Below are positions 1 through 63,590 of a stretch of 63,590 nt of DNA, piece after piece (position 1 is the first letter of the stretch; every line of letters begins with the position of its first letter). The notes beneath the pieces were generated by a model. The model was not told where the DNA came from. It searched no databases and worked only from the letters and a program-made list of their open reading frames with translations. The position numbers and the translations under genes were made by a program. The stretch lies in assembly GCA_949373255.1 (NCBI GenBank), contig CASICS010000008.1:1-63590 (forward strand), given 5' to 3'. Origin of the DNA: an uncultured SAR86 cluster bacterium (GTDB taxonomy: Bacteria; Pseudomonadota; Gammaproteobacteria; Magnimaribacterales; AG-339-G14).

Positions 1-1185
1 CATAATTTGAGAACGCCTTTAAATGCGATTATTGGCTATAGTGAAATATTAATGGAGGATTTCGAAGATGATCTATCGGAAAGTTGCATTCAAGATTTGA
101 ACAATATTCTTTCTCTTTCTAGGGACACAGAAAAAGCTATAGAAAAATTTGTAGATTTTATCAAAGGAGATTTGAAGCCTGAACCTTCGGAAGATTCAGG
201 AGTAAGCAACATAAAGAATGCAGAGTCTCTCTTTAAATCACTAGGTGACTTAGATTATAGTTTAGAAATAGATGAAAACTTAAAAAATGCAGACATTTTG
301 ATAGTAGATGACAACGTAACAAATTGTGAAGTCCTGCAAAGAAGATTAGGGCAACATGGCTTAGAGTGTCGAGTCGTATATAACGGTACAGATGCAATTA
401 AAGAAGTTAGTCGCCAAACTCCCGACTTAATTTTATTAGATGTAATACTTCCTGATATAAATGGATTGGAACTTTTAAAAGAGTTTAGGTCAGATCACAG
501 CGCAGATGATCTCCCTATTATAATGGTTTCAGCATTCAATGACGTAGATAGCACGGCAAAATGTATAAAATTGGGAGCAACAGATTATCTTCCTAAACCT
601 CTCAATGGGACTATTCTAATGGCTAAAGCAGTTGCCAGTTTAGAAGCTAAATATTTTCGAGAGGCAAACAAAAAGTTATTAGAAGAACTTCATATTAGAG
701 CAACTACTTGCCCGTTAACCGGGATATTTAATAGGAAAGTTGTATTTGATCATGGAGAAGAATGCTTCACTCAAATAAAGGAAGGCAAAAGCCCAGGCTT
801 TTCGTTGTTATCGATAGATATTGATTTTTTCAAGAAAGTTAACGATACATATGGCCACCCTGGCGGGGATGTCGTGATAATTGCTTTAGCGAAGTTATTA
901 GAAGAAAAGGGCGGATCAAATATTGTTGGAAGAGTGGGCGGTGAAGAATTTATGGCTATCATTATGGATGATGTGGATCAATCTATTGAAGATTTTTGCT
1001 CCTCACTAAGAAATGATATAAATAATTTAAAAATACCATTTCAAGATATAAGTATTAATATTAATATTAGTGGCGGCGTAGCACATTCTTTAAATTCTAC
1101 TAATTTTGAAGAAATGGTTAACCTAGCCGATGAGAGGCTTTACAAGTCTAAAGAGAATGGAAGAGATCAAATTACATTTGATTAA
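1..1185 (+). CDS. Partial DHp-REC-GGDEF signalling protein (5' end outside window)
   Basis: The frame is open from base 1, so the protein begins outside the window. The first codon is the His of a histidine-kinase H-box (HNLRTPLNAIIGYSE), followed by a short dimerisation helix pair. A response-regulator receiver comes next, with acidic pair DD at about residues 103-104, phospho-acceptor Asp at about 147 and KP at about 199. A GGDEF diguanylate cyclase domain with an intact GGEEF active site follows. No RxxD inhibitory site is visible before GGEEF. No N, G1 or G2 boxes of a HATPase lie between the H-box and the receiver, so the protein has a phospho-transfer helix but no kinase domain in the visible part. 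It probably makes cyclic di-GMP under phosphorelay control. A CheY-like gene follows 14 nt later. The domain calls are clear; the input and partner are unknown. Confidence 0.9.
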   Translation, partial: HNLRTPLNAIIGYSEILMEDFEDDLSESCIQDLNNILSLSRDTEKAIEKFVDFIKGDLKPEPSEDSGVSNIKNAESLFKSLGDLDYSLEIDENLKNADILIVDDNVTNCEVLQRRLGQHGLECRVVYNGTDAIKEVSRQTPDLILLDVILPDINGLELLKEFRSDHSADDLPIIMVSAFNDVDSTAKCIKLGATDYLPKPLNGTILMAKAVASLEAKYFREANKKLLEELHIRATTCPLTGIFNRKVVFDHGEECFTQIKEGKSPGFSLLSIDIDFFKKVNDTYGHPGGDVVIIALAKLLEEKGGSNIVGRVGGEEFMAIIMDDVDQSIEDFCSSLRNDINNLKIPFQDISININISGGVAHSLNSTNFEEMVNLADERLYKSKENGRDQITFD

Positions 1186-1199
1186 ATAAGGAGATAGAT

Positions 1200-1559
1200 A
1201 TGCCAAAAATTTTATATGTAGAAGATAACGAAATGAATAGAGACATGTTAGGAAGAAGATTAACAAGAAGAGAATATGAAGTTATTTTTGCTTTTGATGG
1301 ACAAGAAGGACTTGATAAGATGAAGTCAGAAAGTCCTGATTTAGTTCTTATGGATATGGGTTTGCCTGTTTTAGATGGCTGGGATGCCACAACTAAAGCT
1401 AAAGAAGATCCAGAAATTTCTTCAATACCAATAATTGCTTTAACGGCTCATGCAATGGAATCCGACAGGCAAAAAGCATTAGATTGTGGAGCTGACGATT
1501 TTGATACCAAGCCTGTAGACTTCAAAAGACTTCTAGAAAAAATAGAAGCTAAGCTATAA
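1200..1559 (+). CDS. Single-domain response regulator (CheY/DivK-like)
   Basis: This 119-residue protein is a bare receiver domain. It has an acidic pair at Glu8-Asp9, phospho-acceptor Asp52 (LMDMGLP), Thr82 and Lys104 in the KP motif. There is no output domain, so it probably acts as a phosphorelay shuttle or by protein-protein contact, as DivK and CheY do. The ATG start is preceded by AAGGAGA at good spacing. It sits 14 nt behind the DHp-REC-GGDEF gene, probably in the same transcript, and converges with the hybrid kinase gene with only 1 nt between the stop codons. A relay among the three is inferred from position. Confidence 0.93.
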   Translation: MPKILYVEDNEMNRDMLGRRLTRREYEVIFAFDGQEGLDKMKSESPDLVLMDMGLPVLDGWDATTKAKEDPEISSIPIIALTAHAMESDRQKALDCGADDFDTKPVDFKRLLEKIEAKL

Positions 1560-1560
1560 A

Positions 1561-4557
1561 TTATTTTTCTTTAAGAATTTTTGAAACCAAACCAGGCAAT
1601 TGGTTTATAGACACTTCATCTTTCTTTATCAAGGCCTCTACATTTTTATTCAATAATTCAGCCTGAACATCAGTTAAATCTTTTCCAGAATAAACAAGAA
1701 CATTAGGACGATCTTCTTCTTTTTTTAATTCAATTAAGTTCTCTAAAAATTCAAAGCCATCCATTCTTGGCATTTCTAAATCCAATACAATTAAAGAGGG
1801 ATCTTTATCTAACTTTGTTAAACCTTCTTTCCCATCTTTAGCCAGGACAGGATCATAACCAGCATCAATGAGAGATCTTTTAAGAATATCTCTTGTATTT
1901 GCATCATCATCTACAATAAGAATTGTTTTATTTTCATTATTCTCACCTATCAGTTTAGATACCGTTTTAAGAAATTTAGCTCTATCTATTGGTTTAGTAA
2001 GGTAGTCATCAGCTCCTAATGAAGAGGCGAGCTTGTCTTGAGACATTTGACTTACCATTACAACAGGAATGTCTTTCAAATCTTCATCTGATTTACATTC
2101 CTTTAAAATAGACCACCCATCTCGTCCAGGCATAAGAACATCTAGTAAGATAAGTTTCGGCTTCAACTCTCTAATCATTTTCAAGCCTTGCTCTCCATCA
2201 GTTGCGCCGATCAATCTCATGCCAGCTTTAACAATAGTTCTTCTAATCAGATCATGCATAGCAACATCGTCATCGATTAATACACAAATACTTTCATCAT
2301 TAATGTCACCAGCTATGCCATCATCTAAATCTTCCTGATCGCTAGAAATTCTTGGGACTGATATTATAAAGACGGATCCTTTTCCTTTTTCGCTCGAAAC
2401 ACTAACATCTCCTCCCATAAGCTCTGCAAATCTTTTGCTAATTGGAAGACCTAGACCAGTTCCTCCATGAGTTGCAGAAGTCGACCTTTCAGCTTGAGTA
2501 TATTCTTCAAACACTTTGGCAACTCCCTCCGCACTCATGCCTTCTCCATCATCAGTAACCTTAAAATCAATCATTTCAATATCATCTTTTATCGAAGAAC
2601 TTACATCTAAAGTAACCAAGCCAGAATTTGTAAATTTAAATGCGTTGCTTAAGAAGTTAGTAACACACTGTCTAAGTTTAGTTTCATCTTGAGTCATGGA
2701 GCCAATAGCATCTTGAATATCAATTTTAAAACCGTTGTCATTTTTTGAAGCAAGCGGTGCATTTACATCCTTTAAAGTTTCAACTAACTTTTCTATTTCA
2801 AAACTAGTGAGATAAAGCTCCATTTTACCTGCCTCTATTTTCGATAAGTCCAACACATTATTAATAAGGGATAACAAGTGAGTTCCTGCAGAAGTAATTT
2901 TTTTAAGATCTGGCATTAAATCTTCATATCCTAAGTCTTCACATTCTTCATATAGCATCTCACCATATCCAAGAATTGCATTTAAAGGTGTTCTTAATTC
3001 GTGACTCATATTTGCAAAGAACTTACTTTTTTGTGCATTTGCCTCTTGGGCTTCATCTCGAGAGTCTTCCATTTCTTTAGTTCTTGAGTCTATAAGAACT
3101 TGGACTTCATCAGCCATTCTTGAAAAGGCTAGCGTCATTAGCTCTACCGATGCATCTTCACTAGAAGCTTCTTCACTGCTGGATGCGAGGTCCTGCATCT
3201 TCTTAATATCGTTTAAAATTAGCGTTCTAGAGTCTCCCTCAAGCTCATCTGCAAGAATAGACATTTTCTCTATTATCGCCTCATCCCTTTCTTTTCTCCT
3301 TCTCGCTTGCTCATCTCTTATATTCTCCATCTCAGTTAAATGGCCTCTATAAATTTCTAAAGCTTTTGCCAACTGACCAACTTCATCGTCATCTGACCTG
3401 AGAAGCCCTGTTCTTTCAGGCATTGTTTTTGTTAAATCTCCACCCGTTAAAGCTTCCAAAACTTCTATAGCCTTATTTATAGAACCAAAAGTATTAGCTG
3501 AAATTAAAGAAGTAATTAGTATTACTAAAAAAATTACTATAAAAATTAAAAAGAAAATAAGGTTTAAGATATTATTTTCTTGGGCAATGCTTTCTGTCTC
3601 GTCTTTGAATATAAAAAATTGGGCTTTTTCCGCTGAAAGGTAGGAGCTCAATGGGAGCAAGGTCATTGAAGATCCTAATTCACTATCTCTTATATTAGTT
3701 CTATTTCCATAGGTTGAAAGATACTCCTCAGCCTTTTCTACAAACAACCCTAATTCATTCTTGCTTCCAAATGACTCCTCATCTTCTTTATCTAAGGCAG
3801 AAGCATATCTAGCATAATCATCGCCTAAAGAAATAATTCCCTTAGGAGTTCGAACAGCAGAAACTAACTCAAATTCATCTCCAAAGGTTTCTAGAGATTT
3901 TCTTATATCAATCCCCATGATAATTATTGCTTCGGCATTTCTTCCAAAAGCCTTGATGGGAAAAGCCATAGTTTGATTCAAAGTTGAAATTTCTTTTTCT
4001 GAAACATCAGAAATAGTTGAAAGGGTTCTTCTTGGTCTTTTAGCTGCCTCGCCAAGGTAGTTACCTAAGTCATCGGAAAAATCTGGATTTGCCTTTGGAT
4101 TACAAGGATCTATCCCGGATAGATCTAAAGCGCTGCTGCAATAAAATCTTTCACCATCTGGATAATATGCCATTACATAACTCAAATTACCTTCATCGAG
4201 ATCGAACTCGAACATTAGGTCCAATAAATAACTAGCTTCCCCAGCATTTCTCTTTGTAATAAATTCTATTAAGGGATTATTGTATTCATGATCGGGAGAA
4301 GATAGTTCTTCTTCAGGATAAATTTCATTTTCGGGATCCCAAAAAGTTCCTCTTTCTCCAGAAGGCAGCCAACTTGAAATAGGATCGAAAGACGTTTCTA
4401 AAGTTTGGAACCAGGCAGCTTCATATGTCGTAACCAAAGATTCTGATGAAAATTCTCTTTGAGTATCTTCTCTCCATGAGTACAGACCATAAAGCACTGA
4501 AGCCAGTAGAATATTGCCTACTAAGCCGATCAAAATCAGTGTAGTTCTAATACGCAT
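1561..4557 (-). CDS. Membrane hybrid sensor histidine kinase with two receiver domains
   Basis: This 998-residue inner-membrane sensor kinase has TM1 at about residues 5-27 and a periplasmic sensor region of about 300 residues of no recognised fold. TM2 is at about 332-353, followed by HAMP (about 355-408) and a coiled linker. The DHp domain carries phospho-acceptor His519 in SHELRTPLN. The HATPase has an N box near NFLSNAFKF, G1 at DDGEGM (669-674) and G2 at GGTGLGL (698-704). Two receivers follow, with Asp806 and Asp926. All catalytic motifs look intact. It converges with the upstream CheY-like gene, and together with the DHp-REC-GGDEF protein the three may form one phosphorelay (inference). 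The signal sensed is unknown. Confidence 0.95.
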   Translation of the reverse strand: MRIRTTLILIGLVGNILLASVLYGLYSWREDTQREFSSESLVTTYEAAWFQTLETSFDPISSWLPSGERGTFWDPENEIYPEEELSSPDHEYNNPLIEFITKRNAGEASYLLDLMFEFDLDEGNLSYVMAYYPDGERFYCSSALDLSGIDPCNPKANPDFSDDLGNYLGEAAKRPRRTLSTISDVSEKEISTLNQTMAFPIKAFGRNAEAIIIMGIDIRKSLETFGDEFELVSAVRTPKGIISLGDDYARYASALDKEDEESFGSKNELGLFVEKAEEYLSTYGNRTNIRDSELGSSMTLLPLSSYLSAEKAQFFIFKDETESIAQENNILNLIFFLIFIVIFLVILITSLISANTFGSINKAIEVLEALTGGDLTKTMPERTGLLRSDDDEVGQLAKALEIYRGHLTEMENIRDEQARRRKERDEAIIEKMSILADELEGDSRTLILNDIKKMQDLASSSEEASSEDASVELMTLAFSRMADEVQVLIDSRTKEMEDSRDEAQEANAQKSKFFANMSHELRTPLNAILGYGEMLYEECEDLGYEDLMPDLKKITSAGTHLLSLINNVLDLSKIEAGKMELYLTSFEIEKLVETLKDVNAPLASKNDNGFKIDIQDAIGSMTQDETKLRQCVTNFLSNAFKFTNSGLVTLDVSSSIKDDIEMIDFKVTDDGEGMSAEGVAKVFEEYTQAERSTSATHGGTGLGLPISKRFAELMGGDVSVSSEKGKGSVFIISVPRISSDQEDLDDGIAGDINDESICVLIDDDVAMHDLIRRTIVKAGMRLIGATDGEQGLKMIRELKPKLILLDVLMPGRDGWSILKECKSDEDLKDIPVVMVSQMSQDKLASSLGADDYLTKPIDRAKFLKTVSKLIGENNENKTILIVDDDANTRDILKRSLIDAGYDPVLAKDGKEGLTKLDKDPSLIVLDLEMPRMDGFEFLENLIELKKEEDRPNVLVYSGKDLTDVQAELLNKNVEALIKKDEVSINQLPGLVSKILKEK

Positions 4558-4591
4558 TTAGCGTTTTGTTCCTGTATTTATATAATTGGAT

Positions 4592-4981
4592 CTATTGGAC
4601 TTTAAAGACCATTTTTACTTGAACATCATTAACTTTGACAGATACTCCTTCGTAAACGGGAGGCTCATACAAATATTTTCTTATAGATTTCATCGCTGCT
4701 CTTTCAAACAATCCAGCTGGCTCACTTTCCACAACATAAGGATCTATAACTGATCCATCTGTATCAATGTCAAACTCAACTAGTACATAACCGTCCTTAG
4801 CAAGCCTAAGAGCTTTTCTTGGAAATTTAGCTGGTTGTGAATAAACTCTTTTAACTTCTAATTCTACCTTGTCGTCTTCTCCTACATATCCAGATTCTGA
4901 TAAAGAAAGGCTGCTAAAAATAGAAATAAATATACTTAATATTATTAGCTTCATGCTTGTTTTTTTAATGACTTTAATCAT
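4592..4981 (-). CDS. Free periplasmic TonB C-terminal-domain protein
   Basis: This 129-residue protein has an N-terminal hydrophobic signal (residues about 9-27, ending SLS-ES) and then almost only a TonB C-terminal domain. Visible features are the FPRKALRLAKDGYVLVEFD core, a GLFERAAMKSIRKY segment and a basic/valine-rich last strand. The residues needed to span the periplasm, in particular a Pro-rich spacer, are absent, so it is not a normal energy transducer. It may be secreted or tethered and bind a partner or peptidoglycan. AGGAG about 8 nt upstream supports the ATG at 4981. It resembles the C-terminal domain of the 239-residue TonB encoded near 30.3 kb. The family call is good; the function is unknown. 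Confidence 0.8.
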   Translation of the reverse strand: MIKVIKKTSMKLIILSIFISIFSSLSLSESGYVGEDDKVELEVKRVYSQPAKFPRKALRLAKDGYVLVEFDIDTDGSVIDPYVVESEPAGLFERAAMKSIRKYLYEPPVYEGVSVKVNDVQVKMVFKVQ

Positions 4982-5045
4982 TTTGGTCTCCTAAATAAAA
5001 AAAAACATTATAAAACGTATAAATTTGCACGTAAAATACTTATTA

Positions 5046-5444
5046 ATGGAAAGAAAAATAGGAGATATGTTACTGAATCAAAGATACTGGGATATATTTT
5101 CAGTGTCTGATGATTGTTCTATTAAGGAGGCATGTCAAATTATGGATGATAAGAAAATAGGCGCATTGCTTGTGCATTGCCCTGAAAGTGGAAATCCTCA
5201 AGACTTAAAAGGCATCTTGACTGAAAGAGATATAATTGAGCTAATCGCCAGAAAAAATGTGGATATAGGAGACTTTCAAGTTAAAGATATAATGTCTGAA
5301 AAAATTATAAGCGTCACATCTGAAGAAACAGCTGGGGATGCATTAAATCTTATGATTGAGAATCAAATAAGACATCTAGCCGTTATGGAAGATGAAAATC
5401 TCGTTGGAGTTCTTTCAATGAGAGATATTCTTAAAAAGAATTAA
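5046..5444 (+). CDS. Two-CBS-domain protein
   Basis: A 132-residue cytoplasmic protein made of two CBS domains (about residues 1-68 and 75-132). Typical motifs are GALLV ... GILTERDII and GVLSMRDIL. Stand-alone CBS pairs bind adenosine nucleotides and usually regulate a partner. The open frame extends to a TTG at 5025, but the ATG at 5046 begins the first strand (ERKIGDML), where family members begin. A third candidate ATG at 5067 has GGAG only 2 nt away, too close for a normal ribosome-binding site. It is divergent from the TonB C-terminal-domain gene and convergent (4 nt overlap) with nadB. The partner is unknown. Confidence 0.82.
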   Translation: MERKIGDMLLNQRYWDIFSVSDDCSIKEACQIMDDKKIGALLVHCPESGNPQDLKGILTERDIIELIARKNVDIGDFQVKDIMSEKIISVTSEETAGDALNLMIENQIRHLAVMEDENLVGVLSMRDILKKN

Positions 5445-7009
5445 TAACTTAAGTCTTTGCTTGATATCAAAGATGGCGATGCTTGATTTAATTTTTTTGG
5501 GTAATCGCTTGTAAAATGCAAACCTCTGCTTTCAAGTCTTCGACTAGCACTTTCTATTACAATTCTTGCTACCAAAACTAGATTTCTTAATTCAATAAAG
5601 TCAGAACTTATTTCATAATTTCTATAAAACTCTTCAACTTCGTCATGAATGAGCTTTATTTTTTCTTTTGCCTTTTTCAATCTATCATCGCTTCTTACTA
5701 CTCCAACGTAGTCCCACATTAAACGTCTGGTTGCGTCCCAGTTATGAGAGATGACTATATTTTCTCCAGCTCTAATAACTTTAGAATTATCCCAATTTGA
5801 TAAGTTATGAGAACTTTCAGCAAAATTTATTTTAATGTCACTAGCAGCAGATTTTGCAAAAACCACACACTCCAATAAAGAGTTACTAGCCATTCTGTTA
5901 GCTCCATGAAGGCCAGTGCAGGAAGTTTCGCCAATGACATAAAGCGAGTTTATGTTTGTTCTTCCTTTTAAATCAGTCTTAACTCCACCACATGTATAGT
6001 GTGCAGCCGGTACGACGGGAATAGGTTCTTTAGTAATGTCGAAACCAAATTCGAGACATTTGGTGTAAATGGCAGGAAAAGATTTCTTAATTTCCTCTTC
6101 ATTCTTGTGACTTATATCCAAATAGACACAATCTTTGCCGGTTTTTTTCATCTCTTCATCAATTGATCTGGAAACAACATCTCTAGGAGCTAATTCTTCT
6201 CTAGAATCATAATCTTTCATGAATTCTTTATGCTGATGATTGATTAACTTTGCCCCTTCTCCCCTTAATGCTTCGCTTATTAAGAACGATTTAGCTTCAG
6301 GATGATAGAGACATGTAGGATGAAACTGATTAAATTCCATATTAGATAAAGTACAACCTGCTCGCCAAGCAAGAGCAAAACCATCACCACTAGCTCCGTC
6401 TGGATTGCTCGTATAAAGATATATTTTACTTGCTCCACCGGTAGCTAATACTGTTGAGCTTGCGGAGATTGCGATGACTTTTTCTTTTACTTTGTCGAAA
6501 ACATAAGCTCCTTTACAGATCTGATCTTCGGTAATTAAATCAACAGCAAGATGATTTTCTAGAATAGTTATGTTTTTATTTTTAAGAACCTTTGCGGCCA
6601 GAGAATCAGATACTTCTTTACCGGTTGTGTCCGCTGCATGAATAACTCTTCTATGTGAGTGACCACCTTCTTTGGTTAAATGATAGTCGATGCCACTTTC
6701 ATTTTTAGTAAAACTAACGCCTGAATCTATCAACCATTTAATTGCAGACTTTCCGTTTTCTATACAAAATCTTACAGCTGTTTCGTCGCATAGTCCGTCT
6801 CCGGCAATTAATGTATCTTTGATATGACTTTCAGTGGTGTCATTCTCAGCTAAAACTGCAGCGATTCCTCCCTGCGCGTACCAAGTCGAGCTATCGACAA
6901 AAGTTTCCTTTGATATAAGCGTTACTTTGAAATCTTCTGCTAATTCTAAAGATACAGTTAAGCCAGCTGCTCCGCTACCAATGACTAAAATATCCGTATT
7001 TTGTTTCAT
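5441..7009 (-). CDS. nadB: L-aspartate oxidase NadB
   Basis: A 522-residue FAD enzyme that oxidises L-aspartate to iminoaspartate, the first step of bacterial NAD synthesis, in the cytosol. The N-terminus carries the FAD dinucleotide fold (VIGSGAAGLT). The succinate dehydrogenase/fumarate reductase flavoprotein family pattern follows, including SSTWYAQGGIAA, the EFNQFHPT segment and the HGANRMASNSLLECVVF motif of NadB. The C-terminal helical domain is present and the length is normal. The start lies right after the stop of a small membrane-protein gene, with which it is probably co-transcribed. No nadA or nadC is seen in the window. Confidence 0.96.
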   Translation of the reverse strand: MKQNTDILVIGSGAAGLTVSLELAEDFKVTLISKETFVDSSTWYAQGGIAAVLAENDTTESHIKDTLIAGDGLCDETAVRFCIENGKSAIKWLIDSGVSFTKNESGIDYHLTKEGGHSHRRVIHAADTTGKEVSDSLAAKVLKNKNITILENHLAVDLITEDQICKGAYVFDKVKEKVIAISASSTVLATGGASKIYLYTSNPDGASGDGFALAWRAGCTLSNMEFNQFHPTCLYHPEAKSFLISEALRGEGAKLINHQHKEFMKDYDSREELAPRDVVSRSIDEEMKKTGKDCVYLDISHKNEEEIKKSFPAIYTKCLEFGFDITKEPIPVVPAAHYTCGGVKTDLKGRTNINSLYVIGETSCTGLHGANRMASNSLLECVVFAKSAASDIKINFAESSHNLSNWDNSKVIRAGENIVISHNWDATRRLMWDYVGVVRSDDRLKKAKEKIKLIHDEVEEFYRNYEISSDFIELRNLVLVARIVIESASRRLESRGLHFTSDYPKKLNQASPSLISSKDLSY

Positions 7010-7219
7010 TTAAATAAATAATTTGATCAATAGAGCGACTATGACAATTGAAATAATTGCTATAAAAAATATTTTAAAAAAAGGAGAACTTCTTTTGTTC
7101 CAATTAATTCGATCGGATCTATTTCTTTGTCTAGCTGACGCCCTTATAGGGCCAATAAGGAAGAATACCGCTAAAGATCCAATAATTAATATGCCAAAAA
7201 AAACATTATTTAAATCCAC
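7010..7219 (-). CDS. Small two-helix membrane protein
   Basis: A 69-residue protein with two hydrophobic helices (about residues 5-24 and 48-68) separated by a very basic loop rich in Arg, Lys and Ser. The GTG start shares one base with the TAG stop of the upstream YccA-like gene (TAGTG), and its own stop abuts the nadB ATG. This makes translational coupling within a three-gene run likely. No family is recognised. The exact tiling between two real genes and the two-TM pattern argue that it is real rather than chance. Confidence 0.65.
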   Translation of the reverse strand: MDLNNVFFGILIIGSLAVFFLIGPIRASARQRNRSDRINWNKRSSPFFKIFFIAIISIVIVALLIKLFI

Positions 7220-7992
7220 TAGCGACTTCTGAGCTTAGAAAGCAGTCTTAACATTTCTAAATATAGCCAAATTAAAGTCACCATGAGAGAAAAAGCTCCA
7301 AACCATTCCATATATAAAGGCGCTCCGTGCTCAGCTCCTTGTTCAATAAAGTCGAAATCCAAAACTAGATTCAAAGCTGCTATGGCTACGACGAAAAGAC
7401 TGAATCCAATTCCAAAAAGACCATTAGAATGAATGAATCCAATACCTGACCCAAACATATTCATCACCATACTAACGACATAAAGCAAAGCAATGCCCAT
7501 AGTTGCTGAAACAATCATCAGTCTAAAATTTTCTGTAGGTTTTATAACTCCAGTTTTATATAAAACTAACAAAGAGGCTAAGGTTCCTAAAGTCAAACCA
7601 ACTGCTTGAATAACTATCCCAGGAAATTGAAGTTCGAATATTGCGGAGATTGCTCCTAAAAATAAACCTTGAGATAGAGCGTATAAAGGGGCAGTGATTG
7701 GAGCCCAAGTTTTCTTAAAAATAGTAGCTAAGGCGAATATAAAACCAAAAATTGCCCCACCTATTGCAATTGGCATAACAGTTTCTGGAAGACCTGTGGA
7801 GAAAAACTGATTCCATGTATACGATGCTGTAAGAACTACAAGCAAGAGTAAAATACCCGTTTTATTTACAGTTCCCTGAAGGCTCATGGTTCTGCCGGAC
7901 AAAGAGTCAGGCGTGAAGTTAGAAAAAGTTGCATCATTCATAGCAGGATTTCCGGATCTGCCGAACATATTTAAAGCGCTGTGTTTAGACAT
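7219..7992 (-). CDS. Bax inhibitor-1/YccA family membrane protein
   Basis: A 257-residue integral membrane protein with six to seven hydrophobic helices. It has the Bax inhibitor-1 (UPF0005) layout, with a short cytoplasmic N-terminus and acidic residues near the last helices (NLVLDFDFIEQGAEHGAP). Relatives include E. coli YccA, an FtsH modulator, and YbhL. Several members are proposed calcium or proton leak channels, but the role here is not shown by sequence. It heads a minus-strand run with the small membrane protein and nadB. Confidence 0.9.
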   Translation of the reverse strand: MSKHSALNMFGRSGNPAMNDATFSNFTPDSLSGRTMSLQGTVNKTGILLLLVVLTASYTWNQFFSTGLPETVMPIAIGGAIFGFIFALATIFKKTWAPITAPLYALSQGLFLGAISAIFELQFPGIVIQAVGLTLGTLASLLVLYKTGVIKPTENFRLMIVSATMGIALLYVVSMVMNMFGSGIGFIHSNGLFGIGFSLFVVAIAALNLVLDFDFIEQGAEHGAPLYMEWFGAFSLMVTLIWLYLEMLRLLSKLRSR

Positions 7993-8042
7993 AATTTAGT
8001 TATTTAGTTAATTAAGATATTTTATATCAAGTTTAAAAAAAA

Positions 8043-8636
8043 TTAAGGAATAAGCCAATTACTGATTAAATCGCCATTAGACCAATCAAAGGAAGATCTC
8101 CGATGACCAGCTCCTTTTAAAAAAAGAAATTCTAAATAATCAAATTTAAAAAGAATCACAGCGAAATTTTTATAACCATCTTCAATTTTTATTTCTTCTT
8201 TAATAATGTCATATCCTTCGGGAGCTATAATTTCCTTTCCAGGAGAGCTTGAAACGGAGTAACAGATTTTTGACATTTCTCTTGATTGATTCCATGCATT
8301 TTTAGAAATTTCATCATTTTGATGAATCTTAATTTGACCATTCAATCTAATCTGTATCTTCAAACTCGGGTCATACCCGTGAATAGCAGAAGAAGGCTGT
8401 TTAATTATTTGATTAATTTTATTTGACCGGCTATCGGTATGAAACCTTAAAAATCTTTGTTCTTTATTAAACTCTCTTAAAACCACAGTTCTGGAAGATA
8501 TTTTTTTATTTATAAAGGTTGATAAGGTGGGGGTATGAAACAAAGATTTGCTATCATCGACAGCATTAGAAAATATATTCTCAGCTTCTGATAGAGTTAA
8601 ATCTAAAGAGTTATAAAATTTTATTTTTTCGTTCAC
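8043..8636 (-). CDS. Pyridoxamine 5'-phosphate oxidase-like FMN-binding protein
   Basis: A 197-residue protein with the split beta-barrel of the PNPOx-like (Alr4036-type) family. The SSRTVVLREF strand is in the FMN-binding position, and FLRFHTDSRSNKINQI matches the segment in family members that contacts the FMN phosphate. The C-terminus differs from true PdxH, so pyridoxine oxidase activity cannot be assumed; related proteins bind FMN, haem or F420. It stands alone, divergent from uvrD, with 40 nt between the two starts. Confidence 0.8.
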   Translation of the reverse strand: MNEKIKFYNSLDLTLSEAENIFSNAVDDSKSLFHTPTLSTFINKKISSRTVVLREFNKEQRFLRFHTDSRSNKINQIIKQPSSAIHGYDPSLKIQIRLNGQIKIHQNDEISKNAWNQSREMSKICYSVSSSPGKEIIAPEGYDIIKEEIKIEDGYKNFAVILFKFDYLEFLFLKGAGHRRSSFDWSNGDLISNWLIP

Positions 8637-8676
8637 TTTTTTTAATAATTATTGTGTCTAGCTTAAACTACAAATA

Positions 8677-10845
8677 ATGGATATTTCATATATTTTAGAC
8701 GATTTAAACCCAATTCAGCGTGAAGCTGTCACAGAAGAATTACCTTATTCTTTGGTATTAGCAGGTGCTGGCTCAGGTAAAACCAAGGTTATCACTCATA
8801 AAGTAGCATGGCTTTGTAAAGTAAAAGAAATCAATCCTTTGTCTTTAATGACCGTTACATTTACAAACAAAGCAGCTAAAGAAATGCGTGGCAGAATTGA
8901 ATCAATTTTAGGAGAGCAATTAAATCAAATGTGGTGTGGAACATTTCATGGACTATTTCATAGAATGTTAAAAATGCATTGGGAAGAAGCAGGGCTTGTT
9001 AAGTCTTTTACGATCCTAGATGGTGACGATCAAAATAGAGTCATTAAAAGAGTCATAAAAAAAATGAACTTGGACGAAGCTACTTGGCAGCCAAGACAGA
9101 CTCAGTGGTTTATAAATAAACAAAAAGATGAGGGAAGAAGAATTGCTAAACTTCCTAATAAAGCCACTTATGTAGAAGAAAAAATGGCCGACATTTATTT
9201 AGAATATCAAAAAACATGTGAAGAAGAAGGCGTTATAGATTTTGCGGAAATACTTTTGCGTTGCCATGAAATGCTAACCAAAAATCCAAATCTTTTAAAT
9301 CATTATCAAAAAAGATTTCAACATATTTTAGTAGATGAATTTCAAGATACTAATGAGATTCAATACCTTCTTTTAAAACAGTTAGTTGGTAACGAAGGTC
9401 AGATGACCGTGGTCGGAGACGATGACCAGTCAATATATAGCTGGCGAGGTGCAAAAAGTTCAAATATTAATAGGTTTATAAATGATTTTAAAGGCGTTAA
9501 AACCCTAAAGTTAGAGCAAAATTATCGATCCACTACTAATATTTTATCTGCCGCAAACGCAGTTATTAGAAATAATCCTGAAAGACTGGGAAAGGAGCTA
9601 TGGACCGAAAAAGAGGAAGGAGAATTAGTTAAAATATACCGAGCTTTTAACGAAAGAGATGAAGCAAAATTTATAGTCGACATAATCAAAAGCTGGATGG
9701 ATGAAGGACGAAGTCTTTCAGAATGCGCAATTATTTACCGTTCAAATGCCCAATCAAGGATTTTAGAGGATTCTATTTTAAGAGCAGAATTGCCTTACAG
9801 GATATATGGTGGAGTAAGATTTTATGAGCGACTAGAAATAAAAAATGCCTTGGCTTACGCAAAACTAGCGCTAGATCAAAATAATGATACGGCCTTTGAA
9901 AGAATAATAAATGTACCTACAAGAGGTATTGGTGCAAAAACTATGGATCAAATAAGAGAAGCCGCCAGGGAAGAAAACTCTTCTTTGTATGTAGCAGCTC
10001 AAAATTTTGCCAATTCTTCGGGTCCTAAAATTGCAAACTCCCTAAAGATTTTTTTTGAGTTAGTTGAAAAGCTTTCAGAAAGTGCTGAAAAAAAAGAAAT
10101 AGAAGGGTTCTTTGAAGAGTTACTCGACAACACAGATCTAAAAAAATTCCATGGAAAAGAACCTGGAGAGAAAGGCAGATCAAGGGTGGAAAACCTCGAA
10201 GAATTAATTTCTGCAGCAGCCGGATTTTTTTCTATTGGAGAAGATGCAGATGACGAAAGATCGCAACTAGAAATGTTCTTAGATCAAGCATCACTTGATG
10301 CTGGAGAAAATCAAGCTAAAGAAAATGAAGATGCTATTCAAATGATGACACTGCATTCTTCTAAAGGACTAGAATATTCAGTAGTTTTTGTGGCGGGCTG
10401 TGAGGAGGGACTATTCCCTCATAAAAGGTCAACTGAAGATCCTAAGCAATTAGCGGAAGAAAGAAGACTTTGTTATGTAGGAATGACGAGAGCTATGGAG
10501 AGGTTATATTTAACTTATGCAGAAGTTAGAAATGTTTATGGTGTAGATGGCTTTAGTCCAGCTTCAAGATTTTTAAAGGAGATACCAGATGAATTTAAAT
10601 ATGAAATTAGAATGGCCTCTGAAAATATTAGCAAATCAAAAAGTTTTTCTCCTAAAATAGTAGGGGGTACCGATCACAAGGTTGGGGGATTTGCTCTAGG
10701 CGATAGAGTCGGTCACCCATCATTTGGAGAAGGTGTAATATTAAATTACGAAGGTGACGGATCTAATGCTAGGGTTCAAGTTAATTTCGATCAAGAGGGG
10801 ACTAAATGGCTAGTTTTAAGCTTTGCAAAGTTAAACAAAATTTAA
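8677..10845 (+). CDS. uvrD: DNA helicase II UvrD
   Basis: A 722-residue superfamily 1A 3'-5' helicase used in mismatch and nucleotide excision repair. The Q motif LNPIQREAV, Walker A GAGSGKT (30-36), motif II DEFQDTN (220-226), motif III GDDDQSIYSWRGA and motif V/VI (MTLHSSKGLEY, YVGMTRAMERLYLTYA) are all present. The C-terminal Tudor-like segment (GDRVGHPSFGEGVI ... VNFDQEGTKWLVL) is typical of UvrD rather than Rep and contacts UvrB or RNA polymerase in relatives. Its last 40 nt overlap the start of the TRAP binding-protein gene in another frame. Confidence 0.96.
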   Translation: MDISYILDDLNPIQREAVTEELPYSLVLAGAGSGKTKVITHKVAWLCKVKEINPLSLMTVTFTNKAAKEMRGRIESILGEQLNQMWCGTFHGLFHRMLKMHWEEAGLVKSFTILDGDDQNRVIKRVIKKMNLDEATWQPRQTQWFINKQKDEGRRIAKLPNKATYVEEKMADIYLEYQKTCEEEGVIDFAEILLRCHEMLTKNPNLLNHYQKRFQHILVDEFQDTNEIQYLLLKQLVGNEGQMTVVGDDDQSIYSWRGAKSSNINRFINDFKGVKTLKLEQNYRSTTNILSAANAVIRNNPERLGKELWTEKEEGELVKIYRAFNERDEAKFIVDIIKSWMDEGRSLSECAIIYRSNAQSRILEDSILRAELPYRIYGGVRFYERLEIKNALAYAKLALDQNNDTAFERIINVPTRGIGAKTMDQIREAAREENSSLYVAAQNFANSSGPKIANSLKIFFELVEKLSESAEKKEIEGFFEELLDNTDLKKFHGKEPGEKGRSRVENLEELISAAAGFFSIGEDADDERSQLEMFLDQASLDAGENQAKENEDAIQMMTLHSSKGLEYSVVFVAGCEEGLFPHKRSTEDPKQLAEERRLCYVGMTRAMERLYLTYAEVRNVYGVDGFSPASRFLKEIPDEFKYEIRMASENISKSKSFSPKIVGGTDHKVGGFALGDRVGHPSFGEGVILNYEGDGSNARVQVNFDQEGTKWLVLSFAKLNKI

Positions 10846-11906
10846 TAATTCTTTTATCGAGTATTTTTTTATTTTCCTGTTCTCCAGAGCAAATATCAAA
10901 TACTTCAAACGAAATAAAAGAAACATTTAAGTGGAGAATGGTCACCACTTGGCCAAAGAATTATCCAGGTGTCGGCCTAGGTGCTGAAAATCTTGCCAAG
11001 CTAGTCGATGAAATGAGCGATGGTAGATTACAGATAAAAGTATTTGGAAATGGAGAATTGGTTCCAGCCTTAGAAGTCTTTGATACCGTTTCAAGAGGAA
11101 GTGTAGAAATGGGCCATGGGGCGTCTTATTACTGGATTGGAAAAGTTCCCGCAGCACAATTTTTTACTGCCATTCCTTTCGGATTAAATGCTCAAGAAAT
11201 GAATGCCTGGCTTCATTATGGTGGTGGTCAAGAGCTTTGGGAAGAGTTATACGAGCCTTTTAATTTAATCCCAATGGCCGGCGGCAATACTGGCGTTCAA
11301 ATGGCAGGTTGGTTTAATAAGGAAATAAATTCACTAAATGATTTGAAAGGTATTCGTATGAGAATTCCTGGAATGGCTGGAGAGGTATTTACTAGAGCTG
11401 GGGGAGAAGCTGTTTTAATGCCAGGCAGTGAAATCTTTACAAATTTACAAACTGGCGTTATTGATGCTGCAGAATGGATTGGTCCATACAATGATTTAAC
11501 TTTTGGCTTTCATCAAGCAGCTAAATATTATTACTATCCAGGTTGGCACGAACCAGGACCAACTCTTGAAACTTTAGTTAATAAAGAGGCGTTCAATTCT
11601 TTACCAAAAGATCTTCAAGTTATTCTAGTTACTGCTTCAAGAGCAGTTAATCAAGATATGCTTGATGAATATACTGCGAGAAATAATCAAGCATTAATAT
11701 CTTTAATAAATGATCATGGAATTGAGTTAAGAAAATTACCTGACGATGTTTTGGCAGAGTTTAAGAAGATTACAGACGAACTTTTATTAGAAATGATCGA
11801 AAAAGATGACGCTTCAAGAAAAATTTATAAATCGTTATCTGAATTTCAGAAAAATGTTTCTGATTATCATGAGATTTCTGAAAAAGCTTTATACGAACTT
11901 CGTTAA
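10806..11906 (+). CDS. TRAP transporter solute-binding lipoprotein (DctP/TakP type)
   Basis: A 366-residue periplasmic binding protein. The signal ends in lipobox LFSC with Cys25, so it is probably membrane-anchored. It shows the DctP-family signature RMRIPGMAGEVF with the ligand-carboxylate Arg, the helix GSEIFTNLQTGVIDAAEWIG, and a GWHEPGPTLET segment like the alpha-keto-acid binder TakP. It should feed organic anions to a DctQM permease; the nearest one is on the opposite strand at 13.3-15.1 kb. The only plausible start is the ATG at 10806, inside uvrD, so it is coupled to uvrD. Its stop overlaps the next convergent gene by 4 nt. The ligand is not resolved. Confidence 0.9.
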   Translation: MASFKLCKVKQNLIILLSSIFLFSCSPEQISNTSNEIKETFKWRMVTTWPKNYPGVGLGAENLAKLVDEMSDGRLQIKVFGNGELVPALEVFDTVSRGSVEMGHGASYYWIGKVPAAQFFTAIPFGLNAQEMNAWLHYGGGQELWEELYEPFNLIPMAGGNTGVQMAGWFNKEINSLNDLKGIRMRIPGMAGEVFTRAGGEAVLMPGSEIFTNLQTGVIDAAEWIGPYNDLTFGFHQAAKYYYYPGWHEPGPTLETLVNKEAFNSLPKDLQVILVTASRAVNQDMLDEYTARNNQALISLINDHGIELRKLPDDVLAEFKKITDELLLEMIEKDDASRKIYKSLSEFQKNVSDYHEISEKALYELR

Positions 11907-12187
11907 TTAATTTTTTTAATTATTAGGATTCCAATTGAAGTTGAAAAAATAAATCTTAAAGAGAATAAAAGAGAAGCAGGTAAAGATAACCACCAAAGAA
12001 GATAAATGTTCAGAATTTCGTTTAGTGAACCAAACCATTGAAAAAGATCGAGAGCAACTTGCCAATATTCTAAGAAATAATCTTCAACGGTTATTGGACT
12101 GACAAATAGACTGTGTATAAAAAACAGAACCAGATAAAAATCTCCCCAAATTAAAAAATAACCTAAACTCTTTAAAAAGTTATGCAT
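11903..12187 (-). CDS. Small hydrophobic protein downstream of the M19 dipeptidase
   Basis: A 94-residue, mostly hydrophobic protein with probably three membrane segments and many Trp, Leu and Phe residues. The start overlaps the end of the dipeptidase gene by 8 nt with no clear ribosome-binding site, which fits translational coupling. No family is recognised. Its position in the dctQ-dctM-dipeptidase transcript suggests a role linked to that uptake or processing unit, but that is inference. Confidence 0.55.
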   Translation of the reverse strand: MHNFLKSLGYFLIWGDFYLVLFFIHSLFVSPITVEDYFLEYWQVALDLFQWFGSLNEILNIYLLWWLSLPASLLFSLRFIFSTSIGILIIKKIN

Positions 12188-13262
12188 CTGCCAGAGTTTT
12201 CACTTTTCTCCATACTCTTAAAATATTTCCATTTAGTATCTTTTGTAAGTCTTCTTTTGAATAACCTCTATTCAATAATTCCTCAATTAAATTAGGAAAT
12301 TTAGAGACATCATTTAAATCATCAGGCAGCGGCACTTCACCGTCAAAATCTGATCCAAGACCTACATGATCAATTCCTACAAGATCTCTTACTCTGTCGA
12401 TATGATCAGCAACATTTTTAACTGAAACTTTAATATCTGGATTCGCTTTCCGATCAACTACAAAATCAGAACCAAAACAAATTTGAATCACTCCATTATT
12501 CTTTGCCAGCGCAATTAACATTTCATCAGAAACATTTCTCTCCCACCCAGGAGTAAAATGACGAAGAGAGGAGTGAGTAGCAACAACCGGAGCTTCACTT
12601 AATTCAAGAACTTGCATAAAAGCTGCATCCGAGACATGAGAAATGTCGATCATTACACCTTGTTTATTCATTTCTTCAACGACTTTAATGCCAAACGGAC
12701 TAAGTCCTTTCCATCTTTTATTTTCATCATATGATGAATCAGATATGTGGTTACTTTTTGAATGAGCCAGAGTTATGTAATTAACTCCTTTATCAGCAAA
12801 ATATTTAATATTTTCTAAATTTCCTTCTATAGGTGCTCCGTTCTCTATACCGTAAGCAATTCCAACAATATCTTTTTGTTCTAATTTTTCAATCTGGTCA
12901 GGACTATCAATAAATATAAATTTGTCAGGATTTTGATCAATAATATTATTCATCATTTCTATTAAGTTATTCGCTAACTCAAATGATGTACCTTCTTCTT
13001 CTGTTTTGGCAGGTATATAAATAGAAAAGAAAGGCAAATTAAGACCTCCTTTCAAGGCTCTTGGATAATCAAAATGAAACGTAGTTAATTCAGTTATATC
13101 TTCGCTAGATCCATCATTAGTTTTCTGTCTATAAAGCTGAAAAGGAATATCAATGTGAGTATCAATAATTATAAGTTCTTGACTTAAAGTTTTTGCTTTG
13201 TCTAATGAATTGTTTGAACAAGATAAAAATATAAAGGTAGTCAATAAGATAATTTTTTTCAT
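12180..13262 (-). CDS. Membrane dipeptidase-like lipoprotein (peptidase M19)
   Basis: A 360-residue zinc peptidase of the renal dipeptidase family. The signal peptide ends in lipobox FLSC with Cys15, so it acts in the periplasm on a lipid anchor. Metal ligands are visible in DTHIDIP, in the Glu of YGIENGAPI, and in the two His regions DISHVSD and ATHSSLR; the C-terminal GLGSDFDGE is typical. M19 enzymes cleave dipeptides, often with a D or dehydro residue at the C-terminus. It lies 4 nt behind the TRAP large permease gene, so it may process what the transporter imports or release its substrate (inference). Confidence 0.9.
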   Translation of the reverse strand: MKKIILLTTFIFLSCSNNSLDKAKTLSQELIIIDTHIDIPFQLYRQKTNDGSSEDITELTTFHFDYPRALKGGLNLPFFSIYIPAKTEEEGTSFELANNLIEMMNNIIDQNPDKFIFIDSPDQIEKLEQKDIVGIAYGIENGAPIEGNLENIKYFADKGVNYITLAHSKSNHISDSSYDENKRWKGLSPFGIKVVEEMNKQGVMIDISHVSDAAFMQVLELSEAPVVATHSSLRHFTPGWERNVSDEMLIALAKNNGVIQICFGSDFVVDRKANPDIKVSVKNVADHIDRVRDLVGIDHVGLGSDFDGEVPLPDDLNDVSKFPNLIEELLNRGYSKEDLQKILNGNILRVWRKVKTLADA

Positions 13263-13266
13263 GGAT

Positions 13267-14631
13267 TTAATATACTACAGAAGGAAGAAATGTTGCTAGA
13301 GCAGGAAAATAAGCCACCAAGCATAAAACTAAAATTTGAATAATAATAAATGGCACCACACCCTTATAAATAGTTTCTGTCTTTATAGATTCCGGAGTTA
13401 CGCCTCTTAGATAGAACAAAGCAAATCCAAATGGAGGTGTTAAAAAAGAGGTTTGTAAATTAATTGCAAGCATAATTCCCAACCATAAAGGATCAGCTCC
13501 CATAGCTATTAAAATAGGCCCAACAATAGGAACAACGACAAAGCTTATTTCAATAAAATCTAGAATAAACCCAAGCAAGAAAACCAGCGCCATAACTATT
13601 AACATTGCACTAAACAGTCCGCCGGGAACGGCATTAAAAATACCAGTAATTAGTTCTTCGCCTCCAAATCCTCTAAAAACCAAAGAAAAAATAGAGGCGC
13701 CTATTAAAATCATAAAAACCATTGAAGTGATGAAAGCAGTTTGAGTAACTGCGCTAGATAACACTGAGTTTGATAATTTGCCATGAAAAAAAGTAATAAC
13801 TAGGGCGCCCATTGCCCCTATACCAGCTGCTTCTGTAGGAGAAGCTACTCCTAAAATAATACTTCCCAATACAGAAAAAATAAGCAAAAACGGGGGAAGA
13901 AGAATTGATAACAAAGTTAACAGGGATTGATCTGAATTGTTATCTTCTTCCCAATCAGCAATATCTGTTTTGGATATAGAAAATATAAAATAAAGTGCAT
14001 AAGCGAAAACTAAAATCAAACCAGGAATGATTGCCGCCATAAATAAATCGCCTACGGAAAATGACTTTGCAGCAAAGTTTCCCATATTCAATTGAGCTTG
14101 TTGATAAGCAGTAGCCAAGACATCTCCAAGAATTACTAAAGCAATCGATGGAGGAATTATTTGTCCCAGCGTGCCTGTGGCAGCTATCAAACCAGTAGAA
14201 ACCTCTTCCGAATAACCCCGGTTCAACATTGCTGGTAATGATATTAAGCCCATAGCAATTACTGTCGCTCCAACAATCCCAGTACTAGCCGCCAGCAAAG
14301 CTCCTACTATTACAACGGATATACCCAAGCCACTTTTCAGTTTTCCAAAAAACAAAGACATAGATTCTAAAAGTCTTTCTGCTATTTTAGATTTTTCTAA
14401 AATAACACCCATAAATACGAACAAAGGAACCGCAAGAAGAGTGGAGTTATTCATGATTCCGAAAATACGATTGGGAATAGTTCCTAAAAGATACAAATCA
14501 AATATTCCAAAAATATGTCCAAGACCTGCAAAAATTAAAGACACTCCGCCCAAAGTAAAAGCTACGGGAAAGCCTAATAGTAAAGTTGCACAAACAACAA
14601 AAAATAAAAGCAGAGGTATTAGTTCAATCAT
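13267..14631 (-). CDS. dctM: TRAP transporter large permease (DctM)
   Basis: A 454-residue inner-membrane protein with about 12 helices. It shows DctM-family motifs such as GFPVAFTLGG at the N-terminus, ALLAASTGIVGATVIAMG and GYSEEVSTGLIAATGTLGQIIPPSIALVILG. It is the ion-coupled translocation subunit. The ATG at 14631 is preferred over an in-frame TTG at 14658 because it gives the normal MIELIPLLLF N-terminus and overlaps the dctQ stop by 8 nt, as is common in TRAP operons. Confidence 0.94.
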   Translation of the reverse strand: MIELIPLLLFFVVCATLLLGFPVAFTLGGVSLIFAGLGHIFGIFDLYLLGTIPNRIFGIMNNSTLLAVPLFVFMGVILEKSKIAERLLESMSLFFGKLKSGLGISVVIVGALLAASTGIVGATVIAMGLISLPAMLNRGYSEEVSTGLIAATGTLGQIIPPSIALVILGDVLATAYQQAQLNMGNFAAKSFSVGDLFMAAIIPGLILVFAYALYFIFSISKTDIADWEEDNNSDQSLLTLLSILLPPFLLIFSVLGSIILGVASPTEAAGIGAMGALVITFFHGKLSNSVLSSAVTQTAFITSMVFMILIGASIFSLVFRGFGGEELITGIFNAVPGGLFSAMLIVMALVFLLGFILDFIEISFVVVPIVGPILIAMGADPLWLGIMLAINLQTSFLTPPFGFALFYLRGVTPESIKTETIYKGVVPFIIIQILVLCLVAYFPALATFLPSVVY

Positions 14632-15124
14632 TGTTAAAGAGAGATAGTAGTGACGCAAAGCTTTGCATTATTAATATAATGCCAAATATTAAAAGTGTTG
14701 TTTTATATAAATAAACAAAAGGCAAGCCTCCAGGTTCAGGAGACACCTCGGTTATCGACCATGAAAATGATACGTAATCATAAGAAAGAATTAAAATCAC
14801 CCAAGCCATTGGTTGTAAAAAAAATAAATGACCGACTAAATTAATGATTCTTTTATTTTTAATCGACGCACGACGATAAAATATATCCACTCTGACATGT
14901 TCGTCTTTTTCCAATGCATAAGCAGAGCACAATAAGAAAGTAATTCCATGCAAGTAAATTACTAACTCCTGCAAGCCAACCACGCCTATACCAAAGACAT
15001 ACCTTAAAAAAACAACGATTGTTGTGAAAATAATCATTAATAAAATTGACCAAGCACTTGCTTTGCCAATGAGGCGTGGAAAAAGTGTAAGTAAAGAATG
15101 TATTGTTTGATTAATATTTTTCAT
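14624..15124 (-). CDS. dctQ: TRAP transporter small permease (DctQ)
   Basis: A 166-residue inner-membrane protein with four hydrophobic helices and the DctQ-family pattern, including LQELVIYLHGITFLLCSAYALEKDEHVRVD rendered as QELVIYLHG then KDEHVRVDIFY, and a late SPEPGGLPFVYLYK loop. It is the scaffold subunit paired with DctM, which it overlaps by 8 nt. It is the first gene of the minus-strand operon dctQ-dctM-M19 dipeptidase-small protein and is divergent from yaaA. Confidence 0.92.
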   Translation of the reverse strand: MKNINQTIHSLLTLFPRLIGKASAWSILLMIIFTTIVVFLRYVFGIGVVGLQELVIYLHGITFLLCSAYALEKDEHVRVDIFYRRASIKNKRIINLVGHLFFLQPMAWVILILSYDYVSFSWSITEVSPEPGGLPFVYLYKTTLLIFGIILIMQSFASLLSLFNND

Positions 15125-15154
15125 AATAAAATTATGATTAAATAACAGTTAATT

Positions 15155-15931
15155 ATGATCATTGTATTATCACCAGCCAAAACCCTTGACTACGAATCTC
15201 CTGTAGATGGATTCGATTATACAACGCCTAGCTTTTTAGGTAAGTCAGAGGCGCTGATAAATATCATGCGCTCTTATGAGCCTGATTTTATTTCAGATCT
15301 TATGGGTCTAAGCGACAATTTGGCATTTCTAAACTTTGAGAGGTATCAAACTTGGGAAAAAAGAAAAAAACCATCTAATAACGCTAAACAGGCAATTTTT
15401 GCATTTAAAGGAGATGTATATCAGGGTTTAGATATAGATACTTTATCTAAAAAGGCTATAACCTATTCACAAGGTCATCTAAGAATTCTCTCTGGGCTTT
15501 ATGGCTTATTAAAACCATTAGATTTAATTTCTCCATATCGTTTAGAAATGGGAACAAAACTTAAATCAGGTGATATAAATGGCCTTTATGGATTTTGGAA
15601 ACAAGACTTAACAAAATCTATCAACAAAGATTTAAATAAACAAAAGAACAAAGTTTTGGTTAATTTAGCATCCAATGAATATTTTTCTGCTTTGGATAAA
15701 AATACAATAAAAGGGCAAATCATTTCTCCTGTTTTTAAGGATTTTAAAAATGGTGATTATAAAATTATTAGCTTCTATGCAAAAAAAGCTAGAGGAATGA
15801 TGACTAGATATATTTTAGAAAATAAAATTGAGAAATCAGAAGAAATAAATAATTTTGATTTAGGCGGCTATAAACTTGATAAAAAGTTATCCACCGAGCT
15901 TATGCCTACATTTACAAGAAAAGAGAAATAA
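15155..15931 (+). CDS. yaaA: Peroxide stress protein YaaA
   Basis: A 258-residue cytosolic protein of the YaaA/DUF328 family. It starts with the typical IIVLSPAKTLDY and carries FKGDVYQGLD, LRILSGLYGLLKPLDLI and PYRLEMGT. In E. coli YaaA lowers free iron during hydrogen peroxide stress and has a DNA-binding fold. The length matches. It is a single gene, divergent from the TRAP operon and convergent with the crotonase gene, 2 nt away. Confidence 0.95.
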   Translation: MIIVLSPAKTLDYESPVDGFDYTTPSFLGKSEALINIMRSYEPDFISDLMGLSDNLAFLNFERYQTWEKRKKPSNNAKQAIFAFKGDVYQGLDIDTLSKKAITYSQGHLRILSGLYGLLKPLDLISPYRLEMGTKLKSGDINGLYGFWKQDLTKSINKDLNKQKNKVLVNLASNEYFSALDKNTIKGQIISPVFKDFKNGDYKIISFYAKKARGMMTRYILENKIEKSEEINNFDLGGYKLDKKLSTELMPTFTRKEK

Positions 15932-15933
15932 AT

Positions 15934-16797
15934 TTATTTCGCTGATTTACCGTAGTCTTTAATATCCAGCATATCTTTAAATTCGGGCTCACGTTTTTCT
16001 ACTCTCGATGTCATTGCTTCCATCATGTCATCTTGAGGAAGCATAGCGCCACTCCAAAGTGCGTTATATTCTAGACCTTCTGCAACAGTGTGATCTCTGG
16101 AGAAATTTAAAATAGCTTTTGTTCCATGCAAAGCTAACGGACTCTTTGATGCAATTTCTTTTGCCATTTCCTTCATTGCAGAAAGCATAGCCGCATGATC
16201 TTCATAAACCTCATTAACTAGGCCACAGGCATGTGCCTCTTCTGCAGGCATTCTTCTGCCAGTAAAAGCTAGTTCTCTAACTTTTCCTTCCTGAATGACT
16301 CTAGGCAATCTTTGTAATGTTCCAATATCTGCTGCCATACCAATATTAATTTCTTGAATGCAGAAAAAAGCATCCTTACTAGCAAAACGAACATCAGTTG
16401 CAGTTATTAAATCTAAGCCACCACCAATACAACCGCCTTGAATGCCACATAGAACTGGAATTCTTAATTTTTCTAGTTTTGAAAGCATGCCTTGTAACTC
16501 CATGGCTACTCGGTAAAGACCTTCACCATTTCTTGCAGCATCAGGTTTATTATTTTTAGTATCGGAATCACCTGTACCAAGAGTTCCAAAATTTTGTAAG
16601 TCCATGCCAGCACAAAAATGTTTTCCAGTAGAAGATAGAATTAGAACCCTAATTGATGAGTCTCTATTAATTTCTTCTAAAACAATTGGTAATTCATTCC
16701 AAAAACTATAAGTCATTTTATTCAATTCTTCGCCTTTATTCATTACTAAATGGGCTACACCATTTTCAGATGTGTAATCAAAACTTTCGTATGTCAT
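15934..16797 (-). CDS. Crotonase, likely delta(3,5)-delta(2,4)-dienoyl-CoA isomerase
   Basis: A 287-residue crotonase-fold enzyme. The oxyanion-hole segments HFCAGMDL and GGCIGGGLDL are present. Asp129, Glu149 and Asp157 match, in residue and in spacing (20 and 8), the acidic triad of mammalian ECH1, and INIGMAADIGTLQRLPR is close to the ECH1 signature. It therefore probably isomerises 3,5-dienoyl-CoA to 2,4-dienoyl-CoA during unsaturated fatty-acid oxidation rather than hydrating enoyl-CoA. TAGGAGAG supplies a ribosome-binding site inside the end of the small upstream ORF. Confidence 0.9.
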   Translation of the reverse strand: MTYESFDYTSENGVAHLVMNKGEELNKMTYSFWNELPIVLEEINRDSSIRVLILSSTGKHFCAGMDLQNFGTLGTGDSDTKNNKPDAARNGEGLYRVAMELQGMLSKLEKLRIPVLCGIQGGCIGGGLDLITATDVRFASKDAFFCIQEINIGMAADIGTLQRLPRVIQEGKVRELAFTGRRMPAEEAHACGLVNEVYEDHAAMLSAMKEMAKEIASKSPLALHGTKAILNFSRDHTVAEGLEYNALWSGAMLPQDDMMEAMTSRVEKREPEFKDMLDIKDYGKSAK

Positions 16798-16806
16798 ATT
16801 TCTCTC

Positions 16807-16983
16807 CTAATTTTTTGATTTTAATTCTTTTACTAAGCTTTCTGCAACTTCCTCTAATTCTTCAATTAGATCGTAGGATGTGTGATAAGGCATGACGACT
16901 TTCCTGCTCTTTTTACTAAGCCTTTTTAAGCCTTCAGCTATTTCTTCTGCTTTTTCTAGCATTTCATTATTTTCTTCATTCAT
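16807..16983 (-). CDS. Small charged protein upstream of the crotonase gene
   Basis: A 58-residue ORF that starts with MNEENNEMLEKAEEIAEG and ends in a charged SLVKELKSKN tail. It is predicted as two amphipathic acidic/basic helices with no membrane segment. Its stop lies inside the ribosome-binding site of the crotonase gene (9 nt gap), so the two are probably co-transcribed. A GAGG lies upstream of the ATG at longer than usual spacing. No family is recognised. The helix-like composition and operon position support a real gene. Confidence 0.5.
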   Translation of the reverse strand: MNEENNEMLEKAEEIAEGLKRLSKKSRKVVMPYHTSYDLIEELEEVAESLVKELKSKN

Positions 16984-17055
16984 TATTGGTAGTATCCTCG
17001 ATAGATATTGTAAATTAAAAACAAATTTTTAAAAATTAATTTAACTTAAATTTAA

Positions 17056-17850
17056 ATGAATAATTCAAAGCTTATTTCGCCCATATCAAATATATTAGAA
17101 AATGCTTCGAAGCTAATTTTAGATTTTTATAAAAATAAAAATATAATTCAAAGTTCTTTAAAACAAGATTCTTCTCCTGTTACTGAAGCCGATAAGAGGG
17201 CTCACATATTCATAACAAAAGAGTTATTAGAAAATTTTCCTCTGATACCAGTTATTTCTGAAGAAGGTGACGAGAGCGAAGAAATTATTTCAGATTTATT
17301 TTGGTTAGTTGATCCTCTCGATGGAACCAAAGAATTTATAAATCAAGGCGATGACTTCACTATAAATATAGCCCTTATTAATAATCAAGAGCCAGTTTTT
17401 GGAGCTATATACAAACCTGTGACAGGAGAACTATATATGGGAGGCAAAAATCTTCCTGCTTTCAAGATTCAAAATAAGGTTAAAAATTATTTGAAAACGG
17501 AATTAAATGAAATAGCTTGCATAGTTTCTCAAAGTAAAAGCCATGGGAGCGATAAAGAAAATGAGTTTATAAACTCTTTAAGTAAAAAATTTGAAAACAA
17601 TAAAGTTATTAAAGCTGGCAGCTCTATTAAAATTTGCTTAGTTGCCGAAGGAAAAAGTCATATTTATCCGAGATTTGGAGATGTATATCAGTGGGATATA
17701 GCTGCGGGACATGCAATATTGAATGCCTCAGGGGGAGAAATTACAGATTTAAATCTAAAAAAGATCATTTACTCATCATCTCGTAAAAAGAAGCTAAAAG
17801 GCTTCTTTGCACTGTCAGAACTATCCTTTTGGAAAGAAAAATTACAATAA
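17056..17850 (+). CDS. cysQ: 3'(2'),5'-bisphosphate nucleotidase CysQ
   Basis: A 264-residue member of the inositol monophosphatase superfamily. It hydrolyses 3'-phosphoadenosine 5'-phosphate left over from sulfate assimilation. Metal-binding motifs are visible: SEEGDE (68-73), DPLDGTKEF (86-94) and the later YQWDIAAGHAIL. The KQDSSPVTEADKRAH segment is typical of CysQ. It is divergent from the small ORF and crotonase genes and 72 nt upstream of rpoH. CysQ is the best fit among the family, though substrate range is not provable from sequence. Confidence 0.9.
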   Translation: MNNSKLISPISNILENASKLILDFYKNKNIIQSSLKQDSSPVTEADKRAHIFITKELLENFPLIPVISEEGDESEEIISDLFWLVDPLDGTKEFINQGDDFTINIALINNQEPVFGAIYKPVTGELYMGGKNLPAFKIQNKVKNYLKTELNEIACIVSQSKSHGSDKENEFINSLSKKFENNKVIKAGSSIKICLVAEGKSHIYPRFGDVYQWDIAAGHAILNASGGEITDLNLKKIIYSSSRKKKLKGFFALSELSFWKEKLQ

Positions 17851-17922
17851 TTACAATAATTTACAAAAAAAAATAACTTTTTATATGTAAATAACAGTTT
17901 TTTGGGTATAAAATCCGCAATT

Positions 17923-18774
17923 ATGGGTAAAGAACTTCAACCTATGGACGTTTCAACTCCAGGCCAAAACCTGGAAGCTTATCTATCGTCTGTTCAAAAC
18001 ATAGCAATTCTTTCTCCAGAAGAAGAAAAAAAACTGGCAGAGGATCTCTACTATAGAAATGATTTGGAGGCAGCTCGTCAATTAGTCATGGCTCATCTAA
18101 GATTTGTTGTTCATATTGCCAGGGGTTACTCTGGTTATGGCTTGCCTCAGGCTGATTTAATTCAGGAAGGTAACGTCGGGTTAATGAAAGCAGTTAGAAA
18201 ATTTAATCCAGAAGTCGGTGTAAGACTTATTTCTTTTGCCGTTCACTGGATTAAGTCCGAAATGCATGAATACATCATTAAAAATTGGAAGATTGTAAAA
18301 GTTGCGACAACCAAGGCTCAAAGAAAACTCTTTTTTAATTTAAGAAGTCAAAAAAAAGAACTCAAATGGCTTACACCTGATGAGATAAAAGTTATCTCTA
18401 ATGAGCTTGGAGTCGATGAAAAATCGGTTAAAGAAATGGAATCCAGACTTTCCTCTTCTGACATGTCATTCGATCCGCCTACTGAAGCAAGCGATGAACA
18501 AGCTTCTTTTAGCCCTTCAGGATTTCTTACAGATGACTCAAACGATCCCGCTGACTTAGTAGAGAAAGAGAATTCAGATAATCATAGTTTCGAACTTCTT
18601 CATGAGGCGATGGCCGAACTTGACCCGAGAAGCAAAGAAATATTGGTTGATAGATGGTTAGAAGAGCAAAAATTAACTTTGCATCAACTCGCTGATAAAT
18701 ATGGGGTGAGTGCAGAAAGAATAAGACAAATAGAAAAAGCTGCTATGGAAAAGGTTAAGAGCTATATCTCTTAA
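17923..18774 (+). CDS. rpoH: RNA polymerase heat-shock sigma factor RpoH (sigma-32)
   Basis: A 283-residue group 3 sigma factor. Region 1.2/2 carries ARQLVMAHLRFVVHIARGY and GLPQADLIQEGNVGLMKAV. The RpoH box QRKLFFNLR and region 4 helix-turn-helix LADKYGVSAERIRQIEKAA identify the heat-shock factor. The ATG at 17923 gives the normal MGKELQ N-terminus; the frame opens at a TTG 21 nt earlier without support. No clear Shine-Dalgarno precedes the ATG. E. coli rpoH is controlled by a temperature-sensitive mRNA structure, and the AT-rich leader here could do the same, but no specific structure was identified. Confidence 0.96.
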   Translation: MGKELQPMDVSTPGQNLEAYLSSVQNIAILSPEEEKKLAEDLYYRNDLEAARQLVMAHLRFVVHIARGYSGYGLPQADLIQEGNVGLMKAVRKFNPEVGVRLISFAVHWIKSEMHEYIIKNWKIVKVATTKAQRKLFFNLRSQKKELKWLTPDEIKVISNELGVDEKSVKEMESRLSSSDMSFDPPTEASDEQASFSPSGFLTDDSNDPADLVEKENSDNHSFELLHEAMAELDPRSKEILVDRWLEEQKLTLHQLADKYGVSAERIRQIEKAAMEKVKSYIS

Positions 18775-18792
18775 ACAAGTTTTATAAATTTA

Positions 18793-19002
18793 ATGATATT
18801 AATTAAAATCTCTCTTAATGGAAGCGCTCAAGAAATTCCAGTAGAAACTTCTATAAATGGTCTTTTTTCTTTTCTAGACCTTTCGGATAAATTTATTGCT
18901 GTCGAACTTAACAATGAAATAGTCTTTAGAGCTAATTGGGAAAAAGTTAAGTTGATTCAAGATGATAAAGTAGAAATAGTTAGAGCTATAGGCGGCGGTT
19001 AA
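18793..19002 (+). CDS. thiS: Sulfur carrier protein ThiS
   Basis: A 69-residue ubiquitin-fold protein ending in IGGG. The C-terminal glycine becomes a thiocarboxylate that donates sulfur to the thiamine thiazole ring. It sits 18 nt behind rpoH and 2 nt before thiG, so thiS-thiG form a pair. No ThiF, ThiH, ThiO or TPP riboswitch is seen nearby, so other steps must be encoded elsewhere or the pathway is partial. Confidence 0.93.
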
Positions 19003-19004
19003 TT

Positions 19005-19790
19005 TTGCCTGCGGATATATTTAATATTGCTGGAAAAGATTTTTCTTCAAGATTGCTCGTTGGAACAGGAAAATATTCAGATGAAAGAGAAGCAATATTA
19101 GCAATTGAAGCTTCTGAAGCTGAGATTGTTACTGTAGCCGTAAGAAGAGTTGAGTTAGAAAAAAATAAGAGAACTCAGTCTATACTTAATTACATCTCTC
19201 CTCAAAAATATACGATCCTTCCAAATACAGCAGGGTGCTTTAACGCTAAAGAAGCAATTAGGATTGCATATTTAGGTAGGGAGATCTTAGAAGGAGCAAA
19301 TTTACTCAAATTAGAAGTTCTAAAAGATAAAGAGACACTTCTGCCTTTGATGGATGAGACGATAGTTGCTGCCAAGACTTTAGTTAAAGAAGGCTTTGAA
19401 ATAATGGTCTATTGCACAGATGATTTGAATTACGCAAAAGAATTAGAAGATATAGGTTGCGTAGCAATTATGCCTTTAGCTGCTCCAATTGGCTCAGGCC
19501 AAGGAATAGTAAATCCAAAAGCAATATCATCAATTATCGAAAAAATATCCTGTCCAGTTATTATTGATGCTGGAATAGGGACAGCTTCTGAAGTTGCAAT
19601 AGCAATGGAAATGGGTTGTGACGGAGTTTTGCTTAACTCAGCTATTGCAAAAGCAAAAAACCCAATACTAATGGCGGAGGCCATGAAAGAGGCCGCTCGA
19701 AGCGGAAGAAAATCTTTTTTAGCTGGAAGAATGAAATCTCAAGCGAAAGCTAATCCAAGCTCACCCATGCAGGGAATAGTAAATTCTTGA
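19005..19790 (+). CDS. thiG: Thiazole synthase ThiG
   Basis: A 261-residue TIM-barrel enzyme that builds thiamine thiazole phosphate from deoxyxylulose phosphate, dehydroglycine and ThiS thiocarboxylate. Visible family motifs are [10 protein letters not shown] near the N-terminus, LLKLEVLKD with the Schiff-base Lys, [12 protein letters not shown] and the phosphate-binding DAGIGTASE. It starts at a TTG 2 nt after thiS; no ATG or GTG is in frame before the conserved start. The end overlaps trmB by 4 nt. Confidence 0.94.
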
Positions 19791-20437
19791 ACAAGACAAT
19801 TAAAAGTTTTTCAAAAGCGAGATCAAGATTTTCTGTACAAAATAAAAGGTTATTAAGCGCTGCAGATAAAAATATATTTTATCAAGAAGAAAATTTTAAA
19901 GATTTTAAAAATCTGCTTAAAGTAGAAGAGAAAAATATTTTGGAAATAGGGTTTGGAGATGGAAAACATCTATATCAACAGGCTGAACTTAATCTTGATG
20001 TTTTTTTTCTTGGTGTAGAAGTTTTTGAATCTGGATTAACCAATACCTATAGAAGAATTATAAAAAACGAATTAAAAAATTTAAAACTTATACAGGGAGA
20101 TATCGCTGAAATAATAAATTTAAATAAAAGCTTAGAAATATTTACAAAAATCTATGTTTTATTCCCTGATCCATGGCCAAAATCAAAACATAAAAAAAGA
20201 AGACTTCTTAAAAAGCAGTTTATTTTAGGTTTAAAAAACCTCCTTAAAGAAAATGGCAAATTAATTATCAAAACAGACTGGGAAGACTATGCAGAAGAGA
20301 TCAAGACAAATTTAAATGAAATAGGCTTAGAATTTAAATTCAACGAAGGTGAAAACTTTTTTAAAACTAAGTATGAAGAAATTGCCATTAAAGAAAAAAG
20401 AAAAATTTTTAATTTCGAAATTACGTTAGATGCTTAA
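19787..20437 (+). CDS. trmB: tRNA (guanine-N7-)-methyltransferase TrmB
   Basis: A 216-residue SAM-dependent enzyme that methylates G46 of tRNA. The SAM-binding loop [11 protein letters not shown] and the family signature [14 protein letters not shown] are clear, as is the late FKTKYEE motif. The start is a TTG in a TTGA overlap with the thiG stop. The 3' end overlaps rdgB by 17 nt on the other strand. Confidence 0.95.
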
Positions 20438-20996
20438 TCATTTTATTGGTAGATATAGTTCTATGACTAATATCCATTCTCTTATTTCTGCCCATTTCAG
20501 CTAGAGTTAAATGATTATTTTTGACTTGAAATATTGGGTCGTATCCAAATCCTTCACTACCTCTAGGATTATCTATTATCTCTCCATAGAGTTCTCCATA
20601 GGTGAAGATACTTTTCTTACTTTTAAAATCAAAAAAAGATAAAACTGATATAAATTTAGCATCTCTTTCTTTTTTATCTCTCATAGCATTTAAAAGTTTT
20701 TGATTATTCATTGCATCGTTAGTTTTCTCGCCAGCATATCTAGCAGAATAAATTCCAGGTGACCCATCGAGAGCCAAGACTTCTAAACCCGAGTCATCGC
20801 CTATTGCAGGAAGCCCACTTAATCTGGAGGCCACCTCTGATTTTATAAAAGCATTTTCCTCATAGCTGCTTCCAGTTTCATCAATATCTTCCTGAGTGAA
20901 CTTTGAGATAGAGATTAATTCAATATTTGTTTTTTTTAAAAGAAAATTAAATTCTTCAATTTTCCCAGAATTTTTTGAAGCTAGAACAATTTTCAA
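20421..20996 (-). CDS. rdgB: XTP/dITP diphosphatase RdgB (HAM1)
   Basis: A 191-residue pyrophosphatase that removes non-canonical purine nucleoside triphosphates from the pool. The N-terminal SKNSGKIEEF motif, GDDSGLEV, GIYSARYAGE and the late GFGYDPIF are diagnostic. It overlaps metW by 4 nt, and the order metX-metW-rdgB matches many proteobacteria. Confidence 0.95.
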   Translation of the reverse strand: MKIVLASKNSGKIEEFNFLLKKTNIELISISKFTQEDIDETGSSYEENAFIKSEVASRLSGLPAIGDDSGLEVLALDGSPGIYSARYAGEKTNDAMNNQKLLNAMRDKKERDAKFISVLSFFDFKSKKSIFTYGELYGEIIDNPRGSEGFGYDPIFQVKNNHLTLAEMGRNKRMDISHRTISTNKMIKHLT

Positions 20997-21580
20997 GATT
21001 TTTTATATATTTTATAAACAGCGATCTCTGCAAATAAGTTAGGAAAAGACCTGGTTAAAAAAGTTGTTTCGCCAGAACTTTTAATTAATTTCTTTTCAAT
21101 AATGGTTATATCTGACTTTGAGCATAATTCTTCAAAATCTTTTAAAGAACATAGGTGTAAATTTGGAGTAGAGTGCCAGTCATGAGGAAGAGCAGAAGAT
21201 ATTGGCATTTTTCCTGTTATAAATAATTGGATTCTACAACGAAGGTTTGCAAAATTAGGAATACTTACAATAGATTCATTTCCAATTCTTATTATTTCAT
21301 TTAAAGCAATTTCAGGTTTTTTAAGGGTTTGAAATGACTCGCTCATTAGAACGACATCGAATGATTTATTTTCAAAATTTTCAAGACCAAGATCAATATC
21401 TTGTTCAATTACGTTTAATCCTTTTGCAAGACTGAGTTGTATATTTTTTTCTTCAAAATCAACCCCGATACCATTTACATTAAGCTCTTTTTTTAAGTTT
21501 GCTAGCACAGTCCCATCGCCACAACCTAAATCTAAAACATGCGAACCTTCTGGAATCCATTCTTTTATAATATTAAACAT
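20993..21580 (-). CDS. metW: Methionine biosynthesis protein MetW
   Basis: A 195-residue class I methyltransferase-like protein with SAM loop VLDLGCGDGTVL and the MetW hallmark FDVVLMSESFQTLKKPE. Its start overlaps the end of metX by 8 nt. In relatives MetW is needed with MetX for homoserine acylation, so the pair probably works as one enzyme complex at the entry to methionine synthesis. Confidence 0.94.
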   Translation of the reverse strand: MFNIIKEWIPEGSHVLDLGCGDGTVLANLKKELNVNGIGVDFEEKNIQLSLAKGLNVIEQDIDLGLENFENKSFDVVLMSESFQTLKKPEIALNEIIRIGNESIVSIPNFANLRCRIQLFITGKMPISSALPHDWHSTPNLHLCSLKDFEELCSKSDITIIEKKLIKSSGETTFLTRSFPNLFAEIAVYKIYKKS

Positions 21581-22679
21581 CGGAGCTCAAGAAAGTTTTA
21601 ATAGTTTCAACATATCTATCATCAGGAAATAAGAACCCATCATGACCTTGGTAAGAATCTATATTGACATAGCTGACAGATTTTTTTGCAGCGATTAAAG
21701 AATTCACTATTTCTTTTGATCTCTTAGGAGAAAATCTCCAATCGGATGAAAAAGAGACAACAAGAAACTTGGAATTAGTATTTTTAAAAGTTGATACCAA
21801 ATCTCCTTCGAAATACTTTGATGGATCAAAATAATCTAATGCTTTAGTCATAAGAAGGTAAGTATGAGCATCAAACTTATCTGAAAAGTTATCAGCCTGA
21901 TATCTCAAATAGCTTTCAACTTCAAATTCAATTCCATAGCCATATTCAATTTTATCTTTCTTTAAATCTCTATCGAATTTTTCTTTCATGACTTCTTCTG
22001 ATAGATAAGTTATGTGCCCAAGCATTCTTGCTAGTCCCAAACCTCTTTTTGGATGGTGAGTGCCTTTTTCAAAATTAGGATCAGTCACAATGGCTTGTCT
22101 AGCAACTTCATTGAAAGCTATATTTTGAGCGCTTAATTTTGGAGCTGCTGCTATGACTATGGCTTTTTTAATTTTTTCAGGATAATCGATTGCCCATTGC
22201 AGAGCTTGCATGCCTCCTAAACTTCCGCCAGCAACAGAGTGCCAACGTTCTATTTGAAGGTGTTCTCTCAAAATATTTTGACTGTTTATCCAGTCTTTAA
22301 CTGTAACCAAAGGAAAATCTTTTCCAAATTTATTATTTGTTTCTGGATCTATACTAGAAGGGCCAGTAGAGCCATGACATCCGCCTAAATTATTAAGGGA
22401 AACAATAAAAAATTTATTGGTATCAAATGCTTTGTCAGGCCCGATTAATTCATTCCACCATCCAGGTTTTTTATCATCATCCTTAGAAAAGCCTGCAGCA
22501 TGGTGATTTCCACTTAAGGCATGGCATATTAAGATAGCATTATTTCCATCTTCAGATAGTTGGCCATAAGTTTCGTAAATCAAATCGAATCTTTTTAGGC
22601 TTTTTCCTGATTCAAGAAGGAACTCTTCTTTATAAGAGAAGGTTTCTGGTTTGATGACACCTAAAGACTTATTGCTCAT
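21573..22679 (-). CDS. metX: Homoserine O-acyltransferase MetX
   Basis: A 368-residue alpha/beta hydrolase-fold enzyme. The nucleophile is Ser153 in GGSLGGMQ, with the catalytic Asp in SSDWRF and His in GHDGF near the end. It acylates homoserine; whether acetyl- or succinyl-CoA is used cannot be settled by eye. A linked metW is typical of gammaproteobacterial MetX proteins that use succinyl-CoA. It starts immediately after the YggT gene stop. Confidence 0.94.
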   Translation of the reverse strand: MSNKSLGVIKPETFSYKEEFLLESGKSLKRFDLIYETYGQLSEDGNNAILICHALSGNHHAAGFSKDDDKKPGWWNELIGPDKAFDTNKFFIVSLNNLGGCHGSTGPSSIDPETNNKFGKDFPLVTVKDWINSQNILREHLQIERWHSVAGGSLGGMQALQWAIDYPEKIKKAIVIAAAPKLSAQNIAFNEVARQAIVTDPNFEKGTHHPKRGLGLARMLGHITYLSEEVMKEKFDRDLKKDKIEYGYGIEFEVESYLRYQADNFSDKFDAHTYLLMTKALDYFDPSKYFEGDLVSTFKNTNSKFLVVSFSSDWRFSPKRSKEIVNSLIAAKKSVSYVNIDSYQGHDGFLFPDDRYVETIKTFLSSDV

Positions 22680-23234
22680 TTAATATAATGCGGGAAACCC
22701 CAGTGAGAACCTTAGATTTTCTAAAACTCTGTCAAACTGGATTAAAATAAAAAATACAATTATTGGAGAAAAATCAATTCCTCCTCCCGCCGTAAATCTT
22801 TGAAAGGGCTTCAGAATAGGCTGGGTAATATTATGGCAAATACTTAAAAAAGGATTATTACTAGTTGGAGAAACCCAACTGCCAATAATAGATATGAATA
22901 GAGAAAATCTTAAAATCTGAGAAACTATAAAAAATAAACTTAAAGAAGCCCAACCGAGAGCATTTAAAAAATAAAACTCTAAATCTTTACTTGAGCTGAA
23001 CAAATAATAAGAGAGAAATTTCAAATCAACTATCCATGCTACGCAAGCAAGGTCGATACCAAAAAAAATCGGTAAAGCAAAACGAAAAGGTTTGCAAAGT
23101 GGATCTAAAGTCGCAAAGGATGTTTTCACCAAAGGGTTCAGCATGCTTACCTGAAAGAATCTTAATAAAAGATAAAAAGTAAACAAAATAGCTATAAGAT
23201 TTGTTAAAACTGATGAGGCGTATAATAGATCCAT
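22680..23234 (-). CDS. YggT family membrane protein
   Basis: A 184-residue inner-membrane protein with two YGGT repeats, each a pair of hydrophobic helices. The second repeat carries ITQPILKPFQRF, the family signature, and the first has a degenerate LDPLCKPFR. It lies between proC and metX in the common gammaproteobacterial order yggS-proC-yggT. Relatives are linked to osmotic or division functions; no activity can be read from sequence. Confidence 0.88.
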   Translation of the reverse strand: MDLLYASSVLTNLIAILFTFYLLLRFFQVSMLNPLVKTSFATLDPLCKPFRFALPIFFGIDLACVAWIVDLKFLSYYLFSSSKDLEFYFLNALGWASLSLFFIVSQILRFSLFISIIGSWVSPTSNNPFLSICHNITQPILKPFQRFTAGGGIDFSPIIVFFILIQFDRVLENLRFSLGFPALY

Positions 23235-23237
23235 TTA

Positions 23238-24023
23238 TTAATCTCCTAAAGATTTAGATTTTTTGATTGCATCATTGATTGCCTCACGCCAAATATCTTT
23301 CAGTCCAGAAGAATCAATTTTCTTTAGAGCTGCTTCTGTAACTCCCCCCTTTGATGCAACCATATTTTTTATATTTTCAAACTTTGTAGACCCTTCACCA
23401 GATTTATGAATAAAAGAAGTGCCATCAAGCAAATCTCTTATCCACGGTTCAGGTTCTACAAACCCATGTTCTTTGGCTATCTCGGCAAGAGTGTCTGAAA
23501 GATGACTTATGTAAGCAGGACCAGCACCAAATATTGAAGTAAAAGCATCAAACTGATCTTCATCAATTTGCAAGCACCTGCCTAATAAACTGAGAATGTG
23601 TAAAGCTTTGGATTCATTGATATCGGCTTCAGTATAAATAGCAATTGGGCTCGAACCGCTACTTATTCCTAGTGTTGGCATTGCTCTGTAAATATTCTCA
23701 TAATTATTGAGTAATTTTTTTAGGGCATTGAATTTTAAACCCGCTACAAAAGAGATAATTAGTTGAGAAGAAAGAAGCTTAGATATATTTAAAGCAACTT
23801 CTTCTACTTTATTTGGTTTGATCGTTAAAAAAATTATTTCCGAACTATTTACTAGTTCATCGATATTTACATACTTGACGCCAATGTTCTGCATTTTTTC
23901 ATCTTCAATCGGATCAAAGGCTAAAATATTGAAATTGGGCGATAATCTTTCGATAGCATGTTTGCCTAAATTTCCTACGCCAATGAAACCTATAGTGCTG
24001 TTATTTTTAATTCCTTTCACCAA
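23238..24023 (-). CDS. proC: Pyrroline-5-carboxylate reductase ProC
   Basis: A 261-residue NAD(P)H enzyme for the last step of proline synthesis. The Rossmann motif is GFIGVGNLGKHA, and the C-terminal dimer region has GAGPAYISHLSDTLAE and VASKGGVTEAAL. The start is uncertain by one codon, TTG at 24023 or GTG at 24020, both inside the end of yggS; no ATG is available. Overlap and order with yggS and yggT indicate an operon. Confidence 0.93.
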   Translation of the reverse strand: MVKGIKNNSTIGFIGVGNLGKHAIERLSPNFNILAFDPIEDEKMQNIGVKYVNIDELVNSSEIIFLTIKPNKVEEVALNISKLLSSQLIISFVAGLKFNALKKLLNNYENIYRAMPTLGISSGSSPIAIYTEADINESKALHILSLLGRCLQIDEDQFDAFTSIFGAGPAYISHLSDTLAEIAKEHGFVEPEPWIRDLLDGTSFIHKSGEGSTKFENIKNMVASKGGVTEAALKKIDSSGLKDIWREAINDAIKKSKSLGD

Positions 24024-24690
24024 ATATACCTGTACCTATTCTAACCATTGTAGATCCATTTTCTATTGCAAGATTATAATCACCACTCATTCCCATGGAA
24101 ATCTCATCAGCAGTTTTAATTTTCATTTGTAACTTATTAGATAGTAAAAAAGTTTTTTTAAAACTCTCACTAAGATCATTCTTATCTTCCTTATTTTCCG
24201 GTATTACCATTATTCCTTTTAAGTTCAAGTTAGGAAGATTATCAATTTCCATTGCAATATCTATTAACTCATTTTCAGATACTCCAGATTTAGTTTCTTC
24301 AGAATCTATATTTATTTGGATTAAAATATTAAGTCTTTTCCCATTAGGACAAAATTTAGATAAAAGCTTTGCAGTTTTTATTCTATCAACTGTATGAACC
24401 CAATCAAAATTTTCGGCAATATCTTTGCACTTATTAGACTGAATAGAACCAATAAAGTGCCAAATAATTTTGCTTCCTTTAAAGAACTTAACTTTCTCTA
24501 TAGATTCTTGCAGATAATTTTCACCAAAATTTAATATGCCTGCTTCTAAAGCTTGAGAAATCATTTCTATAGGTTTTTTTTTACTTACGGCTATTATTTT
24601 TAAAGTTTTGTTATCTCTATGAGAAAAATTTAATGATTCTTCTATAGATTTTAATGTCGTTGAAATTTTCTTTTGTATTTCTAACATCAC
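24007..24690 (-). CDS. yggS: Pyridoxal-phosphate homeostasis protein YggS
   Basis: A 227-residue alanine racemase-like TIM barrel of the PLPBP family with no known catalysis; it buffers pyridoxal phosphate. The PLP lysine lies in AVSKKKP (Lys37), with NFGENYLQE, WHFIGSIQSNK and SMGMSGDYNLAI as further signatures. The GTG start overlaps the argS stop by 4 nt. A methionine codon follows directly and is an equal alternative. Confidence 0.95.
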   Translation of the reverse strand: MMLEIQKKISTTLKSIEESLNFSHRDNKTLKIIAVSKKKPIEMISQALEAGILNFGENYLQESIEKVKFFKGSKIIWHFIGSIQSNKCKDIAENFDWVHTVDRIKTAKLLSKFCPNGKRLNILIQINIDSEETKSGVSENELIDIAMEIDNLPNLNLKGIMVIPENKEDKNDLSESFKKTFLLSNKLQMKIKTADEISMGMSGDYNLAIENGSTMVRIGTGIFGERN

Positions 24691-26396
24691 ATTTTTTCAG
24701 GAGCAGATATAGATAGAACATCTAAACCACTTTTAATAGTTTTCTTGATGGCAAGAAGAAGGGCAAATTTAGCATTTCTTTTCTTTGAGTCCTCGTCAAT
24801 AATTACTTCAGAATTATAAAACGTATGAAACTTTGAAGACAAATCTCTTAAGTAAAAACATATGGGATGTATTTCTAGATCTCGATATGATTGTTCAAGA
24901 ATATCTTGATAAGACTCAATAAAAGAAATTATTTCAGATTCTTGGGGTTGATCTAATTGAAGTAGATTTTCACATCCTTCTTCAATATCAAAGTTCATAC
25001 CTCTTTTGATCAATTCTTTTTCTAAACTACAAATTCTTGCATAGGCATACTGAATGTAATAAACAGGATTATTCTTATCTTCTGCGGTTGCAATGTTTAA
25101 ATCAAAGTCTAGAGATTGATCTCCTTTTCTGGCTAAAAAGAAAAATCTAGCAGAATCAACACCCACCTCATCAATAAGACTTCTTAATGTTATGAACTCA
25201 CCAGCTCTCGTAGACATAGATACGAGCTTTCCATCTCTTATTAAAGAAACAAACTGAATAAAAATAGTTTTCAAAATATCTTTATTAAGGCCTAAAGCCT
25301 CAACGGCTCCTTTTATTCTGGGCAAATAACCGTGATGATCAGCTCCCCATATATTCACGAGTAAATCAAAGCCTCTTTCGTATTTCGAGTCATGATAAGC
25401 AATATCTGAAGCGAAGTATGTAGGTTCGCCATTTTCTCTAATAAAAACTCTATCTTTTTCATCGCCATAATCAGATGACTTAAACCAAGAAGCGCCATCT
25501 TTTATCGACAAATTATCAGTAGCTTTTAACTTTTCACTAGTTTTTAAAAAACTACTTTTTTTGGGTGGTTTATAAAGAGACGATTCATTGAACCAAGTAT
25601 CATGGTGCACTCTAAATTTTTCTAAATCAGATCTTATTTTTTTAATTTCAACTTCAATAGAAAAATTAATCAGCAAGTCAAAGTCTTTAAAATTTTTATT
25701 AATAAATTTTTTCATTTCCTCTGATTCATCAATTTTTAAAAATCTATCCACATCACTGATAAGAAACTTATCCTGGAAAGACCGTTTAAGTTCTATAGCG
25801 GTGTCTTTGATGTAATCTCCTTGATAACAATCTTCAGGAAAGCTTATCTCGATGCCAAATAATTCTTGATATCTTAGGAATACACTCAAACCCAAGGTTT
25901 CCGATTGGAGTCCTCTATCATTCACATAATATTCTTGGATGACATCATTACCTGACTTAATCAATAAATTAGTTAAAGCAGATCCAAAAGCCGCTCCTCT
26001 TCCATGGCCAACATGTATGGGACCAGTGGGGTTGCAGGAAACATATTCGATGAGAATTTTTTTTGGAATCTCTTCAACAAATGGAAAATAGGAGTCTTTA
26101 CTTTTTATAAGTTTTTTTAAATAAGATAAAGATGCGTCATTTGAGAGAAAAAAATTAATAAATCCAGGGCCCGCTATTTCAACTTTATCTAACCAGTTGT
26201 GACTTCCTAATGAAGAAATTATCTCATCAGCTAAATCACGTGGATTTTTTTTTAAATCTTTAGCTAAAATCATAGCCACATTAGAAGTCCAATCTCCATG
26301 AATGTCTGATTTAGTCCTGAGAACCTCAACCGAAATATTGTTTTCAGTTATTTTAGAGATGGTTTTTTCTAATAAACTCTGAATATCTTTTTTCAC
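24687..26396 (-). CDS. argS: Arginyl-tRNA synthetase
   Basis: A 569-residue class I aminoacyl-tRNA synthetase. The HIGH-type motif is HVGHG (128-132), inside the family signature SCNPTGPIHVGHGRGA. MSTRAGEFITL marks the KMSKS-equivalent loop, and the DALR anticodon domain follows. It starts at a GTG directly after the efp stop with no gap and runs into yggS. The length and domains are complete. Confidence 0.96.
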   Translation of the reverse strand: MKKDIQSLLEKTISKITENNISVEVLRTKSDIHGDWTSNVAMILAKDLKKNPRDLADEIISSLGSHNWLDKVEIAGPGFINFFLSNDASLSYLKKLIKSKDSYFPFVEEIPKKILIEYVSCNPTGPIHVGHGRGAAFGSALTNLLIKSGNDVIQEYYVNDRGLQSETLGLSVFLRYQELFGIEISFPEDCYQGDYIKDTAIELKRSFQDKFLISDVDRFLKIDESEEMKKFINKNFKDFDLLINFSIEVEIKKIRSDLEKFRVHHDTWFNESSLYKPPKKSSFLKTSEKLKATDNLSIKDGASWFKSSDYGDEKDRVFIRENGEPTYFASDIAYHDSKYERGFDLLVNIWGADHHGYLPRIKGAVEALGLNKDILKTIFIQFVSLIRDGKLVSMSTRAGEFITLRSLIDEVGVDSARFFFLARKGDQSLDFDLNIATAEDKNNPVYYIQYAYARICSLEKELIKRGMNFDIEEGCENLLQLDQPQESEIISFIESYQDILEQSYRDLEIHPICFYLRDLSSKFHTFYNSEVIIDEDSKKRNAKFALLLAIKKTIKSGLDVLSISAPEKM

Positions 26397-26963
26397 TTAC
26401 TTAGCTCTGCTTTGATATTCATTAGTCCTTGTATCTATTTTTATTACATCGCCTTGATCAATGAATAGAGGCACCTTAACTTCAATCCCATTAGCTAATT
26501 TAGCTGACTTCAAGGTATTAGTTGTTGTGTCCCCTTTGAATCCTGGTTCTGTTTCTATGATCTCAATTTCAACAAAAGTATCAATATCTACTGAAACTAG
26601 AGTATCTTCCCAAAGAGCAATCTCATAAGTTTCACCTTCTTTGATCCAGAGGCTTTTATAACCCATAACCTCAAGATCAAAATTAATTTGCTCATAAGTA
26701 TTGAGATCCATAAAAACAGCACTATTTGCTTCTTTATATAGATATTGCATATTTAAAGTTGAAATATCAGCTTTTTCAACCGATTCACCAGTTTTAAAAG
26801 TTTTATCTAAAACTCTTCCGGTAATTAAGCTTCTATATTTAACTCGCATTACAGCCTGACCCTTGCCTGGTTTATGAAATTGATTGTCTACAATCTCACA
26901 TAGCTCATTTTCTATTATTACTTTTAAACCGGGTCTAAATTCGTTTGTACTGATCATTGCCAT
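26397..26963 (-). CDS. efp: Translation elongation factor P
   Basis: A 188-residue ribosome-binding factor that relieves stalling at polyproline. Lys34, the beta-lysylation site, sits in HKPGKGQAV at the same position as in E. coli EF-P. The second and third OB folds and the C-terminal TNEYQSRAK are normal. AGGAGG precedes the ATG. It heads the run efp-argS-yggS-proC-yggT-metX-metW-rdgB and is divergent from the TonB operon. The modifying enzymes EpmA/EpmB are not in the window. Confidence 0.96.
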   Translation of the reverse strand: MAMISTNEFRPGLKVIIENELCEIVDNQFHKPGKGQAVMRVKYRSLITGRVLDKTFKTGESVEKADISTLNMQYLYKEANSAVFMDLNTYEQINFDLEVMGYKSLWIKEGETYEIALWEDTLVSVDIDTFVEIEIIETEPGFKGDTTTNTLKSAKLANGIEVKVPLFIDQGDVIKIDTRTNEYQSRAK

Positions 26964-27023
26964 AAAACCTCCTAGAAACTTTGCTTAAAAACCTTAATTG
27001 TGTTTTAAAAAGGTGACATAGTG

Positions 27024-27052
27024 TTGCAATATTTTTTACAAAATTTTAAAGT
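27024..27052 (+). promoter_or_regulatory. Candidate promoter of the TonB operon
   Basis: TTGCAA at 27024-27029 and TAAAGT at 27047-27052 are separated by 17 bp, upstream of the DUF3450-ttpC-exbB-exbD-tonB-TPR operon. The -10 match is only four of six, so this is a suggestion. Confidence 0.3.
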
Positions 27053-27108
27053 ACTTGCATTAAGATGTAGTTTACCTAAGGAGATGCAAGTTTTTCTTGT
27101 TTTTTTTT
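27053..27108 (+). promoter_or_regulatory. Inverted repeat followed by a T tract in the TonB operon leader
   Basis: ACTTGCAT (27053-27060) and ATGCAAGT (27084-27091) can form an 8 bp stem around a 23 nt loop, followed directly by a T-rich run to about 27108. No plus-strand gene ends upstream, so if it terminates transcription it would act as an attenuator for the operon. It could instead be an operator. The loop is long for a simple terminator. Confidence 0.4.
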
Positions 27109-27145
27109 ACAAATTTATAATAATTTTTTAGGAGATGGGGATTTC

Positions 27146-27910
27146 ATGATTAGACATTTAATAAAAATAACGCTTATACCTCTATTGGTAGTGTTTTCTA
27201 TATCCACGATGAGTCAATTAGATTCGGTTATGGATGAAAATAAAGATAGAACAAAAGCAGCAGCAGTTTCACAAGCCAAAATTGACTCAACTCAAATTAA
27301 GACAGATAAAGCTTCTACAGAATATAAAAGTGTAAGCAAGCAAATAGAAGGCTTAAAAGTTTATAACGCTCAAAAAAGAAAGCAGATAAAAAGGCAAGTT
27401 GAACGCATGCGAGAAATAGAAAAGACTATGAAGTATGCCTCTGTTTTACAAAGACAAATTCCACCACTAGCGAGAAGAATGCATGCTGGCCTAGAACAAT
27501 TTGTTGCCCTAGACCTTCCTTTTAGTTCCGGTGAAAGAACTGAAAGACTTAAATTCATTAAAGATGCGCTGGACAACCCAACTGTCTCTCCTGCAGAAAA
27601 ACTAAGGCAAGTTTTGGAAGGTTTCGATATTGAAGCTGAGTATGGAAGAAAAATAGATACTTACAAAGATACTATCTTAATTGGTGATAAAGAAAGAGAT
27701 GTAAATATTCTTAGAGTTGGAAGATTGGTTCTTGCATATCAAACTTCAGATCAAGACAGAACAGGTATTTGGAATAAAGAAACTAAAACATGGGAAAGGT
27801 TGCCTGGTAGATACAGAGGAGTTGTTCGAGACGGTATTAGCATGGCTAAAAAACTAAAAACAGTAGACATGCTTGAACTTCCAGTTCCTGCAGCGGAGAT
27901 AGTTCAATGA
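27146..27910 (+). CDS. DUF3450 periplasmic coiled-coil protein of TonB cluster
   Basis: A 254-residue protein with an N-terminal signal (about residues 1-23), a coiled coil (about 28-100) and a C-terminal domain with VNILRVGRLVLAYQT and GRYRGVVRDGISMAK, typical of DUF3450. The family is found almost only next to TtpC/ExbB/ExbD/TonB genes, suggesting a periplasmic accessory role. It overlaps the ttpC-like gene by 4 nt (ATGA). AGGAG lies about 10 nt upstream of the ATG. Confidence 0.88.
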   Translation: MIRHLIKITLIPLLVVFSISTMSQLDSVMDENKDRTKAAAVSQAKIDSTQIKTDKASTEYKSVSKQIEGLKVYNAQKRKQIKRQVERMREIEKTMKYASVLQRQIPPLARRMHAGLEQFVALDLPFSSGERTERLKFIKDALDNPTVSPAEKLRQVLEGFDIEAEYGRKIDTYKDTILIGDKERDVNILRVGRLVLAYQTSDQDRTGIWNKETKTWERLPGRYRGVVRDGISMAKKLKTVDMLELPVPAAEIVQ

Positions 27911-29304
27911 GAAACATAATATTTAAAATCTTATTAATAGCTTCAATTTCTTTTGGATCTTTCCATGCAATTGCAGCTGATGAAAAACCTCAATCAGAGG
28001 CTCTGAATTTAGATGAGCTTCTAGAATTAGTTAAAGCTGGAAAGTTTGCTGAATCAGAAGATGCAACAAAAAGAGAGAATAAGTTCTCAAAAGAAAAAAA
28101 CAGACAGCAAACTCTTTTAGCTAACGCGAAAATAGAGCGAGCAAAATTAGAAGCGATAGCTACAACTTTAGAAACTAGATTTGAAGCAAATGATGCAAAA
28201 TTAACTTTATTAGAAGAACAATTAAAGACCAGATTAGGTTCTTTGTACGAAACTTTTGGACATCTTCAGGGAGTAGCTTCTGACACAGAAGATTACTTTA
28301 AAACAGCTATTACATCAGGCCAATTTGGCAAAGAAAGAGAAATTTTCTTGGGTGATTTAGCAAGGAAAATGGGAGAAGGGGTAAGTGTTGCAACAATTGA
28401 AGAAATAGAACGACTTTGGTACGAACTTTCAAGAGAGTTAGTTGCATCAGGAAATGTACAAAGATTTTCAGCTACAGTTGTTGATAATGAAGGCGAAGCT
28501 TCTGTTGAAGATGTTGTAAGAATAGGAAACTTTAATGCTGTAGCAGAAGGAAGGTACTTAACTTATCTTTCTAAAAGAGGCGCATTTGAGACTCTTCCAA
28601 AACAACCCGGAAGATATTTAGATGGAACTTATGATGTATTTGATGAAGATTCAGGTTTTGTTCAGTTTGCAGTTGATCCAACTGGACCTCAAGGAGGAGC
28701 CTTATTAGTAAATCTTATTTCTCTTCCATCTTTCTTTGAACAAATCCAATATGGAAGAATAACTGGTTACACAATCATAGTTTTATTCCTAATAGCAATA
28801 GGTGTCTTTGGATGGCGTTTTTATGCTTTATTTACAATAAATGGAAATGTGAAAAAACAAGCAGCTGGAGAAACAGCTGACGAAAATCCTTTATCTAGAA
28901 TATTTGACGTAGCAGATAAAAATAAAACTGACACAGAAACATTAGAGCTCAAATTATCAGAACAAATTCTAATTGAGAGAGCTGATATAGATCAATACAT
29001 CTGGGTTGTAAGACTGATCTCAGTTATTTCTCCTTTACTTGGATTATTTGGAACCATAATAGGAATGATAAATACTTTCCAAGCGATTACTTTATTCGGA
29101 ACTGGAGACCCTAAAACAATGGCTGGCGGAATATCAGAAGCTCTTGTTACAACTATGCTTGGGCTGATGTGTGCTATTCCAACTACTTTTATGGCAGCAG
29201 CGTTGTCTAATTATTCAAAAGGAATCTTAGCTATTCTAGAAGAACAAAGTACCGGTATGGTTGCAGTTAGGTCAGAAGAAACCCACGCAGAAAGCTCTGT
29301 TTAA
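27907..29304 (+). CDS. ttpC: TtpC-like MotA/TolQ/ExbB proton-channel protein
   Basis: A 465-residue protein with a signal peptide (cut near AIA-ADE), a periplasmic coiled coil (about 30-100), one helix near 285-305 and a C-terminal MotA/TolQ/ExbB channel domain (about 360-450) with SPLLGLFGTIIGMINTFQAI and AGGISEALVTTMLGLMCAIP. In Vibrio, TtpC is the fourth part of the TonB2 system and has this layout. It probably couples the proton motive force to TonB together with the shorter ExbB that follows. Confidence 0.9.
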   Translation: MRNIIFKILLIASISFGSFHAIAADEKPQSEALNLDELLELVKAGKFAESEDATKRENKFSKEKNRQQTLLANAKIERAKLEAIATTLETRFEANDAKLTLLEEQLKTRLGSLYETFGHLQGVASDTEDYFKTAITSGQFGKEREIFLGDLARKMGEGVSVATIEEIERLWYELSRELVASGNVQRFSATVVDNEGEASVEDVVRIGNFNAVAEGRYLTYLSKRGAFETLPKQPGRYLDGTYDVFDEDSGFVQFAVDPTGPQGGALLVNLISLPSFFEQIQYGRITGYTIIVLFLIAIGVFGWRFYALFTINGNVKKQAAGETADENPLSRIFDVADKNKTDTETLELKLSEQILIERADIDQYIWVVRLISVISPLLGLFGTIIGMINTFQAITLFGTGDPKTMAGGISEALVTTMLGLMCAIPTTFMAAALSNYSKGILAILEEQSTGMVAVRSEETHAESSV

Positions 29305-29309
29305 AAAGT

Positions 29310-29834
29310 ATGGCTTGGTTTTTTAATTTACAGGACACTCTATTTTCCTTCCTTGAAAAGGGAGGAGGGGTGGTTCTTTTAATTAGCCTTTTAGTTGTAC
29401 TGATGTGGTTTTTTATCTTTGAAAGAATTTGGTACTTTTCATTAGTTCACCCCTTAGTTGAGAAAGAAACAATTAAAGAGTGGTCAGAAGTGCCAGAACA
29501 TAAATCATGGAAAGGTCACATGATTAGATCAATGCTAGTTTCTAAAGCAAATTTACAGATTAGAAACAATCTAGAATTAATAAGAGTTTGTGTTGCAATC
29601 GCCCCTCTATTTGGACTCCTAGGAACAATAGTAGGGATGATTGAAGTTTTTCATATTCTTGCTGTAACCGGAGGAGGCGATGCAAAAGCAATGGCAGGCG
29701 GTGTGGCAAGATCTACTATTCCTGCAATGGCGGGCCTAATGGCCGCAATACCAGCAAGTATAGCCGCTAGATGGTTAGAAAATAATGCTAAAAAGAAGTC
29801 AGATTTATTATCAGAACGTTTAACATATGAGTAA
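29310..29834 (+). CDS. exbB: ExbB-family biopolymer transport protein
   Basis: A 174-residue inner-membrane protein with three helices and the channel signature VAIAPLFGLLGTIVGMIEVFH plus AGGVARSTIPAMAGLMAAIP, given here as separate motifs. It forms the proton channel with ExbD that powers TonB. It starts 5 nt after the TtpC-like gene and ends 6 nt before exbD. Two ExbB-type proteins in one operon are typical of TonB2-like systems. Confidence 0.94.
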   Translation: MAWFFNLQDTLFSFLEKGGGVVLLISLLVVLMWFFIFERIWYFSLVHPLVEKETIKEWSEVPEHKSWKGHMIRSMLVSKANLQIRNNLELIRVCVAIAPLFGLLGTIVGMIEVFHILAVTGGGDAKAMAGGVARSTIPAMAGLMAAIPASIAARWLENNAKKKSDLLSERLTYE

Positions 29835-29840
29835 AGAGAA

Positions 29841-30251
29841 ATGAGAAGATCTTTAATAAGCCAAGCAGTAGAAGAAGTAGATGAGCCAAATATAACGCCT
29901 ATGTTGGATGTTGTATTTATTCTTTTAATCTTCTTTATCGTTACAGCAAACTTCATCAAAGATCCTGGTTTAGAAATAAATAGACCTGACTCAGAAACTG
30001 CAGAAATTACAGAAAATGCAGCTATTTTAATTGCCATTGGCCCTGCCGGAGAAATATATATGGATGGCAGAAGAATAGATGTCCGCCAAGTAAAAGCAAA
30101 TGTAATTCGTTTAATGGCAGAAAACCCTCAAGGGGCTGTTGTCATGCAAGCAGATAAAAAAGCGACAGCTGAAAAAATAATTGCCGTTATGGATGAAGTT
30201 AGAGAAGCTGGCGTTATTGATATTTCAATTGCATCAGAACCTAATTTTTAA
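29841..30251 (+). CDS. exbD: ExbD-family biopolymer transport protein
   Basis: A 136-residue protein with a short cytoplasmic N-terminus, one helix (about residues 20-40) and a periplasmic domain. NITPMLDVVFILLIFFIV carries the conserved proton-carrying Asp (Asp22 by count). QADKKATAEKIIAVMDEV is typical of the periplasmic part. It overlaps the tonB start by 1 nt. Confidence 0.95.
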   Translation: MRRSLISQAVEEVDEPNITPMLDVVFILLIFFIVTANFIKDPGLEINRPDSETAEITENAAILIAIGPAGEIYMDGRRIDVRQVKANVIRLMAENPQGAVVMQADKKATAEKIIAVMDEVREAGVIDISIASEPNF

Positions 30252-30970
30252 TGTTTCAAAAATTACTAAATTTATTTAAAAAATATATTCCTATTGATTT
30301 AGAAGCATTAATGTCAGGGTCATCAGATGATTCAAACATTTATCAAAAATACGGAATAGCTGCCGCAGCCGCAACCGCTGTAGCTTTATTTTCTTTATTG
30401 CTCATGGCATTTTTAATTGCAACCGGCGAAGTTCAGTTAGATGAAATCAAAACAAGGAAAATAGCTGATATAGTTATGCCTCAAAGAGACCCTGAACTTC
30501 TCGATAATGTTGAGCGTCCAGATGAAGCCGAACCTGAACCAGATCAAGTTCCTCCAGAGGTAGATATAGAACAAATAGACCAGGTGCTAGATGATTCTCT
30601 AAATTTGAATTTTAAATTTAAAGCGAAAAGACAAGGAGTCTTTGCTGATGGATCTTATGTACCAATTTTCCAAGTACCACCTCAGTATCCAAGAAGAGCA
30701 GCAGAACGAGGTATAGAAGGATGCGTCTTGTTGGAATATACCGTTACTCCAGCTGGATCTGTGAGTGAACCGACCGTAATAAATGCTATTCCTAAAGGAC
30801 TTTTTGATAGAGCGGCAACAAGAGCTGCGTTAAGATATAAATATAAGCCCTTAATAAGAGATGGTGTTCCTGTCGCAGTTGAGGGCGTAAGGCAAAGAAT
30901 AACCTTTGTTTTAGAAGGAGAAGGAAAGGGAGCTGGATATATTCCAGAGAATTGTAGAGGTATGATGTAA
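30251..30970 (+). CDS. tonB: TonB energy transducer
   Basis: A 239-residue protein with a cytoplasmic N-terminus, one helix (about residues 35-58), a short Pro/Glu-rich spacer (about 85-110) and a C-terminal TonB domain with QYPRRAAERGIEGCVLLEYTV and LFDRAATRAALRYKYKP, quoted in parts. It carries energy from ExbB/ExbD to outer-membrane receptors. The short spacer is typical of TonB2-type proteins. The receptors at 48.8-55.2 kb are candidate clients. Confidence 0.94.
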   Translation: MFQKLLNLFKKYIPIDLEALMSGSSDDSNIYQKYGIAAAAATAVALFSLLLMAFLIATGEVQLDEIKTRKIADIVMPQRDPELLDNVERPDEAEPEPDQVPPEVDIEQIDQVLDDSLNLNFKFKAKRQGVFADGSYVPIFQVPPQYPRRAAERGIEGCVLLEYTVTPAGSVSEPTVINAIPKGLFDRAATRAALRYKYKPLIRDGVPVAVEGVRQRITFVLEGEGKGAGYIPENCRGMM

Positions 30971-32361
30971 TGAAATTTAGTTATTTATATGTGACAGCAC
31001 TTTTGTTAAGTTTTAATTTATTTGTAAACACTGCTGAGAATGAAAAAGAAGAATTTAATTTTCCAGGGTTTACTCTTTCAAAGTGTTTAAAAGATTACGA
31101 CATACAAAAAAAATCAGGAAGAAGGGTAGCAAAACTTCCAAGCAGAGTAGCTCAAAAATATTTAAAAACTCTTTTCCCTGTTTTTGAAGAAGACAACTTA
31201 CCTAAGGCTTTAGAAATTCTAGATAGAATGAAAGCAGACAAAGACCTTCAAGAAAGAGATAAAGCTCAGATGTATTATTATTATGCTTACGTATACCAGA
31301 GCCAAGAAAACCTAAGAAAAGCTAAGTCAGCTTATAAAAGCTTTTTAAGTATTGATGATGCTGATCCAAGATTGAGATCCAATGTAATTTTTAGCTTAGC
31401 TCAAATTGCCTATTCAGAAGAAAAATTTAAAGAATCTATTTCTAAAATGAAAGAATGGCTTTCTATAGAAGCAAATCCTAGTTCAACCGGGTTTGATATT
31501 ATGGCCGCTTCATATTGGCAATTAAAGGATAAAAAAAGTGCTCTTAAGAATGCACAAACCGGGCTATGTGTAGCTAAAGCTAATAAATCAAAACCCAGAG
31601 AATCAACTTACAATTTGCTATTAGCTTTATATAATGAAAAACAGCAAACAAATAAAATGCTTCCCCTTTATGAAGAGCTTGTTAGATTTCATCCTAAGAA
31701 AAAGTATTGGACTCAATTATCTGGAATTTACGGAGAATTGAAACAAGAAGATAATCAATTGACTGCATTAGAAGCAGCATTTGACCAAGAGCTGCTTGAT
31801 AAAAAAAATGAATATATTGCCTTATACCAGCTTTTAATGAGAGCTGAAGCTCCTTTAAAAGCTGCAAAAGTAATGAGTTACGGTATAGAAAAAGAATTTG
31901 TAAAAGATAATGAAAAACATTTAAAAATGTTAGCTCAAGGTTGGCACTTAGCTCAAGAATTAGAAACCGCTGAACCTATTTATGAAAAGGCTGCGAAAAA
32001 ATCTGAAGAAGGTGAGCTTTATGTTTTTCTGGGTCAAATTTACTTAGCTACAGATAGATATGGCCTTGCTATGGATACATTAAAATTGGGATTAAAAAAA
32101 GGAAAACTTAAAGATCCAGTTACAGTTAATATTCTTTTAGGGCAAGTTTCATATGAGATGCAAAATTTCGAAGATGCTACTAAGTTTTTTAGAACGGCAC
32201 TAGATAGACTATCTGATTTAAAAATTAAAAACAAAGAACGCTTAGAGAAAAGACAAGATACATTAAGAACTCAAGCATTGACTTGGCTCACATATACAGA
32301 GAAAGAAGCTAAGAGAGTTAAAATGCTGGAGCTCAGAAGGAAAGATTTAGAAAAAAGCTAA
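30970..32361 (+). CDS. TPR-repeat periplasmic protein of the TonB operon
   Basis: A 463-residue protein with a signal peptide (about residues 1-20) followed by many tetratricopeptide-like helical repeats from about residue 95 to 430, for example YYYAYVYQSQENLRKAKSAY and VFLGQIYLATDRYGLAMDTL. TPR proteins close many TonB2-type operons and probably act as periplasmic scaffolds. It overlaps tonB by 1 nt and converges with folA. Confidence 0.9.
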   Translation: MKFSYLYVTALLLSFNLFVNTAENEKEEFNFPGFTLSKCLKDYDIQKKSGRRVAKLPSRVAQKYLKTLFPVFEEDNLPKALEILDRMKADKDLQERDKAQMYYYYAYVYQSQENLRKAKSAYKSFLSIDDADPRLRSNVIFSLAQIAYSEEKFKESISKMKEWLSIEANPSSTGFDIMAASYWQLKDKKSALKNAQTGLCVAKANKSKPRESTYNLLLALYNEKQQTNKMLPLYEELVRFHPKKKYWTQLSGIYGELKQEDNQLTALEAAFDQELLDKKNEYIALYQLLMRAEAPLKAAKVMSYGIEKEFVKDNEKHLKMLAQGWHLAQELETAEPIYEKAAKKSEEGELYVFLGQIYLATDRYGLAMDTLKLGLKKGKLKDPVTVNILLGQVSYEMQNFEDATKFFRTALDRLSDLKIKNKERLEKRQDTLRTQALTWLTYTEKEAKRVKMLELRRKDLEKS

Positions 32362-32363
32362 AC

Positions 32364-32846
32364 TTATCTTTCGTATATAGTTAGGCGGCAGTTTGTTTGA
32401 CTCTTTTCATCAAAAAATCTTTCTTCCTTTTTTACAGCCCATTTAGACCAATCAAAGTCAGGAAAATAGGAATCACCCTCAAATTCTTTTTCTATATGAG
32501 TTATGGCTAATTCATCTGCGCTAGATTCAAATAGTTTATAAATTGAAGAGCCGCCTATAATAAATACTTCTTCATTTAAATTTTTTATGAGCTCTTTGGC
32601 TTCATCAAAATTGTTAGTAACATCAATCCCTTCAAAAAAGTAATCTTCATCGCCTGTGAGGACTATATTTTTTCTATTTGGTAAAGGTCTTCCAATCGAT
32701 TCAAATGTTTTTCTTCCCATTAAGATGGGATGACCAGAAGTCATAGCTTTGAATCTTTTTAAATCTTCAGGAATATCCCAAGGTAGAGAATTATTAATAC
32801 CGATGATATTATTTTTAGCAATTGCCGCCACCAAAGTAATTTTCAT
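32364..32846 (-). CDS. folA: Dihydrofolate reductase
   Basis: A 160-residue enzyme that reduces dihydrofolate with NADPH. The N-terminal AIAKNNIIGINNSLPWDIPEDL, cited in parts, ILMGRKTFESIGRPLPNR and the FIIGGSSIY cofactor loop are all standard, and the length is normal for chromosomal DHFR. It shares one base with the thyA stop, so folate recycling and thymidylate synthesis are coupled. Confidence 0.96.
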   Translation of the reverse strand: MKITLVAAIAKNNIIGINNSLPWDIPEDLKRFKAMTSGHPILMGRKTFESIGRPLPNRKNIVLTGDEDYFFEGIDVTNNFDEAKELIKNLNEEVFIIGGSSIYKLFESSADELAITHIEKEFEGDSYFPDFDWSKWAVKKEERFFDEKSQTNCRLTIYER

Positions 32847-33640
32847 TAAACTGCAATCGGAGCAGAAATGCTAGGATGAGATTCATAATTTAAAATTTCA
32901 AAATCTTCAAATTTAAAATCAAATAAATTCTTAATTTCTGGATTAATTTTTAATACAGGAAGATTCTTGGTATCTCTCGACAGTTGAAGTTTAGCCTGAT
33001 CAAGATGATTGGTATAAAGATGGGCATCTCCTAAAGTATGAACAAACTCACCTACTTTTAAATTACAAACTTGCGCGACCATGTGAGTTAAAAGCGCATA
33101 AGAAGCAATATTGAAAGGGACGCCTAAAAATATATCAGCACTTCTTTGATAAAGCTGACAAGAAAGCTCACCATTTGCAACGTAGAACTGAAAAAGGGAG
33201 TGACATGGAGGTAAAGCCATATTATCCACTTCAGCTGGATTCCAAGCACTGACAATATGCCTCCTTGAATCTGGATTTTGATTAATACTATTTATCAAAT
33301 TCTGAATTTGATCTATAGATCCGTTATTGCCATCGGGCCATGATCGCCATTGAGCTCCATAGACCGGACCAAGATCTCCATTTTCGTCAGCCCATTCATC
33401 CCAAATAGAGACTCCATTTTCTTTGAGATAAGAAATATTGGTTGAGCCCTGCAGAAACCAAATCAATTCATGAATAATAGATTTTAAATGCACTTTTTTT
33501 GTTGTTACCAACGGAAAGCCTTCCGTTAAATCAAACTTCATTTGATGACCAAAGATACTTAAGGTTCCTGTTCCTGTTCTATCAGATTTTTTCTGACCTT
33601 CGGTTAGAACTTTTTGCATCAAATCAAGATACTGTTTCAT
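32846..33640 (-). CDS. thyA: Thymidylate synthase
   Basis: A 264-residue enzyme that methylates dUMP with methylene-tetrahydrofolate. The catalytic Cys146 lies in [33 protein letters not shown] and [10 protein letters not shown] are also conserved. Its start overlaps the lgt end by 17 nt. The order lgt-thyA-folA is common in gammaproteobacteria. Confidence 0.97.
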
Positions 33641-34427
33641 TTCTATTTCTATTGCTCAAGATTAATAAAATTAAACCAAATATAACCATAGGAATGGATA
33701 GTAATTGACCTCTGGTAATTATATCTAAAAAATCAAAGCCTATATGCGCATCTGGCATTCTAAATACTTCTGTAATAATTCTAAACAACCCATAGATTGC
33801 TAAAAATAATCCAGATAAAAACATTCTAGGTCTAGGTTTTCTAGAAAACCAGAACAAAATAATAAAAAGTACTAATCCTTCAAAAAATGCTTGATAAAGC
33901 TGAGAAGGGTGTCTATTTAATTGAAGGGGATCACTCCAAAATGTCATACCCCATGGAAGATCTGTAGGTCTTCCTAACAACTCTCCTCCTAGAAAATTTC
34001 CGATTCGAACACAACCTAAGCCAATGGGAAATGCCAAGGCTATATGATCTGATAATTGGAAAAAATTAATATTTAATTTTCTTGTAAATAAAAGAAAAGA
34101 TGTGAGAACTCCTAATAATCCACCATGAAAAGAAAGCCCACCTTCCCAGACTTTAAAAATACTCAAAGGATCATAAAAGATTTGATCAATGCCATAAAAA
34201 AACATGTATCCAATTCTGCCGCCAATTATTGCGCCAAGCACCCCATAAAAAAGAAAGTCCTCAATATCATCTTTTGTAAAAGGAGAATTACTTGTCACTA
34301 TCCTTTTTGCATACCAATGAATTCCAAGAATTCCTGAAAGCCAAGAAATACCATACCAATGAACTGGCCACCATCCTAAAAAAGGGAGCGGGATTGAAAA
34401 AGCAACTGGATCTATCAGAATATTCAT
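33624..34427 (-). CDS. lgt: Prolipoprotein diacylglyceryl transferase
   Basis: A 267-residue inner-membrane enzyme with about seven helices that adds diacylglycerol to the lipobox Cys of lipoproteins. The catalytic regions [14 protein letters not shown] and [23 protein letters not shown], quoted in parts, match the Lgt signature. Its clients in this window would include the TRAP binding protein, the M19 dipeptidase and the metallo-hydrolase. It overlaps the TSUP gene by 4 nt. Confidence 0.95.
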
Positions 34428-35224
34428 AAAAAGTTTTTAAAAAATATTCTTACTGCGCCGATAATAACTAGTATTGCAAATGCATACCTAAGAGTCTTAT
34501 CCTGTGATTTAGAGGATAAATTAGCACCAATTCTTGCAAAGTAGATACTCGTTAGCCCAACTATTAATATTGCAGGCAGATGAAGAGATCCTAAGGCATA
34601 AGGAATTTTTTGATCAGTTTCTGGGTATATAAAATAGGCAGAAATAGTCATTGTAAGAGCTATAAACCACCCAAGCGTAGAAGAATTTCCAATAGCTTTA
34701 TGCATACTTGACCCCCTGTATTTAAAATAAGGCACCATAATAATTCCGCCACCGATACCAACTATAGACGCTAGAAAGCCTATCGAAGATGAACCAATAG
34801 TTTTTTCAAAGGCTGAAGACTTTTCTTTAATCTTTTTTGGTTCAAAATTAAGAGCAAGTTGAAATGCAACAGCAATTAGAAATACCGATATCAATAAATT
34901 TACGTTTTCATAGCCAATTTCTATGGACGCAAATCTACCTAAAATAGTTCCTAAAATGATTCCAGGGATCATTAATTTAATAATATTAAGCTCAACATTC
35001 TTATTTTTATTGTGAACATAAGCACCCGACGAAAGTGCAAAAACCATTGTTGCTCCAGACGAGCCAGTTGCCATAAAAGGAATTATCTCTGGAGGAAAGC
35101 CTAAATATTCAAATAAAAAAATATATGCTGGAACTAAAATAATTCCACTTCCAATACCAAAAAATCCAGAAAGAAGTCCGGAAAATATACCAAGAATTAT
35201 TAAAGGAAGAATTAGCTCAATCAT
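34424..35224 (-). CDS. TSUP/TauE-SafE family permease
   Basis: A 266-residue inner-membrane protein with about eight helices and two related halves. The signatures GLLSGFFGIGSGIILVP and GFLASIVGIGGGIIMVPYF mark the TSUP (TauE/SafE) family. Members move sulfite, sulfoacetate or other small anions; the substrate here is not defined. It is the first gene of the TSUP-lgt-thyA-folA run. Confidence 0.9.
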   Translation of the reverse strand: MIELILPLIILGIFSGLLSGFFGIGSGIILVPAYIFLFEYLGFPPEIIPFMATGSSGATMVFALSSGAYVHNKNKNVELNIIKLMIPGIILGTILGRFASIEIGYENVNLLISVFLIAVAFQLALNFEPKKIKEKSSAFEKTIGSSSIGFLASIVGIGGGIIMVPYFKYRGSSMHKAIGNSSTLGWFIALTMTISAYFIYPETDQKIPYALGSLHLPAILIVGLTSIYFARIGANLSSKSQDKTLRYAFAILVIIGAVRIFFKNFL

Positions 35225-35278
35225 TTATATGTCATTATCTCTTATCTATAAGCTCTGATAAACTTATGTTTTCCAATT

Positions 35279-36034
35279 ATGTGTTTAATTTTGCTTGCTC
35301 AAAAGCCTTCAAACGATTTTAAGTTTGTAATGGCATCCAATCGAGATGAATTTTATTCTCGACCAACAACGCCTGCGCACTGGTGGCCAGATATAAAAGA
35401 TCTTCTTGCTGGAAAAGATCTCAAACAAGGCGGAACTTGGATGGGTATGTCAAAGAATGGAAAATTTGCTGCTGTAACAAATGTTAGAGATTTTTATGCA
35501 GAGAATTATTCAGATATAAGTTATTTATCTAGAGGTGACTTGGTTAAAGATTTTTTTATCTCGTCACAATCACCGGAAGAATATATAAGCAATCTTAATT
35601 ATAATGATTATCTTGGTTTTAATTTATGTCTCTATGATCAAGAAGAACTTTCTTTTTTTTCATCAAAAGGTAAAGAAGAGGTGGAAAAAGAAAATATTTT
35701 TGTTCTAGGTAATAAAAAAATTGGCGAGGAATCTAAAAAAATTAACTCAGCAAAAGAAGATTTTAAGAATATTTTGAAAAAAAACTTTAAAAATTCAGAT
35801 CTTCTGAAATTAATGCAGTCGCCTGCAGAGCAATATGAGTTTGAAGAAAATACTATTAAGTCTCGTCACGGAAATGAATTTTTAGCTAGATTTATTAAAT
35901 CAAAAATATATGGAACCAGATCCACAACCGTAATGACAATAAATTATGACAATGTTGTTTCTATATCTGAGCAACTTTACGAAAAGGGCGGAGTGCATGG
36001 ATCAATTACTAATTTCGAGTTCCAAATTAAATGA
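35279..36034 (+). CDS. NRDE (TANGO2-like) family protein
   Basis: A 251-residue protein that starts MCLILLAQ and carries ASNRDEFYSRPTTPAHWW, which contains the NRDE motif (Asn21-Glu24). Cys2 is conserved and has led to the proposal of an N-terminal-nucleophile hydrolase fold. TANGO2, the eukaryotic relative, is linked to haem or lipid handling. The biochemical role is not known. It overlaps rppH by 4 nt. Confidence 0.88.
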   Translation: MCLILLAQKPSNDFKFVMASNRDEFYSRPTTPAHWWPDIKDLLAGKDLKQGGTWMGMSKNGKFAAVTNVRDFYAENYSDISYLSRGDLVKDFFISSQSPEEYISNLNYNDYLGFNLCLYDQEELSFFSSKGKEEVEKENIFVLGNKKIGEESKKINSAKEDFKNILKKNFKNSDLLKLMQSPAEQYEFEENTIKSRHGNEFLARFIKSKIYGTRSTTVMTINYDNVVSISEQLYEKGGVHGSITNFEFQIK

Positions 36035-36504
36035 ATATAGAAATCAAAGAGGGCTATAGGCCTAATGTTGCTATGGTTGTAGTCAATAGTAAAAATAAAG
36101 TTTTAATTTGTAGAAGAAGAAATACCCAGACCTGGCAATTTCCTCAAGGAGGAATTGATTCTGATGAAGATGTTACAGAAGCAATGTATAGAGAATTATT
36201 TGAAGAAGTAGGGTTATCTAAAAAAGATATAGATGTTTTGGGGGAATCTAAGGGAACTATAACTTATGACATACCTCTAACTCTAAGATCAATGGTCTTG
36301 GGGGGTAAATTCAAAGGCCAAGAACAAAAATGGTTTCTTGCAAGAATCAAAAATGATGATTTTAAGATAAATTTAGAAAACGAAGCTTTTCCTGAATTTG
36401 AAGAGTATGAGTGGGTTTCTTATTGGCGTCCTTTAGATAGAATAATAGACTTTAAAAAAGAGGCTTATCGCTTAGCTTTAACGGAATTGAGGTACATGCT
36501 GTGA
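36031..36504 (+). CDS. rppH: RNA pyrophosphohydrolase RppH
   Basis: A 157-residue Nudix hydrolase that removes pyrophosphate from mRNA 5' ends and so starts decay. The Nudix box spans about residues 40-62 with Glu46 and RELFEEVGL. GYRPNVAMVV and RRRNTQTWQFPQGG are typical of RppH rather than other Nudix enzymes. It overlaps the HAD phosphatase gene by 4 nt. Confidence 0.94.
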   Translation: MNIEIKEGYRPNVAMVVVNSKNKVLICRRRNTQTWQFPQGGIDSDEDVTEAMYRELFEEVGLSKKDIDVLGESKGTITYDIPLTLRSMVLGGKFKGQEQKWFLARIKNDDFKINLENEAFPEFEEYEWVSYWRPLDRIIDFKKEAYRLALTELRYML

Positions 36505-37145
36505 AATTAGCTATATACGATTTGGATGACACATTACTTTGTGGAGATAGTGAGTTCAAGTGGGCTCAATTCACTGTAAAAAAAGGCTTTATAGCGGAAG
36601 AAGTTTATATAAAAGAGATATCTCAATTTGAAACTGATTACAGAAGTGGAAATCTAGACTTTGAGGCGTACTGTAAATTTTTAATCAATCCTCTAGTGGG
36701 TAAACATATAAATGAAGTCAAAGAATTGGTAAGAGAATTTATATCTGAATATAAAGATCAGCTAATTGATCAACTCACTTATGATCTATTAGCTAGACAT
36801 GAAAACGATGAAGTTATCATTGCCTCTGGCTCATTAGATTTTATTGTTGAAGGATTTTCTGAATTTTTCTCAGTAAATAATACTTTAGGCTCTCCGGTAG
36901 AGTTAGACCAAGGGTTGGTTACAGGAAATTTAGGAGGAACTCCGACTTTTGCAGAGGGAAAATTATCTGCCGTTTCAAAGTGGTGTAAAGAGAAAAACTA
37001 TATTTTAAGTGATGCATACTTTTATACTGACTCCATTAATGATTTGCCACTCGTAAAAGCATGTAAAAATAGTATTATTATTTCACCTGACGAAAAATTA
37101 AAAAATTATGCAGAAAATAATTTGTTAGAAATAATACATAGATAA
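36501..37145 (+). CDS. HAD-family phosphatase (SerB-like, subfamily IB)
   Basis: A 214-residue hydrolase with motif I YDLDDTLL (Asp7, Asp9), motif II IIASGS and motif III/IV YTDSINDLPL. It fits HAD subfamily IB, which includes phosphoserine phosphatases and glycerol-phosphate phosphatases. The exact substrate is unknown. The overlap with rppH and a 13 nt gap to the aminotransferase gene suggest one operon; a link to serine metabolism is possible. Confidence 0.88.
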   Translation: MKLAIYDLDDTLLCGDSEFKWAQFTVKKGFIAEEVYIKEISQFETDYRSGNLDFEAYCKFLINPLVGKHINEVKELVREFISEYKDQLIDQLTYDLLARHENDEVIIASGSLDFIVEGFSEFFSVNNTLGSPVELDQGLVTGNLGGTPTFAEGKLSAVSKWCKEKNYILSDAYFYTDSINDLPLVKACKNSIIISPDEKLKNYAENNLLEIIHR

Positions 37146-37158
37146 AGATAAAAAAATA

Positions 37159-38373
37159 ATGAAGGCAAGCAAGACAGAATTACAAAAAAAATATAAAGAC
37201 TTTCAAAAGTTAAAACTTAACTTAGATTTAACGAGGGGCAAACCTTCCGCAGAACAGTTAAACCTTGCTAATTCATTGATGACAAATTTATCTGGAGCAA
37301 AAAGTTATAAATTAAATGACGTAGATATCCGAAACTACGGAGAAATAGATGGCCTTCCAGATGCCAAAAAATTGGGATCAGCCTTTCTGGGTATAAAACC
37401 TTCTAATGTGATTGCTAATGGCACAAGCAGTCTCAACTTAATGGCTGCAATGATGCAAACTTTATACTTTAGGGGTAATGGAGATTTGGCCTGGAAAGAA
37501 AGAAAAAAAATATCTATCTTATGTCCTGTTCCTGGATTTGATCGGCACTTTTCTTTGTGCGAAGAGATGGGAATTAATATGATAAGCGTGCCTTTAACCG
37601 GCGATGGTCCGGATATGGACTTGGTTGAAGATATAGTTAAAAAAGACAAGTCTGTAAGAGGAATTATTTGCGTGCCCAAGCATTCTAATCCTACTGGCGA
37701 GACTTATTCTCAAGAAGTTGTAAGGAGATTAGCAAAACTGCCTAAATTAGGTTCTAAAGATTTTATGATTTTTTATGATAATGCATATGCAGTTCATGAC
37801 TTTTCAAAGTCTAAAAAATTAGCAAATATTTATAAACTGTGTGAACAATTTAAAACTACAAATAATATTTCATTATTCGCAAGTACCAGCAAAGTTACTA
37901 TGGCAGGGTCTGGATTAGCTTTTATTGGAGGCTCAGATAAAACTTTAAAAAACTTCTTGTCCTACTTTAGTAAAATAATAGTGGGCTCTGATAAAGTCAA
38001 TCAAGCTAGACATGTAAAATTTCTAAAAGATTCCACCGCTTTAAAAAAGCATATGGAAAAATTGAGCGTTTTGATTAAACCAAAATTCGATATCGTTGAA
38101 TCATATTTATCAAAGCTTCCAGAAGGAATAGCTCAATGGAGCATGCCTACAGGGGGTTATTTTGTATCCTTTACTGCTAAGCCAGGAAAAGCTTCTAAGA
38201 TTTATAAGCTCTGTTTTGAAGCAGGTCTAAAATTAACTCCTGTTGGAGCAACCTTTCCTTATGGCAAAGACCCTGATAATCAAAATCTTCGTCTATCACC
38301 AACTCAAGTAAAAAATTCAGATTTAAAGAAATCTATGGAAATATTTACTTTAGCAGTGCTCTTGTCTGAATAA
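37159..38373 (+). CDS. Class I aminotransferase, aspartate aminotransferase-like (PF12897 type)
   Basis: A 404-residue PLP enzyme of the Corynebacterium AspT-like class. LNLDLTRGKPS at the N-terminus, CPVPGFDRHF, PKHSNPTGETY and the PLP-lysine segment FASTSKVTMAGSGLAF are its hallmarks. It probably exchanges the amino group between aspartate and 2-oxoglutarate. It closes the run NRDE-rppH-HAD-aminotransferase. Confidence 0.9.
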   Translation: MKASKTELQKKYKDFQKLKLNLDLTRGKPSAEQLNLANSLMTNLSGAKSYKLNDVDIRNYGEIDGLPDAKKLGSAFLGIKPSNVIANGTSSLNLMAAMMQTLYFRGNGDLAWKERKKISILCPVPGFDRHFSLCEEMGINMISVPLTGDGPDMDLVEDIVKKDKSVRGIICVPKHSNPTGETYSQEVVRRLAKLPKLGSKDFMIFYDNAYAVHDFSKSKKLANIYKLCEQFKTTNNISLFASTSKVTMAGSGLAFIGGSDKTLKNFLSYFSKIIVGSDKVNQARHVKFLKDSTALKKHMEKLSVLIKPKFDIVESYLSKLPEGIAQWSMPTGGYFVSFTAKPGKASKIYKLCFEAGLKLTPVGATFPYGKDPDNQNLRLSPTQVKNSDLKKSMEIFTLAVLLSE

Positions 38374-38433
38374 AAAGATAGATTTAATAACTAAATATCG
38401 TTACTCTGGACACTCAAATTTTCTAGAGGAATT

Positions 38434-39339
38434 ATGTTTAAAAAGCAAGCAATGTTATTAATGGCCATAGGGATAAGTAGCTTCACTTTTGCCGGTGGTG
38501 GTGAATTGGCACTCAAAGAATCAGCCAAATCAAAAATACAATCTGCTGTTTCTGAAAAAATTACCGATACTGCAAAATCATATTTACCTAATATAGAGAT
38601 TTCAGGAATAAATTTCGATGCCTCTGCTTCTCAATTTGAAATGTTTCTAGTTCAGCCTTTGATGGACGATGAGGTAAGTGGAAAAGCAGTTTTTTTTCAA
38701 GGAAGCCTTATTTCAAAAGATCATCGAAATACTGCTAATCTAGGAATAGGTGCTAGAAAGATTGCAGACGGCGGCAAACGAATTTTTGGAATAAATGCGT
38801 TTTATGATCAAGAATTTAAATATGATCATAAACGAGTTAGTCTTGGAGGAGAGTATTTAACAAGTGTAGGCGATCTTAGAGCAAATAAGTATTGGGCAAT
38901 TAGTAATTCTTTAACTACCAGACATGGAATTGAAACAGCCCTCGATGGTTATGACCTAGAGTTGTCTTTGCCTCTTCCTTATATGCCAACAACTAAGTAT
39001 GCAGCCAAATTATTTAATTGGTCTGGAACAGGAACAAACCCAGATATAGAGGGCGAAGTACATTCTATAATCATTAGAATTCCATTTGGAGCAGATAATT
39101 TAACTTTGGAGGCTGGAAAAAAATCTTTTGATTCGTCTTCGATGCTAGATGAAGAGTTTGTCAGATTGTCATATTTAATAAATTTAGGAAGTGTAAAGTC
39201 AAAGCAAATGAGTTTATTCTCTGAACAAGCATTTAACTTCACCGAAATAACAGATCGTCGTTTTGAAAAGGTAAGACGAACAAATACTATTGTTAAAGAA
39301 ACTTCATCTAATAATAAAGTAATAGTAAGCGGGTACTAA
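38434..39339 (+). CDS. Stand-alone inverse-autotransporter beta-barrel (intimin/invasin type)
   Basis: A 301-residue outer-membrane protein with a signal peptide (cut near FTFA-GGG). The barrel carries the intimin/invasin transmembrane-domain signatures NTANLGIGAR, FGINAFYDQEFKYDHKRVSLG (cited in parts) and LRANKYWAISNS. The sequence stops just after an RRTNTIVKE segment that in full inverse autotransporters leads into the Ig-like passenger. No passenger and no LysM are present. The next gene, 2 nt downstream, encodes a secreted protein that could take the passenger's place. AGAGGA precedes the ATG. Confidence 0.85.
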   Translation: MFKKQAMLLMAIGISSFTFAGGGELALKESAKSKIQSAVSEKITDTAKSYLPNIEISGINFDASASQFEMFLVQPLMDDEVSGKAVFFQGSLISKDHRNTANLGIGARKIADGGKRIFGINAFYDQEFKYDHKRVSLGGEYLTSVGDLRANKYWAISNSLTTRHGIETALDGYDLELSLPLPYMPTTKYAAKLFNWSGTGTNPDIEGEVHSIIIRIPFGADNLTLEAGKKSFDSSSMLDEEFVRLSYLINLGSVKSKQMSLFSEQAFNFTEITDRRFEKVRRTNTIVKETSSNNKVIVSGY

Positions 39340-39341
39340 TC

Positions 39342-40283
39342 ATGAATAAATTAAAATTAATAATATTAACGACAATTTTGTCTCTATCGGCATCCATTGC
39401 TTCTGCACAAAGCACTGAATCGTGTACTAAAAGCTCTGGTAATATCATAAAAATAGAAGATGCAGCATCAAGCAATCCTTTTAAAGTTTCAAGCGGTGCT
39501 GCTACGGATGCATGTTCAGAGATTCCTGATAATTATCGTATTAACATATTTAAATTTGGACTTTGTACAGCTAATCCTCTACCAGCAAATGATTTATCTA
39601 GTTGCTCTTTTTTGATTGATAGCGATACTGCAGTTACTCATGTAATTTCAGGGGTAGGGGTAGGTAGCACTTTAAACACCAATAGTACTATAGCTCCAGG
39701 TGCCTATGGTTATATGGTCATGTTAATGACTAATAAATTAGAAATAAAACATACCCAAACATATGACGGAACTATTTATGCCAAGCCTAATGGAGGTACA
39801 GAAACTTCTGGAGTTAAATGCTGGTCTCTTGCAGATTACGGTACTTCTTTTGGTAACTGGGGGACTGAATTCGACGGCAAAGGATCTCCAGACAACTCTG
39901 GCCTAACTTGCGGGGCTGCCAATGCTACCCTAGTCAATTATGGATATACTAGTGAAATTTTTGACGCCATTGGACCTGGTGAAGGAGAAGGATCTTGGAT
40001 GGCTGATACAGAAGACCCTTTTCAGCAGGAAGCTGGAACTATGGATGCCAGATTATTACAAATTGATAATGTTACTACAGCCACCTCTTATGCAGACGCA
40101 AAAAGAATGTTAGTAGTACTAGATTTCACTACTGATAAAGTTGTCACCCCAAATAGTCAGATTGAACTAAAATTTAAATTAACTGATTCAGTAAGTGTTG
40201 ATCACTCATTATCTAATAGCAAAATTTATGCAGTTAAATTGGGTGCAGACCCCTTTCAAGTTGATTTTGTAATCACAAATTAA
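39342..40283 (+). CDS. Secreted protein of unknown family paired with the inverse-autotransporter barrel
   Basis: A 313-residue protein with a clear signal peptide (about residues 1-22, SIASAQ). The mature part is rich in Thr, Ser, Gly, Asp and Asn, looks beta-rich and has several Cys residues that could form disulfides. No domain is recognised. It starts 2 nt after the barrel gene and ends just before a strong terminator, so the two form a closed two-gene unit. A role as surface partner of the barrel is inference. Confidence 0.75.
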   Translation: MNKLKLIILTTILSLSASIASAQSTESCTKSSGNIIKIEDAASSNPFKVSSGAATDACSEIPDNYRINIFKFGLCTANPLPANDLSSCSFLIDSDTAVTHVISGVGVGSTLNTNSTIAPGAYGYMVMLMTNKLEIKHTQTYDGTIYAKPNGGTETSGVKCWSLADYGTSFGNWGTEFDGKGSPDNSGLTCGAANATLVNYGYTSEIFDAIGPGEGEGSWMADTEDPFQQEAGTMDARLLQIDNVTTATSYADAKRMLVVLDFTTDKVVTPNSQIELKFKLTDSVSVDHSLSNSKIYAVKLGADPFQVDFVITN

Positions 40284-40297
40284 AAAAGATTAATAAC

Positions 40298-40328
40298 AAA
40301 AAAGGCATTTTAAAAAATGCCTTTTTTT
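40298..40328 (+). terminator. Bidirectional intrinsic terminator
   Basis: AAAAGGCATTTT (40300-40311) pairs with AAAATGCCTTTT (40314-40325), with A tracts before and T tracts after. It can end both the barrel/secreted-protein transcript and the convergent hspQ transcript. Confidence 0.85.
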
Positions 40329-40342
40329 GTTTCAAGAATTAA

Positions 40343-40675
40343 TTAATTTCTAGCGCCCTGTAATATTTCGTATGAATTATCCTTATAAGGACCAAAATTA
40401 TCCATAACGTCTGGATGCGAAACAGGTTCGTTTGAACTATCAGCTAAAAGATTTTGTTGTGAAACATAAGCCGTATAAAAAACGTCATCATTCTCAGCAA
40501 ATACATGGTAAAAAGGTTGCTCCTTCTTTGGTCTCATCTGGGCAGGAATGCTTTGATACCACTCTTCAGTATTGTTGAATTCAGGATCTACGTCGAAGAT
40601 TACTCCTCTAAAATCTAAAAACTTATGTCTTATTACTTGCCCAATGGCAAAATTTGTTTCAATAATTTCATTCAT
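40343..40675 (-). CDS. hspQ: Heat shock protein HspQ
   Basis: A 110-residue cytosolic protein of the HspQ/YccV family. FAIGQVIRHKFLDFRGVIFDVDP (cited in parts) and the QPFYHVFAENDD and YVSQQNLL segments are diagnostic. In E. coli it modulates Lon protease specificity and is heat induced. RpoH control is plausible since rpoH is present, but no promoter was identified. Confidence 0.94.
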   Translation of the reverse strand: MNEIIETNFAIGQVIRHKFLDFRGVIFDVDPEFNNTEEWYQSIPAQMRPKKEQPFYHVFAENDDVFYTAYVSQQNLLADSSNEPVSHPDVMDNFGPYKDNSYEILQGARN

Positions 40676-40724
40676 TTTATATTCTCATCTTACACTATTA
40701 TATTTGGTGGCATTTAAATAAAAT

Positions 40725-41780
40725 TCAAGGCTTATGAGGCTCACTTAAGTATGCTTTCGACTGCATTTCTATGAGTCTGCTGACTGTTCTTTTATATTTA
40801 TCTATTAATTTGGGCATTGAATAAAGCTCTGGAAAATGAGTTTCCGACGAGACAATTACCTTAACTTTTCGGTCATAACATTCATCTATTAAACTTATAA
40901 ATCTTCTAGCCTCATCATCGGATTTAATTATAGGAATATTTGAAATTAGAACATTGTGAAATTCACGAGCAATTTCAATATAGTCAGCAGAGCTTCTTGG
41001 CGAAGAACATATTTCCTCAAAATCAAACCAAATTGTTCCTTCAGAGCTCTTTATTATGCTGATTTTTCTGTCTAATATTTTGATAGACTTTTCATTATGT
41101 TCTGAAGCTTTAGATAATGTTTCATAAGCTTTAGACATATTTTCTTCTGCATTAGTTCCCAGCGGCATAAAAAAAAGATCGGTTTGTTCTAAAGCTCTCA
41201 ACCTATAGTCATTTTCAGAATCTAAAAAAATTACTTCACAGTTCTCTTCAATAGATTGAATTGCAGGTAGAAATAATTTTCTCTGTAATCCATTGAGATA
41301 GAGATTTTTAGGCTCTATATTTGATGTTGTGACTAAACATACCCCCGTGGCAAATAGTTCAGTCATAAATTTACCCAAGAGCATTGCGTCTCCAATATCT
41401 TCAACAAAAAATTCATCAAAACAAAGCACTGAATATTTTTTAGAAAGACTTTTCACTATTTTTTTTATAGGATCCTTTTGCTTATCTAAAGAGTGCAAGT
41501 CTCTATGCAAATTATTCATGAACCTATGAAAATGTAGACGTATTTTTCTTTCTGTCTTTAAGTGATCAAAAAATAAATCCATGACAAACGTTTTACCTCT
41601 TCCCACTTCACCATGAATATATAAACTTCTTGGTTTCTTATTTTTTTTTAAGAAACTGAAAAAGTTTGAAGAGGCATCTAACGCTTCGACTCTTTCTTGC
41701 AGTCTTTCAATCAATGAAAGCTGGAATTCATCCAGTTTAATCTGACCGCTATCAACAGCCTTTAAATATGTATCTTTCAG
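40725..41780 (-). CDS. zapE: Cell division protein ZapE (AFG1-like ATPase), probable CTG start
   Basis: A 351-residue AFG1-family ATPase that acts at the division ring. Walker A is GEVGRGKTFVMDLFF, Walker B lies in VLCFDEFFVEDIGDAM, and VTTSNIEPKNLYLNGLQR (cited in parts) is the family sensor region. The first ATG/GTG/TTG in frame is the TTG at 41714, but the in-frame codons upstream encode DTYLKAVDSGQIKLDE, which resembles the normal ZapE N-terminus. The frame then closes at a stop. The best start is the CTG at 41780, which overlaps the monooxygenase stop as CTGA. Confidence 0.85.
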   Translation of the reverse strand: MKDTYLKAVDSGQIKLDEFQLSLIERLQERVEALDASSNFFSFLKKNKKPRSLYIHGEVGRGKTFVMDLFFDHLKTERKIRLHFHRFMNNLHRDLHSLDKQKDPIKKIVKSLSKKYSVLCFDEFFVEDIGDAMLLGKFMTELFATGVCLVTTSNIEPKNLYLNGLQRKLFLPAIQSIEENCEVIFLDSENDYRLRALEQTDLFFMPLGTNAEENMSKAYETLSKASEHNEKSIKILDRKISIIKSSEGTIWFDFEEICSSPRSSADYIEIAREFHNVLISNIPIIKSDDEARRFISLIDECYDRKVKVIVSSETHFPELYSMPKLIDKYKRTVSRLIEMQSKAYLSEPHKP

Positions 41781-42064
41781 CTTACGCTTTTATGAACTGT
41801 AATTTCTGGAGCGCCATCAAGAAAAGGAGCAAGGGCCATACCTAAAGATTTAAAATGATCAGTTTTTACATGATTTGCATGAGCTTCTTCTGTTTTATAA
41901 AGCTCAATCATCATTATGACTAAAGGGTCTTCAGTTTCATGCATTTCATAATAAAAACAATCTGGTTCATTCTCTGAGACAGCATGAACTAGCTTACTCA
42001 TCGCTTCGATAAAATTATCTCTATCACCCTCTTTAACTTTTAATTTTGCTATTGCTCCAATCAT
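41777..42064 (-). CDS. Antibiotic biosynthesis monooxygenase (ABM) domain protein
   Basis: A 95-residue protein with the ferredoxin-like ABM fold. MIGAIAKLKVKEGDRDNFIEA, cited in parts, and CFYYEMHETEDP and HANHVKTDHFKSL are typical of putative quinol monooxygenases such as YgiN. These dimers act without cofactor on quinols. Its stop overlaps the proposed zapE start. The substrate is unknown. Confidence 0.88.
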   Translation of the reverse strand: MIGAIAKLKVKEGDRDNFIEAMSKLVHAVSENEPDCFYYEMHETEDPLVIMMIELYKTEEAHANHVKTDHFKSLGMALAPFLDGAPEITVHKSVS

Positions 42065-42137
42065 TTTTATCCTCTTTTTTTGTTATGATTAATATATAAG
42101 GTTTTTAGTATAACCATTTAATTCCAGAGGAGAAATC

Positions 42138-42752
42138 ATGATAAAAATATGGGGAACAGAAAATTCAAGAGCAATGCGACCAATATGGACAGCTGAAGAA
42201 ATGGAGCTGGACTACGAGCTAAATATGATGCCTTTTCCACCGAGAGTTTTTATGAAAGAGTATTTAGATGTAAACATGTTAGGAACGATTCCATATATGA
42301 TCGATGGAGATGTAAAAATGACCGAGTCAGTTGCAATGTCTCAGTATTTAGTTGAGAAACATGGACCTACTGATTTAAGGGTAATGCCTGAAGAAAAAGA
42401 TTATCCTGCTTATTTAAATTGGCTTTACCATTCCGATGCAACTTTAACTTTTCCGCAGACGGTTGTACTGAGGTATAAACTGCAAGAACCTGGCGTTGCT
42501 GATGCTGCGGTAGAAGGCTACAGTAGATGGTTTGTCTCAAGATTAAAACTTTTAGAGGCAACTCTTGAAGATAGAGAATATCTTTGCTCGGATAGATTTA
42601 CTATTGCCGATATCTGCGTCAGTTACGCAATTAATTTGGCAGATTCCTTGGGGATTCATCAAGCTTTCAAACCTAATATAAAAAGATGGACAGATATGCT
42701 CTTTGAAAGAGAAGCATTTAAGAAATCGAAGAGCTATAAGTTTGAAGAATAG
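42138..42752 (+). CDS. Glutathione S-transferase family protein
   Basis: A 204-residue protein with an N-terminal thioredoxin fold and a C-terminal helical GST domain. LGTIPYMIDGDVKMTESVAMSQYL, cited in parts, contains the cis-Pro and the glutathione-binding Glu-Ser pair, and FTIADICVSYA is the GST C-terminal N-capping motif. AGAGGAGA precedes the ATG. It is convergent with the DUF1295 gene. Confidence 0.92.
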   Translation: MIKIWGTENSRAMRPIWTAEEMELDYELNMMPFPPRVFMKEYLDVNMLGTIPYMIDGDVKMTESVAMSQYLVEKHGPTDLRVMPEEKDYPAYLNWLYHSDATLTFPQTVVLRYKLQEPGVADAAVEGYSRWFVSRLKLLEATLEDREYLCSDRFTIADICVSYAINLADSLGIHQAFKPNIKRWTDMLFEREAFKKSKSYKFEE

Positions 42753-42759
42753 GTTAAAA

Positions 42760-43629
42760 CTATTTTTTTGGCGGTAAGAGAATTAGAACTGAAGTTCTTT
42801 CAAGGTAAGCCATATATTCAGGGTTACCTGACCATCTTTTCAAACCTCGAGCTTCCAGCAGGTTTACTCCACTAACCCTAGTTAAAAGAAAGATAATAAA
42901 AATAGGCGAGATGTAAGCAACAGATTGCCATCCACTAATAGTAGGAGCTGCAATTATGGCTATGCCGATCCAGAGTGTAATTTCTCCAAAATAGTTAGGG
43001 TGACGAGACCAAGACCATAAACCGCTAGTAATAAAAGAATCTCTATTGATCGGATTCAATTTAAAATTAGATTTTTGTTGATCCGAAATAACTTCAATCA
43101 GGAAGCCAGAAACCCAGACAATCAAGCCTATTAAAGCAAACAAATCTATGGCTTGTTTATCAGAAGATGTAATCGCAGCTAAAGCCATTGCCGAGGTTAA
43201 AAAGACCCATAAACCTTGAATTGTCCAAGTCATTAAAAACCACCAAAAATCTAATTTCATGCGATCAAATCTTCCGTCCTTGCCATCCCTTTTGACTCTT
43301 GAAAAGAGAAAAGAACCGAGTCTTGCTGCCCAAATCCAAATTAACGCAGTTAAAAGAACGTCTCTTAACGAAATATCAATCGTTAACAACATAGCTAATA
43401 GAACTACTGATAAGTAAGTCAAAGACCCTGTTAAATCAAAATAATGCTCTGTTGAATAAATATAAGAAGGGATGAAGACAATCCATTGGATTATAAAAAT
43501 CATAAAAAAACATGTAAAAATCAAAGAAACACCTGAAACAGAGACACTACCTTGGTCTATCCCTAGAGCTACCAAAGCTCCAATTAAAATAGATACTATC
43601 GTTGAGGGTATTGTTATTTTTGGAGACAT
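42760..43629 (-). CDS. DUF1295 (steroid 5-alpha reductase-like) membrane protein
   Basis: A 289-residue inner-membrane protein with seven or more helices. FITSGLWSWSRHPNYFGEITLW, cited in parts, with GLWSWSRHPNYFGE, is the NADPH-binding signature of the DUF1295 and steroid-5-alpha-reductase/ICMT superfamily. The substrate is unknown. It is convergent with the GST gene and divergent from the nitronate monooxygenase gene. Confidence 0.9.
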   Translation of the reverse strand: MSPKITIPSTIVSILIGALVALGIDQGSVSVSGVSLIFTCFFMIFIIQWIVFIPSYIYSTEHYFDLTGSLTYLSVVLLAMLLTIDISLRDVLLTALIWIWAARLGSFLFSRVKRDGKDGRFDRMKLDFWWFLMTWTIQGLWVFLTSAMALAAITSSDKQAIDLFALIGLIVWVSGFLIEVISDQQKSNFKLNPINRDSFITSGLWSWSRHPNYFGEITLWIGIAIIAAPTISGWQSVAYISPIFIIFLLTRVSGVNLLEARGLKRWSGNPEYMAYLERTSVLILLPPKK

Positions 43630-43706
43630 AGTTTGTTTAAAGTATATATTGATTTAAGTTTTTTTTTAAAGGATATTAACCATATAAGTAAAAAAATGGA
43701 GTCAAA

Positions 43707-44852
43707 ATGAAATCACCAATATGCGAAATGCTCGGGGCAGAATTTCCACTTGTAGCATTCAGCCATTGTAAAGATGTAGTGGTAGCTGTATCTAAAGCTG
43801 GCGGAGTAGGAGTTCTTGGAGCGGTAGGTATGTCACCTGAAATTTTAGAGCAAGAACTTAAATGGATAGATGAAAGAATCGATGGAATGCCTTACGGAGT
43901 TGATGTTTTGATTCCAAATAAAATGTTGGGTAAAGGTGAAGAATTTAATGCAAAAAAGCTTGTAGATATGATTCCGCAAGAATACAGAGATTTTAGAACA
44001 GATGTTTTAAAAAACCATGATATCGATGCACCGGAATTAAGAACAAATCAAGATGATTTATCATCTTCTGGTTTTGCAGAAAATACCGCAGATGAAGGGG
44101 CAAAAGCGTTACTAGATGTTGCCTTTTCTCATCCTATAAAATTGATAGCAAATGCTTTAGGTGTTCCTCCAGAATGGATGATTAAAATGGGGAAAGATAA
44201 TGACGTAAAGGTTGCAGCTCTCTTAGGAACTAAAGAACATGCAATAGCTCAAGTTAAAGCAGGAGTAGATATTTTAGTGGTATCCGGTACTGAGGCTGGA
44301 GGGCACTGTGGAAGTGTTTCAACTATGGTCTTAGTCCCTGAAGTTCATAGAGCAATACAACCCTATGGAGATGTTCCTATATTAGCAGCAGGAGGCATAG
44401 TTACTGGCGAACAAATGGCTGCCTCAATGGTAATGGGAGCCTCGGGAGTATGGACAGCATCTGTTTGGCTAACAACTGCAGAAGCAGAAACACACCCTAT
44501 TGTTAAAGAAAAAATGTTGAAAGCTAGCTCAAGCGACACCGTAAGATCTAGAAGTAGAACTGGCAAGCATTCAAGACAATTAAAATCTTCATGGACAGAT
44601 GCTTGGGAAGCGGAGGGCGCTCCTGAACCTTTACCAATGCCTTTGCAACCAATTGTTGCGGAACCAGCACTGCGAAAAGTTAACCAACTTGCGGAAGGTG
44701 GTCATGATGGAGCAGTTGACCTAGCTACTTATTGGGTTGGTCAAGGAGTTGGTATGATGACTGAAAGTTTATCAGCAGGAACAGTTGTGCAAGAATTTAA
44801 ACAAGAGTTTATTAAAGCATACGAAAGATTCGAGGGTTTTCTTCAGGAATAA
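43707..44852 (+). CDS. Nitronate monooxygenase-like flavoprotein
   Basis: A 381-residue FMN TIM-barrel enzyme of the 2-nitropropane dioxygenase family. VVAVSKAGGVGVLGA near the N-terminus, DILVVSGTEAGGHCG with the family His, and DVPILAAGGIVTGEQMAASMVMGA (cited in parts) bind FMN. Members oxidise nitronates or act as enoyl reductases, so the substrate is open. GGAG lies 6 nt before the ATG. It ends at a strong terminator. Confidence 0.9.
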   Translation: MKSPICEMLGAEFPLVAFSHCKDVVVAVSKAGGVGVLGAVGMSPEILEQELKWIDERIDGMPYGVDVLIPNKMLGKGEEFNAKKLVDMIPQEYRDFRTDVLKNHDIDAPELRTNQDDLSSSGFAENTADEGAKALLDVAFSHPIKLIANALGVPPEWMIKMGKDNDVKVAALLGTKEHAIAQVKAGVDILVVSGTEAGGHCGSVSTMVLVPEVHRAIQPYGDVPILAAGGIVTGEQMAASMVMGASGVWTASVWLTTAEAETHPIVKEKMLKASSSDTVRSRSRTGKHSRQLKSSWTDAWEAEGAPEPLPMPLQPIVAEPALRKVNQLAEGGHDGAVDLATYWVGQGVGMMTESLSAGTVVQEFKQEFIKAYERFEGFLQE

Positions 44853-44863
44853 TTAAGGAAAAA

Positions 44864-44904
44864 TGGTTCCTAACCATTGAAGTTTAGGAACCAATCTTTT
44901 TTTT
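44864..44904 (+). terminator. Bidirectional intrinsic terminator
   Basis: TGGTTCCTAA (44864-44873) and TTAGGAACCA (44884-44893) form a perfect 10 bp stem with a 10 nt loop, followed by ATCTTTTTTTT. The reverse complement is followed by ATTTTTCC, so it can also serve the convergent SDR gene. Confidence 0.9.
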
Positions 44905-44924
44905 GTTCTTAAAAAGCCAGCATT

Positions 44925-45689
44925 TTAGGTATTCCACCAAGCTTGATCCGTGAAAGCTCTAATATCTATTTCATGAGTCCAAGCTGATCTATGTTGATCA
45001 GCAATATGCCAATAAGTTTCGGCAATTTTTTCAGGTATCAATAAACCATCTTTTTCCATGCCTATGGCTTCTCTCAGTTTTTGAAATTCCTCTTCTCCAA
45101 GCATTTTTCCTAATGTATCAGGAGCATCTACAGCACCATCTATAATGATATGAGCAATATGAATATTTTTAGAAGCAAACTCAGCATTCAAAGATTGACA
45201 AATCATTCTTCTACCGGCCATAGCTGAAGCGTGTGAAATTTGACCTTTATTTCCTCTAACGGCAGAAGTCGCTGAAGTAACTAAAATTGTTCCGGATTTT
45301 CTTTCTTCCATTTTTGGAATTAAAACCTGAGCCAGTCGAAACAAACCAAAGGTAGCCATTCTCCAGCCCATTTCAAAAGCCTTATAAGAAGTATCTTTGA
45401 GATCTCTATTTCCGATCTGAGCTCCAATGTTATAAATAACTACTTCAATAGGGCCTATTTCTTTTTCAATATGATTGACGATATCTTCGATACTGTTCTC
45501 ATCCACTACATTTAATAAGCTGCCAGATGCAATACCATCTTCCGCTTCAATTTCGCTGATGAGTTTATCTAAACCATCTTGATCAGTTCTTCGACAGAGA
45601 TAGACATGAAAACCTTTTCGAGCAAATTTTTTAGCTACGTTGCCTCCTACGCCAGCCCCAGAACCAATAACTAAACAGACTTTTTCCAT
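44925..45689 (-). CDS. Atypical short-chain dehydrogenase lacking the Tyr-Lys pair
   Basis: A 254-residue Rossmann-fold protein. The cofactor motif is GSGAGVGG (9-16), and the fold strands and IHIAHIIIDGAVD match an SDR subgroup. At the place of the catalytic YxxxK the sequence reads HASAM (153-157), with no Tyr between residues 143 and 165 and only Lys148 nearby. Ser139 or Ser142 may be the old catalytic Ser. It may bind NAD(P) without normal SDR catalysis. It lies 4 nt behind the zinc alcohol dehydrogenase gene. Confidence 0.85.
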   Translation of the reverse strand: MEKVCLVIGSGAGVGGNVAKKFARKGFHVYLCRRTDQDGLDKLISEIEAEDGIASGSLLNVVDENSIEDIVNHIEKEIGPIEVVIYNIGAQIGNRDLKDTSYKAFEMGWRMATFGLFRLAQVLIPKMEERKSGTILVTSATSAVRGNKGQISHASAMAGRRMICQSLNAEFASKNIHIAHIIIDGAVDAPDTLGKMLGEEEFQKLREAIGMEKDGLLIPEKIAETYWHIADQHRSAWTHEIDIRAFTDQAWWNT

Positions 45690-45693
45690 ATTT

Positions 45694-46740
45694 TTAATTA
45701 TGGGTTAAGGAAACAAGTCCTACAAGTTTACCTTCCTTCATCTCCTCGAGAGTCCTATTCGCTTCAGATGCATTTCTAGACTCCACCTTAACAGGTTCAA
45801 TTTTTCCTTCTGCAACAAGAGCCATTAACTCCTTCATCTCGCCAAGACTGCCTACATATGACCCAAGTAATCTCTTCTCAGTCAATGTATGTATCGGCAA
45901 AGGAATGGTTATTTGTCCACCAAATAACCCAACTACAACTTGTACGCCGCCTCTGGTTAGACTGTTGTAACCAAAATTTACAGATGCTTCGGCTCCTACA
46001 AAATCAACAATAGCTTTGGCACCTCCACCTGTCAGTTCACTAAGTTTTGCTGCAGCATCTTCAGAGGCAGAATTAATTACATGAGAGGCACCCAAATCTT
46101 TGGCAATCTTTAATTTATCTTCGTCTATATCCATGACTATTGGATTAATCCCGAAAGCTGCTCTAGCAATTTTTAAAGCCAAAAGTCCCAGTCCACCAGC
46201 GCTAATTATTACTAAAGAATTATCAGTCGTAAACGGCCCAGCTTTTTTGAGAGCACTGTAAGCGGTTAAGCCTCTACAAGCATAGCTTCCAGCCAAGCTG
46301 TCAGGAGTATCGCCTGCTCCAAATAAATACTGAGCTCCTGGAACTAAAACATGATCTCCATAACCACCGCCCACGTTTATCCCTAAGTTAGAATTGTTCA
46401 TGCAGTAATGAGTTTTATCGGAGTTACAAAGCTCACAATCTCCACAACCAATCCAAGGATAAGCAACATATCTTTCTCCAATATTTATGTTTGAAACTTC
46501 TTCGCCAATAGCCACGACTTCTCCAAATATTTCGTGACCCATAGTTAATGGATCGTTAACAGGAGTAGGGAGCTGAGCGCCGCCACCAAGATCAAAGTAA
46601 CCATCAAGAATATGAACATCGGAATGGCAAACTCCACATGAAATAGTTTTCATTAAAATCTCTTTGCCTTTGGGAGTTGGAGTTTCTAATTCCATTTCCT
46701 TTAGCGGCTTACCATTTTCTACTACTTGATATGCTTTCAT
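45694..46740 (-). CDS. Zinc-dependent alcohol dehydrogenase
   Basis: A 348-residue medium-chain dehydrogenase. The catalytic zinc ligands lie in SCGVCHSDVH and MGHEIFGEV; the structural zinc Cys residues are in GCGDCELCNSDKTHYC. The cofactor loop is ISAGGLGLLALK with an acidic residue at VMDIDEDK, favouring NAD. The substrate is an unspecified alcohol or aldehyde. It lies in a minus-strand run with the MBL hydrolase and the SDR. Confidence 0.92.
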   Translation of the reverse strand: MKAYQVVENGKPLKEMELETPTPKGKEILMKTISCGVCHSDVHILDGYFDLGGGAQLPTPVNDPLTMGHEIFGEVVAIGEEVSNINIGERYVAYPWIGCGDCELCNSDKTHYCMNNSNLGINVGGGYGDHVLVPGAQYLFGAGDTPDSLAGSYACRGLTAYSALKKAGPFTTDNSLVIISAGGLGLLALKIARAAFGINPIVMDIDEDKLKIAKDLGASHVINSASEDAAAKLSELTGGGAKAIVDFVGAEASVNFGYNSLTRGGVQVVVGLFGGQITIPLPIHTLTEKRLLGSYVGSLGEMKELMALVAEGKIEPVKVESRNASEANRTLEEMKEGKLVGLVSLTHN

Positions 46741-46752
46741 TTTTTCTCCTTA

Positions 46753-47718
46753 TTAATTTATTAAAGATGTATAAGCTCTATTGACTAGAATCAAAGAATT
46801 GCTACCCAAAACGTCTTCAAACTCTTTTGCCGGATTGATCTCAAGAACCTCTTCAAGTGATATTCCTTTGTAAATTAAAGAAGCAATACGGTCTCTTACT
46901 ATTGTTAATTTTTCTAAATAAATTTCAACTGTTTTTTTATCTGATAATTCGCCATGTCCGGGCACAATAATTGTCTCATTGTCTATGACTTTTAAAATCT
47001 CATTGATAGAGTTAATCATTCCATTGATGGAGCCACCATTATCAGCATCTATAAATACAAAATCTCCAGACAAATTAATAATATCTCCAGTATGCAAGAC
47101 ATTCGATTTAGAAAAATAGACAAAAGCGTCCCCAGTAGTATGAGCAGGACCAAAATTCATGACCTTAATCCTTTCGTTATTTAAAAATAAATCGATAGAT
47201 TCATCGAAAGTAATATTAGGCAGAGCTTCTTTTTCGAAGGCTTGTTGCGGATATTTTAAAATTACTAAATTTACAAGATTGTCTTTCATCATAAATTTTC
47301 TAGAGTTTTCATGCGCAATTATTTCAGCACCTAACGGACCAAAAGCTCTATTGCCTTCAGCATGATCATAATGCCAATGAGTATTGATCACATAATCCAC
47401 TTGTTCTCCACCTAACTCTTGTATAGCTTTCAAAACCTTCTGATGATATTGAGGATACTGATCATCCACTATCACTACACCATTATCTCCAATAGAAACT
47501 AAGATATTGCCACCAACGACTGGACCATCAGCAAATAGAACAGATAAACTTTTATTTATTTTGACAATTTTTATTTGATTTTTATCGAAACCAGGAAATT
47601 GAATAGTTTCAAATAATTTTTTCTGATCATCTGTGTATTTTGTAAAATCAGGCAAAGAACTCTGAGAACAAGCAAAAAATATAAGACTAATTAAAGTTGC
47701 TGATAAAATCCTGATCAT
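46753..47718 (-). CDS. Metallo-beta-lactamase-fold lipoprotein hydrolase
   Basis: A 321-residue protein with lipobox FFAC (Cys17), so probably a periplasmic lipoprotein. The metal site NTHWHYDHAEGNRAFG (His114, His116, Asp118, His119), GPAHTTGDAFVYF and IIVPGHGEL are the MBL-fold motifs. It resembles quinoprotein-relay-type or SoxH-like MBL proteins more than true beta-lactamases. The substrate is unknown. Confidence 0.9.
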   Translation of the reverse strand: MIRILSATLISLIFFACSQSSLPDFTKYTDDQKKLFETIQFPGFDKNQIKIVKINKSLSVLFADGPVVGGNILVSIGDNGVVIVDDQYPQYHQKVLKAIQELGGEQVDYVINTHWHYDHAEGNRAFGPLGAEIIAHENSRKFMMKDNLVNLVILKYPQQAFEKEALPNITFDESIDLFLNNERIKVMNFGPAHTTGDAFVYFSKSNVLHTGDIINLSGDFVFIDADNGGSINGMINSINEILKVIDNETIIVPGHGELSDKKTVEIYLEKLTIVRDRIASLIYKGISLEEVLEINPAKEFEDVLGSNSLILVNRAYTSLIN

Positions 47719-47728
47719 AATTATAAAT

Positions 47729-48043
47729 CTATCTAGCAGGCATACCTTTAACTACCGTCAAGTTAACCAATTCCGTAGCAGGTCTTCTATATTTATTTGA
47801 TAATTCTTGGTAGTTATCTGAGTTATACCAATTATTTAAGTCTTCTTCATTAGAGAAAGTCCACATAATGACTCTTCCCTTTATTGGCGATGTTCCTTCT
47901 AAGTGATTAGGATGATCATCCATAGTTAGAAATTGACCATTGTGTTCCGCTATCGTTCCAAAAAACCCTTTTTCATAGCCTCTAAAGGTTTCAGCATCTT
48001 TTATAAGCACGTTTGCAATGCAATAAACTTTAACTTCCGACAT
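47729..48043 (-). CDS. DUF1330 family protein
   Basis: A 104-residue dimeric alpha/beta-barrel-type protein with YCIANVLIKDAETFRGYEKG, GRVIMWTFSNEEDLNNWYNS and ELVNLTVVKG. The frame is open for 33 more codons, but the ATG at 48043 is preceded by a strong AGGGAGGA and begins the family domain (SEVKVYCIA), so the longer version is rejected. Function is unknown. A hairpin upstream lies in its leader. Confidence 0.85.
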   Translation of the reverse strand: MSEVKVYCIANVLIKDAETFRGYEKGFFGTIAEHNGQFLTMDDHPNHLEGTSPIKGRVIMWTFSNEEDLNNWYNSDNYQELSNKYRRPATELVNLTVVKGMPAR

Positions 48044-48088
48044 TATTTTCCTCCCTAGAAATATATATGAATAACTAATATATATGAA

Positions 48089-48112
48089 AAAGCCCCACAT
48101 AAGCAGGGCTTT
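48089..48112 (-). terminator. Hairpin with T run before the DUF1330 gene
   Basis: On the minus strand AAAGCCC (48112-48106) pairs with GGGCTTT (48095-48089) across a 10 nt loop, followed by TT. It lies between the MarR-like gene and the DUF1330 gene. It fits a terminator for the MarR-like gene or an attenuator for DUF1330. Confidence 0.6.
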
Positions 48113-48215
48113 CCTCAAAAATCCTTTTTTGATTAATCCCAAATCCTTGGGGGAAAGAATATTATATACCTAAGAGATTTATTTAAAAAAAAATCGTCCG
48201 TCAGCTAATCGTATA

Positions 48216-48767
48216 TTATTTTTCTTTCTTACTTATAAGGCTGTTTAAGACCACATCTATCTCTTTCTTTGAAAGAACAGTTTTCTTTTTAAGAATACTT
48301 GAATCTCCAATTATTAAAAACAATTTAGCTAAGAAATCAATATGATCCTTAATTGAATATAAAGCTTTCTCAGTTGGATAATATTCCACAACTCGTTTAT
48401 CTTTTCCAGGCTTTCTAATGTAGTAGCCTTGTTTGGTCGATCGACTGATAAGTCTCTCTATGCTTCTAGAGTTAAGATTTGTTATCCCTATCAAATCGCT
48501 CATTTTGAAAAAACCTTTTTCTATCCAACAAGAAAGCATGATTAAACGAATTATTTCATAACGAGAATCGTTGATATAAATATTATTCCAACCTTCTTTA
48601 TTCTGGAGTTTCGAAAAAGTTTTATACTTTTCTAACTCAAAGTTAAGCAGCAAAGTTGAAAGTCCTTTGAGATTAGAAAGATCATTTTTTGATTCTTTTG
48701 ACTTAGGCATATCCATATTTCTCTTTTTAGGAATATAGTCTAATGCATTTGATGTTTTAGAACACAT
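48216..48767 (-). CDS. MarR-like winged-helix regulator
   Basis: A 183-residue protein. Residues about 70-150 hold a winged helix with SDLIGITNLNSRSIERLISR as the recognition region and a basic wing (KPGKDKRVVEYYPTEKA), the MarR pattern. A downstream ATG at 48716 with AGAG nearby is an alternative start. It lies next to a TonB receptor gene, and an inverted repeat (48790-48814) sits just upstream, so it may regulate itself and neighbours. The ligand is unknown. Confidence 0.75.
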   Translation of the reverse strand: MCSKTSNALDYIPKKRNMDMPKSKESKNDLSNLKGLSTLLLNFELEKYKTFSKLQNKEGWNNIYINDSRYEIIRLIMLSCWIEKGFFKMSDLIGITNLNSRSIERLISRSTKQGYYIRKPGKDKRVVEYYPTEKALYSIKDHIDFLAKLFLIIGDSSILKKKTVLSKKEIDVVLNSLISKKEK

Positions 48768-48789
48768 TTAGTCTGAAAAGGTGCCGTAA

Positions 48790-48814
48790 TAAACTCTTTA
48801 TAAAGAAGAGTTTA
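48790..48814 (-). promoter_or_regulatory. Inverted repeat before the MarR-like gene
   Basis: TAAACTCTT and AAGAGTTTA flank a 7 nt spacer, 23-47 nt upstream of the regulator start. A T run is lacking on either strand, so an operator, possibly autoregulatory, is favoured over a terminator. Confidence 0.45.
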
Positions 48815-48831
48815 CTTATACTCTAGACATC

Positions 48832-51387
48832 TTAAAAGGATTTCGTAAAACTAATGCCAGCTTCCCTGGGCGGTTGATAGAAACGGAAAATAAATCCAGC
48901 AGCGGAGCCATCGTTATTACTTCTTGCGTAAACTTCATCAGTAGCATTTTTTACGTATAGAGAAGCGTTAGTATTTTCATCAAAGCTCCATTTTGCATTG
49001 ATATCAACTAAGCTATAGGAAGGAGTCGTTAGGTTTCTAGATTGAGTGAAGAGGGGAATAGAAGTTGGAGTTGTTATATTGTCTTCAGTAATATCTGCGC
49101 CATAATATTTCCAAGTCACACTTGAAGATAGCATTTCATTAGGACTATAAGTTAACACAGCACCAAATTGTTCTGGAGTTCCGGGCAGTTCCACTTCATC
49201 TATTTTATAAGCAGCATTGCTGTTTAGAAAGTCATATCTAGTCCTCGGAGTAGGGTATTTGCCTTCAATAATGGAACCAAAAATTCTAAGATTTAATGCC
49301 TCATTAATGAATGCTGTAGCATCTATTTCCATACCTTCAATATCAATTTCACCGATATTTGTTTGAGTGCAAACAATCGCGCCAGTAGCATCTACCTGAC
49401 ATGAATTATCCTGTCTATTGTTGTAAGTTGAAGAGAAAATTGACGCGTTGACTCTAATTAATCCATCAAGATAATCTCCTTTATGACCAATTTCAAAAGA
49501 TTCGATATCCTGAGGCTTTGTAACTGTTATTGGTGGCGAGTTATTCACATTTCCTGAAGTGTAAGCTTCGGAATACGATGCAAAAATCATGTTGCCGTTA
49601 TCGAAAGTATAGTCAGCTATAAGACGTCCAGAAGTATTACTAAAACTTTGATATACCCTGCATTCACCATTTGCATATGTTCCAGCTGAACATTTAGTTG
49701 CTAATCCTCTACCTGCCGTTGAAGCATCTTTATTTGAATTAGCCCAAGATCTAATATTAAAAGTTTTATCATCGTCAGAAGTTCGCATACCAAAAGTAAT
49801 ATTGATCTTATCGGTATAGTCATAAACTATCTCAGCAAATATTGCTTGAGATTCATTAACTACATCGTATTCATCGTACCTACTTCCAACAAAAGATGCT
49901 CCGAAGGGCGCTTGGTTTGCTGCGGCTATCATGAAGTTTGTAAATGCAGTTGTGGTTGCTCCAGAGCCAGCTTCGTTACCCAACTGTGTGGCCAAAGCTA
50001 TTGTTCCAGAAGTCGCACTTGTTCCTGATGTAGCAATACTTGGAGCGGTTATTGCAAAAGTTGTTCCATCGAGAGCAGCGCCTGCACCAGCTAGTAAAGA
50101 TCCAGATGAACCAGCTAATATACCTCCAGCAGAAGAAGCTGCTGAGCTATATAAAGTTGCAATATCTACTTCAGGATAGAGTTGAACATCTGTTTGTGAA
50201 TAGCCAGTTTCCTTTGATTCAAAATATCCAAGAGTGTATGTAAATTTATCATAATCACCTGTTAATCTCAGTTCTAGGGAGTTACTTTCAGTATCAGAAA
50301 CTAATGGACCTACGTTGGCATATTCTGCAGTTGAAGCTCTATGAATTCCCATATTCCAAGTACTCTGTAAGACATGTTCAGTGCTATCAGCGTATATCAA
50401 AGTAGCCAATCCATAATTGGTATCTGTATTCAATTCCAAAATCATTCGATCTGCATCTACTTTATTAACTCCTCTTGATTCATCTGCATAAGAAGCAAAT
50501 GGCGATGAAGTATTACAAGTATTGAACTGATCATCGGCTATTCCAGCAATACTGTTGACCCATGGAATAGAAGCGGTAGGAGCACGATTCTCTGTGTCAT
50601 ATGAATAATCAGTGCAGTCGGCTAGATAACCTCGACTATGGTCTTGATAGTTATGACTGGTAATAGTTAAGTCAGTTTTATCATCAATTTCAGTATAGAT
50701 TGAGGCTCGATAAGTCGCTGTATCTTCGTTACCAAAATTATTTCCGGTATCAATATTTCTTACAAACCCATCCTGATCATTTTTGACTGCGACAAATCGC
50801 GCAGCGGTATTTTCAGTCAAGGGCACATTCAACATTAATTTCCTGCCTTCTTTTTCTCTAGAACCATAGGTCAGGCTAACTTTTCCATCAAAACCATCCA
50901 AAGAAGGTTTGTTATAAAAAACTTGAAGGGCGCCACCAGTCGAATTCTTTCCAAAAAGTGTTCCTTGAGCACCCCGCAATATTTCTACTTGTCTGACGTC
51001 AAATAAATCAGAGAGAAGTCCAGTATTTCTATGAACGTAAGCTCCATCTAAATATATACCAACAGCGTTTTCAATATTAATAGAGTATCTTGAACTTCCT
51101 ATCCCTCTAATAGAGACCATCGCAGCAGATGAATTACGACCATCTCTTCTGACAAATAAACTAGGTGAAGTAGCCTCTATTTGCGTGAAGTCCTGCATTG
51201 CATTATCTTCTAAAAAATCTCCAGAGACTGCTGAAAGCATAATTGGAACGTCTTGCGAGCTTTCTTCTCTCTTTCTAGCCGTAACGGTTACCTCTTCTTG
51301 CAAAAAAGATTGCGCAAAAGTTATTGGAGCAATTGAAAATCCCAAACACAAGGCTAAACTAAAAAAAATACGATTAATTCTGAACAT
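48832..51387 (-). CDS. TonB-dependent outer-membrane receptor
   Basis: An 851-residue receptor. The signal peptide starts MFRINRIFFSL and ends near FAQS. A TonB-box-like EEVTVTARKREE precedes the plug (SIRGIGSSRYSIN ... VEILRGAQGTLFGKNSTGGA), and the C-terminal barrel ends in Phe (FTKSF). The ATG at 51387 with GGGGA upstream is chosen over an in-frame TTG at 51411. An Ala/Ser/Gly/Thr-rich stretch lies mid-barrel (about 49888-50170). The substrate is unknown; a MarR-like gene follows. Confidence 0.94.
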   Translation of the reverse strand: MFRINRIFFSLALCLGFSIAPITFAQSFLQEEVTVTARKREESSQDVPIMLSAVSGDFLEDNAMQDFTQIEATSPSLFVRRDGRNSSAAMVSIRGIGSSRYSINIENAVGIYLDGAYVHRNTGLLSDLFDVRQVEILRGAQGTLFGKNSTGGALQVFYNKPSLDGFDGKVSLTYGSREKEGRKLMLNVPLTENTAARFVAVKNDQDGFVRNIDTGNNFGNEDTATYRASIYTEIDDKTDLTITSHNYQDHSRGYLADCTDYSYDTENRAPTASIPWVNSIAGIADDQFNTCNTSSPFASYADESRGVNKVDADRMILELNTDTNYGLATLIYADSTEHVLQSTWNMGIHRASTAEYANVGPLVSDTESNSLELRLTGDYDKFTYTLGYFESKETGYSQTDVQLYPEVDIATLYSSAASSAGGILAGSSGSLLAGAGAALDGTTFAITAPSIATSGTSATSGTIALATQLGNEAGSGATTTAFTNFMIAAANQAPFGASFVGSRYDEYDVVNESQAIFAEIVYDYTDKINITFGMRTSDDDKTFNIRSWANSNKDASTAGRGLATKCSAGTYANGECRVYQSFSNTSGRLIADYTFDNGNMIFASYSEAYTSGNVNNSPPITVTKPQDIESFEIGHKGDYLDGLIRVNASIFSSTYNNRQDNSCQVDATGAIVCTQTNIGEIDIEGMEIDATAFINEALNLRIFGSIIEGKYPTPRTRYDFLNSNAAYKIDEVELPGTPEQFGAVLTYSPNEMLSSSVTWKYYGADITEDNITTPTSIPLFTQSRNLTTPSYSLVDINAKWSFDENTNASLYVKNATDEVYARSNNDGSAAGFIFRFYQPPREAGISFTKSF

Positions 51388-51461
51388 TTGTTTCCCCGAA
51401 GAAAAGATCAATAAGATTAATTACTACAAATTATAATACATGACAACTTATCATTACTGAA

Positions 51462-52508
51462 TTAAAAAGACTTTTGATAGCCGAACTGAATCTCATAGTG
51501 ACCTTTCATTTGAAGACCATTTCTATTTTCACTTAAAGGCAATAGAATTTCCACACCAAACCTGTCTTTGTGCGTACCGCCTAAGAAATTAAACAATGTA
51601 TTCAATCCTAATCCTAAATTTAAAACTCTTCCACCATAATTTAAAGGGTTAGCAGATTGAACGGGACTGGTTATTGCAGGATTGCTTCCAGATAGTTTAT
51701 TTTGATTTATAAATTGCAATCTAGTTGAAAACGATAAGTCATCGTTCAAAGATTTTTGAACCCAAGTTGAAAATTCATATTTGTCTCCAAAAGCCCAAGC
51801 TTTATCATCGATCACATATTTCATTCTAAATTGAGAACCAATTACAAGATTTTTAAAATTTGCGCTATTAGTTAAACCGAAAACTAATCGCATTGCTTTG
51901 TCATTTTGCATTGCATAAGGCATTACCATGCTCATGATTGTGTTTGTTGGCGTAAGTATTTTATGTTTTCTATCATCGTCTCCCACTGATTTATCAAGCC
52001 CGATTTCCAAATGCATTCTTGATTGGTCACTTTTGGTCAATTTGTAGAGAACCGAGAAAGAAATATTAGAAATATCTTTACTGCTAGTTTGAAAACTTCC
52101 TAAAAAATCTCTTGCCATCATGCCCTTGTAAGTTTTTAGATTCATTTTATTTTTCATAAACATCATCATTCCCATTAAAGTAACGTCATCAGAGGGAGCA
52201 TACATTCCACCCAGCATGAGCATCTCCATATCCATTTTTTCCGGAACAACGCTTAACTTATTAGGAGCTCCAGATATTGCAGCGAAAGGATTATCTTGAG
52301 TAGTAATTAAAGAATGATTATTTATATCATTTCCGTTGAGGACATTTCCTTCCATTTGCATTTTAGAAAATCTAGCAGAAATCATTTTTTCACCAGATTT
52401 ATGAAAATGATCACCCATAACTCCTATGGGTGCATGACTTATAGCAACGTCGTCAGAAAATATAAAATTACAAAAAATAAACGATATTAAAAAGTAAAAA
52501 AAACGCAT
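51462..52508 (-). CDS. Methionine-rich outer-membrane transporter-like protein
   Basis: A 348-residue beta-barrel-type protein with a signal peptide (MRFFYFLISFIF) ending near FSDD. HAPIGVMGDHFHKSGE and MYAPSDDVTLMGMMMFMK are shared with a family annotated as transporter or phenol-MetA-pathway-like and often found with copper genes. Clusters of Met and His fit metal contact. The ATG at 52508 has AAGGAA upstream; a longer start at 52541 has none. Function is inferred only. Confidence 0.75.
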   Translation of the reverse strand: MRFFYFLISFIFCNFIFSDDVAISHAPIGVMGDHFHKSGEKMISARFSKMQMEGNVLNGNDINNHSLITTQDNPFAAISGAPNKLSVVPEKMDMEMLMLGGMYAPSDDVTLMGMMMFMKNKMNLKTYKGMMARDFLGSFQTSSKDISNISFSVLYKLTKSDQSRMHLEIGLDKSVGDDDRKHKILTPTNTIMSMVMPYAMQNDKAMRLVFGLTNSANFKNLVIGSQFRMKYVIDDKAWAFGDKYEFSTWVQKSLNDDLSFSTRLQFINQNKLSGSNPAITSPVQSANPLNYGGRVLNLGLGLNTLFNFLGGTHKDRFGVEILLPLSENRNGLQMKGHYEIQFGYQKSF

Positions 52509-52602
52509 ATATTCCTTTTCGAATAGATTTAAAAAAATCATTCTATAGAAATATAAAAATAATTCTATTGCTTATGGTCAGATCAAATGTTCGAATTGTA
52601 GT

Positions 52603-52740
52603 ATGAAATATGTGTACATCGCTTTGTTTTTAATTTTCTTTTCCATTCTTATTAACCATGAGTACACGCAATATAAAAAATTTAAATATATCGAAGAAAT
52701 TCTAGATGTAGATTTGAAGGAAGCTAAAAAATTATATTGA
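52603..52740 (+). CDS. Possible 45-residue membrane-anchored small protein
   Basis: A short ORF starting MKYVYIALFLIFFSILI and ending in a charged KEAKKLY tail, so one helix and a hydrophilic tail. It lies alone on the plus strand between two minus-strand metal genes. No ribosome-binding site is obvious. It could be real or chance. Confidence 0.35.
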   Translation: MKYVYIALFLIFFSILINHEYTQYKKFKYIEEILDVDLKEAKKLY

Positions 52741-52741
52741 T

Positions 52742-53149
52742 TTAAAGAGTTTGCTCTTCATGACATTGACAGTTTATATGTTCACAAATTTTGTAATTTT
52801 TGTAGTGACAAAAAGCGACAACGAACGAGCCAACTAAAGTTAAAGTTCTTTCTCCAGTTTCTCCAAGAAAACTTTCACTCAGGGCCACCGCCAAAAAAAG
52901 CAAGAATAAACCTGTCATGCCAGCGAAAAGTAAAAAATGATTTTTATGATTTAGAAAACCTGAAATCAAAGCAAATAAACTTATGGGAATCGCTGTAATT
53001 AAAATTAATTTATGAATAGCTTCGTTATCAAAAGAAAAAGAAATGAAGCCGGATGATAGAATTAAAAATGATGGAACAAAAAAGCAGTGCACCACGCACA
53101 TCAGCGATAAAGAAATAGCTAGTTTATCGGATACAAATCTTGTATTCAT
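52742..53149 (-). CDS. MerC-domain membrane protein
   Basis: A 135-residue inner-membrane protein with four helices. DKLAISLSLMCVVHCFFVPSF, cited in parts, is the MerC-type start with a Cys-x3-Cys-like pair near helix one. The tail CEHINCQCHEE is Cys/His rich and could bind metal. MerC-like proteins move mercury or other thiophilic metals; here a copper or zinc role next to a ZnuD-like receptor is plausible. An inverted repeat lies just upstream. Confidence 0.82.
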   Translation of the reverse strand: MNTRFVSDKLAISLSLMCVVHCFFVPSFLILSSGFISFSFDNEAIHKLILITAIPISLFALISGFLNHKNHFLLFAGMTGLFLLFLAVALSESFLGETGERTLTLVGSFVVAFCHYKNYKICEHINCQCHEEQTL

Positions 53150-53172
53150 ATGGCTTGAAATAAATTTTATTA

Positions 53173-53207
53173 TTAGACGTCAAATTTTTATATAATTTGA
53201 CGTCTAA
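53173..53207 (-). promoter_or_regulatory. Perfect 14 bp inverted repeat upstream of the MerC-like gene
   Basis: TTAGACGTCAAATT and AATTTGACGTCTAA flank a 7 nt AT spacer. It lies 24-58 nt upstream of the MerC-like ATG, after the receptor stop. No T run follows, and the spacer could hold a -10 element, so an operator is favoured. Confidence 0.55.
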
Positions 53208-53232
53208 ATTAACTTTAATAAATATTTATTTT

Positions 53233-55249
53233 TTAAAGTTGTATAGCTAGTTTTAAGCCTATGTTTTTACCTGGCAAAGGCAGTTCATTTTTAACAATAG
53301 AAGAATGATTTCTTGCAATTTCATCTAATAAATTATTTGCAAAAAGTATTACTCTAAAGTTTTCAACGCCTTCAACTGCAAAAGATTGGCCAATACTCAA
53401 ATCAAGCATTTCATATCCAGCTGTAGCAGTCTCTCCTGCACCTATGTCGTTTTGCGGCTTAACATTAGTCAAACCTAAATCAACAGACAGGCTATCCTCT
53501 TCATAAGAAAGCGAATAAATGACTCTAGCCGGAAGAATTCGAGGGATGTTTTCACCGTTCGCAAAAGTTCCTTCTACTTGGTCTCTTCCAATTGAAAGAT
53601 CTAAGCTTCCGTTATAGAAATCCATTTTGGTACCAAACTGAATTTCGTAACCTTCAAGCTCAGCATCTTTCTGAAGATAGTTAGCGACTATCGTTCCACT
53701 GATTGTGTTAGAAGAATCTTTAAGATAGATATAGTTATCAATATCATTTTGATAAAAATTAACCGATCCATAAACGCCATCGTTATCAAAGTTTAAAGAA
53801 AGATCGATATTTTGTGCCTCTTCAGATTGAAGATTGGGATTTCCCTTTTCAAATCTATTTATGGCCGCATGTTTACCATTCATAAACATTTCAACCGACG
53901 AAGGCGCTCTTTCTACTGAACCAATACTAATATTAAAATCTGTCATTGCATTAAGCTCATAACATAATCCCATTACATAACTAGTAAGGTCTAAATCTTT
54001 GTCATAAGCAGTAGAGCCAATCAAACTTTTTCTATTAACTTCATCTCTTCTTACTCCAAAGTCTAAATGGACTGAGGAAAATTGTTTTGCTAAATAATAC
54101 CCAATACTCGTTTCCTCGCTTTGAACAGAATTCATAAAAGCTTCATCTCCAAGGATAGCAGTGTCTTCATCCATTGAACGGATGACAAATTTTTGCGTTA
54201 AAGAATCATCAGAAGATATATCTAATATTGTTCCATATTCTTTAGCATCATTTGTAAAAGTTGTTTTTTTGCCATCATCTTCTCCGCCTATATGACCTTC
54301 TATAAGAGAGTAATCAGTATTGCTGTAAAAATAATCTATTTGATTCAACAAATCACCTGAAACTAAATATGAACCTTTAAGATTGATAGTGTCTGAGTCA
54401 GTAGCAGAAAAGATTCTTTCTTCTTCGTGTTCATCTTCATCTACATCTTCATCATCATGATCGCCGTGAAAAGGAATTCCATAAAGATTTTCTATATTTT
54501 TGAAAGACAAGCCAAAGTAACCCCAATCTTCTACAACTGAAAAACCAGCTTTGTATGCAGAAGATTTAGAATCGGAATTAGGCATATGATCTTTTTCCTC
54601 ATCATCATCACCTTCTTCGTGAATAACTGCTTCAGCTGGTATTTCAAAGTTATTAAAGTTTGAATGAGCATATGAAAGACTCAAATTAATATCTTGAATA
54701 TTATCGCTAAAGTTGATGTTGTGAACTTTTCCATCGTTAACCGAATTATGCTCGACTCCAAGATTTATTTTCTGTTCGGATAGATCTTTTGTAGCGATTG
54801 AATTATCAACAACGTTGACAATTCCTCCAAGAGCACCATTGCTGTAAAGCAAAGACATTGGTCCTCGCACAACTTCTATTTGCTGAACATTACTCAATTC
54901 AACATCATTTTGATGATCAGAACCAATTCCAGAAACATCACGGACTACTAAGCCATTTTCTAGAACTTTAACTCTAGGGCCTGAAAGACCTCTAATGACA
55001 GGTTGCCCAACAGCCGAACCATAGTCAGATGAAGCAATTCCTAGAAGACCATCAAGAGATTCACCTAAACTGAGAGTTCCTATTTTATTAAGATCTTCTT
55101 CAGAGACGATGTGAATTGGATTTTCGATTTGATTTTCTGATAAGCCTAAAATGGATGAATTTACCAATTACGTATTCAACTTCATCAGCGTAGGCTAGAT
55201 TTGTTATAAAGATGCTCAAAATGCTGAGCATGTATGCTAGTTTTTTCAT
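53233..55249 (-). CDS. ZnuD-like TonB-dependent receptor, signal peptide frameshifted
   Basis: The main frame (53233-55167, 644 residues) encodes plug and barrel: VIRGLSGPRVKVLENG, VRDVSGIGSDHQ, VEVVRGPMSLLYSNGALGG-type motifs as in zinc receptor ZnuD, and His/Asp/Glu-rich loops (DDEDVDEDEHEEE). It starts at a TTG with no signal peptide. Just upstream, in the next frame, an ATG at 55249 with a strong AGGAGGT encodes a clean signal peptide (MKKLAYMLSILSIF ... AYA-DEVEYV). Removing one G near 55165 joins the two. This is a 1-nt insertion: a pseudogene, a sequencing error or programmed shifting. Confidence 0.85.
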
Positions 55250-55269
55250 AATACCTCCTATGAAAAATT

Positions 55270-55303
55270 AAAATTTAAATTTGAAAAGAAAAATTTAAAT
55301 TTT
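55270..55303 (-). promoter_or_regulatory. AT-only inverted repeat before the ZnuD-like receptor
   Basis: AAAATTTAAATTT and AAATTTAAATTTT flank an 8 nt spacer, 21-54 nt upstream of the signal-peptide ATG. It may be an operator or promoter-region curve; AT-rich repeats also arise by chance. Confidence 0.35.
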
Positions 55304-55313
55304 AGGAGGTGCT

Positions 55314-55568
55314 CTAGATTGAAAATTCTTTTGGTCCTTGAGGGAGAACAATTAATTGTTTTTCAGAAACAAAAATAGTGCTTACATAAAGCTTTTCATC
55401 AATAGAACATGATGAAAGTAAATTAGTAAGCTCATTATTATAAAATTGACATGCTACTTCAGAAGATTCTTCTGTGAAATGATCATGAACTAAAGGGTCT
55501 ATAGACGCTGCTGCAATTAATATAAGAGCAGATAATAATAAAAAGTTTTTGTTAGTAATGAATTTCAA
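55314..55568 (-). CDS. Small protein with a HDH motif between pip and the ZnuD-like receptor
   Basis: From a TTG at 55568 this is an 84-residue protein with one hydrophobic N-terminal segment and a periplasmic part containing DPLVHDHF and two Cys (VACQFY, SSCS). The frame is open further to a TTG at 55643 inside the pip gene. His and Cys near the anchor and the place before a ZnuD-like gene suggest metal binding, but no family is recognised. Confidence 0.45.
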   Translation of the reverse strand: MKFITNKNFLLLSALILIAAASIDPLVHDHFTEESSEVACQFYNNELTNLLSSCSIDEKLYVSTIFVSEKQLIVLPQGPKEFSI

Positions 55569-55633
55569 GGCGTAATAGTAATATATTTTTACAGGAAGGG
55601 AAATTAATATAATTTTAAAAAAAATTATTATTT

Positions 55634-56593
55634 TTATTCGCAAAACTTATCCGTTGTTTCGATAAGCATTTTTGATATCTCTTTTTCGAAGGCAGAATGC
55701 CCAGAGAAAGGAGCAATTCTCAGTTCTGCTTCAGGCCACTCAGAGTAGAGTTCATAGGCAGTTATTGGAGGACAAACAACATCATATCTTCCTTGAATAA
55801 TTACAGCAGGAATATGTCTAATCAAATCTATATTATCTAAAAGTTGATTTTCATTATCTAAAAATCCTTTGTTTATAAAGTAGTGATTTTCAATAAGAGC
55901 AAAGGCTAAGGCAAATTCTGCGTTGACAGAATCTTTTACTGCATCAGGATTATGATTGATAAAACTCGCTGACGCTTCCCATTTAGACCAAGCCTTAGCG
56001 GCAGATAATTTTTTTTCCTTATCTTCGCCATTGAAGATTTCTCTATAAGCAGTTATGTAGTCCGATCTTTGATCTTCTGGTATTTGACTAATAAATCTCT
56101 GCCATGCTTCGGGATATATTTCACTTGCTCCATATTGGTAAAACCAGCTGAGTTCTTTATCTCTAAGCATAAAGATGCCTCTTAAAACCATTTCTGTAAC
56201 TCGTTCCGGGTAACTTTGAGCATATGCAAGAGCAAGCGTACTTCCCCATGAGCCACCAAATACAAGCCAATTATCTATTTCCAATTTTTTTCTTATGGAT
56301 TCAATATCTTCAACAAGATGCCAAGTGGTATTTTCCTCAAGGCAGGTATGAGGCTTACTCTTGCCACAACCCCTTTGGTCAAAAAGAATTATTCTGTATT
56401 TTTTTGGATTGAAAAATCTTCTTGAGAGTTTTCCCGCGCCACCACCAGGCCCCCCATGAAGAAAAATAGCTGGTTTGCCTTTTGGATTGCCACACTGCTC
56501 ATAATAAATTTCGTGAATACCTTTTTTAATAAAGCCCGAATCAAATGGCTCAATAGATGGATATAGTTTGTTATCTTTTTTAAAAAGTTTCAT
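55634..56593 (-). CDS. pip: Proline iminopeptidase
   Basis: A 319-residue alpha/beta hydrolase that removes N-terminal proline. HGGPGGGAGK forms the oxyanion region, FDQRGCGKSKPH is typical, and the nucleophile lies in GGSWGSTLAL. The late Asp and His are in GRYDVVCP and FSGHSAFE. The family length is normal. It lies between the metal cassette and the receptor, and unlike its neighbours has no obvious metal link. Confidence 0.94.
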   Translation of the reverse strand: MKLFKKDNKLYPSIEPFDSGFIKKGIHEIYYEQCGNPKGKPAIFLHGGPGGGAGKLSRRFFNPKKYRIILFDQRGCGKSKPHTCLEENTTWHLVEDIESIRKKLEIDNWLVFGGSWGSTLALAYAQSYPERVTEMVLRGIFMLRDKELSWFYQYGASEIYPEAWQRFISQIPEDQRSDYITAYREIFNGEDKEKKLSAAKAWSKWEASASFINHNPDAVKDSVNAEFALAFALIENHYFINKGFLDNENQLLDNIDLIRHIPAVIIQGRYDVVCPPITAYELYSEWPEAELRIAPFSGHSAFEKEISKMLIETTDKFCE

Positions 56594-56653
56594 ATCAATA
56601 TATTGCTTAAACTTTTTTGCCTATTCCTTAAAAAGGATTTTTAATTACTTTAA

Positions 56654-56674
56654 GGCGGTGCCCAGGGGCGGAAT
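56654..56674 (-). repeat. Partial tRNA 3'-end copy (att-like)
   Basis: These 21 bp match the tRNA-Phe 3' end (58453-58473) at 18 positions, in the same orientation, and the three differences are all transitions. No full tRNA surrounds it. It lies downstream of the tRNA, where an integration event would leave a remnant. Confidence 0.6.
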
Positions 56675-56695
56675 AAGTCAGAGCAATAATTTAGT

Positions 56696-56956
56696 TTATC
56701 GTTTAAGGGTTTTCAATATTTCATCAACTTTATCATCAAAACTTTTTTCATCATTTAATGCATCTTTAACGCATTCTTTCATATGTTTTTTTAAAATTTT
56801 TCCTTCCACTCTTGTAATAGCACTTCTAACTGCCTTGATTTGATTAAGTATATCAATGCAATACTTATCTTCATTAATCATATTGGCAATTCCACGAACT
56901 TGCCCCTCAATTCTATTAAGACTGGGAATTTCTTCTTTATGGCATGGGTGTTTCAT
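56696..56956 (-). CDS. csoR: CsoR-family copper-sensing repressor
   Basis: An 86-residue four-helix repressor of the CsoR/RcnR/FrmR family (LNRIEGQVRGIANMI, QIKAVRSAI). Cys33, His58 and Cys62 have the same spacing (25 and 4) as the Cys-His-Cys Cu(I) site of Mycobacterium CsoR, so copper is the likely signal. ATGA overlaps the MerT-like stop. A CsoR-type operator sits at the first gene of the cassette, so it probably represses its own operon. Confidence 0.9.
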   Translation of the reverse strand: MKHPCHKEEIPSLNRIEGQVRGIANMINEDKYCIDILNQIKAVRSAITRVEGKILKKHMKECVKDALNDEKSFDDKVDEILKTLKR

Positions 56957-57318
56957 ATAAATTTTGGGATTATGTAAGTGAATATTGTAGCAAAAATAAA
57001 TAATGCAACTGAAAAGTAATAAACGTATCTTGAGCGACTTCTAGTTTTTATGCACAACCTTCCTAACTCGGGATCAGCAGGACAGGGCATGTGGTAGGTT
57101 ATATAGTTCACATAACCGGCAATAAAAATTATCAAAAATGCAAATAAAGTTACGTATAACTTATATTGCGATAAAACAATTAGAAATGGAAAAACTGTAA
57201 TGAAACTTGCAAAAGAAGCGCCCGCACCAATAACAACAAACAATGAAGGAAGTGCACAACATATTAAAGTTGAAGAAGAGGCAAATAAGGATAAAAAATT
57301 TGCAGATTTATCTTGCAT
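56953..57318 (-). CDS. MerT-like metal transporter
   Basis: A 121-residue inner-membrane protein with three to four helices. SSTLICCALPSLFVVIGAGA, cited in parts, carries a Cys-Cys pair in helix one, and the loop PCPADPELGRLC holds further Cys, as in MerT-like mercuric transporters. With CsoR and an HMA protein it may move copper instead of mercury. It lies between the HMA protein gene (5 nt) and csoR (4 nt overlap). Confidence 0.82.
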   Translation of the reverse strand: MQDKSANFLSLFASSSTLICCALPSLFVVIGAGASFASFITVFPFLIVLSQYKLYVTLFAFLIIFIAGYVNYITYHMPCPADPELGRLCIKTRSRSRYVYYFSVALFIFATIFTYIIPKFI

Positions 57319-57323
57319 AACTT

Positions 57324-57725
57324 TTATAGATTAATGACCTGCATATCAATTGCATTTTGTCCGTTTATTAGAATCTTCTCTTTGATATCTTCAAAGGTTA
57401 TTTTCTGAGTATTATTGTATGCAATTAAAACCTTGCCTTTGCTCAGATCAACGTCAATTTTTTTAACATTAGCTTCCTTCTTGAATGTTTTTTCAATACC
57501 TCTAGCGCAAAAATCACACACCATGCCTTTAACATTCAAGACTGCAATTTGAGAATCTTTAAGATCCATAATAAATCTATCAAATCTCTCAGGATCAACT
57601 TCATATTTCTTTCCATCGACTAGTTTTTCATGCAGATGTCCCTCATGAGAATTATGCATATGATCATGCGGGTTTTCTGCCCAAGTAATTGAAGTAAAAA
57701 CTAGTAACAATAATATTTTTTTCAT
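57324..57725 (-). CDS. Periplasmic heavy-metal-associated (HMA) domain protein
   Basis: A 133-residue protein with signal peptide (MKKILLLLVFTSITWA), a His-rich segment (HDHMHNSHEGHLHE) and a C-terminal HMA domain with the CxxC site GMVCDFCARGIE. It probably binds Cu(I) or another soft metal in the periplasm and passes it on, like MerP for MerT. AGGAAA precedes the ATG. Confidence 0.88.
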   Translation of the reverse strand: MKKILLLLVFTSITWAENPHDHMHNSHEGHLHEKLVDGKKYEVDPERFDRFIMDLKDSQIAVLNVKGMVCDFCARGIEKTFKKEANVKKIDVDLSKGKVLIAYNNTQKITFEDIKEKILINGQNAIDMQVINL

Positions 57726-57733
57726 ATTTTTTC

Positions 57734-58333
57734 CTAAAATCTATACATTAAATGAACATCCCAATTAGTTTGTTTGTGGTAACCAAATTCCATGAAAATG
57801 TTGCCTTTAAAAAACTTTAATACAGGATAAGTTGACCATTTATTCTCGAGTGAATTTTCTTTTGCCTTTAAAATTATCCACGTGTGAAAATCACCATAAT
57901 CACCAAGATAAGGTGCCACTCCTATTTGATAGTATTGTTCTAAATAATCTTGAATTTTTTTTTCAGTTTCCTTTAATCCAAAACCAATAAAAAATCTTCT
58001 TGTTTCCCAGTCCCCGTGAACACCATAAAAAAACTCATTAAATCCTTTTGAACTAATACCAGATTGAAAATATAAATTTCTTTGAGAGTCCTTAGTATTT
58101 TTTCTATTTAATAAATAAGTAAATCTCATATATGAATAATCGTCACTGAAATATTTATCCTTTATATTTTCAATACCAACTGAGTATTTATATGATGGCG
58201 AATAATGATAATAGAAAGAATTTTTTAAATTATCTGAAAACGTCATTATGGTTGAACCGCCTGTGTAAGATACAGGCCTAGCATCAAGCCCAAATGATAT
58301 AAAAGACAAGAGACAAATAATTCTTATACCCAT
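57734..58333 (-). CDS. Putative outer-membrane beta-barrel protein heading the metal cassette
   Basis: A 199-residue protein with a signal (MGIRIICLLSFISF) and alternating aromatic strands ending in Phe (WDVHLMYRF), typical of a small outer-membrane barrel. No family is recognised. The ATG at 58333 lies inside the CsoR-type operator, and no Shine-Dalgarno is seen, so the message may be leaderless; the open frame extends to a GTG at 58390. It is first in the order barrel-HMA-MerT-CsoR. Confidence 0.65.
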   Translation of the reverse strand: MGIRIICLLSFISFGLDARPVSYTGGSTIMTFSDNLKNSFYYHYSPSYKYSVGIENIKDKYFSDDYSYMRFTYLLNRKNTKDSQRNLYFQSGISSKGFNEFFYGVHGDWETRRFFIGFGLKETEKKIQDYLEQYYQIGVAPYLGDYGDFHTWIILKAKENSLENKWSTYPVLKFFKGNIFMEFGYHKQTNWDVHLMYRF

Positions 58334-58366
58334 GGGGGGTATATTAACATAAATGCTGTGAATCAA
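58325..58366 (-). promoter_or_regulatory. Candidate CsoR-type operator and overlapping promoter
   Basis: TATACCCATGGGGGGTATA (58325-58343) has 7 bp arms TATACCC/GGGTATA and a G tract, the form bound by CsoR/RcnR/FrmR repressors. On the minus strand TTGATT (58366-58361) and TATACC (58343-58338) form a -35/-10 pair with 17 bp spacing, so the operator would cover the -10. The predicted transcript start is at or near the ATG at 58333. Confidence 0.6.
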
Positions 58367-58454
58367 AATATTTGGTGTTTGTGCACACAAAGAAGAGTGT
58401 GCACGGGTGTGAACAGTTTTAAATCGTATACAATTAAGTGAAACTCAACGGTGG

Positions 58455-58530
58455 TGGTGCCCAGAGGTGGAATCGAACCACCGACACAAGGATTTTCAGT
58501 CCTTTGCTCTACCAACTGAGCTATCTGGGC
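58455..58530 (-). tRNA. tRNA-Phe (GAA)
   Basis: On the minus strand the acceptor arm GCCCAGA pairs with TCTGGGC, with an encoded CCA. The D arm AGCTCAGTTGGTAGAGC, anticodon loop ACTGAAAATCC with GAA and T arm GGTTCGATTCC are all normal, giving 76 nt. Its 3' end is copied in part at 56654-56674. Confidence 0.97.
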
Positions 58531-58594
58531 AAAAAGAAGTTGGATTTTATATAACTTTGGCATATAAACAAAGCATAGTTTTTGGAGAATAAAA

Positions 58595-59683
58595 ATTTTT
58601 GATGTAGTTATTATAGGTGCAGGTGTAATTGGGTTATCAATTGCTAAAGCTATTTCTGAAAAAGGACAATCGGTAATTGTGCTTGAAAAAGATGGTAGAG
58701 CAGGAGAGGGTGTATCTTCAAGAAACTCTGGAGTCATTCATGCAGGAATGTATTATCCAACGAACTCCATGAAATCTAAATTTTGTTTGGAAGGAAATAG
58801 ATTGCTCTATGAATATGCTGATTTAAAGAAAATTTCTCACAACAAAACAGGTAAATTCATTATTGCCTCAAAAAAAGAAGAAATCACTAAGTTAGAAAAA
58901 ATCTATAAACAAGGCTTAATAAATGGCGTAACTTTAGAAAAATTTGAAGGCAAAGAGATAAAGAAAATTGAACCGGTTTTGAATGTTGAAGCAGGTTTAT
59001 TATCTCCTGAAACTGGAATTATAGATGTTCCCGAGTTGGTAACGGCTTTAGAGGGTGATATTCAACACAGCGAAGGCATTATCGCATTCAACACTGAATT
59101 TATTTCTGCAAAAAAGAAAGGTGGATCATTTTCAATTATCTGTCGAGACAAAGAGAAATTTGAGATTCAATCTAAAGTTTTGATTAATTCTTCAGCTTTA
59201 AATTCAGATCTTGTCTCTAGAAATATAAAATCTTTAAAAGAGGAATATATTTATAAAATCAATTATGCGAAAGGGCACTACTTCAAATATTCTGGTCTGA
59301 ATCCTTTCTCTTCTTTAATTTATCCAGTGCCTGATGAATTTTCCCAAGGCTTGCATTTAGGCTTTGATATATCTAGACAGTTAAGATTTGGACCTGATAT
59401 CACTTGGGTAAAAGATATTAATTATTTATTTGATGAATCATTGAAAGAAAAGTTTATAAAAGCCATTCATAATTATTGGCCAGAAATGGATCCAGAAAAG
59501 TTAAATCCAGATTACACCGGGGTCAGACCAAAAATTCAAAATCCTAAAGAAAAAATGCAAGATTTTTCTATCTTGGAAGTTAATTCGCATGGAGTGGATG
59601 GTTTAATTAATTTGCAAGGAATGGAAAGTCCAGGATTAACCAGCAGTTTGGCTATAGGAAATTATGTAGCTTCAAGAGTTTAA
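58595..59683 (+). CDS. FAD-dependent oxidoreductase (L-2-hydroxyglutarate dehydrogenase-like), probable ATT start
   Basis: A 362-residue DAO-family flavoprotein. The N-terminal FAD motif IIGAGVIGLSIA is in frame upstream of the first GTG at 58679, so the gene must start earlier, yet no ATG, GTG or TTG exists before the stop at 58565. ATT at 58595 has GGAG 7 nt upstream and is the best start. SRNSGVIHAGMYYP and the C-terminal GLTSSLAIGNYVA match L2HGDH-type enzymes, which oxidise 2-hydroxy acids. The substrate is not fixed. Confidence 0.85.
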   Translation: MFDVVIIGAGVIGLSIAKAISEKGQSVIVLEKDGRAGEGVSSRNSGVIHAGMYYPTNSMKSKFCLEGNRLLYEYADLKKISHNKTGKFIIASKKEEITKLEKIYKQGLINGVTLEKFEGKEIKKIEPVLNVEAGLLSPETGIIDVPELVTALEGDIQHSEGIIAFNTEFISAKKKGGSFSIICRDKEKFEIQSKVLINSSALNSDLVSRNIKSLKEEYIYKINYAKGHYFKYSGLNPFSSLIYPVPDEFSQGLHLGFDISRQLRFGPDITWVKDINYLFDESLKEKFIKAIHNYWPEMDPEKLNPDYTGVRPKIQNPKEKMQDFSILEVNSHGVDGLINLQGMESPGLTSSLAIGNYVASRV

Positions 59684-59748
59684 ATAGTATGATCATTACA
59701 AGTTTTTTTAAAAAATAAATTATTAAAAGTCTTAGGAAGAGGGTCATT

Positions 59749-61086
59749 ATTATAAATTCTTCAAAAAATAAGTTACGCATTGGTTATGGGATTGGCGACT
59801 ACGCAATATGCTTGTACTGGAGTGGAGTTGGGCTTTACTTACTTTATTTTTATACAGACGTTGTTGGTATTTCACCTTTATTAGCAGGTTCAATTTATGC
59901 CTTGGGAATTGCATGGGATGCAATTACTGATCCCTTTATGGGGTACATAGCTGAAAGAACTAGAACTAAAATGGGAAGTTATAGACCCTATATGTTTTTT
60001 GGATCTATCCCATTAGCAGGTTCTTATGTTTTGCTTTTCTGGACCCCTCCATTCGAAGGTGATTCATTATTCTTTTTTTTATTAGCTGTTAATCTTTTTC
60101 ATAGATCTTGTTTTACCATCGTAAGCGTTCCTTATTCTTCGCTAACTGCTCGAATAACAGATGACAGTGACGAGAGAACCAAATTGACTACGGCTAGAAT
60201 GATTGGGGCTTCATTTGGAACTCTATCGGTATCAGCTTTAGGATTTCCTTTAATCTATTATTTCGGAGGAGGGGATGAATCTTCGGGATTTATATTCTTA
60301 GGTTTAATTTCTGGATTGATCGCAATTTTCATTCTTAGTATTACGATTTTTTCTGTCGAAGAAAGAAGCTTTAATTTCAATCAAGAAAGTTTGCCTAGTT
60401 TTTCTAAAGTATCTAAATCTGTTGCTAATAATTACCCTTTTTGGATTGTTTTTACTTCTATTTTGATTCTTGGATCAACTGCAATAATGTTCAATAAGAA
60501 TTTAATTTATTTTGTTAAGTACGCTTTGGATATGCATGAATTTCAAGGTTTAATTCTTGGTGTTCTGGGCGCTACAGCTTTATTGTCCATTCCCTTATGG
60601 TCATTCTTAGCACTAAGAATTGGTAAAAAGAATGCGTGGTTAATATCTATGATTGTTTTATTTACTGGTCTTTTATCCTTCTATTTTTACCCGATCTTAA
60701 ATTTAAAAGAGTTATTAATAATTTTAGGATTCATTGGAATAGGCAATGGAGCAACAGGTGTTCTTTTTTGGTCTATGTTGCCAGATACTATTGAATACGG
60801 AGAATGGAAAACAGGAGTAAGAACGGAGTCTTCTTTATATGGGTTTATGACATTTGCACAAAAAGGCGCAATCGCTATAGCAGCTTTAGTTTTAGGATAT
60901 GTATTGACATTTATAGGGTTTGAGCCAAACAACATTCAATCCGAAGAAACAATAATGAGTCTAAAATCACTTATGACATGGATTCCTATCGTAGGTATTT
61001 TCATAAGTTTTATTCTTGTATGGTTTTATCCAATAGATGCAAATTTTCACAAAAACTTAATATCAGAAATAAATGAAAGGAACTAA
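59749..61086 (+). CDS. GPH-family (MelB-like) sugar symporter, probable ATT start
   Basis: A 445-residue MFS protein with 12 helices of the glycoside-pentoside-hexuronide:cation symporter family. GIGDYAICLYW and LLYFYTDVVGIS near the N-terminus and WDAITDPFMGYIAERTRTKMG, cited in parts, are its signatures. The first canonical start, TTG at 59812, would cut off the conserved LRIGYGIGDY. No ATG/GTG/TTG precedes it after the stop at 59716; ATT at 59749 follows an AGGAAGAGG tract. It overlaps the fusion gene by 14 nt. Confidence 0.87.
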   Translation: MINSSKNKLRIGYGIGDYAICLYWSGVGLYLLYFYTDVVGISPLLAGSIYALGIAWDAITDPFMGYIAERTRTKMGSYRPYMFFGSIPLAGSYVLLFWTPPFEGDSLFFFLLAVNLFHRSCFTIVSVPYSSLTARITDDSDERTKLTTARMIGASFGTLSVSALGFPLIYYFGGGDESSGFIFLGLISGLIAIFILSITIFSVEERSFNFNQESLPSFSKVSKSVANNYPFWIVFTSILILGSTAIMFNKNLIYFVKYALDMHEFQGLILGVLGATALLSIPLWSFLALRIGKKNAWLISMIVLFTGLLSFYFYPILNLKELLIILGFIGIGNGATGVLFWSMLPDTIEYGEWKTGVRTESSLYGFMTFAQKGAIAIAALVLGYVLTFIGFEPNNIQSEETIMSLKSLMTWIPIVGIFISFILVWFYPIDANFHKNLISEINERN

Positions 61087-63073
61087 AAAAATTAATTGGG
61101 GGGTAATCGGTGCTGGAAGTATAGCTTCAGCCTTTGCTCATTCTATTAAGAGTAGTAAAAATGCAACATTGATAAGTGTTCACGGAAGATCAGAGTTAAA
61201 AACAAATAAATTTTCAAAAAAATTTAACATCAAAGCAATTCTATCTTTAGAAAAATTTCTTTCTTCTAAAGAGATTGATGCAGTTTATGTCGCAACACCT
61301 CACAACACACACTTTTTATATTCTATGGAGGCAATACAGAGTAAAAAACACGTACTTTGTGAGAAGCCTTTATCAGTGAATTCTGTCGAGGCGATGATCC
61401 TTGTAAATGAAGCAAGAAAGAATGAAGTTTTTTTAATGGAGGCCTTTATGTACAGAGTGCATCCTCAAACCAAAAATTTACTAAAGCTTCTTCAGGAAAA
61501 TTTTTCTGGAGAAGAAATTAAGATACAAAGTTCCTTTGGATTTAAAGCAGATGTTAATCAGCAGCACAGACTCAGAAACCCCGATCTAGCTGGAGGAGCA
61601 ATTCTCGATGTTGGATGTTATCCATTATCAATGTCTAGATTAATTGCCGGAGCTATGGAAAATAAAAATTTTTTGGATCCACTACAAATGGAAGTTTCGA
61701 GTATCTTGGACGAAACTGGAATTGATTTGAATGCAACTGCAAAAATAGTTTTTTCTAAAAAAATAGAAGCCGAAATCAAAACAGCAATAAATGAAGAGCT
61801 AACAAATGATTTAGTTATTATGTCCAAGGAAAAGAAAATAGAAGTCAAACAACCTTGGCACTGTGGTCAATTTGAAAATGGTAACTCTTCAATAAGACTT
61901 GTTTTTGAAAACGGAGAAAAAAAAGATTTTGATTTTCATGATGAGATTGGACTTTTCACCAGAGAAATAGATCACGCATCTAAAATGATTATGGAAGAAA
62001 AAATTGAATCTGATGAAATTTCTCATGCCGATACTTTGGGTAATATGATCTGGTTAGAAAAGTGGTATCAAGATGCTGGAGTTAAATACTCTCAGAACCT
62101 TCCTGAAAAGTCCCCTATTTTTCCCACACACAATTTAAATAAAGAGTTACTTAAAAAAGTAAATATTTCTGAGCTTGAAAAAAAAGGATCGAGAATAGTT
62201 TTTGGTTGTGACAATCAAACCTCTTCTCTACATGCCTCTGCCATGTTCGATCATTTTTTTGAGCTGGGTGGAAATATTTTTGATACTGCATATATATACA
62301 ATTCAGGAAAATCAGATTCTTATCTCGGAGAATGGATCGCATCTAGAAATATATCCAAGGAAGTTATTGTTTTAGGGAAGGGTGCGCACACTCCCGAATG
62401 TGAGCCTAAATTTATAAGACCCCAATTAGAAGAGTCTCTAGAAAGATTAAAATTGGATAGCTTGGATATATATTGTCTTCATAGAGATAATTTACAAATT
62501 CCAGTTAGCGAATTCATAGACGCTTTGAATGAACTTAAAGATGAAGGATTAGTTAAATCTATAGGGGCATCTAATTGGTCTTTTAAAAGGTTTAAAGAAG
62601 CAATGGAATACTCAGAAAAATCTGAAAAAACAGGTTTTACAGTGCTGAGTAATAATTTTAGTTTGGCAACCATGATTAACCCAGTGTGGCCTGGATGTAT
62701 TCACTGCGATGAGGATTTTTTATCATATTTGACAGAAAAAGAAGTAAAACTTTTTCCTTGGTCTAGTCAAGCTAGAGGATTTTTTATTGAAAAAGATTTA
62801 TTTCCAAAAGGAGATCATTTTTCTAACCCAACCTTAGATGAAGAAAAAAGAGTTTGGCATAACGAAGTAAATTTAAAAAGAAGAGAGAAATGTTTTAAAT
62901 TATCGAAAGAGCTAGAATGTTCACCTATCGAATTGGCCTTGGCATATGTTTTAAATAAAAATGAAAATATCTTTCCATTAGTCGGTCCGCGAACTGTATT
63001 TGAGTCAGAAAGTTGTATGAAAGCAACGAAAATAGAATTATCTAAAAGCCAAATGGATTGGCTTGTTGAGTAA
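61073..63073 (+). CDS. Gfo/Idh/MocA oxidoreductase fused to an aldo/keto reductase
   Basis: A 666-residue two-enzyme fusion. Residues 1-335 are a Gfo/Idh/MocA dehydrogenase with GAGSIA (13-18), EKPL (97-100) including Lys98, and GGAILDVGCYP. Residues about 370-666 are an aldo/keto reductase with the full tetrad Asp404, Tyr409, Lys436 and His470. Neither half lacks key residues. Both classes act on sugars with NAD(P), so the protein may do successive steps or recycle cofactor. It overlaps the sugar symporter gene by 14 nt. Confidence 0.9.
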   Translation: MKGTKKINWGVIGAGSIASAFAHSIKSSKNATLISVHGRSELKTNKFSKKFNIKAILSLEKFLSSKEIDAVYVATPHNTHFLYSMEAIQSKKHVLCEKPLSVNSVEAMILVNEARKNEVFLMEAFMYRVHPQTKNLLKLLQENFSGEEIKIQSSFGFKADVNQQHRLRNPDLAGGAILDVGCYPLSMSRLIAGAMENKNFLDPLQMEVSSILDETGIDLNATAKIVFSKKIEAEIKTAINEELTNDLVIMSKEKKIEVKQPWHCGQFENGNSSIRLVFENGEKKDFDFHDEIGLFTREIDHASKMIMEEKIESDEISHADTLGNMIWLEKWYQDAGVKYSQNLPEKSPIFPTHNLNKELLKKVNISELEKKGSRIVFGCDNQTSSLHASAMFDHFFELGGNIFDTAYIYNSGKSDSYLGEWIASRNISKEVIVLGKGAHTPECEPKFIRPQLEESLERLKLDSLDIYCLHRDNLQIPVSEFIDALNELKDEGLVKSIGASNWSFKRFKEAMEYSEKSEKTGFTVLSNNFSLATMINPVWPGCIHCDEDFLSYLTEKEVKLFPWSSQARGFFIEKDLFPKGDHFSNPTLDEEKRVWHNEVNLKRREKCFKLSKELECSPIELALAYVLNKNENIFPLVGPRTVFESESCMKATKIELSKSQMDWLVE

Positions 63074-63124
63074 TTAAAGTTTAACTGTAAAATTATAAGA
63101 GTTTTTTTAATTTAAGGAGAAATT

Positions 63125-63523
63125 ATGAGTAATAAAGAATTTTTATTTTTAGGAATAAATATAGAAAAAATTTCAATTATCTATGGTTCTTTTTTAATTA
63201 TTTGGGGAGTATCCGTTTCTTTTTTATCAGGAAGCGAATCAGCTACTTCTTTCATACCTTCTTTTTTTGGTATGCCCATCTTAATTTTTGCAGTTACGAC
63301 ATTACTCATTCCCGAAAGAAAAAAACTTTTTATGCATATAATCGTAACGATTGGATTGATCGTTTTTTTAGGCGGGTTAGATTTTTTTAGAAGCCTATCC
63401 AGTCCATTTGAAAATATCTGGGCAGACTCTTCAAAACTTATGTTGTTAATAACTGGATTAATTTTTACTTATATAAATGTGAAGTCATTTATATTTGTTC
63501 GCAAAAATAGAGATCAAAATTAA
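63125..63523 (+). CDS. Small four-helix membrane protein
   Basis: A 132-residue protein with four hydrophobic helices (about residues 16-36, 48-62, 70-90 and 100-122) and short charged loops. AAGGAGAA precedes the ATG. No family with a known role is recognised. It lies 51 nt after the fusion gene and overlaps the end of a convergent partial gene by 4 nt. Confidence 0.75.
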   Translation: MSNKEFLFLGINIEKISIIYGSFLIIWGVSVSFLSGSESATSFIPSFFGMPILIFAVTTLLIPERKKLFMHIIVTIGLIVFLGGLDFFRSLSSPFENIWADSSKLMLLITGLIFTYINVKSFIFVRKNRDQN

Positions 63524-63588
63524 TCAATAAGTAGTTCTTCCTCTAATTCAATTTGATTGCTAGACGAACCAATCAGAATTTTATAATT
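63520..63588 (-). CDS. C-terminal tail of a minus-strand gene, possibly GH3 glycosidase
   Basis: The last 22 codons of a gene continuing beyond the window: NYKILIGSSSNQIELEEELL then a stop. The pattern Y-x-I-x-x-G-x-S-S near a C-terminus resembles the fibronectin-III-like end of GH3 beta-glucosidases. With the adjacent sugar symporter and sugar oxidoreductases this is plausible, but the fragment is too short for certainty. Confidence 0.4.
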   Translation of the reverse strand, partial: NYKILIGSSSNQIELEEELLID

Positions 63589-63590
63589 TC

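Follow-up and report, generated by a model that had tools for sequence, protein, structure and literature searches.

How bacteria with streamlined genomes and few known mobile elements swap genes in the ocean is an open question. The locus described here poses it in miniature: how did a four-gene metal operon come to lie between a tRNA gene and what resembles a fragment of that gene's own 3' end? The window, by which we mean the whole stretch of DNA analysed (63,590 nucleotides from an uncultured SAR86 cluster bacterium), belongs to a genome of 0.93 Mb in 26 contigs, 77% complete, which we call G000; other G-numbers denote the genomes compared with it. Its sole tRNA gene, found with ARAGORN, is tRNA-Phe(gaa) on the minus strand. 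The original prediction had seen a 21-bp repeat of the 3' end of this gene, a complete operon between the two copies and no remaining integrase, and had read the arrangement as an insertion at the tRNA 3' end with the remnant on its downstream side, either a mobilised satellite or a decayed island.

All the elements of that description are present. Positions 58453-58473 and 56654-56674 agree at 18 of 21 bases in the same orientation, and the three mismatches are all transitions (T>C, A>G, T>C). When up to three mismatches are allowed, the 21-mer occurs at these two sites alone in 63.6 kb, and 100 shuffles yielded no match. Outward from tRNA-Phe the genes run barrel, HMA, MerT-like, csoR and then pip, with the operon entirely on the minus strand; an integrase was not found between tRNA-Phe and the repeat. 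The locus is laid out as follows.

55634-56593, minus strand: pip, prolyl-iminopeptidase-like hydrolase; conserved downstream flank
56654-56674, minus strand: decayed distal att, a truncated copy of the tRNA-Phe 3' end (18/21); relatives have a full copy of about 46 bp at equal distance from pip
56675-56695, minus strand: deletion scar; relatives are about 140 bp longer here, with arm-like GTGCACACAGGTGTGCACACA repeats and the 5' part of att (alignment of cassette tails)
56696-56956, minus strand: csoR, CsoR-family repressor of 86 aa (PF02583, E 6.5e-29; PDB CsoR 4adz, E 2e-15)
56953-57318, minus strand: MerT-like inner-membrane protein of 121 aa; invariant CysCys and CPxDP..C in an alignment of 15 homologues
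57324-57725, minus strand: secreted, His-rich HMA-domain protein of 133 aa with CxxC, MerP/CopZ-like (PF00403, E 1.9e-9; CopZ, Cu-ATPase and MerP chains in the PDB)
57734-58333, minus strand: outer-membrane-type beta-barrel of 199 aa; signal peptide, then 12 predicted strands (AlphaFold2 pLDDT 83)
58326-58342, minus strand: CsoR-operator-like palindrome ATACCCCCCATGGGTAT, spanning the barrel start codon
58398-58416, minus strand: arm-like pair CTGTTCACA / CCGTGCACA, in tandem with a period of 10, 39 nt beyond the att core; the G009 and AG-390-J18 units agree with it in both position and period
58455-58530, minus strand: tRNA-Phe(gaa), the target gene (ARAGORN), whose 3' half is the proximal att core and is identical to the repeats of relatives
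58592-59683, plus strand: FAD-dependent oxidoreductase (DAO); opposite-side flank, conserved within the genus

A comparison of tetranucleotide profiles had been proposed as a check. The cassette is indeed mildly atypical (95th percentile among windows of the same contig; G+C 30.6% vs 33.4%), but composition is weak evidence on its own, and we do not rely on it.

More direct evidence comes from relatives. We compared pip and its neighbourhood across SAR86 genomes, a sample made up mostly of drafts and single-cell genomes, surveyed at this one tRNA site, tRNA-Phe. Nine sites are empty: 13-94 bp separate tRNA-Phe from the start of pip, and the flank sequences align. Four of these precise empty sites, which had been set as the check on the insertion, belong to congeners (G001, G003, G005, G006) and five to SAR86 genomes beyond the genus (G017, G023, G047, G088, G091). 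In other SAR86 genomes unrelated sequence, from 0.65 kb up to several kb long, fills the gap between tRNA-Phe and pip. The metal operon is found in this gap in G000, G002, G007, G008, G014 and G020, alone or beside other units, and its place varies, the order being tRNA, other unit, att, operon, att, pip in G002 and G007, and tRNA, operon, att, other insert, pip in G008 and G020. The number of cassettes at the locus differs between genomes, as in an additive flexible genomic island. At occupied sites, including the window, the sequence from att to pip aligns with the sequence that follows the tRNA at empty sites. With a direct repeat of the tRNA 3' end and empty sites in close relatives, the locus resembles a tRNA-targeted integrative element; the metal cassette has no integrase of its own.

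The repeat also proves longer than first described. In relatives it copies tRNA-Phe from the anticodon loop as far as the 3' end, about 46 bp in all (AACTGAAAATCCTTGTGTCGGTGGTTCGATTCCACCTCTGGGCACC); the 21 bp of the window are a truncated remnant of such a copy. Full copies bracket the operon in G002 and G007; copies are slightly mutated in G014 and G020, and the one between the operon and the next unit in G008 is degenerate (8/44 mismatches). Relatives thus carry att at both ends of a unit that has no recombinase, as cis-mobilizable elements do, and the window has one of its two att truncated. The intact repeats, empty sites and identical flanks of relatives bear out insertion at the tRNA 3' end; the 21-bp repeat is a decayed remnant of one end of a site-specific insertion. 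From the window copy, however, the tail of the cassette and the 5' part of att are gone when compared with relatives. Because this deletion took the far arm and the crossover half of att, the window copy is, judging by what is left of its end, probably fixed in place.

A standard arrangement for tyrosine integrases is to cross over in the anticodon loop and to have the 3' half of the tRNA supplied by the element. The tRNA-Phe gene of G010 (locus L173) has a compensatory GTAG/CTAC pair in its T-stem which the displaced copy lacks, as expected if the element brought the 3' half with it. We regard this pair as a likely sign of an incoming element rewriting the 3' half of the tRNA.

The operon is also exchanged between lineages. 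Two genomes from different genera, G007 and G008, share 99.2% identity over 1911 bp, in a block that opens 13 bp ahead of one att core and closes within the following one. Their flanks are only 78.6% and 66.7% identical, and the coding region of the cassette is 99.5% identical versus 77.3% for pip. Breakpoints at the cores, together with genus-specific flanks on the contigs, argue against binning errors, and this pair qualifies as recent horizontal transfer. In a tree of the concatenated four proteins, genera and families are intermixed, and G000 stands apart from its congeners G002 and G007. The window copy is not recent: it is 84-85% identical to other copies of the operon, and we therefore take it to be an older arrival.

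What does the unit carry? CsoR has the Cys-His-Cys and Tyr-Cys of copper-type CsoR (by eye), with Cys, His and Cys aligned to PDB CsoR chains, and both its PF02583 match and its Cys-His-Cys ligands place it in the copper-type family. The HMA protein starts with a signal-peptide-like sequence and scores far under the MerP cut-off; the MerT-like protein has no Pfam or NCBIfam match and no solved homologue, so that the apparent likeness to MerT and MerP is one of motif and gene order only. Among the nearest solved folds of the barrel are KdgM porins. The motif TACCCC-N1-4-ATGGGTA occurs once per locus in each of 81 operon-holding loci. Together the proteins would form a route across the outer membrane and the periplasm to the inner membrane, which, coupled with a copper sensor, suggests that the likely role of the cargo is copper-responsive metal handling, be it import or detoxification; the metal itself and the direction of transport we infer. 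As a separate observation, positions 53233-55643, beside the metal cassette, encode a TonB-dependent receptor with long His/Asp/Glu-rich stretches, preceded by a small ORF, which is possibly a zinc receptor.

Two aspects go beyond what the original prediction had in view: the cassette belongs to a large set of units, and integrase-bearing elements share its att. Between consecutive att cores we find 39 units of 654 to 9489 bp (median 1765). Their cargos include type I, II and IIG restriction-modification genes, methylases, an HNH (PtuB-like)/HIT pair, a short-chain dehydrogenase, a fatty-acid desaturase, a PhyH dioxygenase and many unknowns. Three of the 39 bear an integrase (G010, 4.2 kb; G032, 8.5 kb; G062, 9.5 kb), as does a fourth element, in G064, that is split over two contigs. 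The integrases of G032, G062 and G064 are homologous (46% identity to that of G032), and their start adjoins the distal att. That of G010 (L173 13918-15066) is a divergent tyrosine integrase of 382 aa which adjoins the tRNA, in a unit that also carries a DNA methyltransferase and a probable restriction enzyme. Note that a profile built on XerC and XerD missed this integrase, which Pfam and PHROGs recovered; further divergent recombinases may reside in uncharacterised ORFs. Nearly all SAR86 genomes otherwise have about two tyrosine recombinases, presumably XerC and XerD. As the window assembly is incomplete and fragmented (77%, 26 contigs), an integrase could also be absent from the assembly.

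Two of the integrase-bearing elements (L151 3367-12854 and L171 2103-10586) share an uncharacterised protein of 416-465 aa with a TVHDE motif (PHROG 4756). The first additionally has an SRAP gene and the second an HNH-HIT fusion, and both elements resemble small satellites. A phage origin was considered and rejected: in the viral collection neither att nor the MerT-like protein nor the G010 integrase had a match, and the G032 integrase had a single distant one. Nor does the metal cassette qualify as a phage satellite, having no phage genes and an att and MerT-like protein that are absent from viral contigs.

Slightly inward of the unit ends are tandem direct repeats, 9 bp long, whose distance from the att core is fixed: in tails 69-87 nt before it, with a period of 11 or 12, and in heads 26-66 nt after it, with a period of 10 or 11. 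These arm-like repeats, which we defined after inspection and set against strong controls, are found in 24/39 tails and 18/39 heads, compared with 0.5% and 0.8% of internal control stretches; 33 of the 39 units have them at one end or more. At a match of 8/9, none occurs in the nine empty sites. The arm words vary by unit (TGAACA, GTGCACA, GTCCCCA, AACACA, GTCATCA, GTGAACC), and a word is common to head and tail in 33% of comparisons within a unit versus 6% between units. We consequently rejected GTGCACAC as a general motif of all units: words differ between units, and it is position and period that are kept. An integrase-less unit in G030 carries GTGAACC, the arm word of the integrase-bearing element in G032. 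The metal cassettes of G002, G007, G008 and G014 have GTGCACACA-like pairs in their tails; an integrase with the GTGCACAC-type arms of the metal cassette was not found at the tRNA-Phe site. The window has lost its tail pair and retains a weaker head pair which, matching at 7/9 only, is weak when taken alone. The tandem repeats look like putative arm-type sites of integrases.

The operon is not confined to this site. A search with the MerT-like protein found 80 loci in records of SAR86, SAR92, Porticoccaceae and alphaproteobacteria; all four genes are present in 77, and most of the loci are not adjacent to a tRNA. In a Phyllobacteriaceae record (L261 3773-5733) the four-gene operon forms a 1.84-kb unit in tRNA-Arg(ccg), without an integrase. 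The tRNA's 3' part, starting at the anticodon loop, is repeated exactly, and an arm-like pair is located at a distance of 78 nt from the core. Here csoR is nearest the tRNA, the orientation opposite to that in SAR86 f1. Another class has therefore made the operon into a tRNA unit without an integrase, and at a second tRNA. In SAR86 f3 genomes (L152-L157, L195-L211) the operon is again located at tRNA-Phe but inverted, and in some cases younger units separate the two; a distal repeat was not found at these loci. In Porticoccaceae, we also noted the operon close to tRNA-Arg(acg) or tRNA-Ser(gga) (L256 5376-5801, L241 1251-3150), with no repeat within either locus.

Which account of the metal cassette do these observations favour? 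One could regard the 21-bp match as a chance relic of a tRNA, unconnected to mobility, given that it is imperfect and that the window has no integrase. The shuffles, together with relatives in which full repeats occupy this position, empty sites occur and the unit is exchanged, lead us to reject this reading, to which we assign a negligible probability. Alternatively, the operon might be ancestral at the locus, inherited vertically and lost repeatedly, a model to which the f3 operons beside tRNA-Phe, in the opposite orientation and with no distal repeat found, lend some credence. Under such a model we would not expect 99% identity across genera between flanks that are 67-79% identical, breakpoints that coincide with the cores, or an operon tree in which families are mixed, and the opposite orientations point to separate origins; we consider it very improbable.

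A different scenario is that the units are decayed islands, once inserted by their own, since-lost integrases and now exchanged by homologous recombination, following transformation or transduction, via att repeats and flanks. It would explain why an integrase is missing from most units, why some att and tail sequences have decayed, as in the window, and why there are only four integrase-bearing elements at the site. However, exchange tracts stop at the 46-bp cores and not in the flanks, integrase-less units keep arm-like repeats at fixed places where disuse would erase them, and many different cargos recur in units as small as 0.65 kb. We therefore think this scenario unlikely. Having observed empty sites, repeats, core-bounded exchange, mostly integrase-less units, arm-like repeats in fixed positions and integrase-bearing elements at the same att, we believe instead that the cassettes are probably non-autonomous, cis-mobilizable units moved in trans by integrases that target tRNA-Phe. 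The original choice between a mobilised satellite and a decayed island comes close to this: the cassette is of a non-autonomous mobile type and the window copy has decayed at one end.

Imagine, then, a tyrosine integrase, encoded elsewhere, that recombines the anticodon loop of tRNA-Phe with the matching sequence on a circular unit. As the unit would bring its own tRNA 3' half, the tRNA would stay whole and the displaced half would remain as a direct repeat at the far end. Units would in this way accumulate in tandem between tRNA-Phe and pip, the metal unit being a self-contained operon under its own CsoR operator, until, in the window, a deletion would have removed what the integrase needs at the far end and fixed the copy. 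Mobilisation in trans, excision, the circular form and the vector are parts of this model that we infer; no excised circle was seen.

Cassettes targeted to tRNA genes are already known from other marine bacteria, and the SAR86 case is a variant. Cis-mobilizable elements (CIMEs) are decayed ICEs or IMEs of many kb that lie next to an ICE. Like CIMEs and other hitcher elements (general review, PMC11389934), the SAR86 units have att at both ends and no recombinase, and their mobilisation presumably depends on a related element that shares their att. They differ from CIMEs in size (about 1.8 kb, with 1-4 cargo genes) and in that mostly no helper was found in the same genome; candidate helper integrases for mobilisation in trans are found at the tRNA-Phe att of other genomes.

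Additive flexible genomic islands with tRNA direct repeats have been described for Ca. Actinomarinales (PMC7771536), Methylophilaceae (fGI-2; PMC10872708) and Alteromonas (fGI1; PMC4119200), with transfer of cassettes between genera in the first (PMC7771536). As far as these accounts go, the shared features are a conserved tRNA target, small cassettes in variable number and partial-tRNA repeats at cassette ends. SAR86, by contrast, is a different order with a single tRNA-Phe site, and near-identical core-bounded exchange across genera, fixed arm-like repeats and integrase elements sharing the att do not appear in the available parts of those descriptions. The tycheposons of Prochlorococcus, as cited in PMC10872708 and PMC11389934, are elements of 4-200 kb with a tyrosine recombinase. 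On that description they too are cargo-bearing integrative elements at tRNA genes of small-genomed ocean bacteria, whereas SAR86 units mostly have no recombinase and the metal cassette, at 1.8 kb, falls outside the tycheposon definition. The Pseudomonas islands I23, I44 and I55, which are moved by phage, reside at tmRNA or tRNA genes and encode IntY and AlpA (PMC12595487), resemble the SAR86 units in having direct repeats at a tRNA-like gene, defence cargo and no transfer genes; SAR86 units usually lack a recombinase of their own. Finally, integron cassettes and CALINs (PMC11389934) are likewise small, recombinase-less and arrayed in tandem at one chromosomal site, but their core is attC, where that of the SAR86 units is a phage-type att within a tRNA gene. 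Our literature search, of incomplete coverage, returned no SAR86 report and no arm-like repeats on recombinase-less units.

The locus points to a concrete way in which streamlined ocean bacteria could exchange genes, namely as very small cassettes that have no recombinase but well-defined ends and arm-like sites, with candidate integrases as helpers. From the arm words one can predict the helper that moves a given cassette, making the idea testable with a few plasmids. A more general proposition, on which we judge the evidence to be evenly poised, is that SAR86, and probably other streamlined marine bacteria, possess an integron-like cassette system built on phage-type att, in which recombinase-less units, ranging in size between a few hundred bases and a few kb, keep arm sites of several specificities, rare helpers move them in trans into one tRNA gene, and the metal operon has taken on this form independently in different classes, at different tRNAs. 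Such a system may account for the presence of one metal operon at unrelated places across marine Proteobacteria.
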